From the NCBI GenBank assembly GCA_001003705.1, contig LCPQ01000008.1, forward strand, positions 1 through 33,179: a stretch of DNA of 33,179 nt. Direction: 5' to 3'. A model generated the notes under the pieces. It saw nothing but the letters and a program-made list of their open reading frames with translations, was not told the origin of the DNA and searched no databases. This DNA comes from Parcubacteria group bacterium GW2011_GWA2_48_9 (GTDB lineage: Bacteria > Patescibacteriota > Patescibacteriia > UBA10025). Shown here piece by piece: positions 1 to 33,179 of this stretch; the stretch's first letter is position 1; each line of letters starts with the position of its first letter. Position numbers and translations under genes: made by a program.

Positions 1-30
1 TACAGCATCCGGTGGGTCACGTGCAATCGT

Positions 31-59
31 TTGGCGGGAAGCGATTCTTGATTTATACT
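31..59 (+). promoter_or_regulatory. Promoter of the DUF475 gene
   Basis: A TTGGCG -35 and a TATACT -10 are separated by 17 bp. The predicted transcription start falls within about 4 nt of the ATG at 70, giving a nearly leaderless mRNA. No Shine-Dalgarno is visible, which fits that reading. Confidence 0.55.
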
Positions 60-69
60 ATGAGTAACT

Positions 70-1002
70 ATGGATATCTTCGCAATGATCCTTACTGTTG
101 CCGGTTTGGTGCTTTTTGAAACCATCAGCAGCATAGATAATGCTATTATCAACGCCGAAGTACTCTCCACGATGAAGGAGAAAGCCCGCCGGTGGTTCTT
201 GCTTTGGGGGATGATTTTTGCCGTGTTTGTCATTCGCGGCATACTTCCCCTCTTGATCGTGTGGTTTACCACGCCGACACTTGGGTTCTTCGGGGCGTTT
301 ACCGCCACATTCAGCAATGATCCTTCGGTCCACGAAGCCATCGAGTCTTCTGCACCAATATTATTGATCGGCGGCGGCACGTTTCTCGTATTTCTTTTCT
401 TCCACTGGCTGTTTCTCGAGCCAAAGAACTACGGCCTCCGCGGGGAACGCTTCTTCCATTCGCAGGGCGTATGGTTTTACGCAGTAGTATCAATCCTGCT
501 TGCCGTGATCGTCTGGTACGCGCTTCAGGAGAGCCCGATGCTTGCTTTCGGGGCCGTGGTTGGCTCGACGGCGTTCTTCATCACACATGGATTCAAGCAA
601 AACGCCGAACAACAGGAGCAGAAGCTCATGCAGGGAGACTTATCAGATATCTCGAAGATTTTGTATCTCGAAGTGATTGACATGACGTTTTCTATCGACG
701 GCGTTCTCGGGGCTTTTGCCTTTACACTGTCTGTTCCTTTGATCCTCATCGGCAACGGTGTCGGCGCGTTTATCGTTCGCGAATTTACCATACGCAATAT
801 TGAACGCATTAAGAAGTACACGTATCTCAAAAATGGTGCGATGTATTCCATCCTGTTTTTAGGTTCTATCATGCTTCTCGATAGTTTCGGCTTTCACATC
901 CCGCAGTGGCTGTCGCCTGTCGTCACCTTCCTGGTGATTGGTTACTTTTTTAACAAGTCGCGTCGGGTGCTTTCGCAACAGAACGCACTAACTGCACACT
1001 AA
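70..1002 (+). CDS. DUF475/TerC-superfamily integral membrane protein
   Basis: This 310-residue protein has about eight to nine hydrophobic segments. Two acidic motifs lie in membrane segments: SSIDNAIIN near residue 21 and a second, EVIDMTFSIDG, near residue 205. This internal duplication of a D/N-containing motif is typical of the TerC/DUF475 superfamily, whose members are proposed to move or sense metal ions. The transported substrate cannot be read from the sequence. The ATG at 70 lies just behind a TATACT box and there is no ribosome-binding site. The TAA is one base before the dnaG ATG, so this gene is probably co-transcribed with dnaG and rpoD. The family call is confident; the function is not. 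Confidence 0.85.
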   Translation: MDIFAMILTVAGLVLFETISSIDNAIINAEVLSTMKEKARRWFLLWGMIFAVFVIRGILPLLIVWFTTPTLGFFGAFTATFSNDPSVHEAIESSAPILLIGGGTFLVFLFFHWLFLEPKNYGLRGERFFHSQGVWFYAVVSILLAVIVWYALQESPMLAFGAVVGSTAFFITHGFKQNAEQQEQKLMQGDLSDISKILYLEVIDMTFSIDGVLGAFAFTLSVPLILIGNGVGAFIVREFTIRNIERIKKYTYLKNGAMYSILFLGSIMLLDSFGFHIPQWLSPVVTFLVIGYFFNKSRRVLSQQNALTAH

Positions 1003-1003
1003 T

Positions 1004-2812
1004 ATGGCCACATTCATAGGTACGTCGTCAACTGAAGAAATCAAATCCAAGGTCGATATCATTGACCTTATTCAAGAGTACGTCCAACTCCGCCAGGCAG
1101 GGACGAATTGGAAGGCGAACTGCCCGTTTCATTCGGAGAAGACACCGTCTTTCATGGCATCGCGTGAAAAACAGATTTGGCACTGCTTCGGCTGCGGCGA
1201 AGGGGGAGATATTTTTTCCTTCGTACAAAAAATAGAGGGACTGGAATTTCCCGAAGCATTGCGACTATTGGCTCAGAAGGCTGGAGTGCAACTGCCGACT
1301 TTCAATCCCGAATTGCAAACAAAGAAAACACAGATGCTTGATGTCATAAAAGCAGCATCGCAGTTTTTCGCCACAAAATTACGTGAACCGTCGCAAGGAA
1401 AGATTGCCCGTGAGTATTTACAGACTCGCGGTGTGAGCGATGAAACGATTGACGATTTTGGGATTGGATATGCGCCTGACGCATGGGATCAGCTGAACAC
1501 GTATTTGATTCAGAATAAAATTTCCGTACAAGATATTTTTCAAGCAGGCCTCACTATCAAGCGTGAGCGCGGTGACGGGTACTATGACCGTTTCCGGAAC
1601 CGTCTGATATTTCCACTTCGTGACGTGCACGGAACTGTCATCGGATTCGGGGGACGCGTGCTCGCCGCTGACGACCAGGGAGCGAAATACATCAATTCAC
1701 CCCAGACCCTTGTCTATGATAAGAGCGGCTATCTCTTCGGGCTCGACTCTGCCAAACATGAGATACGAAATACCAAGCTGGCCGTCATTGTAGAAGGGTA
1801 TATGGACGTGGTTGCTTCACACCAGGCGGGTGTGACCAATGTGGTCGCCTCATCAGGCACTGCATTGACTGATAGGCAGGTACGACTTCTGAAACGGTTT
1901 ACCGACATTGTCGCGCTGGCTTTTGATGCCGACTTGGCCGGTGAGGACGCTTCGCGGCGAGGGATAGACGTCGCACTTCGCGGTGGGTTGGAAGTCCGCA
2001 TTATCACCCTTTCCCATGGAAAGGACCCCGATGAATGTATTAAAGAAGACCTTGAGGCTTGGAAAAAAGCCATCGCGAGTGCGCAGGGAATTATGGAATA
2101 CACATTTGCCCGAGCAGTTCGGGGAAAGGATATGAGTACCCTAGCGCATAAAAAAGAAGTGACGAGAACAGTTCTCCAGGCGCTCACGAGGATTCCCGAC
2201 CCGATCGAGCAGACGCACTATCTTCAAAAACTCGCCGCGCTTGTCAGGGTTGAAGAATCAATTCTTCGAGACAAACTCGCATCACTCCAAAAGACCCAAA
2301 GCCCCTCAATCCGACCGGCTCAGCAACAGCCAATGAGCGAGCGTCCCCAAAAGGATAGGTACCAGTCACTCATTGAACGGCTCATGGCATTCTTCGTCTT
2401 TAGACCGGATCTTGCCGTAGAAGTGACTGGTTCCGCCGCCGAGGAGATGATACCAGAGGGACGTATGCGGGATCTTTACAAACAACTGCTAATTTCGTAT
2501 ACTTCAGAGCACAACGATACGGCTGAAACCGTCGTATCCCTGCTGAGCAGCAAGTACCCCGGCTTAAAGGAATTTGTTGCGGTACTTCTCATGAAGGCTG
2601 AACACGAATTTAGCTCACTCGGCGAGGATGATTTCATCCGCGATCTCCAACAAACAATCGCCGAAGTTCGGCTTCTGTATTACACTCGCGAACTCACAAA
2701 AATTGCAGAACAGATGAGCGAGGCCGAAAGCAAAGGTGATGAGAGTGCGATGACGCGTCTCAGTACACGGCATAGCGAGCTTTCTGAAAAGCTTGCTCAT
2801 CTCCAAGAATAA
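1004..2812 (+). CDS. dnaG: DNA primase DnaG
   Basis: DnaG makes the RNA primers for chromosomal replication. The N-terminus has the CHC2 zinc-binding motif (CPFH near residue 41, CFGC near residue 61). The catalytic core follows, with a TOPRIM domain recognisable from VIVEGYMDV (about residue 261) and the acidic ALAFDAD segment (about residue 305). The C-terminal third, rich in charged helices, corresponds to the helicase-interaction domain and is weakly conserved. At 602 residues it is a normal length. It starts one base after the stop of the DUF475 gene and precedes rpoD by 38 bp, a shortened macromolecular-synthesis operon in which rpsU is absent. Confidence 0.97.
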
Positions 2813-2850
2813 GTATTTTCTTTACCCCCCCGATTACTTTTTCATACCAC

Positions 2851-4029
2851 ATGAAGAAGCGAAAGCACGTAGCAAAGAAAGCTCGTCCAGAAAAGAAAAA
2901 GATTGCAAGAAAAACCAAGAAGCGCATCATAGAGCCCCCGCGAATCCACGAGGAAACGGTTCTCAGGTTGATTCAAAAAGGACGCTCGCGTGGTTTTATT
3001 ACCGAGACCGAAATTCTCTACGCACTTCCCGAAGTTGAAGAACAACTTGATCAGTATGAAGGGATTTTGGATCGGTTGGACAGCATGGGTGTCCAGGTTA
3101 TTGAACACACACCACCGCTCATCGGAGACCTGACACCTCTCGAGCCGACTAAAGAGAAAAAGAAAACCAGGGAATCAAAAGCTTCTCTGGATCTTTCTGA
3201 TATTTCAAATGATTCCATACAAATGTACCTGCGTGAAATAGGAAAGGTGTCGCTCTTGAAAGGGGAAGAGGAGGTTTCACTCGCGAAGAGAAAGGATAAG
3301 GGTGATACTGAAGCGAAGAAAAAGCTCGTCGAGGCGAACCTTCGGCTCGTCGTCAGCATTGCGAAGAAGTTTACTGGACGCTCACTTTCACTCCTCGATT
3401 TGATTCAAGAAGGGAACATCGGCCTATTTCGTGCGGTTGAAAAATTCGATTACCGAAAAGGGTACAAGTTTTCCACGTATGCGACATGGTGGATCCGCCA
3501 GGCGATTACCCGTTCGCTTGCCGACCAGTCACGGACAATTCGCATTCCCGTCCACATGGTGGAAACCATCAATAAATTCCAGCAGGTTGAACGCCAGCTG
3601 ATACAGGACTTGGGGCGGGAGCCGCTGCCTGAGGAGATTGCTGCAGAAATGGGCGAAGAAGTTGACAAAATCCACCATATCATTAAAATCTCACAAGACA
3701 CCGTTTCATTGGAAACATCCGTGGGTGACAGTGACGACGAAGATTCAGTGCTCGGTGACTTCATTGAAGACGTGAAGACGGTAACACCTGACAGAGTAGC
3801 TGCGATGAGACTACTGCGAGACCACGTGATAGGCATCATTCAGGAACTGTCGCCTCGCGAACAAAAGATTCTGGAAATGCGGTTTGGATTGAAGGACGGC
3901 GTCGCCCATACACTCGAGGAAGTCGGCCAGGAATTCGGCGTCACCCGCGAACGTATCAGACAGATTGAAGCTAAAGCCCTGGAAAAAATCGAAGTGCATG
4001 AGGGCATGAAGCGGCTGAAGGATTATTAG
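2851..4029 (+). CDS. rpoD: Primary sigma factor RpoD (sigma-70)
   Basis: This is the housekeeping sigma factor that directs RNA polymerase to -35/-10 promoters. A very basic Lys/Arg N-terminus is followed by a short region 1.1-like helical segment. Region 1.2 starts near residue 120 ([10 protein letters not shown]). Region 2 contains [12 protein letters not shown] and the -10-reading segment [17 protein letters not shown]. Region 3 follows, and region 4.2 carries the helix-turn-helix [20 protein letters not shown] that reads the -35. The 392-residue length reflects the lack of the long non-conserved region seen in proteobacteria. It probably recognises the TTGACA and TATAAT-like elements seen across this window. 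The stop is followed after 5 bp by the inverted repeat that encloses tRNA-Asn. Confidence 0.97.
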
Positions 4030-4034
4030 AAAGG

Positions 4035-4131
4035 CCCGCTTAGCTCCGCGGTAGCTCAATGGTAGAGCAACCGGCTGTTAACCGGTGGGTTCCCAGTTCG
4101 AGTCTGGGCCGCGGAGCTAAGCGGGTGTTTT
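4035..4131 (+). terminator. Inverted repeat enclosing tRNA-Asn, followed by a T tract
   Basis: A perfect 10-bp inverted repeat (4035-4044 with 4116-4125) extends the 7-bp tRNA acceptor stem into a continuous helix of about 17 bp. It is followed by TGTTTTTG. It could terminate the dnaG-rpoD transcript and also present the tRNA for processing. The helix is seen directly; terminator activity is inferred. Confidence 0.6.
4045..4116 (+). tRNA. tRNA-Asn (GUU), intact
   Basis: A complete 72-nt cloverleaf can be drawn. The acceptor stem pairs TCCGCGG with CCGCGGA, the D arm is GCTC/GAGC, and the anticodon stem ACCGG/CCGGT carries loop CTGTTAA with anticodon GTT at 4077-4079. A normal T arm and discriminator G follow. 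CCA is not encoded. It lies 15 bp downstream of rpoD and is probably cut out of the rpoD transcript. A second partial copy of the same tRNA, with a group I intron, lies about 120 bp downstream; the two 3' halves are identical. Confidence 0.95.
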
Positions 4132-4145
4132 TGTCTACATTATAG

Positions 4146-4235
4146 TAGCGAAATGGGTCGCGGCAACAAGTCCCGCACGCGGGACGCAGGCCGCGACGGG
4201 CATGACGATGTCGCCGAAGGCGACCGGCATGCCCA
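4146..4235 (+). other. Nested hairpin block upstream of the intron-bearing tRNA fragment
   Basis: This segment has no convincing ORF but folds compactly. GTCGCGGC (4157) pairs with GCCGCGAC (4190) around an inner hairpin GTCCCG/CGGGAC. Next, GGGCATG (4198) pairs with CATGCCC (4228) around GTCGCC-GAA-GGCGAC. It occupies the place where the acceptor and D arms of the second tRNA-Asn should be. The 19 nt at 4208-4226 are the exact reverse complement of 4418-4436 inside the intron. It could be a remnant of an inserted element or an added structured domain of the intron transcript. Confidence 0.6.
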
Positions 4236-4512
4236 GGGAGAGCAACCGGCTGTGAAGTAACGCAGCCTCTCGAGGAGACTCAAGAGTGAAAACGAGGTGA
4301 AATTCTGGAAGCCCCGCAGCCGCGGGGTAATCAGAAGCCAAGTCCAGCTCAGCTGGAAAGGTTCAGAGACTAGGGAGGAATCCCGTACTCTCCGCGTTGA
4401 GCGTTGGGGAAGCGCCTCGGTCGCCTTCGGCGACATGATATAGTCCACGCCCTTTGGTAACAAGGGGATCAGTGTAACCGGTGGGTTCCCAGTTCGAGTC
4501 TGGGCCGCGGAG
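4236..4512 (+). pseudogene. Partial tRNA-Asn (GUU) split by a group I intron
   Basis: The 5' exon keeps only 18 nt (4236-4253; 17 match the intact tRNA), covering the end of the D arm and the anticodon stem up to U35. The 3' exon (4475-4512) is identical over 38 nt to the 3' half of the intact tRNA-Asn, including the acceptor strand and discriminator. The acceptor 5' strand and most of the D arm are missing, replaced by a hairpin block. As it stands, the spliced product could not form an acceptor stem. It may be a decayed tandem duplicate or an attachment-site-like 3' duplication. An alternative is that the 5' half of the intact upstream tRNA is used as a distant 5' exon. Confidence 0.75.
4254..4474 (+). 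ncRNA. Group I self-splicing intron in the tRNA-Asn anticodon loop
   Basis: P1 is explicit: the 5' exon GGCUGU pairs with the internal guide GCAGCC (4262-4267), and a U.G wobble marks the splice site. Further elements are a P5-type hairpin CCCCGC/GCGGGG, a P6 hairpin UCCAGC/GCUGGA, and the P7 5' strand in the hallmark GUUCAGAGACUA, pairing with AUAUAGUCC at 4438-4446. A hairpin GGGA/UCCC follows P7, recalling P7.1 of subgroup IA. A P9-type hairpin and a terminal G at 4474 complete it. The intron interrupts the anticodon after its second base. At 221 nt it encodes no homing endonuclease. The subgroup assignment is tentative. Confidence 0.9.
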
Positions 4513-4644
4513 TTTAGGGTTCGATCACGTAGACATATTATTACGCTAGTTCATGTCCTGGACCCCTATTTGGGAATCTCGCCTCCGAAGCTGAGAGGGG
4601 TGTTTTCGTATCCACGAGCATATTAGCTTGTCCGATAGTAAGCA

Positions 4645-4653
4645 TGATATAAT
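4645..4653 (+). promoter_or_regulatory. Extended -10 promoter for a leaderless gene
   Basis: TGATATAAT is a perfect extended -10 (TGn followed by TATAAT) ending 6 nt before the ATG at 4660. The transcript should start at or next to the A of the start codon. Confidence 0.65.
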
Positions 4654-4659
4654 TCAAAC

Positions 4660-6384
4660 ATGATATCCGACGAGAAAAAAGAAAAGTCAGACCAAGGTTT
4701 ATTTTTTTCTGCCGGACAGTCTCATCTCCAAATGAAATTACGGCGAAAGCCGCTCTTATTTTTTTCCATAATCACGGCCCTTTTTTTGGTATCTGTGGCG
4801 GCTTTTGGTCAAGAAGGAGGATACTATGTCCCAACCAACCTGGCGGAAATTACGGATGTTTCAGAAGTAACGGATGTAGTTCAAGACCCAAGCGTAAATT
4901 TCTACAAAACGATCAGGGCCAGATGCCAGGAATCCGTCGCGGAAAACTCAGAAGCTACGGAAAAACAGTTCCAGCAATTGTGCTGCCAGCCGCCGGACTA
5001 CTGGTTAAACCCGCAGTGCCCCCTACAGCAGGTTGGCCAAGACCTTCCATATGCTCCATCCAGGGAATTTGGTACTCAAGAAGAGCAAGACGCGTACCAA
5101 TCTGTTATCAGTTGCCTACAAAACGATGGTTCTGATGAAAGCTGCATTCGTAACGATACCCTCAACGGCATCGGGCAGGCTATCGAACAAGAAAAAGATG
5201 CATGTGTAAAACCCTGTGAAGGTGTTTTACAAAGTTGTAATGAGGGGTGTGTAGATCCAGGCTGGACTACCCCAGAACGCTACCAAGCTTACCTTGGTTG
5301 GATCGACTGCGAACTCCAACAATTAAATGGATGGTTTGATGAGTGTCAAGAAGCGCAGGTAAGGTATACAGAGATTATGGGGGGTTACAATTCGGCGCTC
5401 CGTCAGCAGGCCTACAAAGATTTTTTTAACTATAATTCCTCTGGAGGCACTTCTCTCCAACCAGCTCCAGTTGCAACCACTGATACCGCCTGTCAAAATG
5501 ATTGTCTCCGTGAACAGTCAGTGTGCGAAGACCCATGCAATACCGTGAATAATCAGCGAGGCAGTCAAGCAGACGTCGCGGCACACCAAGCGCTGGATGA
5601 TTGGAAGAATAGAAACAATACCATCAGTAACACAGCACCGACCAACGTAGCCAACGCGGAGACCGGCCCCCTGGCTAGAAAATTGGCTGCTTTTAAGAAA
5701 GCGGCAACTCCCGTTGCACCCACATCGACTGTCGACGCCAGCGGTACAACAATAGCTCCGGAAAAGTTGGCGCAAGGACTGGGAGATGCACAACCGTCGG
5801 TCCGACTCGGATTCGGTCTGAACAACATCAAAACAGATGAATTAGTCAGCTTGGAGATCCAGCCAGGCCTTCCAATCGCAGCCATGGTTTTGACTCCTGC
5901 ACAACCGATCGATGACGGAGTCATAGCCGTGACCATGATTGACGGGGCAAAACTGCAGTTTCAGGGAGTGCCGCCGCCCGAGCCGACTCGTTATGAGCTG
6001 AAAGATTATTTCCAAGTGGGTACCACGGTTGGCCAGGCAGAAGCTCACCCCTGGAAAGAAGCCTTGTTTGAATTTTTATTGCCCTTGGTTCCTAACCAAA
6101 ACTATGAAAACGCGGAAATGCTTCGCTGGAATCAGGATCAGAACGAATGGGATACCTTACCCGTTGAACAGATTGGATGCGGATCAGCCACCTGCAGGTT
6201 TATCGCGTCCTCGTCAGGGACAAGTTATTTTGCCATTGTTGTAAAAAAAGACACATCATCATACGCAGTAGCGGGAGTACTATTCTGGGGCGGGTTGGTA
6301 TTCCTCGGTATATGGCTTATTCGGAGAAGGAAGAAGCGGAAAGCTATAATAAAGGCCTTGCAAGGTAAAGATCTGCACAATTAA
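4660..6384 (+). CDS. Cys-rich exported protein with a C-terminal membrane anchor
   Basis: This 574-residue protein has a cytoplasmic N-terminus, a hydrophobic segment at about residues 28-46, and a cleavage-like AAFGQ region. The N-terminal half is rich in paired cysteines (CCQPP, CVKPCEGVLQSC, CQNDC, CEDPC), suggesting disulfides. A C-terminal TM segment (about 545-563) is followed by RRRKKRK. Residues of about 375-535 end in EMLRW, W-dTLP and SYFAIV, reminiscent of the PGF-pre-PGF type surface domain; that similarity is from memory and unproven. DsbB is encoded elsewhere in the window and could supply oxidation. The ATG at 4660 fits leaderless initiation; an internal ATG (MKLRRKP) at 4732 is the alternative and would give a more standard signal peptide. 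Function unknown. Confidence 0.75.
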   Translation: MISDEKKEKSDQGLFFSAGQSHLQMKLRRKPLLFFSIITALFLVSVAAFGQEGGYYVPTNLAEITDVSEVTDVVQDPSVNFYKTIRARCQESVAENSEATEKQFQQLCCQPPDYWLNPQCPLQQVGQDLPYAPSREFGTQEEQDAYQSVISCLQNDGSDESCIRNDTLNGIGQAIEQEKDACVKPCEGVLQSCNEGCVDPGWTTPERYQAYLGWIDCELQQLNGWFDECQEAQVRYTEIMGGYNSALRQQAYKDFFNYNSSGGTSLQPAPVATTDTACQNDCLREQSVCEDPCNTVNNQRGSQADVAAHQALDDWKNRNNTISNTAPTNVANAETGPLARKLAAFKKAATPVAPTSTVDASGTTIAPEKLAQGLGDAQPSVRLGFGLNNIKTDELVSLEIQPGLPIAAMVLTPAQPIDDGVIAVTMIDGAKLQFQGVPPPEPTRYELKDYFQVGTTVGQAEAHPWKEALFEFLLPLVPNQNYENAEMLRWNQDQNEWDTLPVEQIGCGSATCRFIASSSGTSYFAIVVKKDTSSYAVAGVLFWGGLVFLGIWLIRRRKKRKAIIKALQGKDLHN

Positions 6385-6426
6385 CCTACCCATAGGTTTG
6401 AAACGCGCCGGTCCAGCGAGCATGGT

Positions 6427-6459
6427 CCGCCACTCTTCGGTGACGGGTCTTTTCTTTTT
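6427..6459 (+). terminator. Intrinsic terminator after the Cys-rich exported protein gene
   Basis: CCGCCAC pairs with GTGACGG (one mismatch) around a TCTTCG loop, followed by the T-rich TCTTTTCTTTTT. Confidence 0.65.
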
Positions 6460-6470
6460 GGGTTTTATCG

Positions 6471-6499
6471 TTGACAGGGCGAGTGAGCCACATTACACT
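6471..6499 (+). promoter_or_regulatory. Promoter of the DinB-fold gene
   Basis: TTGACA and TACACT are spaced by exactly 17 bp. The start site is predicted near 6506, leaving a leader of about 50 nt before the ATG at 6557 with its Shine-Dalgarno. Confidence 0.7.
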
Positions 6500-6556
6500 T
6501 GGATAAATACTCAAAAAGATTCAAACGCAGTTTCCACGCATAACGGCGGAGGATCG

Positions 6557-7129
6557 ATGTATCGAGAACAGCTCATTGAATTAGTGGATCTCATGTTCGC
6601 CAGTGTCGACCAAGCGCTCGCGGCACTCGAGAGAATACCCGGCAGTTTCTGGCGCACACAGCCGGATACGTTCTTCGGCCCCGGCGAACAGCTCGTACAC
6701 GTCTGCCAGTCGGCAGGCTTCGCAGCACGGTTTATTTCTACGCAGGCGGCCGGCCAGGAATTCCCCCTCATGGAGCCGTTTGCTTCGGCGGCCATGAACC
6801 GTTCGCGTCTCGCCAAACTGAATCTGGAAGGAGCTCGCGGCCAGTTCAACGAGATATGCGTCGATATTGACACCTTCAGGGTATGGGTTCATGCGAGCCT
6901 GCAAAGAACCCGTGAAAAGATCGCGGCTATACCCGAAGAGCAGTACGGCGTACAAGTTTCACACCCGCTCGTGGTCATGAAAGGGATCGCGCACAGCGTT
7001 CTGATCAGATTGATCCTGATCAACGGCGGCCATCATATTGGCCAGTTTAACCAGCTGGTCAAAGCGGCCGGCTACGTGCATGAAGCCGTCTTCCCCGTGA
7101 TCTTTGGGGAGTTTCTCGAGGAAGAGTAG
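6557..7129 (+). CDS. DinB/YfiT-like four-helix-bundle protein
   Basis: The 190-residue protein is helical. Histidines sit where DinB-superfamily proteins bind a metal: H48 (QLVHV), H159 and H160 (NGGHHIGQ). DinB-fold proteins include thiol-dependent transferases and damage-inducible proteins, but no substrate can be inferred here. I chose the ATG at 6557 rather than the ORF-track start at 6398 because GGAGG lies just upstream, the promoter at 6471-6499 lies between the two starts, and homology begins at MYREQL. It is a single-gene unit closed by a strong terminator. Confidence 0.8.
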   Translation: MYREQLIELVDLMFASVDQALAALERIPGSFWRTQPDTFFGPGEQLVHVCQSAGFAARFISTQAAGQEFPLMEPFASAAMNRSRLAKLNLEGARGQFNEICVDIDTFRVWVHASLQRTREKIAAIPEEQYGVQVSHPLVVMKGIAHSVLIRLILINGGHHIGQFNQLVKAAGYVHEAVFPVIFGEFLEEE

Positions 7130-7156
7130 TCTCTCAATAACGTACACATGTTCGAA

Positions 7157-7187
7157 GCCGGTATGCTGCAAAGCATCCCGGCGTTTT
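7157..7187 (+). terminator. Intrinsic terminator of the DinB-fold gene
   Basis: GCCGG...CCGGC encloses a second stem ATGCT/AGCAT with loop GCAA. The stem is followed by GTTTTCCC. Confidence 0.8.
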
Positions 7188-7215
7188 CCCCCACACCAAT
7201 CGGATTGATGTGGGG
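7188..7215. terminator. Long hairpin between convergent genes
   Basis: CCCCCACACCAATC pairs with GATTGATGTGGGGG, about 14 bp with one mismatch. It lies beyond the stop of the PEBP gene (minus strand) and directly after the DinB terminator. T tracts are weak on both sides, so the function is likely but not certain. Confidence 0.5.
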
Positions 7216-7221
7216 GTGTTC

Positions 7222-7650
7222 TTATTGTTTTGTGTAGAGTCCTATTAATTCAGCCGAGTCGAGCGAATGCTCTTTTACCTTTTCTACGAAGTCTTCCTTC
7301 GTCACTCCTTCGAGCCGCTCGACACTCAATGCGTAGATTGTGAAGACGTATCGATGCGTTCCCGAGGGCGGGCACGGGCCGCCGTAGTTGGTTTGCCCGA
7401 AATCGTTTTCTATTTCTTCGCCGGCCGTTTGCCCCTGCGGGATTTCAGTAACCGAACGGGGAATGTTCACGATCAACCAGTGGTCCCAGTTGCCACCCGG
7501 CGCGTCAGGGTCTTTGCACGACAGTGCGTAGCTTAAAGTTTTCTCCGGCGCCTCGTACCAGGTAAGATGTGGAGAGGAATTTTTCCCGTCGCAGGTGAAG
7601 CGGGCGGGGATGAGGTCGTTGTGAGAAAAGTCGAGACTCTTAGCCACCAT
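7222..7650 (-). CDS. PEBP family (YbhB/YbcL, Raf-kinase-inhibitor-like) protein
   Basis: This 142-residue soluble protein has the phosphatidylethanolamine-binding-protein signature: an early SPHLTW, then CKDPDAPGG and WDHWLIVNIP, and later NYGGPCPPSGTHRYVF, which together shape the anion-binding pocket. Bacterial members are small cytoplasmic or periplasmic proteins of unclear role. The track start at 7692 is rejected. The ATG at 7650 is two bases after the TAA of the upstream antiporter gene, and the protein aligns from MVAKSLDF. Translational coupling with the antiporter is likely. Confidence 0.92.
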   Translation of the reverse strand: MVAKSLDFSHNDLIPARFTCDGKNSSPHLTWYEAPEKTLSYALSCKDPDAPGGNWDHWLIVNIPRSVTEIPQGQTAGEEIENDFGQTNYGGPCPPSGTHRYVFTIYALSVERLEGVTKEDFVEKVKEHSLDSAELIGLYTKQ

Positions 7651-7652
7651 AG

Positions 7653-9344
7653 TTAGTTCGTAGCGAGCAGTTTCTGATCGTGCTTGCGCCAATTCTTCAC
7701 TGTTTCCACGTCGAGGCGGCCATCTTGGATGAGCGACGCCAAGTGCTTGCCTCCCAAGAAGTGCGGCAAGACGACGTAGTCAGCACCGGCTTCGTAGAGT
7801 TTTCTCGCCTCCCAATTCGTGTAGGCAGTCACGATAGTTTTCGGCGCGTTACCCGTTTGGCGTTTCATCTCGAGGATTTTTTCTATCAGAAGAAGATTGT
7901 CCTCGAGGTCAGGGATGGTTGAAATGACGATATAGGCGGTGTCGAGATGCACGTGATTTTGGATATCTGGGTCCGTGATATCACCAAAGACGACTTTGTA
8001 CCCTTCCGCTTGCAGGCCTTTTACTATTTCCGGGTCGAAATCAACGACTACTAGTTTTTCTTTCCCTACCGTATGGAGAAGCTGGCTGCCGAGGCGGTGA
8101 GCGCCTGCCAGCACGATCGGCCCTTTTGTGATTTGGGGAAGCGGGATGTCTTCATTCGCGTCGCGCCGTTCGAATATCTTCAAGTGCCGCTCGAATCTGT
8201 GGTAGAGCGTGTGCTGGTGTTTGATAAAGTACGTTGAAACAAGAAAGGTGATGATACCGACGGCCGTGACTATTGAAACCTCCCGCGTACCGACATGTCC
8301 GAGCGTCAAACCCATCGCCATCAGGATGAGGCTGAATTCGGATATCTGCGCTACGGTGACGCTCGCGAAGAAGCTGGTTTTCCGCTTGAAGCCCAGCCAT
8401 CCCATAATTGCCAGTACGATGATTGGGTCGGCAATGATAACAAAGAGCGCCAGGATAAGTGCGGGAACAATGATCCCGACGATATTCTCGACAACAAGAG
8501 AAGCGCCTAACATGACGAAGAAGATTACAATAAAAAAGTCCCGCAACGGACGGAGCTGGGCCTCGATTTGGAACTGTTCCAGAGATCTTGCCAGTGCGAC
8601 ACCGGCGAGGAAGCCGCCGATCTCTATCGAGAGCCCGATAAAATCGCTCGAGACAAACAGGCTCATGCCAAATGCCCACGCCACGCTCGTCAAAAAAAGC
8701 AGTTCAGGCGACCGGGCAAGCCGTTCAAAAATCCAGGGAAACGCTTTTTGCGAAAGCCAAATAATCAGAGCGAAAAGGATAATACTCTTCGTGATCGTGA
8801 GCAGGAAGTTTACGATGCTCACCGACTCGGGGTTTTCCTGGAATCCCACGAGGAAAATGAGCATAAAGATGGCCACGACATCCTGCACGAGCAAGAAGCC
8901 CACGACTATCCGTCCATAGAGCGACTGAAGATCGTGTTTCTCTGAAAGGAGTTTTACGACGACGATGGTACTGGAGAACGTGAGTGCTATGGCTATATAG
9001 AGCGCGGGGAGCGATGCGAATCCAAGTATTTTTGCCAGCCCGAATCCCAAGATTGTCGTTATGACAATTTGTCCGATACCGGTGAGCAGGGCTGTCTTTC
9101 CTATAGACTTCAGAGTGTCGAAACGCATCTGCAATCCGACGAGGAACAGTAGGAGGGTGATCCCGAATTTCGCCATGACATCCAGCAATTCACCTGACGC
9201 GCCGTCGTGTAGGCCTATTGCCCCGATAATAATGCCGGTTAGCAGGTAGGCGACGATTGTCGGCTGTTTGAGTATGCGCGCAAGAATTCCAAGAGCGGCG
9301 GCAATGACCACTATCAGGGTGATGTCGACGAAAGGGGTTGTCAT
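7653..9344 (-). CDS. Kef-type monovalent cation:proton antiporter (CPA2) with RCK_N domain
   Basis: The protein has 563 residues. The first 370 or so form about 12 TM helices with CPA2 signatures (KQPTIVAYLLTGIIIG, LLLFLVGLQM, LTFSSTIVVVKLL, DVVAIFML). A cytosolic RCK/TrkA-N Rossmann domain follows (GPIVLAGAHRLG near residue 398, then VVVDFDPE), which in relatives senses nucleotides and gates K+/H+ exchange. There is no TrkA-C domain. It is first in a two-gene unit with the PEBP gene. A TGCTATACT extended -10 ends 6 nt before the ATG and no ribosome-binding site is needed. The family is sure; the ion is inferred. Confidence 0.93.
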   Translation of the reverse strand: MTTPFVDITLIVVIAAALGILARILKQPTIVAYLLTGIIIGAIGLHDGASGELLDVMAKFGITLLLFLVGLQMRFDTLKSIGKTALLTGIGQIVITTILGFGLAKILGFASLPALYIAIALTFSSTIVVVKLLSEKHDLQSLYGRIVVGFLLVQDVVAIFMLIFLVGFQENPESVSIVNFLLTITKSIILFALIIWLSQKAFPWIFERLARSPELLFLTSVAWAFGMSLFVSSDFIGLSIEIGGFLAGVALARSLEQFQIEAQLRPLRDFFIVIFFVMLGASLVVENIVGIIVPALILALFVIIADPIIVLAIMGWLGFKRKTSFFASVTVAQISEFSLILMAMGLTLGHVGTREVSIVTAVGIITFLVSTYFIKHQHTLYHRFERHLKIFERRDANEDIPLPQITKGPIVLAGAHRLGSQLLHTVGKEKLVVVDFDPEIVKGLQAEGYKVVFGDITDPDIQNHVHLDTAYIVISTIPDLEDNLLLIEKILEMKRQTGNAPKTIVTAYTNWEARKLYEAGADYVVLPHFLGGKHLASLIQDGRLDVETVKNWRKHDQKLLATN

Positions 9345-9350
9345 GGAGGA

Positions 9351-9359
9351 AGTATAGCA
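9351..9359 (-). promoter_or_regulatory. Extended -10 promoter of the antiporter gene
   Basis: Read on the minus strand this is TGCTATACT, ending 6 nt before the ATG at 9344. The mRNA is predicted to be leaderless. Confidence 0.65.
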
Positions 9360-9447
9360 AAAAGGAGGCTGAGAGCCGAGAGCTCAGAGCTCAAGAGCCA
9401 GAAAGTTACAACGTGTAGCGGTAGAGCTTGCTCTGCTGGTTATTTGC

Positions 9448-9480
9448 GGGTTAACGAATTACGAATTGCGGATTGGTTTG
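9448..9480. repeat. Short intergenic repeat, copy 1
   Basis: GGTTAACGA is followed by GAATT and TTGCGGATTGGTTTG. The same elements in the same order occur at 14073-14113. No coding content is visible in the surrounding 9345-9489 interval, which also holds GAGCTC-type short repeats. Confidence 0.5.
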
Positions 9481-9499
9481 TTCGTAAAATCAAACCAAT
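9471..9499 (-). terminator. Hairpin at the end of the mutY-like gene
   Basis: ATTGGTTTG and its complement CAAACCAAT flank a 10-nt A/T-rich loop. One arm overlaps the last codons of the gene. There is no strong T tract. Confidence 0.45.
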
Positions 9500-10299
9500 G
9501 TTATCCGATTCTTTCTCACTTCCACTATCCCGTCTTTCTTCAAGGTTGTGGTGGCTTTTACGGTGTCCTGTCTAGTCCGCTTTAAAGCCTTCATGACCTG
9601 CCCGATATCCACAAATGGTTTTGTCGTCAGTTGCCGGACAATTTCACCCCTGATTTGTCGCAGTGAACCCTCGAACTTCGATTGTTTCGAGAGAGCCGGG
9701 ATATGCTTAATCTGCGCTGGCAGAACGAGCCGGCTATAGTCCATGAGCGCGTTGTGCCAATCACGGGAACGTTTTTTTGGCAGTAGTCTCCATGCAAGTT
9801 TTTCGACTTCTTTCAGCGATGTCGTTGCGGGCAGGTTGAGCTCATATAAAATAACCCGTCTGATGTTGGTATCAATCGTTATGAACGGTTTGTTAAAAGC
9901 GAAAATAAGTATTGCCCGCGAGGTATACGGGCCGATGCCAGGGAGCTTTTCCAATGCTTCAGGATTGTCGGGAATTTTTCTGCCAAACTCGTCGACGACC
10001 GCCTTTGCCAGTTTCCCGAGATTAAGCGCGCGGCGGTTGTACCCGAGGCCTGACCAGAGTTTTAGAAGTTGGAGGTTAGAAGCCCGAGAAAGGCGTTGCC
10101 AATTTGGCCATTTTTTCACCCATGCGATGTATTTCGGCACGACGCGGTCCACCTGAGTTTGCTGCAACATGATTTCAGCTACGGTGATTTTGTACGGATC
10201 TGTGGTGTTACGAAACGGCAAATCTCGACGGTGGAGTCTGTAGAAGCGGAGGATTTTTTTGCGAAAGGATTGTACTTTTGTTAGTGGGGATCTTTGCAT
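9490..10299 (-). CDS. mutY: MutY-like A/G-specific adenine DNA glycosylase without an iron-sulfur motif
   Basis: Proteins of this family remove adenine mispaired with 8-oxoguanine. The HhH-GPD fold is clear: EIMLQQTQVDRV carries the catalytic Glu, LPGIGPYTSRAIL is the helix-hairpin-helix, and FITIDTNIRRV carries the catalytic Asp. The four cysteines that usually hold a [4Fe-4S] cluster are absent (PAQIKHIPALSK lies there instead), as is the C-terminal NUDIX-like domain. The last 60 residues look like a small winged-helix tail. The start at 10299 (second of two adjacent ATGs) is chosen because TGGTATACT ends 6 nt before it. Another HhH-GPD glycosylase specificity remains possible. Confidence 0.85.
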   Translation of the reverse strand: MQRSPLTKVQSFRKKILRFYRLHRRDLPFRNTTDPYKITVAEIMLQQTQVDRVVPKYIAWVKKWPNWQRLSRASNLQLLKLWSGLGYNRRALNLGKLAKAVVDEFGRKIPDNPEALEKLPGIGPYTSRAILIFAFNKPFITIDTNIRRVILYELNLPATTSLKEVEKLAWRLLPKKRSRDWHNALMDYSRLVLPAQIKHIPALSKQSKFEGSLRQIRGEIVRQLTTKPFVDIGQVMKALKRTRQDTVKATTTLKKDGIVEVRKNRITLV

Positions 10300-10305
10300 C
10301 ATTGC

Positions 10306-10314
10306 AGTATACCA
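10306..10314 (-). promoter_or_regulatory. Extended -10 promoter of the mutY-like gene
   Basis: Minus-strand TGGTATACT ends 6 nt before the ATG at 10299, giving a leaderless start. It is divergent from the promoter at 10352. Confidence 0.65.
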
Positions 10315-10351
10315 TGGCGGGTTCCTTACGGTTGTTTTCACATACATACAT

Positions 10352-10380
10352 TTGACAACGTGTCAGAAGAAAGGTAACGT
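10352..10380 (+). promoter_or_regulatory. Promoter of the EF-hand-like protein gene
   Basis: TTGACA and TAACGT are separated by 17 bp. The start is predicted near 10387, with a leader of about 40 nt that ends in AAAGGAG. Confidence 0.65.
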
Positions 10381-10427
10381 CTTATACGTCAAAACTGATC
10401 ATTTTATCGCAATCAAAGGAGCTACGG

Positions 10428-10856
10428 ATGAGCAGGTCAAAACGAATTGTCACTGCCGTTGTGTTCGCAGTTGTCGTAGTAGTACTGGCGCTTTTTCTTC
10501 CCATCCAGCCCGAGTCGACGCGGTGGACGTCGTACGATGGGAAAGTTTCTGTCGACATTGATTCACTATACCGAACAAACTCGGTTACCTTCACCTCGCC
10601 GCGAGAGGGTGAAAGAACCTATCGGATGCCGCTGCCAGTGGACCAGGACGGGAACGGTTCACTGGGGTTCGATGACACCGCATTGATCGAACTTCTGCGA
10701 CGCTATTGGAACCAGCGGGAAACAGCGAAAGGAGACGACGGTTTTGAGATCGTTGACTGGGCTGTGGACCTCCAAGGTCCCGAAGGCAGCGGTAGAATCG
10801 TTGGTGTCTACTTTTACGGATGGTCGCGATACACGAGCATTGTCACAGGAAACTGA
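10428..10856 (+). CDS. Small exported protein with an EF-hand/dockerin-type calcium loop
   Basis: The 142-residue protein has an N-terminal hydrophobic segment (about 7-24), which could be a signal peptide or anchor. It is otherwise soluble. The segment DQDGNGSLGFDD places D/N at positions 1, 3, 5 and 12 and Gly at 6, as in an EF-hand or dockerin calcium loop. It is followed by ALIELLRRYW, which resembles the dockerin helix. Only one such repeat is seen, whereas dockerins usually have two. AAAGGAG lies 7 nt before the ATG. It is a single-gene unit with its own promoter and terminator. No homologous family is recognised, and calcium binding is inferred. Confidence 0.75.
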   Translation: MSRSKRIVTAVVFAVVVVVLALFLPIQPESTRWTSYDGKVSVDIDSLYRTNSVTFTSPREGERTYRMPLPVDQDGNGSLGFDDTALIELLRRYWNQRETAKGDDGFEIVDWAVDLQGPEGSGRIVGVYFYGWSRYTSIVTGN

Positions 10857-10878
10857 TAATCTCGGAAATCGGAACTTA

Positions 10879-10917
10879 AGCCCGACGCAGTCAGCATTGA
10901 CGTCGGGCTTTTTCTTT
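10879..10917 (+). terminator. Intrinsic terminator of the EF-hand-like gene
   Basis: AGCCCGACG pairs perfectly with CGTCGGGCT and is followed by TTTTTCTTTCTT. Confidence 0.9.
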
Positions 10918-11056
10918 CTTAGAAGTAAATAACGCACCGTTTGAGAATTGATAAGCCATTCAAATCGCGGGCGTGCAGGGAATAGAAACGTGGGTTTTTC
11001 TACTGGATGTACTTGCTACGATTATAGTGTACTGTTGTGGTAGGAGATTAATTTAT

Positions 11057-11199
11057 TTGCCTTCGGCGAGTTACTTTTTTCCTTGATAAAAAAAGTATTG
11101 TTCACCTTTCAGGTTCACGAAGGGATGCAAAAAAATCAAGTCGCGCCAAACTCGCCCACACACCGTAAAACGGTGTGGGGGTCAAACAGTGGCGCGACA
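11057..11199. repeat. Structured intergenic repeat, full copy 1
   Basis: It begins TTGCCTTCGGCGAG, continues with an A/T-rich hairpin (TTACTTTTTT...AAAAAAAGTA), then a poly-A stretch, then a nested hairpin. In that last part GTCGCGCCA (11140) pairs with TGGCGCGAC (11190), enclosing CACACCGT-AAA-ACGGTGTG. The same element occurs at 27795-27907. It lies in a 517-bp stretch without a large gene; the part between 10918 and 11056 holds nothing I recognise. Confidence 0.85.
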
Positions 11200-11221
11200 G
11201 ATTATTTAATAATATTATGTG

Positions 11222-11250
11222 TTGACATTCTTAGATAGGCATTCTATGCT
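11222..11250 (+). promoter_or_regulatory. Strong promoter of a small transcription unit
   Basis: TTGACA and TATGCT are spaced by exactly 17 bp. The start is predicted near 11257, three bases before an ATG. Confidence 0.7.
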
Positions 11251-11256
11251 CTAACA

Positions 11257-11364
11257 GGTATGAAGCGTTTCAATAATAATTCAAGCATTTTTTCAAAACC
11301 GCCGCCGGCGTGACGTTTTTCATAGTTTAGAAAGACTTCGTCCCGCTCACTGGCGGGATGTTTT
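11257..11364 (+). ncRNA. Candidate small RNA or micro-ORF transcript of about 105 nt
   Basis: A consensus promoter and a terminator hairpin bracket this segment. It contains an ATG at 11260 opening a 17-codon ORF (11260-11313, TGA stop) ending in Pro-Pro-Pro-Ala. It may be a leaderless micro-peptide gene, a small RNA, or a leader upstream of the tRNA-Asn at 11374. No known family is recognised. Confidence 0.4.
11341..11364 (+). terminator. Intrinsic terminator upstream of tRNA-Asn
   Basis: TCCCGC pairs with GCGGGA around TCACTG and is followed by TGTTTTG. Confidence 0.65.
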
Positions 11365-11373
11365 GTATACTGT

Positions 11374-11445
11374 TCCCCTGTAGTTTAATCGGCAAAACGC
11401 TGCACTGTTAATGCAGTCATGGTGGTTCGACTCCACCTGGGGGAG
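11374..11445 (+). tRNA. tRNA-Asn (GUU), second species
   Basis: A 72-nt cloverleaf. The acceptor is TCCCCTG/TGGGGGA, with two G.U pairs at its base. The anticodon stem CTGCA/TGCAG carries loop CTGTTAA with GTT at 11407-11409. The T arm is GGTGG/CCACC and the discriminator G. CCA is not encoded. A TATACT box ends 2 nt before the 5' end. The body differs clearly from the tRNA-Asn at 4045, so this is not a recent copy. Confidence 0.92.
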
Positions 11446-11490
11446 TTGGTAAGTTGATTTTTCTCACGACAAAACGTACCATACTGGCGT

Positions 11491-11835
11491 ATGAACGAAC
11501 TGAAGTTTTTGACTGACATGATCGTCGCGTTCCGCAATGCGCGTGACTGGGAACGGTACCACCAGCCAAAAGAGCTGGCTATTTCGGTTGCCATTGAAGC
11601 AGCGGAGCTTATGGAAAAGTTCCAATGGGCACGGAAGGCCCAGGCAGAATATATTGAAGCCCATAAGGAAGAGATAGCCGATGAGCTTGCCGATGTTGTT
11701 ATATATCTGTTGTTGCTTGCCTACTCGCTCGATATTGATGTAAAAAGCGCCGTTGAAGAAAAACTTGAAAAGATGCGAAAGAAGTATCCAGTGGAAAAAG
11801 CGCGGGGGCGCGATATTAAGTACACCGAGCTATGA
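11491..11835 (+). CDS. MazG-like nucleotide pyrophosphohydrolase, copy A
   Basis: This 114-residue all-helical protein carries the MazG-type metal-binding motif: E36xxE39 (EAAEL) and, later, E61xxD64 with E65xxD68 (EIADELADVV). Family members cleave non-canonical or excess (d)NTPs to the monophosphate plus pyrophosphate. The single-domain length matches MazG-like housekeeping enzymes. No Shine-Dalgarno is visible, and CATACT ends 5 nt before the ATG, suggesting leaderless translation. The stop overlaps the next ATG (ATGA), so it is coupled to a paralogue. Confidence 0.88.
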   Translation: MNELKFLTDMIVAFRNARDWERYHQPKELAISVAIEAAELMEKFQWARKAQAEYIEAHKEEIADELADVVIYLLLLAYSLDIDVKSAVEEKLEKMRKKYPVEKARGRDIKYTEL

Positions 11836-12176
11836 GCGATATACAGCAACTGACAAAGAAAATCATGGATTTTTTCGAGGAGTATGATTGGGTGAAGTTC
11901 CACCATCCGAAGGAGCTCGCCGTAGATATTCTGACCGAGTCCGGTGAGCTTTTGGAGTTATTCAAGTGGCAAACCAACAATACTCCCGAACGGATTGAGA
12001 AGAACAAAGGACATATCGCGGATGAAATAGCAGACGTTGCCGTAAGCGCACTAGAATTAGCGCATGTATTGAAGCTCGATATGCGGGAGATTATTGAGAG
12101 AAAAATGGAAAAGAATGGGGAAAAATATCCAATTGAGAAAGTTCATGGAAAAGATGTGAAGTACACCGAGATTTAA
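11832..12176 (+). CDS. MazG-like nucleotide pyrophosphohydrolase, copy B
   Basis: A 114-residue paralogue of the preceding gene, with the same length and the same C-terminal pattern (KYPIEKVHGKDVKYTE). E36xxE39 (ESGEL) is kept, but the first Glu of the second motif is His here (HIADEIADV), leaving E65xxD68. The change may alter substrate preference or weaken catalysis. The two proteins are translationally coupled by a 4-bp overlap, so a heteromeric enzyme is plausible but unproven. Confidence 0.86.
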   Translation: MSDIQQLTKKIMDFFEEYDWVKFHHPKELAVDILTESGELLELFKWQTNNTPERIEKNKGHIADEIADVAVSALELAHVLKLDMREIIERKMEKNGEKYPIEKVHGKDVKYTEI

Positions 12177-12198
12177 GAGATGGTCATTTTTTCGCAAG

Positions 12199-12308
12199 GG
12201 CGAGTTACTTTTTATAACTAAAAAGTAACCAAAAAGTTCTGGGGTTTTTGATTCGCGTGATGTATTCTTTCTGTACTTGTTGTCGGCAGGGCTCAGCAAA
12301 AACCCCAG
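12199..12308. repeat. Variant of the structured intergenic repeat
   Basis: GGCGAG leads into a perfect hairpin GTTACTTTTT/AAAAAGTAAC (12204-12229). A 12-bp inverted repeat follows, CTGGGGTTTTTG (12239) with CAAAAACCCCAG (12297). The layout matches the two full copies, but the second stem is unrelated in sequence. It fills the gap after the MazG pair. Confidence 0.55.
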
Positions 12309-12368
12309 ACCCCGTCACGGTACAGGGTTTGGGTATTTTCAGAGAAGAAACTATACATACCGATTACT

Positions 12369-12755
12369 ATGGAACGAGAACAATTCGAACACTACATAGA
12401 GGAAGCAATTCACGAAGTACCGGAGAGACTTCGAGAAAAAATTACGAATGTCGCGTTTGTCATTGAGGACGATGTGCGCGCGGCACGAACTACTGAGCGC
12501 GAAGTGAAAACTCGCGGCATGCTGCTCGGGTTATATCAGGGAATTCCCTTGAGTCGGCGTGGAGTTAATTATGGCAGTGTACTTCCCGACAAGATTACAT
12601 TGTTCAAAAACGCCATTGAACGCGTCGCAGGCGCAGACGAGCAACGTATCAGAAAACTCATCCGTGATGTTGTTCATCACGAAATCGGCCACTACTTCGG
12701 CATTGACGAGCACGGCGTGAGGAAGCTTGAACGAAAACGTCGAAAGAAGAATTGA
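12369..12755 (+). CDS. Small zincin-like metallopeptidase (PF06262-type)
   Basis: The 128-residue protein has a single zinc site, H104-E-I-G-H108 extended to HEIGHYFGIDE, the HExxHxxGxxD pattern of the Zincin_1 family. The preceding DKITLFKNAIE segment is also characteristic. Members are minimal single-domain metallopeptidases of unknown substrate. The C-terminus is basic (KLERKRRKK). TATACAT lies about 12 nt upstream of the ATG and no Shine-Dalgarno is seen. It converges on the helicase gene. Confidence 0.88.
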   Translation: MEREQFEHYIEEAIHEVPERLREKITNVAFVIEDDVRAARTTEREVKTRGMLLGLYQGIPLSRRGVNYGSVLPDKITLFKNAIERVAGADEQRIRKLIRDVVHHEIGHYFGIDEHGVRKLERKRRKKN

Positions 12756-12776
12756 ACGCAGGGACTAGTATCTGCG
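12753..12776. terminator. Hairpin between convergent zincin and helicase genes
   Basis: CGCAG pairs with CTGCG across a 10-nt loop. It overlaps both gene ends. The T tract is weak, so termination is only likely. Confidence 0.4.
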
Positions 12777-14024
12777 TCTCCCTGATCTGCGGTTCCAACT
12801 CTCACGGCCTTTTCGCCCGTAACGGTTGTATGCCGCGTTTTGGTTTTGCGGATTGGAAGAATCTGAGTGCACTCCGCGTGGCGACGACATACGCGGCGCC
12901 GGAAGGTTTGCAGGAAGTTGCCGTACCGGCAATGTTTTCCGTAGCAGGCGTTCGATGTTACGGACGTCACTTCGCTGGTCGAATGTAGCAAACGATATTG
13001 CCAGACCCTCACTGCCTGCGCGTCCTGTACGTCCTATGCGGTGCACGTAGTCCTCTGGTTGTGACGGCAAATCGAAGTTAATAACTACCTCGATACCTGT
13101 TACATGGATGCCGCGAGCGGCAATGTCCGTCGCTACAAGTACACGGTATTTGCCTGACTTGAATCCTTCCAATGCGTCACGCCGTTGGGCGAGCGTCCGG
13201 TTCGAATGAATATCCGCTGCCGCATGTCCCATCGTGTGTACGTGACGGGCGAGCTTGCTGGCCGTGTATTTCGTCCGGGTAAACACTAAGATCGGGCCTG
13301 GATACTGTTTCAGAAGGACTTCGAGTAAATGCGATTTGGATTCTTTTTGGACAAAAAATACTTCCTGGATCACTTTTTCTATCGTGGTTCCAGAAGGAGC
13401 TATTTCTACATGTATCGGAAGCGCCATATGCCGGTGCGCGATTTCAAGTATTCCCTTTGGCATGGTGGCGGAAAAAAGCATCGTTTGCCGCTGCCGGGGG
13501 ACGGCAGCCAGGATACGTTTTATCTGGGGAGCGAAGCCCATATCCAGCATACGATCCGCTTCGTCTAACACGAGGATACGGACATCGGAAAGAGTCAGAG
13601 TACGCTGTTCCATGTGATCGAGCATTCTGCCGGGAGTCGCGATCACTACATGGGGTTTGCGCTGAAGCGCGTTCCGTTGGGTTACCATCGAGGCTCCGCC
13701 AATAAGCAGTGCTGTGCGAAGGCCGAGCGACTTGCCTATAGCGTGAAGTGATTCCTCCACCTGTACTGCTAATTCACGCGTGGGAAGGAGGATAAGTCCG
13801 CGGCCTTTTATTTGCGCTAAACGTTGCAGCATAGGGATGCCGAACGCGAGCGTCTTACCTGTACCGGTCTGCGCGATGGCGATCAGATCTTTCCCCTCGA
13901 TGCCGATGGGAATCGAACGAAGCTGCACAGGAGTTGGTTCGGTGTAGCGGAGGCGATGAATCGCGTCGAGCAAACTCGGGGCGATGCCCAGGCCTGCGAA
14001 ACCGTTGGAAGATGGTGTAATCAC
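12765..14024 (-). CDS. DEAD-box ATP-dependent RNA helicase (RhlE/DeaD type)
   Basis: All core motifs are present in 419 residues: the Q motif (FAGLGIAPSLL...PTPVQ), AQTGTGKT (Walker A), PTRELA, TPGR, DEAD, SAT, VATDIAARG and HRIGRTGRAG. The C-terminal 50 residues are Gly/Arg/Asn-rich and basic, typical of an RNA-tethering tail. These proteins remodel RNA in ribosome assembly or mRNA decay. I use the GTG at 14024 because TGCTACAGT ends 6 nt before it, as for other leaderless genes here. The longer GTG start at 14048 would overlap that promoter. Confidence 0.93.
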   Translation of the reverse strand: MITPSSNGFAGLGIAPSLLDAIHRLRYTEPTPVQLRSIPIGIEGKDLIAIAQTGTGKTLAFGIPMLQRLAQIKGRGLILLPTRELAVQVEESLHAIGKSLGLRTALLIGGASMVTQRNALQRKPHVVIATPGRMLDHMEQRTLTLSDVRILVLDEADRMLDMGFAPQIKRILAAVPRQRQTMLFSATMPKGILEIAHRHMALPIHVEIAPSGTTIEKVIQEVFFVQKESKSHLLEVLLKQYPGPILVFTRTKYTASKLARHVHTMGHAAADIHSNRTLAQRRDALEGFKSGKYRVLVATDIAARGIHVTGIEVVINFDLPSQPEDYVHRIGRTGRAGSEGLAISFATFDQRSDVRNIERLLRKTLPVRQLPANLPAPRMSSPRGVHSDSSNPQNQNAAYNRYGRKGRESWNRRSGRRRY

Positions 14025-14030
14025 ACACGT

Positions 14031-14039
14031 ACTGTAGCA
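14031..14039 (-). promoter_or_regulatory. Extended -10 promoter of the helicase gene
   Basis: Minus-strand TGCTACAGT ends 6 nt before the GTG at 14024. Confidence 0.55.
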
Positions 14040-14072
14040 TACGGTCACAGCGCTGTCGCATCGGACGAAGCC

Positions 14073-14113
14073 GGTTAACGAGTTGGCGAATTGACGGATT
14101 GCGGATTGGTTTG
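14073..14113. repeat. Short intergenic repeat, copy 2
   Basis: GGTTAACGA...GAATT...TTGCGGATTGGTTTG, shared with 9448-9480. It lies between the divergent helicase and dsbB genes. Confidence 0.5.
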
Positions 14114-14125
14114 GTTTTTACAACG

Positions 14126-14154
14126 TTGCACTCTGCCCCAAAAGACCGTATTAT
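14126..14154 (+). promoter_or_regulatory. Promoter of dsbB
   Basis: TTGCAC and TATTAT are separated by 17 bp. The -10 ends 7 nt before the ATG at 14162. Confidence 0.65.
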
Positions 14155-14161
14155 ATTTCAC

Positions 14162-14728
14162 ATGACTCCAACTGTTCTCAACCTTCTCTCAATTCTCACA
14201 ATTATTGGTGATGTCATGATCGTTGGCATACTGGGCTTGTCGGTGTATGTCTGGGTTTCGAAAAAACAGGATAGCCGTCTGTTTGCGTTGGTCGGTGACC
14301 GTGGCGTTCTTTTCGCGTTCATCGTCGCCATTATGGCTACTGCAGGAAGTTTGTATTTTTCTGAGATCGCGCACTTTGCTCCGTGCAAACTGTGTTGGTT
14401 TCAGCGCATCTTTATGTACCCGCAGGTAATTGTTTTAGGAATTGCATTGTGGAAGAAGGAGCGAACCGTCGCTGTCATGCAAAGCCTGATTCTTTCAATT
14501 ATTGGCGTCTTGTTCGCGGCGTACCACTATTACCTCCAAATGTTTGCGACGACAGTGAAACCCTGCTCGCCGGATGACCCGGTTTCCTGTGCGGAAAAAG
14601 TTGTCGTCCGCTACGGCTACATCACGATTCCGATGATGGCGCTAACAGCGTTTCTGATGATTATCCTATTTCTCGTCATGGTGCAAATGCGGGACAGGAG
14701 AAATGCGGAAAATCAGCCGGCTCACTAG
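14162..14728 (+). CDS. dsbB: DsbB/BdbC-type thiol oxidoreductase
   Basis: This 188-residue membrane protein has about five hydrophobic segments and two external cysteine pairs, C75KLC78 and C135...C143 (CSPDDPVSC). This is the DsbB/BdbC arrangement, in which electrons from a DsbA-like oxidase pass to quinone. An extra N-terminal TM segment precedes the core. No DsbA partner is in the window, but Cys-rich exported proteins at 4660 and 20935 are plausible clients. The ATG at 14162 is preferred over the track start (14099) because the promoter places the transcript start at this codon. Confidence 0.88.
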   Translation: MTPTVLNLLSILTIIGDVMIVGILGLSVYVWVSKKQDSRLFALVGDRGVLFAFIVAIMATAGSLYFSEIAHFAPCKLCWFQRIFMYPQVIVLGIALWKKERTVAVMQSLILSIIGVLFAAYHYYLQMFATTVKPCSPDDPVSCAEKVVVRYGYITIPMMALTAFLMIILFLVMVQMRDRRNAENQPAH

Positions 14729-14769
14729 TGCATTCACCGTTTATTGCGGGTAGGTTCATGAGTATGTCC

Positions 14770-14799
14770 TTGACGCAAGGACTTCTTTTCATGTAAAGT
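14770..14799 (+). promoter_or_regulatory. Promoter of the small membrane protein gene
   Basis: TTGACG and TAAAGT are 18 bp apart. A leader of about 49 nt precedes the ATG. Confidence 0.5.
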
Positions 14800-14854
14800 C
14801 TTGAAATAACAAACAACGAACTTGTAGAAACTGTACGTTTCCAGGGGAGGGGTT

Positions 14855-15262
14855 ATGCAATTCTTGAAGGGTTCCGGGGTCGGGCTTGCCGGCGGCTTTC
14901 TCGGTTTTTTCGTTGTACTACTGCTCATCATGGTCAGTTCCGTGTTTACCGATTTGCTGACGGTGCAAGCATGGGTAGCCGTCGTCACGATGGTTGTGAC
15001 GGCGATCATGATTTGGGACAAGGGATGCAGCAGGTACATCAACTCTCCGTGGGAACTGTTCTTCGTGAGCATTTTCAGCTTGGGTATCTGGCTGATCGTC
15101 TGGTGCCCTCTCGCCAACGTAGTCATGGACTTTCTGGAACTCTCCGTTCCCGTCAGTGGGATGGCCCAATCAGTCGGGCAAATCACTCTCGCATGGCTCA
15201 TCAATGGAGTCGTCGCCGGCATCATCGCACATTGCAACTACATCTTCGACACTCGGAAGTAG
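14855..15262 (+). CDS. Small polytopic membrane protein, unknown
   Basis: The 135-residue protein has four hydrophobic segments (about 8-33, 39-55, 68-92 and 107-125). A short Cys-containing loop, DKGCSRYIN, sits between the second and third. No family is recognised. A very strong Shine-Dalgarno (AGGGGAGGGG) lies just before the ATG. The gene forms its own transcription unit with promoter and terminator. Confidence 0.7.
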   Translation: MQFLKGSGVGLAGGFLGFFVVLLLIMVSSVFTDLLTVQAWVAVVTMVVTAIMIWDKGCSRYINSPWELFFVSIFSLGIWLIVWCPLANVVMDFLELSVPVSGMAQSVGQITLAWLINGVVAGIIAHCNYIFDTRK

Positions 15263-15299
15263 TTTACCGGGCACTACACGCCCATCTATACGCATATAT

Positions 15300-15336
15300 C
15301 TCGCACCCCCTCTCTCTGTGGGTGCGAGTTTTCTTC
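15300..15336 (+). terminator. Intrinsic terminator of the small membrane protein gene
   Basis: CTCGCACCC pairs perfectly with GGGTGCGAG and is followed by TTTTCTTCTT. Confidence 0.88.
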
Positions 15337-15351
15337 TTGAAACGCATGTCC

Positions 15352-16167
15352 CTACAATACCGGTGCCAAGAATGCCATCAACCCGATCCATAGTCCCACA
15401 TATATCAGTTTACGGGGTACATGGTCGATCTCTGGAGTAAGGCGGTTCGGCAGACGCAGTACGGCCATCATAAACGCCGCCGAAGCAATAGCATAGAGAA
15501 TTATGAAAGGCACTGTTCGTGAAGGAAAAATGAACCCGATAGAAATAGCCCCTGTGATGCAGAAAGCCACGGTTATCCTGATGTGTGACATCGGCATGAG
15601 GTGTGGCAACGTAATGCGAAATCCTCTGTCTACTTCAATATCTTCCACGTCCTTGACTATTTCCATCGCCATAATGGCGAAAAAGATTACGAGGGTTGTG
15701 AGAAGATTGAAAATGTTCACCGAACTGCCTACTGTCGCGCCAAAGAGAATAAGAAATGCCGACAAAAGTGCGGCAAGAACATTTTTTAGTACAGGGATTT
15801 TTACACAAACCCGCGAGTAGAGGACTGCTGCGAGAACGAAAAACAGAAATAACAGCACAATTTTCACTGATGCCATACGTGAAAGTGCCGTACCGATACT
15901 GAAGGAGATGATGGCAACAAATAATGCAACCTTTGGATGGAGTTTCGCGAATGGTTCCCCTTTACGGGCATCAATATCTCGATCCTCGTAACCATTATAT
16001 GCCAGCGTGCCCGCGGACAAGAAAAATATCGCAACGATGCTGATAAGTTCATCAGGTGAGGAGGGCCATCTCTTTTGACTTTGGATTATACCGACAACGA
16101 ATGCCCCAACGGGTGCGAATGTCATAGGGAAGCGAATGAGGCGGAGATACTGCCAGATGAGTTGCAT
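15352..16167 (-). CDS. UbiA-superfamily prenyltransferase
   Basis: This 271-residue membrane protein with about eight to nine TM helices carries both Asp-rich, Mg2+-diphosphate-binding motifs of the superfamily: N58xxxDxDxD (NGYEDRDIDA) and D173xxD176xxxD180 (DVEDIEVD). Members attach polyprenyl chains to aromatic rings, glycerol phosphate or heme. No other quinone or lipid gene lies nearby, so the acceptor is unknown. The ATG at 16167 is used because TATACT ends 6 nt before it; the track start at 16200 lies upstream of that promoter. Confidence 0.88.
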   Translation of the reverse strand: MQLIWQYLRLIRFPMTFAPVGAFVVGIIQSQKRWPSSPDELISIVAIFFLSAGTLAYNGYEDRDIDARKGEPFAKLHPKVALFVAIISFSIGTALSRMASVKIVLLFLFFVLAAVLYSRVCVKIPVLKNVLAALLSAFLILFGATVGSSVNIFNLLTTLVIFFAIMAMEIVKDVEDIEVDRGFRITLPHLMPMSHIRITVAFCITGAISIGFIFPSRTVPFIILYAIASAAFMMAVLRLPNRLTPEIDHVPRKLIYVGLWIGLMAFLAPVL

Positions 16168-16173
16168 ATGATA

Positions 16174-16179
16174 AGTATA
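16174..16179 (-). promoter_or_regulatory. -10 promoter element of the UbiA gene
   Basis: Minus-strand TATACT ends 6 nt before the ATG, a leaderless arrangement. Confidence 0.6.
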
Positions 16180-16304
16180 TACTAGGGAACTGCCATACAA
16201 CTAATAATAACCTAAATACGCAGCGTTTAGTTGCCTTATAATTATTTGGGCGGTACGCTATCAGCAGTCACCGGTGTTCGTGAGAATGCCTGCCGCTCGG
16301 GGGA

Positions 16305-16332
16305 TGTAACGCTTTTACCTATCATACGATGT
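16305..16332 (+). promoter_or_regulatory. Possible ECF-type autoregulatory promoter
   Basis: TGTAAC and CGATGT are 16 bp apart, resembling ECF-sigma promoter halves. GATGAAAC lies at a similar distance before the second ECF gene (18350-18357). A sigma-70-type -10 (TATCAT, 16320-16325) overlaps it, so the assignment is open. Confidence 0.3.
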
Positions 16333-16907
16333 ATATACCAATGGGAGACGAAAACAGCATAGAATACATCAATGAACTTGTGCGCGGAGCCCAGGGCGGC
16401 GATGAAAATAGCCTTGGCCGTCTCTATGAACTTTTAAGCGTCAGAGTGTACCGATACCTCATTACGCGGGTTAGCCACAGGGAAACGGCCGAAGATCTCA
16501 TGCAGACAGCTTTCCTTGAAATGATTCGCTCACTGTCACGATATAAGATACGGGCGGGAGCGAAATTTACTACCTGGCTTTTCCAGATAGTGCGGCACCG
16601 GTTAATAGACCACTATCGGCGCCAGAAGATCGTTCTCCCCTTGGATGAGACCGTCGAATCTCATCCCGATCTGCAGACCGATCCCGCCCCACCAGATGTA
16701 GGAGAATCCAGTAAACAAGTACTTTCCGCTCTGGGAACACTGCCGGAGCGCCAACAGACCATCTTGCATCTTTTTTACCAGGAAGAGATGTCACCGAGTG
16801 AAATTGCTGAAGTCATGAACATGTCAGCCATCAGTGTACGAGTAGAAAAGCATCGTGCGATTAATAAAATCCGATATCTCTTCGTTGAAGGGGGAACAAC
16901 CATATGA
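16329..16907 (+). CDS. ECF-family RNA polymerase sigma factor, module 1
   Basis: The 192-residue protein has sigma region 2 (about 20-95: AEDLMQTAFLEMIRSL, then FTTWLFQIVRHRLIDHYRR) and region 4 (about 130-185: LPERQQTILHLFYQEEMSPSEIAEVMNMSAISVRVEKHRAINKIR), without regions 1 or 3. This is the ECF architecture. Its TGA overlaps the ATG of a DUF5667 protein, its probable regulator or target. ATG at 16341 (MGDEN) is an alternative start and fits a transcript beginning near 16340. Confidence 0.93.
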   Translation: MYIPMGDENSIEYINELVRGAQGGDENSLGRLYELLSVRVYRYLITRVSHRETAEDLMQTAFLEMIRSLSRYKIRAGAKFTTWLFQIVRHRLIDHYRRQKIVLPLDETVESHPDLQTDPAPPDVGESSKQVLSALGTLPERQQTILHLFYQEEMSPSEIAEVMNMSAISVRVEKHRAINKIRYLFVEGGTTI

Positions 16908-17848
16908 TACGCAAGGAACTATCACAACATGAGGCAGAGGAGCTGATCAGAAAGGTATCATACCCCGTTCTGAATCCCACTTCACAACAACGTATCAAAC
17001 AGACCCTGCTTTCGGAATTCACGAACGTAACAAACGCGCGTGATGAACGATATACTATGCAGGAGGAGAAAACATTTTATCACTTATCAACACAACCCAT
17101 GATACCTATTATCATCGCAATTGTGATGGCTATCGTCGGGGCCGGAACCGCCATCGCGTCAAATTCTGCCAAGCCGGGCGACGCGCTGCACGGAGTCGAC
17201 CAAGCTCTCGAGGACGCACGTCTTAATTTCACTCTAGGTGATACCGCGAAGGCGGAGTTCATGCTTGAAATCGCCCAAGAGCGTGAGAAAGAGCGCTTCG
17301 AACTCGAGTCAGAAGGTAGATCTGAAAATGTCAGCGAGGCGGAGGAGCATATTGATCGCTCGCTCGATAACGCGCTCGAAACTATTAATCGTGTGCGCGC
17401 CGAGCAGGAAGAGCGCGGTAACGACAACGCCGCAGATACTCTCTCGGACGTCCAAGAGAAACTTACCGAACTCCAAAGACGCCACCAGGAGCGCACCCAG
17501 GGCCAAGACAATGGCGGTAACAACCAGCAAGGTGGACAAGGAAACGACAATTCGGATGATGAGGGAGACGACAGCTCGAATGGGAATGACAATGCAAACG
17601 ACAATTCAAATTCATCGGACGACGTAAACGATGATCGTGACTCAAATGTGAATGGGACTAACGATGAAAACAGCAATGCAAACGACAATTCAAATTCATC
17701 GGACGATCAGAATGACGATTCCGACAGCAATGCGAACGATGATGTGGAAGATGATAATTCTAATATTAATGAAGACGACTCTGATGTGAATGGCAGCGCA
17801 GGTAGTAGTTTACCTGTCCAAGCAGCCGCCCCGAGAGTTACCCGATAG
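16904..17848 (+). CDS. DUF5667-type membrane protein paired with the ECF sigma factor
   Basis: The 314 residues comprise a cytoplasmic N-terminus (1-62), one TM helix (about 66-86), a helical extracytoplasmic domain with AKPGDALHGVDQALEDARL and AKAEFMLEIAQEREKE (the DUF5667 pattern, about 90-200), and a long disordered tail made almost only of Asn, Asp, Ser, Gly and Glu. Its position directly after and overlapping the sigma gene suggests an anti-sigma or sensor role; that is inference. The tail includes a 33-bp perfect direct repeat in the DNA. AGGGGGAA precedes the start. Confidence 0.85.
   Translation: MIRKELSQHEAEELIRKVSYPVLNPTSQQRIKQTLLSEFTNVTNARDERYTMQEEKTFYHLSTQPMIPIIIAIVMAIVGAGTAIASNSAKPGDALHGVDQALEDARLNFTLGDTAKAEFMLEIAQEREKERFELESEGRSENVSEAEEHIDRSLDNALETINRVRAEQEERGNDNAADTLSDVQEKLTELQRRHQERTQGQDNGGNNQQGGQGNDNSDDEGDDSSNGNDNANDNSNSSDDVNDDRDSNVNGTNDENSNANDNSNSSDDQNDDSDSNANDDVEDDNSNINEDDSDVNGSAGSSLPVQAAAPRVTR
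17590..17706 (+). repeat. Direct repeat inside the Asn/Asp-rich tail
   Basis: A 33-bp sequence at 17590-17622 recurs identically at 17674-17706. It encodes NANDNSNSSDD twice. Perfect DNA identity implies recent duplication or slippage. Confidence 0.85.
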
Positions 17849-17905
17849 AATTATTCAAATTAGTATTACGCTCTGGCAGCACTATCGTGCCAGGATGCTA
17901 ATGGC

Positions 17906-17931
17906 CATCCGCCCCGCCGGCGGGTGGTTTT
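17906..17931 (+). terminator. Intrinsic terminator of ECF module 1
   Basis: A GC-rich hairpin (CCGCCC...GGGTGG) is followed by TTTTGG. Confidence 0.6.
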
Positions 17932-17958
17932 GGATTATACAACAGTCATACGTTCTTA

Positions 17959-17987
17959 TTGACTTACGCTTCGTTAACCAGTATATT
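17959..17987 (+). promoter_or_regulatory. Promoter of the zinc-ribbon ORF
   Basis: TTGACT and TATATT are 17 bp apart. The leader is about 58 nt. Confidence 0.65.
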
Positions 17988-18051
17988 TGCTTAAAATATG
18001 AACATGGTTCAAAGAGAAGGATAAACCTCTACGGAGGGGAAAGGAGGATCG

Positions 18052-18267
18052 ATGCCGAGCATGACCATCCCTGAGTCCGCAAAGGGTGGGGACCAGTGTC
18101 CGGCGCCGGATTGCACGGGCGTGCTCCGTTATGCCAGTGGATGAGGTGGCTATTACCTGGAGTGCAGTCTGCACCCCCTCGACCATTTCCGTGGTGCAAC
18201 ACGGGCGGAAGTGGAGGCAAGCCAAAGCGCAACACCAGCCGCATGCGGATGCAAGAGTTCCTCGTAA
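18052..18267 (+). pseudogene. Zinc-ribbon-like small protein interrupted by an in-frame TGA
   Basis: AAAGGAGG precedes the ATG. Codons 1-30 give a peptide with CPAPDC and then GVLRYASG. Codon 31 is TGA (18142). The same frame continues with GGYYLECSLHPLDHFRG and ends at TAA (18267), 71 codons in all. Cys pairs before and after the TGA look like one zinc-binding unit (CxxxxC...C, with CGC near the end). Promoter, Shine-Dalgarno and terminator are all intact. Explanations are a recent point mutation (for example GGA to TGA), a sequencing error, or recoding. TGA is an ordinary stop in neighbouring genes. Confidence 0.6.
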
Positions 18268-18285
18268 CACGCAGTAGATCTGGTA

Positions 18286-18313
18286 CGCCCCGTGCATTCC
18301 TCGGGGCGTTTTT
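18286..18313 (+). terminator. Intrinsic terminator of the zinc-ribbon ORF
   Basis: CGCCCCG pairs with CGGGGCG around a 9-nt loop and is followed by TTTTTCC. Confidence 0.85.
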
Positions 18314-18376
18314 CCTATTTTTGTGTCATACATAGGTTGTTTGTGACGCGATGAAACATTTATTCCACTTACGGTG

Positions 18377-18385
18377 TATTATTAT
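18377..18385 (+). promoter_or_regulatory. -10 region of the second ECF gene
   Basis: Overlapping TATTAT boxes (18377-18382 and 18380-18385) end 5-8 nt before the ATG at 18391. No Shine-Dalgarno is present. Confidence 0.5.
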
Positions 18386-18390
18386 TACCT

Positions 18391-18957
18391 ATGCACGACC
18401 CGGGGGACTTAAGCGATGAACAGCTTGTAGAAAAGGTACGGGACGAAAACCACGGGCTGTATCGCCACATTGTCGAACGGTATGAACAAAAACTTCGCAG
18501 GTACGCGATGACGTTTGTTCATGACACGGAAGTAGCCGATGACGTCCTGCAGAATGCGTTCATGAAAGCGTACATCAACCTCTGGGGGTTTAACACGAAG
18601 AAGAAATTTTCCAGCTGGATATACCGGATAGTCCACAATGAGGCTATTAATGAAATTAAAAAGCGAAAAAAAGAGCTGTATCTCGAAGACACGCCCGAAG
18701 CGGAGATGGTAGAAAGCACTGAAGACGGTGCAGATGTTACGACGGACGGAAATCGAACAAAAGAAATGCTCGAACAAAGCCTCGAACGGCTGCCGCTCAT
18801 GTACCGAGAACCGCTCGTACTCTACTATCTCGAAGAGCGCAGTTATCAGGAGATAGTAGACATTCTCCATATGCCGGTTGGTACCGTGGGCACAAGAATC
18901 CGCCGCGGGTTGGCGCTTTTAAAAAAAATCGTAGAAGATCATCATTCACCACTATGA
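18391..18957 (+). CDS. ECF-family RNA polymerase sigma factor, module 2
   Basis: The 188-residue protein has region 2 (about 25-92: ADDVLQNAFMKAYINLWGF, FSSWIYRIVHNEAINEIKKRKK) and region 4 (about 128-182: LPLMYREPLVLYYLEERSYQEIVDILHMPVGTVGTRIRRGLALLKK), joined by an acidic linker. It resembles the SigW/RpoE class. Its TGA overlaps the ATG of a membrane protein likely to control it. It is only distantly similar to the module 1 sigma factor. Confidence 0.93.
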   Translation: MHDPGDLSDEQLVEKVRDENHGLYRHIVERYEQKLRRYAMTFVHDTEVADDVLQNAFMKAYINLWGFNTKKKFSSWIYRIVHNEAINEIKKRKKELYLEDTPEAEMVESTEDGADVTTDGNRTKEMLEQSLERLPLMYREPLVLYYLEERSYQEIVDILHMPVGTVGTRIRRGLALLKKIVEDHHSPL

Positions 18958-19667
18958 ACGACAGACGGTCCCTCGCGGACAAGATTACGCAGTCAATAAA
19001 CGAGCATAAAGTAAAAATGCATCCGAAAGTATATTTCACGCTCGGATCTGGCATGCTGGGAATTGGACTCGCAGCTTCCATGCTCGCTGCGGCGTTTTTT
19101 TGCGGCGTGACGCTGTTCCGGCTGCGCATGCACCAACCTTTTGACTTTCTCGGTGCACCGAAAGGTTTCGAGGCGTTCATCGGCAACATGCCGTGGATTC
19201 CTATTATACTTGCTCTTGCCGGCATCATTGCTGGTACGTGGATCATGCGTAAGTATGATTTTAGCTATCGGCACGCGTTTATCGGGATCGCCGGGGGATT
19301 TGTTTCTTCCCTGTTGGTATTTGGCATCGTGATCGATGCGGTAGGTCTGCCTGAACGCGCAGGGGAGTCCACCCTCATGCGGCCATTTGTTGAGCAGAGA
19401 TTTTCGAACGATACGTGGTTGATTGGCGTGGCAAATGACGTCAGCGACGACAGGTTTAATCTCGCTGTGCCGCGTGGGGACGTCATCCATGTTTATTTTC
19501 GCAATAATACAGTTATCGAGCCGCCGATACCCCTCCAGGAGTTCGAATGGGTACGGGTCATAGGAGAGTGGAATGATGAAACTTTTGATGCGGATGTCCT
19601 ATTTCACGAACTTCCACCGCGCGGCGTCGGCCATATCATGCGATTCCAAATTCCTATCGAAAGATAA
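18954..19667 (+). CDS. Membrane protein coupled to ECF sigma 2, candidate anti-sigma factor
   Basis: The 237 residues comprise a basic cytoplasmic N-terminus of about 24 residues, three TM helices (about 30-55, 80-101 and 107-130), and an extracytoplasmic C-terminal domain of about 105 residues rich in beta-strand patterns. No zinc anti-sigma (ZAS) HxxxCxxC motif is present. Overlap with the sigma gene (ATGA) and membrane topology are the only arguments for an anti-sigma role. A DUF5667 domain is not visible, so the partner type differs from module 1. I do not recognise the family. Confidence 0.7.
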   Translation: MNDRRSLADKITQSINEHKVKMHPKVYFTLGSGMLGIGLAASMLAAAFFCGVTLFRLRMHQPFDFLGAPKGFEAFIGNMPWIPIILALAGIIAGTWIMRKYDFSYRHAFIGIAGGFVSSLLVFGIVIDAVGLPERAGESTLMRPFVEQRFSNDTWLIGVANDVSDDRFNLAVPRGDVIHVYFRNNTVIEPPIPLQEFEWVRVIGEWNDETFDADVLFHELPPRGVGHIMRFQIPIER

Positions 19668-19716
19668 TCTCCGCCTCCTTTGTAGTACTTGGTGGAAAGG
19701 AGGTGATACCTATCGA

Positions 19717-20250
19717 ATGAAGAACAAACTATTAGTTGCCCTTATCGCCGTCGTCGGCATCATCGGCGCGACAGCCCTCGTCTCGAATATAGTGTCAGCA
19801 CATGGCTTGGGTTTCGGAGCGAACCTCGATACTGAGGCCCAGCTACTCGGCATGACGGCCGATGAGCTCGGGACTGCTCTCGAAGAAAAGACCATGCCCG
19901 AAATTCTTGACCAACAGGGCGTGACACACGTCAAACTTGAAGCTTGGAGGAATGAGCAAGAGCTTGGACGGCAAGCACAGCTCCTCGATATGAGCGTCGA
20001 TGAGCTTAAAACTGAGCTCGAGGGCAAGACCTTCGCCCAATTGCTCGACGAAAAAGGAATCACGCATACCCAGCTGATGGAAAAGCGCCATAAATTCATG
20101 AAGGAGCGCATGATAGAACGTCTCCAGGAGGAAGCGGACGCCGGTACCATCACGCAAGATGAGATGCAGGAGCACCTTGACCGGATGGAACAGCATCAGG
20201 CAGAGGGCGGATTCCGCCTCGGACACGGCATGGGGCACGGACCATTCTAA
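19717..20250 (+). CDS. Exported helical repeat protein with a His-rich tail
   Basis: The 177-residue protein has a signal peptide (hydrophobic 4-23, ending VSAHG). Two copies of a helical unit of about 45 residues follow: LLGMTADELGTALEEKTMPEILDQQGVT and LLDMSVDELKTELEGKTFAQLLDEKGIT. A charged helix comes next, then HGMGHGPF, a possible metal-binding tail. Such 'LGMTxxEL' repeats occur in small secreted bacterial proteins of unknown role. AAAGGAGGTGAT, a near full-length anti-16S match, lies 8-19 nt upstream. It closes the sigma 2 operon and may be a target of that sigma factor. Confidence 0.75.
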   Translation: MKNKLLVALIAVVGIIGATALVSNIVSAHGLGFGANLDTEAQLLGMTADELGTALEEKTMPEILDQQGVTHVKLEAWRNEQELGRQAQLLDMSVDELKTELEGKTFAQLLDEKGITHTQLMEKRHKFMKERMIERLQEEADAGTITQDEMQEHLDRMEQHQAEGGFRLGHGMGHGPF

Positions 20251-20279
20251 GAAGTCATACCCCCCGAAGACTCCACGAA

Positions 20280-20314
20280 AGCCATGCAGATTCTAGACAT
20301 GCATCGGCTTTTTT
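20280..20314 (+). terminator. Intrinsic terminator of ECF module 2
   Basis: AGCC-ATGCA pairs with TGCAT-c-GGCT around an 11-nt loop and is followed by TTTTTT. Confidence 0.8.
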
Positions 20315-20360
20315 GGTGTTGATGCGCAATAAGAAAATTTTCGCATGTAGTGTACTTGAG

Positions 20361-20393
20361 AAAAAGAAAAAGCCCGTCGCAGATGCGGCGGGC
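20361..20393 (-). terminator. Intrinsic terminator of the small PEGA lipoprotein gene
   Basis: On the minus strand GCCCGcCGC pairs with GCGaCGGGC and is followed by TTTTTCTTTTT. Confidence 0.88.
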
Positions 20394-20427
20394 CGTACTA
20401 TCATGGGGGAATGAGCGATTGTGACAC

Positions 20428-20787
20428 TCACGATGTCGGGTCGGACGACGTGGCCGGTGCTGTGTCGTCAGATTCGACAAGGGGCGATAAGGTGGCATGG
20501 AGTTTTGCCCACTCACCACAGTAGGTCATTGCCTCTATCCAGTCGGCATACCCGGACATCTCCAGATGTACGATGTGCCTTCCTTCGGACACGACGAATG
20601 TTGCCGGCGTTATCAGTCCGGTTGCATATCCGTCCAGAACGACATGCGCTCCTTCAGGTTCGGAAACCACGTACAATGTTCCTGACTCAGGAAGAATTGA
20701 GGTAGATCCCGAATCGTTGGGACTGTTTCCGCAACCGCTGAAGAACATACCAAGTCCGACGAGAGTGATGATGCGCGTAAATTGCAT
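20428..20787 (-). CDS. Short PEGA-domain lipoprotein
   Basis: The 119-residue protein has a lipoprotein signal peptide with lipobox FSGC (Cys at about residue 19). It then has one PEGA domain (about 37-100: LYVVSEPEGAHVVLDGYATGLITPATFVVSEGRHIVHLEMSGYADW), a small beta-sandwich found in surface proteins and thought to bind cell wall or glycans. A short acidic Ser/Thr tail ends it. Its leader and N-terminus closely resemble those of the larger PEGA protein at 22967-24805. It is a single-gene unit with AAAGGGG before the ATG. Confidence 0.87.
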   Translation of the reverse strand: MQFTRIITLVGLGMFFSGCGNSPNDSGSTSILPESGTLYVVSEPEGAHVVLDGYATGLITPATFVVSEGRHIVHLEMSGYADWIEAMTYCGEWAKLHATLSPLVESDDTAPATSSDPTS

Positions 20788-20837
20788 GGAGCGACCCCTT
20801 TCGCTGATTTCGATGGGCTGTATTTGTATGTTTTCAT

Positions 20838-20866
20838 ACGGTAGCGGATAAACAGCTAGGAGTCAA
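20838..20866 (-). promoter_or_regulatory. Promoter of the small PEGA lipoprotein gene
   Basis: Minus-strand TTGACT and TACCGT are 17 bp apart. The leader is about 44 nt and starts with ATGAAAACA. Confidence 0.65.
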
Positions 20867-20934
20867 TGTCCACCGGGTCTTTGCTATGCCGCGCAGCCTG
20901 CAGTTGCTTTTCTTGCTGAAGGCACATAGACTAA

Positions 20935-22287
20935 ATGCATTATTGGCTAATTCCGCCGACCATGAGATTCCGTTTTAGTCTTCTTGTAGGTATTTCGTTG
21001 GCTATAGCATTGGCACTTGTTTACATACCGTCGACTTCGGCCGACCGGGATGATTGCGGAACAGGATATGAATTCCGGCCTTCGAGCGGCGTCGGCTGTG
21101 TTCAAATCAACTGCGGCACTATCAAAGATGCCCACTATTCGTATACCGAGCGCTGTATCTGCGGCTCGGCGGGCAGTGAATTTGAAAACCCCGCTGACCC
21201 GAACAAATCATGTAATTACCCGGCAGACTACGCGAGCTGTCCGGGGTGTCTCTTTGCATGCGTACATGCGGATGAGGACTGTCCTGATGCGCCAGGATTG
21301 GCAACAAACAAAAATACGAATTCAACCACTAATTCGTCATCAAACGCTAACACGAATAAGAATGTTAATACCGCCGCGAACACGAACCAGCCCACCAACA
21401 AAAATATTAATTCGAGCAACGCCAATGCTACTCCGCCCATAACCACCCAGGGTTCGATCAGCCCGACATGTGCCGACGAATGCCATAAATATTTGCGCGG
21501 CAAAAAGAACGCCGAAGTACTGTCTGCCGAGGGAGAATACCCCGATTGCAGCTGTCAGATCGACATTCGGGACAACGGCGGCAATGTGACTCAAACTGTG
21601 TCAGTAGACGGCTCTATTGAAACGACGTATACGTTTGATCCCTCATCGGGCGTGTTGATATCAAAGACAATATTCAACCGTAAAGACGAAATAGAGAAAA
21701 TACGCAAGCGGCTCGGATACCGCTACACGGAAAAAGAAATTGACGAACTCCTAGCGCCGGATAAAGTTGATCAGTGGTTTCAAGGCCAGATCAAGAATAT
21801 TAAAACCGAGACCGGCCTGCTGCACCCCCAATTCTGGTGGCAGCATGTCGTAGCGATGCTCGACCACGGGTCAAACGGCAACAGCGCTGATTTTGTCGAC
21901 GTCCACGAATTTGGCCGGTGCGGCGACTCGATGATGTGGCTGGAACGCAATCTCACCACTGATCTTAATTTAGGCGACGATGCAGACGAGCCGGGCCAGA
22001 AACACGAAGCTATGTTGTCGATTACCGGTGAAAAGTACGGCAACATGCTCAACCATACATCGTTGATGGTCAGGCCACCCGGCATTACGAACGCCGAGTG
22101 GGAAGACATAGTGAAGGAGTTGAAAAATCTCTCCGGAGGCGAGGAAAGCAACCCCGGCATGCTTCCAGGCAGCCTGTCGAATATCGATCCGCGGCTTTTA
22201 GATGCTAAGGTACTGGATCCCTATAAGAAACAGACCACCACTGTCAGGGAGTTTATCAAAGGATGGTCGTATATCCGTATTAGCTAG
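20935..22287 (+). CDS. Exported protein with Asn/Thr-rich linker and a Cys/His-containing C-terminal domain
   Basis: The 450 residues start with a signal peptide (about 10-35). A Cys-rich domain follows (residues about 40-120, around twelve Cys) that should be disulfide-bonded. A low-complexity linker of Asn, Thr and Ser spans about 123-168. A domain of about 280 residues ends the protein. Near residue 325 GRCGDSMMWL, and near 363 LNHTSLMV, recall the Cys and His of transglutaminase-like or papain-like folds; this is suggestive only. ATG at 20962 (MRFRFS) is an alternative start with a more typical signal peptide. The next gene starts 8 bp downstream, so the two are an operon. Confidence 0.72.
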   Translation: MHYWLIPPTMRFRFSLLVGISLAIALALVYIPSTSADRDDCGTGYEFRPSSGVGCVQINCGTIKDAHYSYTERCICGSAGSEFENPADPNKSCNYPADYASCPGCLFACVHADEDCPDAPGLATNKNTNSTTNSSSNANTNKNVNTAANTNQPTNKNINSSNANATPPITTQGSISPTCADECHKYLRGKKNAEVLSAEGEYPDCSCQIDIRDNGGNVTQTVSVDGSIETTYTFDPSSGVLISKTIFNRKDEIEKIRKRLGYRYTEKEIDELLAPDKVDQWFQGQIKNIKTETGLLHPQFWWQHVVAMLDHGSNGNSADFVDVHEFGRCGDSMMWLERNLTTDLNLGDDADEPGQKHEAMLSITGEKYGNMLNHTSLMVRPPGITNAEWEDIVKELKNLSGGEESNPGMLPGSLSNIDPRLLDAKVLDPYKKQTTTVREFIKGWSYIRIS

Positions 22288-22295
22288 TCGGCCGT

Positions 22296-22787
22296 ATGAA
22301 GAAAAAAATTATCATTATTGCAGTCATGGTTTTACTGGTTGCTATACTCGGCGGCGGGTATCTCTTCTTACGCCATGTCCCGGCAGTTACCTACGCCGTC
22401 AATGAGATAGACAGCGAATCGCACTGGGGGTCTATCAGCGGCTGGTTAAGTTATCCGAGTGAAGTGATCCCGCCCATGGGCATATGCGCGGAAACGGTGG
22501 AGGGGGAAGATCTCTACTGTACCTATCAGATGATTCAAGATGAGGAGTTTCAATACGGGTACGGTTTCGAATTATCAGTGCCTCCAGATACCTATTATGT
22601 TTACGCACACCTGCTGACAGACGGCACTGAAAAGATCGGATACACTGATGAATACAAGGCCTACTACTCGAAGTTCGTGACGTGCGGGCTGGACATTAGT
22701 TGCACCTCGCACGCGCCCATCCCCGTCAAAGTCGGCCGCAACGAATACATCCAGGATATTTTGCCGGTTGATTGGTTCGATTTTTAA
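22296..22787 (+). CDS. Membrane-anchored extracellular protein, unknown
   Basis: The 163-residue protein has an N-terminal anchor (about 4-25, preceded by KKK). The extracellular part has WGSISGWLSYPSE and later PPDTYYVYAHL, a pattern like small carboxypeptidase-regulatory or Ig-like beta-sandwiches. Four cysteines could form disulfides. No family can be named. It follows the preceding exported protein by 8 bp and probably shares its transcript. Confidence 0.65.
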   Translation: MKKKIIIIAVMVLLVAILGGGYLFLRHVPAVTYAVNEIDSESHWGSISGWLSYPSEVIPPMGICAETVEGEDLYCTYQMIQDEEFQYGYGFELSVPPDTYYVYAHLLTDGTEKIGYTDEYKAYYSKFVTCGLDISCTSHAPIPVKVGRNEYIQDILPVDWFDF

Positions 22788-22808
22788 ATACGAATGTACG
22801 AATTTTTG

Positions 22809-22886
22809 TACGAATATACGAATCAGAGATATCAAGAACAACTAACTAAATTGAACACCGACAATCAGTTTATTCGTATATTCGTA
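22809..22886. repeat. 15-bp perfect inverted repeat built from TACGAAT units
   Basis: TACGAATATACGAAT (22809-22823) is the exact reverse complement of 22872-22886, 48 bp apart. Further TACGAA/TTCGTA units flank it. It lies between convergent genes and has no coding content. Confidence 0.7.
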
Positions 22887-22911
22887 GCGATTTGTAATTC
22901 GTAATAATTAA

Positions 22912-22942
22912 GAAAAAGGCCCGCCGCGAAGTGCGAGGGGCC
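22912..22942 (-). terminator. Intrinsic terminator of the PEGA/propeller gene
   Basis: On the minus strand GGCCCCTCGC pairs with GCGgcGGGCC and is followed by TTTTTCTT. Confidence 0.75.
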
Positions 22943-22966
22943 GTTTGATGTTCGAGGAAAGAGCTG

Positions 22967-24805
22967 TTAGTAGGTGACACTCACCGTACCGGGACCGAGC
23001 GATTGGCCGGGTATGATCCGGTAATCCTGGCCGGTAAGTGTGACGATGTGTACGCCATCATCCATGCGTACGGCGAGCGCCGAGTTGTCCGGTGTCCACG
23101 CGTATCCCCAGATGAATAGTGACTGTACAAGCTGGCTATGTGTCCATGTACCAACTATTCCGGTCCGTAACGAACGCATATTTCTTCTGTATGCGAAGCG
23201 CTGGCGGTCGGGAGAAATCTGCAGGTAGGTGACGGTGTCGTTGATGACTTGCGCGATCGTCACGGCAGTGTCGGAGGCATAGGTCACCGGGGCGGTAAAA
23301 ACGCCCTTACCATATCGCCTAAACACTACCTCCACCTCATTGATCCAGGCGAGCTGAAGGTGTTCATCATACTCACTGCCGAATACTCGACTGACGATTT
23401 TCCGCTGGGTGCCGTCCGGACGCATCAATGCGAGATACGGATTGTATCCCCACGTGTGGTGGATATACGCGACTACTGAGTCACCGAGCGAGAAGACCGG
23501 ATTGTGCTGGTAAGTTCCTCCGGAGCTCTGAAAGAGCCTGGTGAATGTAGATGTGAGGTTATCGAATCGGTACACGCCGTTGTAGTAGTATCCGTGGATC
23601 TGATACCTTCCGTCATGGGACCAGGAGAAGTCGATGCCTCGTCCACCATCGGTCGCCGGAGAATTGGCGATGAACTGTCCATTCCGGTCGAGGACGGTGA
23701 CGCCCGTTCTCGAGAGGTATGTCAGGCGCTGGCCGTCAGGCGACCACAGCAATCCGTATTGGTCGGCACGAAAGTCGCTTGCGACTTTCTTTGGTGTCCC
23801 ACCCTCGCTTCCGATGATGAAGATAGAATCCCGAATCGTGTAGGCGATGAGCAGGTTAAATGCATGTGACAGCGTGGCTGATACTGTGCCGATTTCTCCG
23901 GGCAGGACGCGGATCGTGTGTTCTGACGGGTAATAGCCAGCCAAATTCAACAGGATCGTATGCGTCCCAGAGTCGGGAAGCGGAACAGTCGCTGGAGTAA
24001 CGTATGACGTGAGTGTGCCGTTGACCGAAATACTCGCACCCGACGGATCTGATGATACAGCTACCGAACTCGATAAAAGTGTTAAACTCGCATTGACCAC
24101 GGTAGCCGGCCCCGATGAAACCAGTATCGAGTCTGACCACACGACGTAGTACATGCGTTTCAATTCCACGAAGCGCATGCCAGTAGGAACATTTGAGATC
24201 GTGCTCGGCGTTGCCTTCAGGGTATTTGCTCCGTCGATCCAGATCGACGCGCCCGAGGGCGTTGAGTTTACACTCACGCTGCCGGTGAGCCGGATAAGAT
24301 TCGCTTCGATAACACGGGCAATGTCATTCTGCGCCCACTGGGTTGTCGTCCAGTCGACGTAGCCGGTTTTTTTCAGCAATACTGTGTGTTGGCCTTGGGG
24401 GAGGTTAGGTATCGTTGCCGGAGTCACGAGACCTGTCGAATCACCATCCAGGAAAATGTTCGCTCCCGACGGGGTCGAAGCGATGTAGAATGATCCGGGG
24501 ATCGAGAGAACGAGTGCTGCGTGATACGGCAGGGTCTTCGACACTTCGATGGTGACGCTGTCCCTGTAGGTGACATATCCCGATGCTGAGAGCTGGAGCT
24601 CGTACGTTCCCGCAGTCAGTTCGAGCGTGTCGGGTGTGGTGGATCCCGCCTTTGCTCCGTTGAGATAAATGTTGAGTCCCGAAGGCTCCGAGGTGATTGC
24701 AAGGGATCCGGTGGTCGGATCCGGCTTGTTCGGCTTCTTCGTACACCCGGTAACTGCGAATACGATGCCTAAAACGATGGTCATGATGATCCGTGTGAGG
24801 CGCAT
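22967..24805 (-). CDS. Lipoprotein with four PEGA domains and a C-terminal beta-propeller-like domain
   Basis: The 612-residue protein has a lipobox, VTGC (Cys near residue 21). Four PEGA repeats follow (about 33-100, 105-170, 174-243 and 248-312), each with a TPSGA/DPSGA turn and a conserved TPAT. Residues of about 320-610 carry WSPDG-, SWSHDGR- and SPDRQR-type motifs spaced as TolB/WD40-like propeller blades. It is probably an outer-surface binding or assembly protein. AAAGGAG precedes the ATG and the promoter is strong. N-terminus and leader are paralogous to those of the gene at 20428-20787. The ligand is unknown. Confidence 0.87.
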   Translation of the reverse strand: MRLTRIIMTIVLGIVFAVTGCTKKPNKPDPTTGSLAITSEPSGLNIYLNGAKAGSTTPDTLELTAGTYELQLSASGYVTYRDSVTIEVSKTLPYHAALVLSIPGSFYIASTPSGANIFLDGDSTGLVTPATIPNLPQGQHTVLLKKTGYVDWTTTQWAQNDIARVIEANLIRLTGSVSVNSTPSGASIWIDGANTLKATPSTISNVPTGMRFVELKRMYYVVWSDSILVSSGPATVVNASLTLLSSSVAVSSDPSGASISVNGTLTSYVTPATVPLPDSGTHTILLNLAGYYPSEHTIRVLPGEIGTVSATLSHAFNLLIAYTIRDSIFIIGSEGGTPKKVASDFRADQYGLLWSPDGQRLTYLSRTGVTVLDRNGQFIANSPATDGGRGIDFSWSHDGRYQIHGYYYNGVYRFDNLTSTFTRLFQSSGGTYQHNPVFSLGDSVVAYIHHTWGYNPYLALMRPDGTQRKIVSRVFGSEYDEHLQLAWINEVEVVFRRYGKGVFTAPVTYASDTAVTIAQVINDTVTYLQISPDRQRFAYRRNMRSLRTGIVGTWTHSQLVQSLFIWGYAWTPDNSALAVRMDDGVHIVTLTGQDYRIIPGQSLGPGTVSVTY

Positions 24806-24863
24806 ACAACGACTCCTTTCGTGAGATTTCGATGGACGGTTTTACGTCTTGTGTTTTCAAATT

Positions 24864-24892
24864 ACCTTACCGCAGGGGGAGGGCGGCGTCAA
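24864..24892 (-). promoter_or_regulatory. Promoter of the PEGA/propeller gene
   Basis: Minus-strand TTGACG and TAAGGT are 17 bp apart. The leader is about 52 nt and starts with TTTGAAAACA. Confidence 0.65.
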
Positions 24893-24961
24893 ATGTGTGA
24901 ATACAGTACGATGCTTGGTTGATTTTGTGCTCAAGAAAGGATAAAATTCTTATATAGAAGT

Positions 24962-25558
24962 ATGCAAATACCAAAGAGAAAACAACTCATGTATCTCGGT
25001 ATCACTTTAGCAATCATAGTTATTGGGTACATACTTTTTGGACAAAAATCTTCCAGTTCACAATTACTAAATAATCAACAGAATGCCATGCAAAAAGAAT
25101 ACGACTTCCCCGGAGTATTACCCGCCGAGAGGATTCAGGGTAAGAGGGTGACTATTCAGACCAATAAAGGCACCATAGAGATCGAACTCTATCCAGATGA
25201 TGCACCCAAGACGGTGAGCAACTTCGTGTACCTCGCCGAAGAGGAATTCTACGACGGCCTCACGTTTCATCGCGTTGTTCCCGGTTTCGTCATCCAGGGT
25301 GGTGACCCGAAAGGAACAGGCGTTGGGGGGCCGGGGTACCAATTCGAAGACGAACGGGTCACGAAAAATTACGACCAAGGCATTATCGCTATGGCGAACG
25401 CCGGTCCGGATACGAACGGCTCGCAGTTTTTCATCATGCTGGAGGACAACCCGTCCTTACCAAAGAGCTATACTATTTTCGGCAAAGTGACGCAGGGGAT
25501 GGATGTGGTGAAGAAAATTGTTGTAGGTGATAGGATGGAGAAGGTGGGGATTCACTAA
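24962..25558 (+). CDS. Membrane-anchored cyclophilin-type peptidyl-prolyl isomerase
   Basis: The 198-residue protein has an N-terminal anchor (about 10-27) and then a cyclophilin domain (about 60-195) with the active-site features FHRVVPGFVIQGGDP (catalytic Arg) and GSQFFI. It accelerates proline isomerisation, here probably outside the membrane where exported proteins fold. The usual Trp of cyclosporin-sensitive forms is not seen. TTATAT ends about 6 nt before the ATG and there is no Shine-Dalgarno. The AI-2E-family gene follows after 29 bp. Confidence 0.93.
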   Translation: MQIPKRKQLMYLGITLAIIVIGYILFGQKSSSSQLLNNQQNAMQKEYDFPGVLPAERIQGKRVTIQTNKGTIEIELYPDDAPKTVSNFVYLAEEEFYDGLTFHRVVPGFVIQGGDPKGTGVGGPGYQFEDERVTKNYDQGIIAMANAGPDTNGSQFFIMLEDNPSLPKSYTIFGKVTQGMDVVKKIVVGDRMEKVGIH

Positions 25559-25587
25559 TGTATCTTGTTTAGAGGAGCACTGTTACT

Positions 25588-26667
25588 ATGACCTATAACA
25601 CTGGAGAAAAACGGGCATTCTTCTACATCATCGCTGCGGTTGTGGCGTACCTGTCATTCCTGGTACTGCGTCCTTACTTTTCAGCTATCGTGCTCGCACT
25701 GCTCACTGTCGTGATCTGCAAACCGGTGTATGGTTTTTTCACGCGGTTCTCTTTTAAAAAAGAAAAACTCGCCGTGACCATGTCCGTCGTGTTTGTCTTT
25801 CTGGTAGTCTTCATCCCGATCGTCATCGTGGGCGGTTTGACCGTTAACCAGATCGGCCAGTTCAAAGACGATTTGGCGCTTACGGACAGTAATACCACTC
25901 TCGAACGTGTGGTTGATCGGGTGAACGATATCTCAGCATCGTTACCCGGTGATCGTGCACCTCTCACCGTTGCCGGCGCACACGATAAGATTAGTGAATG
26001 GGCGCAGGCTGTTGGATCGTTTTTCCTCGAACGCCTGCCGAGCATCGGGACCGGAGCATTCCAGACCGTGACTTGGATCATCATGTTCCTGATTTTGTTG
26101 TATACCTTATTCCCGATCCAGCACAAACTGTTTGCATTTTTCCAGGACGCCAGCCCGCTCAATGACCGCATGGACGTGATTTATGCCACGCGGGTGGTGG
26201 AGATGTCCACCTCCATGATCAAGGGCACGTTGCTTGTGGCGTTAGTGCAGGGCGCTGTCTCAGGCATTTTCCTCGCTATTGCCGGAGTGCCGTACGTACT
26301 CTTTTGGACGATGCTCATGATTTTTCTCGGAGTCATTCCGATGGTCGGCTACGGCTTCGTATTGATCCCAATTGCGGTAGTACTGCTGGTTACCGGAGAT
26401 ATTTGGCAGGGGATTATGCTTATAGTGGCGAGCGTGGCCATTATTGGAAATATCGATAACTATCTGCGTCCGAAGCTGGTGTCAAAAAAGGCGGAGCTTC
26501 ACCCGGCGCTTGTGATTCTCGGCGTTATCGGCGGACTTCAGGTATTCGGGGTGCTCGGCTTTATCTACGGTCCGGTGATCATGATCCTTTTCGTCACGAC
26601 CTTCGAGATGTACCAGAAGTACTTCCGTACGTCGGGAGGGGGTAAAGGCGATTTTTTTGTGAATTGA
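25588..26667 (+). CDS. AI-2E/TqsA-family membrane transporter
   Basis: The 359-residue protein has about eight TM helices with a soluble insert (about 85-150), the layout of the AI-2E family (PF01594). Typical segments are LFWTMLMIFLGVIPMVGYG and the C-terminal block DNYLRPKLVSKKAELHP. Family members export autoinducer-2 or act as Na+/H+ antiporters; no LuxS is present here, so signalling cannot be assumed. GAGGAG lies 11 nt before the ATG. It is probably co-transcribed with the cyclophilin gene. Confidence 0.92.
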   Translation: MTYNTGEKRAFFYIIAAVVAYLSFLVLRPYFSAIVLALLTVVICKPVYGFFTRFSFKKEKLAVTMSVVFVFLVVFIPIVIVGGLTVNQIGQFKDDLALTDSNTTLERVVDRVNDISASLPGDRAPLTVAGAHDKISEWAQAVGSFFLERLPSIGTGAFQTVTWIIMFLILLYTLFPIQHKLFAFFQDASPLNDRMDVIYATRVVEMSTSMIKGTLLVALVQGAVSGIFLAIAGVPYVLFWTMLMIFLGVIPMVGYGFVLIPIAVVLLVTGDIWQGIMLIVASVAIIGNIDNYLRPKLVSKKAELHPALVILGVIGGLQVFGVLGFIYGPVIMILFVTTFEMYQKYFRTSGGGKGDFFVN

Positions 26668-26826
26668 TTTTGCGTAAAAAAATAATATATACCGCACCCT
26701 TATTCGCCAGCACACCGTGTTGAACAGTGTTTTTATGCGTCAGCCCTCCCTTCATGCGAGTGTTTGCCATCTTTCTCTATGTATGCGAAAATGGTGAGGC
26801 TGTAAAAAATAACCTCAATCATACAT

Positions 26827-27774
26827 ATGAGTACCGAAGAGCACCATCACGACGTTATCACTCAGGTGACCGAGCAGTTCGCTGAAGTGTACAGCGGCTC
26901 GAGCCAGGGAATATACATCTTCCTTGACGACCATCATTATTCGCTGAATAACCGCTTACTCGGCTTGCTTGGCTATGCGTCTACCGATGAGATACTGGCT
27001 GACGGCAAGTCATTCCTGGAAAAACTGATCGAACCCCAGAGCCAGGCAAAATTGGTCGAAGCATACCAAGCTGCCATGCAGCAGATGACAGGTTCCACGC
27101 TGTCCGTGAGTTGGCTGAAAAAATCGGCCACCGAAAGTGGTGGTGGAGTCTCGGGTTTGGCCGCGCAAGTTCGTAATTGGGAAGCCATTAAGGTGGTGCG
27201 AAAGTGTTTCCCCACGCTCTCGCAAATCATTCCAGATATTTGGGTGTGGACCGATGTCGCTCGGGCGCGCCAGTTGGGTGGTCCGACGAGCGCGAATAGT
27301 TGGGGGTCGCTCTACATGATTCATTCCACTTGGCCGTATCGCTTTGTGGCGCTCTCGGTCTATGGCCTGGACCTTTCCGAGAAACTTCTCGATATAGCGA
27401 AAAAAGACAATCCGACGGTAGAGTTTACTCAAGGCGACATGCGGCAGCTCCCATATGCTGATGGACAGTTCGACGGCGTGTTTGCGAAAGCGTCGCTTCT
27501 TCATATTAAGAAGGACGATATTGACCAGGTATTGAGTGAGATACGCCGGGTGCTCAGACCCAAAGGTATCTTTCATGCGGCGGTGAAACAGGGTGAAGGG
27601 GAAAAAGAAGAGACAGAGGATGATTACGGGTACTCATACAAGCGATTTTTTTCATACTGGCAGCCGGAAGAGTTTAAACGTCTGCTCACTGAGAGGGGAT
27701 TCAACATCACTAACTCCGATATTCTCAAGCGTTCATTCACCTGGATCAGGATTATTGCGGTGAAGGGGGAATAG
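26827..27774 (+). CDS. Chimeric protein: PAS-like N-terminus and truncated class I methyltransferase
   Basis: Residues 1-100 resemble a PAS domain (IYIFLDDHHYSLNNRLLGLLGY, then FLEKLIEP). Residues of about 172-315 are the C-terminal two-thirds of a SAM-dependent methyltransferase: YGLDLSEKLLDIA, FTQGDMRQLPYADGQFDGVFA and VLRPKGIFH. The Gly-rich SAM-binding motif I that should precede YGLDLS is absent. In its place are about 70 residues (101-171) matching nothing I know, and other frames do not restore it. The ORF is open throughout, so it may be an expressed fusion, or a relic of a deletion joining two genes. Catalytic activity is doubtful. Confidence 0.65.
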   Translation: MSTEEHHHDVITQVTEQFAEVYSGSSQGIYIFLDDHHYSLNNRLLGLLGYASTDEILADGKSFLEKLIEPQSQAKLVEAYQAAMQQMTGSTLSVSWLKKSATESGGGVSGLAAQVRNWEAIKVVRKCFPTLSQIIPDIWVWTDVARARQLGGPTSANSWGSLYMIHSTWPYRFVALSVYGLDLSEKLLDIAKKDNPTVEFTQGDMRQLPYADGQFDGVFAKASLLHIKKDDIDQVLSEIRRVLRPKGIFHAAVKQGEGEKEETEDDYGYSYKRFFSYWQPEEFKRLLTERGFNITNSDILKRSFTWIRIIAVKGE

Positions 27775-27794
27775 TTTTTCAGTAAAGAGTAGTC

Positions 27795-27907
27795 TTGCCT
27801 TCGGCGAGTCACGTTTTTTTTGATAAAAAAGTAACGAAAAAAATCAAGTCGCGCCAAACTCCCCCGCACACCGTAAAATGGTGTGGGGGTCAAACAGTGG
27901 CGCGACA
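27795..27907. repeat. Structured intergenic repeat, full copy 2
   Basis: It starts TTGCCTTCGGCGAG and ends GTGGCGCGACA like copy 1 at 11057-11199. The outer stem GTCGCGCCA/TGGCGCGAC (27848-27906) is unchanged. The inner stem CACACCGT-AAA-ATGGTGTG differs by one base that turns G-C into G-U. It lies 20 bp after the methyltransferase stop. Confidence 0.85.
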
Positions 27908-27956
27908 GGCTGCTTTTGACGTTGGTAGTTCGAAGCCGAGGTCACCCTTTATTTAA

Positions 27957-28010
27957 AAGAAAAAACGGTTCCCACATCGGTGAGAGCCGTCAGGTAGAAC
28001 CGTTTTTTTT
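27957..28010. terminator. Bidirectional terminator between the methyltransferase and htpX genes
   Basis: AACGGTTC pairs with GAACCGTT across a loop of about 25 nt. T runs follow on both strands (TTTTTTTT on plus, TTTTTTCTT on minus). Confidence 0.8.
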
Positions 28011-28013
28011 GGT

Positions 28014-28940
28014 TTACCCTTCCAGGTCGTGGAGGGCGTTGATTCGTTTGGGCATCGCTGGGTGAGTCGAGAACATGTCGTTCGGGTACGGATCCTCCGT
28101 ACAGAGTCCGCCGAAGGCGGTACCCGCGATGGGTCCGGCGATCTGAGCCCGGCCGCTGATTTTTTGCAGGGCCGTGATGAGGGGTCGACTGGTTCCCATC
28201 CGGCGCGCAGATCTCGCGTCGGCCGCGTATTCCCGTTGCCGTGAGACGAACATTTGGAGAATGACTCCGAGGATCCGCCCAAGCAAATAGAGTGTGCCGC
28301 CGACGAGGAGGATGACGAGTAACGCGGCGCCGCCGCTTCCTTTCGAGTTGGACGACGATCGGCGACTGTTGCCTGCTTTCCACGGTCCGAATCGCCAGAT
28401 CATCCAGCCGGTAAAGGACATTGTCATGACGGCGTACATCATCATCATCGAAACGAGAATATCCTTGTTCAGGATGTGTCCCACTTCGTGGGCCATCACC
28501 GCCGTGAGTTCCTGATCGGACAGCCGCTCGACGATGCCTTCGGTCGCGCCGACTGCCGACATGAATCTGATGCCCCACCCGAACGCGATTGCGTTCATCT
28601 CGCCACTCGGGATCATGTAGATCCTTGGGCGCGGCCTGAAATGTGCGGGACAGGCCCGAACGACAGCATCCCATAGTTTGGGACATTGCTCACGATACCG
28701 AATTCGGTACGCCTTCATGCTCCACTTCACGATGAGCTCGTTGAAAATGAGCATGATAGCGCCAATCACACCGGCACCGATAGCTCCCCACCGGAAGTAC
28801 TCGGTGGCCGATGGCGCCCATTTCTGAATCGCCGCCCAGCACAGGACATAGACCAAGACAAGTGCCAAGAATGCGACGATGAAGCTGACCCAACTCCGCA
28901 GCCAGGTCCCGAAAACGCGATACCCTTTTACCCTGTTCAC
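28014..28940 (-). CDS. htpX: HtpX-like M48 family zinc metalloprotease
   Basis: The 308-residue membrane protease has two N-terminal TM helices (about 13-35 and 49-70). The zinc motif HEVGH lies near residue 150 (VMAHEVGHILNKD), followed by further TM segments (around 165 and 205). The third ligand region is YAADARSARRMG. HtpX proteins degrade damaged membrane proteins during stress. The start is GTG at 28940 with GGGAGGG five bases before it; the promoter lies at 29001-29029. Confidence 0.93.
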   Translation of the reverse strand: MNRVKGYRVFGTWLRSWVSFIVAFLALVLVYVLCWAAIQKWAPSATEYFRWGAIGAGVIGAIMLIFNELIVKWSMKAYRIRYREQCPKLWDAVVRACPAHFRPRPRIYMIPSGEMNAIAFGWGIRFMSAVGATEGIVERLSDQELTAVMAHEVGHILNKDILVSMMMMYAVMTMSFTGWMIWRFGPWKAGNSRRSSSNSKGSGGAALLVILLVGGTLYLLGRILGVILQMFVSRQREYAADARSARRMGTSRPLITALQKISGRAQIAGPIAGTAFGGLCTEDPYPNDMFSTHPAMPKRINALHDLEG

Positions 28941-29000
28941 TGTTTCCCTCCCGGAATGAGTGATATTTCTCTCAAGTTTTCAAAGGCCAGTTAGCGCCGC

Positions 29001-29029
29001 ATGGTAGCAAAAAGCATGCTGCTAGTCAA
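29001..29029 (-). promoter_or_regulatory. Promoter of htpX
   Basis: Minus-strand TTGACT and TACCAT are 17 bp apart. The leader is about 54 nt and contains TTTGAAAAC. Confidence 0.6.
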
Positions 29030-29077
29030 GGTGCGGGAGTGAGCAATAGTAACCATGTCTTCGGCGGGCAGCTTTCC

Positions 29078-29105
29078 TTGACTCTTTGTGATGTTGTGCT
29101 AAGGT
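29078..29105 (+). promoter_or_regulatory. Promoter of ridA
   Basis: TTGACT and TAAGGT are 16 bp apart. The leader is about 56 nt and contains CTGAAAACA. Confidence 0.55.
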
Positions 29106-29167
29106 AGCGCCCTGAAAACAAACCGTTGTTACGCAGTCAAACGCTCTACAGATGGAGGGCTCAAAAA

Positions 29168-29593
29168 ATGTTCAAAGTAATCCACACCGATAAGGCGTCC
29201 GCTGCACTCGGGCACTACACCCAGGCCATCGTCGTCCCGCCGGGACACGCATTCATCTTTGTATCGGGGCAGATCGGATTGATTCCGGGCGCCTCGGACA
29301 TATGTGACGGGCACAGTGCAGTGGTCCAGACAGAGCTTGCCATGAGAAATGCGCAGGCGATTCTCCGGGAAGCGGGTGCCGACCTGAAGAACGTGGTATT
29401 CGCCACGGTTCTGCTGGCCGACATGGCCGATATGGCAGCCGTGAACGCGGAATACGCGTCGCTGTTCGGTGACCACAAACCGGCACGTGCGTCATTCCAA
29501 CCGGCCAGCCTCCCCAGAGGCGCGAAGGTCGAGATCGTTCTCACCGCGGCCGTATGGGTGCCGACCGGCGCAGGCGACAGCGCGCCTGCATGA
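29168..29593 (+). CDS. ridA: RidA family (YjgF/UK114) protein, probable enamine/imine deaminase
   Basis: This 141-residue soluble protein carries the RidA pattern: early YTQAIVV, FVSGQIGL, QTELAMRNAQAIL, and the C-terminal RASFQPASLPRGAKVEIVLTA with the conserved Arg and Glu. RidA hydrolyses reactive enamines such as 2-aminoacrylate released by PLP enzymes. The start at 29168 has GGAGGG upstream; the track start at 29126 lies before it. The unit is monocistronic. Confidence 0.92.
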   Translation: MFKVIHTDKASAALGHYTQAIVVPPGHAFIFVSGQIGLIPGASDICDGHSAVVQTELAMRNAQAILREAGADLKNVVFATVLLADMADMAAVNAEYASLFGDHKPARASFQPASLPRGAKVEIVLTAAVWVPTGAGDSAPA

Positions 29594-29621
29594 GGTTCCA
29601 TCGCAACCAGACATTGTTCGT

Positions 29622-29649
29622 AAGGGTCCCGCACAGCGCGACCCTTTTT
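29622..29649 (+). terminator. Intrinsic terminator of ridA
   Basis: AAGGGTC pairs with GACCCTT and is followed by TTTTTCC. Confidence 0.85.
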
Positions 29650-29705
29650 CCTTTAGGTTGATTTTTCGTAAAAATCACTGTATACTTCATATATATTTAT
29701 CCGAT

Positions 29706-29729
29706 CCACGCACTTGCGCGGAGTTTTTT
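29706..29729 (+). terminator. Terminator-like hairpin directly before the transposase ORF
   Basis: CC-a-CGCA pairs with TGCG-c-GG and is followed by AGTTTTTTC, 6 nt before the transposase ATG. It may be a terminator or part of the element's palindromic end. Confidence 0.5.
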
Positions 29730-29734
29730 CGTGT

Positions 29735-30274
29735 ATGACACAACGACGAATGTACCTCGATGAATATCCGTATTTTGTGACCTTCCGAACAAGGGTTGAT
29801 TTACGGTTGTTTGAGGATGAGGAGTATGCGGAATTGTTGGCAAAAATTATGTTCAACGCGGGCCGGTTAAAACAGTACGACATATTGGCATACCAAATCA
29901 TGCCGACCCATGTTCATTTGTTGGTTTTTCATAATAACAATTCGACCGCGCCCACGGAGAGGCGCGTTCCGGGGATTTATAAACCAAACCCAACGCGGGA
30001 CTCCGCGCCCGCGGTGGGGAATGAAAATTATACCATTTCCCAATTCATGTACACGGTTAAATCGTATTTTGCAAAAGTGTTACGTGTGAAATATGGTATT
30101 CCTTATTCCATCCTCTAACCCCGTTTCTATACCCGCATCGTTGATACTCCCAAATACCTCCGCACCGTCGTCGAATACATCCGGTTCAATCCCGATAAAA
30201 CAAATTTGTCAGAAAAATACAGCCGCGTCCCGTACCAGTTTATTGATGGTGAGAAAATTAACCAGCTATTGTAA
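29735..30274 (+). pseudogene. REP-associated tyrosine transposase (Y1_Tnp/RAYT), disrupted by in-frame TAA
   Basis: The N-terminal part (to 30118) has YFVTFRT and the HUH motif MPTHVHLL. SQFMYTVKSYFAKVLR follows, with a likely catalytic Tyr. In relatives YSIWQ...FY comes next; here the frame reads YSIL, then TAA (30116-30118), then continues in the same frame with PRFYTRIVDTPKYLRTVVEYI and PYQFIDGEKINQLL to a TAA at 30274. The frame is therefore intact apart from one nonsense codon. A Pro-rich insert of about 28 residues separates the HUH and Tyr parts. It is probably inactive, though a truncated product could be made. Confidence 0.82.
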
Positions 30275-30322
30275 AAAACCACCTGCCACCGCGATCATTT
30301 CACGGAGTGAAGTTTTTATCGC

Positions 30323-30357
30323 AAAAAGAAAACGCGCAGCCGAGTATTCAGCTGCGC
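30323..30357 (-). terminator. Intrinsic terminator of the nitronate monooxygenase-like gene
   Basis: GCGCAGC pairs with GCTGCGC. On the minus strand it is followed by GTTTTCTTTTT. Confidence 0.82.
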
Positions 30358-30363
30358 GAAGTA

Positions 30364-31458
30364 TCAGTGTGCATGTGGCAAGGTGAGCGTCGAGGCGCGG
30401 ACGCCGTCCATCAACTCAGTAACGAGCTCGTGGACGGACATGATCCTGGTAACTCGCGGAGCGTTGGCACCGCAGAAGATCAGGCCGTTGGCGACGTCGC
30501 CTTTGTACGAATTGTCGAGCCGTTCTGCTATGCAGAATCCTGCTGCATCACGTTCACACGAGGTAATGCAGTGAAAAGGACAGCTCGGCGCGGGGATGTC
30601 ACCGCCTTGCAGTTGCCGTAAGAACTCGTTGGCGATCACTCTGCCGGGCATACCTACGGGGGATTTGATGATCCGCACATCTTCCGGACGGGCATTCAGG
30701 TACTCCCGCTTGAATTCCATTGCCACGGGGCATTCGTGAGTTGCCACGAACCGCGTACCCATCTGCACGCCAGAAGCTCCGAGTGAGAGCATCCTGGCTA
30801 TATCATCGCCGGTGAAGATGCCGCCCGCGGTGATCAGGGGAATCTTTCGACCGCATGCATCTTCATACGGTTTTATGACCTCGAGCGTTTGCTGGAGAAT
30901 ACTCTCAAGAGTAAAATCCTCCAGATGCTCCAGCTGATCCAACGAGAATCCCAGGTGACCCCCGGCGAGCGGACCTTCAATAATGAAGGCGTCGGGTATG
31001 CGACGGTAGTGCTCCCACCTTTTGAGGATGATACCGGCGAGTCTCGCCGAACTAATGATGGGCACCAGTGCCACGTCCGGGTCTTCGACCACAGCCGGCA
31101 GAGCACGGGGAATACCTGCGCCATAGACGATGATATTTGCACCGCCCTGTACTGCCGTGGCGATGAGGTCATCTACATTCGATAATGCCCCCATGACGTT
31201 GACAGCGAATGGCCTGTCTGTCCGCGCCCTCAGCTGTGAGAGCTCATACTGCAGTGCGGCTCGCGATGTCGTGACGAAATGCGTACCGCTCATGCCGTGT
31301 GAGAGATCACCCAGACCCATGGAGGTGAGGGTACCCAGGCACGATTCCTCGAGCACAGCCAGCACCAGTTGCCAGCCAGAAATCTTCACTCCCATACCTC
31401 CGGAAACCAGAGGTAGTGGAAATTCCCATCGACCGATCTGCAGTCTCGGGATATTCAT
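30364..31458 (-). CDS. Nitronate monooxygenase/2-nitropropane dioxygenase family FMN enzyme
   Basis: The 364-residue TIM-barrel flavoenzyme begins LPLVSGGMGVKISG, has EGPLAGGHLGF in the middle and AGGIFTGDDIARMLSLGASGVQMGTRF at the FMN-phosphate site. The family includes nitronate monooxygenases and FabK-like enoyl reductases. The C-terminal CPFHCITSCERDAAGFC carries four Cys and a His, which could form a metal or cluster site. GGAGGAG lies before the ATG. The exact substrate is unknown; there are no fatty-acid genes nearby to support FabK. Confidence 0.88.
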   Translation of the reverse strand: MNIPRLQIGRWEFPLPLVSGGMGVKISGWQLVLAVLEESCLGTLTSMGLGDLSHGMSGTHFVTTSRAALQYELSQLRARTDRPFAVNVMGALSNVDDLIATAVQGGANIIVYGAGIPRALPAVVEDPDVALVPIISSARLAGIILKRWEHYRRIPDAFIIEGPLAGGHLGFSLDQLEHLEDFTLESILQQTLEVIKPYEDACGRKIPLITAGGIFTGDDIARMLSLGASGVQMGTRFVATHECPVAMEFKREYLNARPEDVRIIKSPVGMPGRVIANEFLRQLQGGDIPAPSCPFHCITSCERDAAGFCIAERLDNSYKGDVANGLIFCGANAPRVTRIMSVHELVTELMDGVRASTLTLPHAH

Positions 31459-31542
31459 GTTCTCCTCCAGTTCTCGTTCGGTTTAGAAGTCTTGGTAACG
31501 AACTAAAAAACACGTTTTGTATTTGTGTGATGTACAGCATGA

Positions 31543-31571
31543 ATGGTGTGGGTTATAGGGGGAGTTGTCAA
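31543..31571 (-). promoter_or_regulatory. Candidate promoter of the nitronate monooxygenase-like gene
   Basis: Minus-strand TTGACA and CACCAT are 17 bp apart. The leader is about 84 nt and ends with GGAGGAG. Confidence 0.45.
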
Positions 31572-31693
31572 TACCGTGCTATCTAGACTCTAATGAATTT
31601 ATTTTTAGGGGTCCGCTGAACCCTGAACCTGTCTGTCGTAGCTTCAGCGACGGCAGCGGACTTGCCAACCGAAGCACAACCTGCGGAGGTTGG

Positions 31694-31722
31694 TTGATTT
31701 TCGGCGAAAATGAGGGTACGCT
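31694..31722 (+). promoter_or_regulatory. Promoter of the small unknown gene
   Basis: TTGATT and TACGCT are 17 bp apart. The -10 ends 7 nt before the ATG at 31730. Confidence 0.5.
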
Positions 31723-31729
31723 CAAAAAA

Positions 31730-31987
31730 ATGACCGACCTCTACGAAAAAGTAAAAAAGTTGCTGGAGCAGAACACCAAGCCATTTCTCTCCATGTTTGC
31801 CCATGAGTCGGACAAGTATACTATCGTCCTGAATCGCACGGATGACTATCGCCAATACATGAAAGAAGAACAAGATCCCTGTCACATCGGTACGCCGGAG
31901 ATAGAGACAGACCGCATCGTGACCATGCCAAATAACCATCGGCAGGTGGTCGACTACATTTCCAAGTACATCCAGGAGAGAAAGTAG
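31730..31987 (+). CDS. Small soluble protein, unknown
   Basis: The 85-residue protein starts MTDLYEKVKKLLEQ, a helix, followed by a mixed alpha/beta pattern ending YISKYIQERK. No family is recognised and there is no signal peptide or TM. The track start at 31565 is rejected: the extra N-terminus overlaps an intergenic hairpin (CCGCTG...CAGCGG) and has no homologous look, while a promoter points to 31730. It lies upstream of the ATPase regulator on the same strand. Confidence 0.6.
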   Translation: MTDLYEKVKKLLEQNTKPFLSMFAHESDKYTIVLNRTDDYRQYMKEEQDPCHIGTPEIETDRIVTMPNNHRQVVDYISKYIQERK

Positions 31988-32015
31988 CTGTAGGCAGGTT
32001 GTCCTTCGCGCGAGG

Positions 32016-32067
32016 TTGACAATCACTTGACAATTGTATAGTGGTTGGTTTACAATTACTTTACAAT
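32016..32067 (+). promoter_or_regulatory. Four-box operator array over the promoter and start codon of the ATPase regulator
   Basis: TTGACAAT at 32016 and 32027, and TTTACAAT at 32049 and 32060, are spaced 11, 22 and 11 bp apart. All boxes therefore face the same side of the helix. The second box contains a -35 (TTGACA) and the third contains a -10 (TACAAT, 18-bp spacer). The fourth overlaps the ATG. A bound regulator would occlude RNA polymerase. Confidence 0.7.
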
Positions 32068-33121
32068 GCTGACTAAAGAGAAAATACTTCAGGCTGCTAA
32101 GGAAAAGAGGCAAATACGCACTGCCCAGTTTACTCGCGGTTTCGGGGTATCCCGCCAGTATGTGAGCGGGCTTATCCGGTTGCTAGTCGCCTCCGAGCAG
32201 CTGATCAAAATTGGTTCCACCCGTCGTGCGTTTTACGTGCTCCCTACGTACGCCCGTAGGCATCCGGAAATTCTCCCGTCACGCTTTTTGAAAACGTACA
32301 CGAATAAAGGACTGGAAGAACACCAGGTCTTGGCTGAAGTTGAAAAGAAATTCACCGTCGTTAGCCAGCTCAAGGAAACACTCAGGGATATATTCACGTA
32401 CGCGTTTTCTGAGATGTGTAACAATGCCATTGAGCATTCGAGGTCAAAAAGTATTTCTGTTGAAGTTTTCCTCAAAGCCAAAGAGCTATGTTTCATAATT
32501 GATGACGCGGGCATAGGGGTGTTTAGAAACGTTATGAAAAAGAGAAACCTGCGATCGCCGCTCGAAGCCATCCAAGACCTTCTGAAAGGCAAGACCACCA
32601 CCATGCCGAAAGCCCACTCCGGAGAAGGCATCTTCTTTACCTCAAAAGCTGCAGATGAGTTTACGTTAGATAGCTATGGCTACCAGATGATCACAAATAA
32701 TACGATTCCCGACGTGTTTATTCGCCAGGTTCCACGGAGCAAGCGCGGGACGAGAGTAACGTTCAAAATTCGTACGGATTCGAGCCGTCACCTGAGTGAA
32801 GTATTTAAAAGATACGCCGATCTCAAGTCGGAAAGTGGCTATGGATTCGACAAGACGGAAATTCGGGTGAAACTTTTTACTCTCGGAGGCATACATATCT
32901 CGCGGTCGCAAGCGCGCCGCGTTCTTCATGGACTCGAAAAATTTAAGATTATCCTGTTCGATTTTGATAAAGTTACCATGGTAGGGCAGGCATTTGCTGA
33001 TGAAATCTACCGGGTTTTTCACTCAAAGTATCCAGATATAGAATTGAACGCAACGAACATGAATGAAGCGGTGCGGTTCATGGTTATGCACGCTAAGACG
33101 GAAGCAGAGAGAAAAAAGTAA
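32066..33121 (+). CDS. wHTH-HATPase-DUF4325 (STAS-like) regulator
   Basis: The 351 residues carry three domains. A winged helix (about 1-60, FGVSRQYVSGLIRLL) could bind DNA. A GHKL-type ATPase (about 85-255) has an N box SEMCNNAIEHS, G1 IDDAGIG and G2 SGEGIF. A DUF4325 domain (about 275-345) has ILFDFDKVTMVGQAFADEIYRVF, an STAS-like fold. In other bacteria, anti-sigma kinases and STAS antagonists are separate partners; here they are fused to a DNA-binding domain. The ATG at 32066 follows a -10 by 9 nt; the TTG at 32045 is rejected. Autoregulation through the phased boxes is inferred. Confidence 0.88.
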   Translation: MLTKEKILQAAKEKRQIRTAQFTRGFGVSRQYVSGLIRLLVASEQLIKIGSTRRAFYVLPTYARRHPEILPSRFLKTYTNKGLEEHQVLAEVEKKFTVVSQLKETLRDIFTYAFSEMCNNAIEHSRSKSISVEVFLKAKELCFIIDDAGIGVFRNVMKKRNLRSPLEAIQDLLKGKTTTMPKAHSGEGIFFTSKAADEFTLDSYGYQMITNNTIPDVFIRQVPRSKRGTRVTFKIRTDSSRHLSEVFKRYADLKSESGYGFDKTEIRVKLFTLGGIHISRSQARRVLHGLEKFKIILFDFDKVTMVGQAFADEIYRVFHSKYPDIELNATNMNEAVRFMVMHAKTEAERKK

Positions 33122-33179
33122 ATTCCACTCAAATGTTCGCTAGCTTAGATGAAGAATCATAACTCTATGCACAAACCCG

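Follow-up and report, generated by a model that had tools for sequence, protein, structure and literature searches.

A phased box array at the start of a winged-helix, GHKL ATPase and STAS-like gene of Patescibacteria, a probable operator for its own product

The protein described here, in which a winged helix is joined to a GHKL ATPase and a STAS-like domain, very probably binds a phased array of boxes at the start of its own gene to control its own production, since nearly every relative carries an array of the same kind at that place. In the window (the whole stretch of DNA analysed, 33,179 bp of contig LCPQ01000008.1 from Parcubacteria group bacterium GW2011_GWA2_48_9), four exact TTKACAAT boxes start at 32016, 32027, 32049 and 32060 on the forward strand, with successive spacings of 11, 22 and 11 bp, all exactly as given in the preliminary description. 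We consider it quite probable that the proposal holds as a whole, i.e. that the array is the operator of its own gene, bound cooperatively by head-to-tail protomers, with autorepression as the outcome and the ATPase and STAS-like domains as the gate. The features of the region are as follows.

32013–32023, forward strand: putative operator unit 1, AGG followed by TTGACAAT; box at 32016–32023, assigned by exact match and by conservation of the slot in homologues
32024–32034, forward strand: putative operator unit 2, CAC followed by TTGACAAT; box at 32027–32034, with TTGACA at 32027–32032 as the likely -35
32035–32045, forward strand: empty slot, one turn of the helix devoid of any box; TATAGT at 32037–32042 is a possible alternative -10
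32046–32056, forward strand: putative operator unit 3, TGG followed by TTTACAAT; box at 32049–32056, with TACAAT at 32051–32056 as the likely -10
32057–32067, forward strand: putative operator unit 4, TAC followed by TTTACAAT; box at 32060–32067, overlapping the ATG
32066–33121, forward strand: gene of 351 amino acids, winged helix-turn-helix (wHTH), GHKL ATPase (HATPase_c_2) and STAS-like DUF4325
32066–32245, forward strand: wHTH, residues 1–60, from an AlphaFold2 model with a pLDDT of about 90 there
32279–32776, forward strand: GHKL ATPase, approximately residues 72–237, SpoIIAB-like, with ExxxN, DxGxG and GxG motifs
32852–33115, forward strand: STAS-like DUF4325, approximately residues 263–350, from a Pfam match, the model and a fold match to RsbS

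The two paired units are 19 bp long each and differ at three positions; the number of differences had been reported correctly, the length of 20 bp had not, and with the preceding GG, which both share, the match extends over 21 bp. A single other exact TTKACAAT is found in the 33-kb window, at 30268 on the opposite strand. In 300 windows simulated with a second-order Markov model of the window, exact boxes numbered about 1.8 per window, and in none did two of them lie within 60 bp of each other. A genome-wide search for paired boxes at 11-bp spacing, which had been proposed as a check, returned the window site as the sole match in its own genome: TTKACAAT-N3-TTKACAAT occurs nowhere else in the 1.26 Mb, with 0 or 1 mismatch, and the reversed-pattern control also gave 0. 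As the paired pattern is unique in the genome and pairs are absent from the simulation, the four-box array is real rather than a product of chance.

Relatives occur on 42 public contigs, mostly with Patescibacteria-lineage labels, and further ones came from related, class and phylum genomes. Of the 381 class genomes, 35 have a homologue of the regulator, in single copy except for one fragmented case. We compared 64 distinct upstream regions, a set that includes two weak matches, probably non-orthologous. The 75 bp next to the start codon hold 159 copies of TTKACAA, the 75 bp beyond them hold 5, and the reversed word is absent from both the proximal and the distal 75 bp. At least three boxes are found in 43 of the 64 regions. 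The 111 successive-box spacings are of 11 bp (52), 12 bp (5), 21 bp (16), 22 bp (34) or other lengths (4), such that 107 fall at 11–12 or 21–22 bp; the boxes are helically phased across homologues. The upstream regions are otherwise dissimilar, and the array abuts the start codon. In homologues with direct arrays the slot corresponding to 32035–32045 is likewise free of a box, and a fourth box at the spacing of unit 4 is present in 17 of 41. Boxes of this kind are missing from one homologue with 51% identity (L055) and are only partial in four distant homologues (L010, L135, L136 and L138). Absence of the boxes upstream of orthologues had been named among the observations that would refute a regulator site; instead, phased boxes are found at the start codon in nearly all relatives.

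The conservation extends beyond the boxes. The bases at positions -2 and -1 of each box are a purine followed by G or C, and before box 2 they are AC, AG, GG or GC in 40 of 41 direct arrays. With two constrained bases preceding each box, the true repeat unit, as read from the aligned arrays, is the 11-bp TRSTTKACAAT, which fills one helical turn. This RS flank was absent from our first search patterns and hence serves as an independent filter. In the 381 class genomes the paired pattern occurs at 24 places, against 3 for the reversed control; 14 of the 24 have the flank, and 13 of these 14 lie at the regulator gene or its fragment. The remaining one belongs to a four-box array (spacings 11, 21 and 11 bp; L063:1469-1577 on G008:C5) before a DUF3800 gene, in an 80% complete genome without a detected regulator homologue. 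In the phylum-wide sample the flanked pair was found in 5 genomes, 4 of which have the regulator gene at that site. In the fifth (L204, G657:C18:46912-46932, minus strand), the flanked pair precedes an ORF that we named by eye as a Phd/YefM-like antitoxin, with a third TTGACAA 19 bp further. A regulon search with the paired pattern in the window's own genome and 13 others gave essentially the self site only. Other chromosomal box pairs were rejected as targets, being mostly AATTTACAAT-type repeats without the RS flank.

The preliminary description placed the boxes over the promoter and the start codon. The overlap is there, but comparison of relatives indicates that the boxes do not simply overlie the promoter: boxes 2 and 3 themselves likely supply the -35 (TTGACA) and the -10 (TACAAT). 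Among the 41 direct arrays, 37 have G as the third base of box 2 and 35 have T as that of box 3, so that box 2 yields TTGACA and box 3 yields TACAAT, and the spacer between the two is 17 or 18 bp in all 41 (18 bp in the window). When box 3 has a G it can itself serve as a -35, with a -10 word usually about 17 bp further (L084, L124, L127 and L126). The K of TTKACAAT is therefore most readily understood as reflecting two roles, those of operator and of promoter hexamer. The ATG at 32066, the conserved start of the protein family, lies 9 nt past box 3, and this distance is 9–10 nt in 25 of 41 direct arrays. A Shine-Dalgarno-like word is present in just 1 of the 64 upstream regions and not at the window gene; with the ATG so close to the -10, this suggests that the mRNA is leaderless or nearly so. 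A promoter made of box 1 and TATAGT or TATAGA has a 17-bp spacing in many relatives, not in all, and 15 bp in the window; we keep it as a possible second option.

That the encoded protein has a winged helix, as first proposed, is borne out by the AlphaFold2 model, in which the N-terminus folds into helices 4–14, 19–26 and 30–42 and strands 47–49 and 56–58. The N-termini of other members match wHTH families, several of them AbiEi_4 in Pfam. The middle domain matches the HATPase_c_2 profile (PF13581) with 31.8 bits against a cutoff of 27.4, its best fold match in the PDB is SpoIIAB (E 8.6e-5), and the ExxxN, DxGxG and GxG motifs are conserved across 32 relatives. For DUF4325 (PF14213) the score is 45.4 bits against a gathering cutoff of 23, all 32 aligned members match, and RsbS is the best solved-fold match of the C-terminal part. 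Where anti-anti-sigma factors carry their phosphorylated serine, the window protein has Q308-A309, an equivalence judged from sequence only; all but two of 32 relatives keep A309, the exceptions having S and G, and there is no conserved Ser/Thr phosphoacceptor at these two positions. Small separate DUF4325-like ORFs at L013:922-1209 and L014:935-1225 do keep the serine (ATQSF); a GHKL protein distantly related to the regulator is encoded at the same loci, which may represent a two-gene form of the system. A standalone HTH ORF (L069, in G253) was set aside, as it sits at the end of one contig while a C-terminal fragment occupies the end of another, and may come from a broken or split gene. A PDB search by sequence and PADLOC returned no match for the protein. 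The window ends 58 bp past the stop codon of the gene; among homologues, no gene neighbours are conserved, the neighbours being varied and ordinary, and the regulator gene is thus likely its own target.

The arrays are of several types, which we assigned by eye before the protein tree was built. Most relatives have TTKACAAT direct boxes with spacings of 11, 21–22 and sometimes 11 bp more. A clade of 12 has TTKACAACTTT-type boxes, the clear members with one or two direct boxes, one inverted box and the -10 in between, and 4 of the 12 being partial; the inverted box of class B arrays is TTGACAACTTT. In a clade of 4, three boxes are spaced 22 bp apart, and in a pair of relatives the boxes read TTGACAAC. 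Mapped onto the maximum-likelihood protein tree, the array types require 4 changes, which is the minimum, against a mean of 17.9 after shuffling. The tree intermixes Nomura-, Azam-, Peregrini-, Uhr- and Yonathbacteria with MAGs labelled as other phyla, although the host labels of some members may be binning errors. As the tree mixes named lineages, array type follows the protein rather than the host, and for the same reason operator and regulator appear to have moved together between lineages. Upstream of one gene (L134, G191:C89) are three boxes, TTGCCAAC, TTGCCAAC and an inverted GCTGGCAA, with the same substitution in all; changed in concert, they offer a natural altered-specificity pair for the regulator family. 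Both this concerted change and the tracking of array types are what one would expect if the gene encoded a binding protein dedicated to the array.

On comparative grounds, these patterns support the initial proposal that the winged-helix protein itself binds the array cooperatively, and a mechanism can be put forward. Each 11-bp unit would be a candidate site for one winged-helix domain. Protomers, all on the same face of the DNA and in head-to-tail order, would bind cooperatively as two pairs split by one empty turn. Since boxes 2 and 3 form the likely -35 and -10 and box 4 covers the start codon, occupancy would exclude RNA polymerase, and the gene would repress itself. A gate on oligomerisation, and through it a link between repression and some signal, is the most likely role of the ATPase and STAS-like domains.

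Winged-helix regulators on direct repeats sometimes activate instead of repressing, and OmpR/PhoB-type direct repeats are often activating. The array might then still be the protein's site but serve activation or a switch, with the ATP-bound form recruiting polymerase, or the upstream pair activating and the downstream pair repressing. The two pairs are clearly separate, and occupancy of the upstream one could leave the -10 free. However, the -35 lies in box 2 and the -10 in box 3, so that even the upstream pair overlaps the core promoter, and class B and C arrays straddle the -10 as well, which makes this variant unlikely. We find it more improbable still that the array is the site of another conserved DNA-binding protein of the host and the gene merely one of its targets. 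The array before the DUF3800 gene would fit that idea, no homologue having been detected in its genome, but array type follows the tree of the regulator across unrelated hosts, and arrays are nearly absent elsewhere in those genomes.

Another reading takes the array for a nucleoprotein site of the centromere or iteron kind, comparable to those of TubRC/ParRC systems or iteron origins, with autorepression by the regulator as a side effect; TubR likewise combines a wHTH with direct repeats upstream of its own operon and autorepression (PMC5016525). With no motor or Rep gene conserved alongside, a single-copy gene among varied, ordinary neighbours and just three or four boxes, we give this very little credence. 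It is equally hard to believe that the boxes are nothing but a strong sigma-70 promoter combined with tandem-repeat slippage: TTGACA and TACAAT do resemble promoter words, but the AAT extension and RS flank are conserved, the third slot is empty, and relatives have inverted and 22-bp-only arrangements.

Arrays of like geometry, with three boxes, are also found in five IMG/VR contigs (L085, L086, L087, L090 and L091), away from any homologue; no regulator homologue was found in phage and plasmid collections or in IMG/VR. At L085:2660-2870 the array is followed by an extended non-coding stretch with strong folding (z -3.6), the two ends of which pair (GTAGGGG...CCCCTAC), and Rfam gave no match in L085 or L086. 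At L090:699-741 the array lies directly 5' of the ATG of a phage terminase large-subunit gene. At L087:13585-13627 (minus strand), three boxes and a fourth, TTGTCAAT, at 11 bp have a terminator-like hairpin on one side and the region of a phage amidase gene on the other. Tandem repeats of 11 bp are frequent in phages, so the counts are no proof of these arrays: three-box arrays number 6 in forward orientation against 8 for the reversed-pattern control, i.e. no excess, and RS-flanked pairs 39 against 22, a modest excess. The empty-slot geometry gave few flanked cases and none in the flanked reversed control. Only the RS flank and the empty-slot geometry thus argue for the phage arrays, which we treat as a lead. 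Two candidates were discarded as pure tandem repeats (L088 and L089) and one as lying inside a coding frame (L092). Perfect 11-bp tandem repeats occur in unrelated phages, namely L088 and four reversed-pattern controls (L094, L096, L100 and L184), e.g. TAACATTTTCT in four copies; in an unrelated phage, four copies of TTTACAATTTT precede an HTH gene and a large ORF. This suggests that one-turn tandem operators may be common in phages. One can imagine a fused, one-protein analogue of the CapK/CapS system discussed below, horizontally mobile in Patescibacteria and with its own promoter as sole chromosomal target, for which the five viral arrays would be decoys or hooks, infection titrating the repressor and raising the amount of protein; we regard this scenario as doubtful.

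To our knowledge, very little is known of transcriptional regulation in Patescibacteria. What our analysis offers is an operator code, open to test, for a family of uncharacterised regulators that is apparently spreading horizontally through these bacteria, as well as a genome-derived example of operator boxes that would double as promoter hexamers. The natural series of geometries (direct, inverted and 22-bp), matched to protein sequence, should help to study how winged helices read phased repeats, and the array gives a DNA-level handle on whether such proteins respond to phages.

The mode of action that we propose is of a known kind. The regulator family and its operator seem not to have been described so far: in the literature searched, the array sequences occur in no paper and DUF4325 in two passing mentions only. 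The direct repeats bound by Mycobacterium tuberculosis PhoP have 7-bp motifs and 4-bp spacers, hence a period of 11 bp, and the protein assembles on them cooperatively, head to tail, into dimers, trimers and tetramers (PMC4832192). The window regulator resembles this OmpR/PhoB-family protein in its winged helix, direct repeats and 11-bp period; unlike in that family, its partner domain is a GHKL ATPase, and inverted arrays also occur. Neither a receiver domain nor Trans_reg_C was matched by Pfam in the window protein or among the families listed for 32 members. BldC of Streptomyces is another wHTH protein that forms head-to-tail cooperative multimers on direct repeats at promoters (PMC5859096), but it is a 68-residue, MerR-like protein with 9-bp units and many targets, whereas here the units are of 11 bp, there is essentially one target, and a large ATPase/STAS part is present.

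The same kinds of domains, HTH, SpoIIAB-like GHKL and STAS-type, are combined in CapK/CapS, where a wHTH repressor dimerises under the control of GHKL and STAS domains in response to DNA damage and where CapS uses its wHTH to repress both its own promoter and the adjacent one (PMC13373217, 2026). However, CapK has the order HTH-STAS-GHKL, as opposed to wHTH-GHKL-STAS-like in the window protein, and it acts with a separate, adjoining STAS-wHTH substrate on short palindromes (TTAA half-sites), in contrast with one protein and long phased direct arrays here. Given the different domain order, the lack of a conserved capS-like neighbour next to homologues and the lack of a conserved phosphoacceptor, we do not file the window protein as CapK or CapS. 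AbiEi antitoxins also autorepress by cooperative binding (PMC7319586), but with inverted repeats and a toxin partner, neither of which is the rule for the present family. TubR, omega and ParR share repeats at their own promoter, where they autorepress by forming a nucleoprotein filament (PMC5016525); by contrast, no partner motor gene is found here, and omega and ParR have other folds. What the window regulator family does have, as do autoregulators that bind phased direct repeats, is phased repeats over its own promoter that are conserved with the gene.
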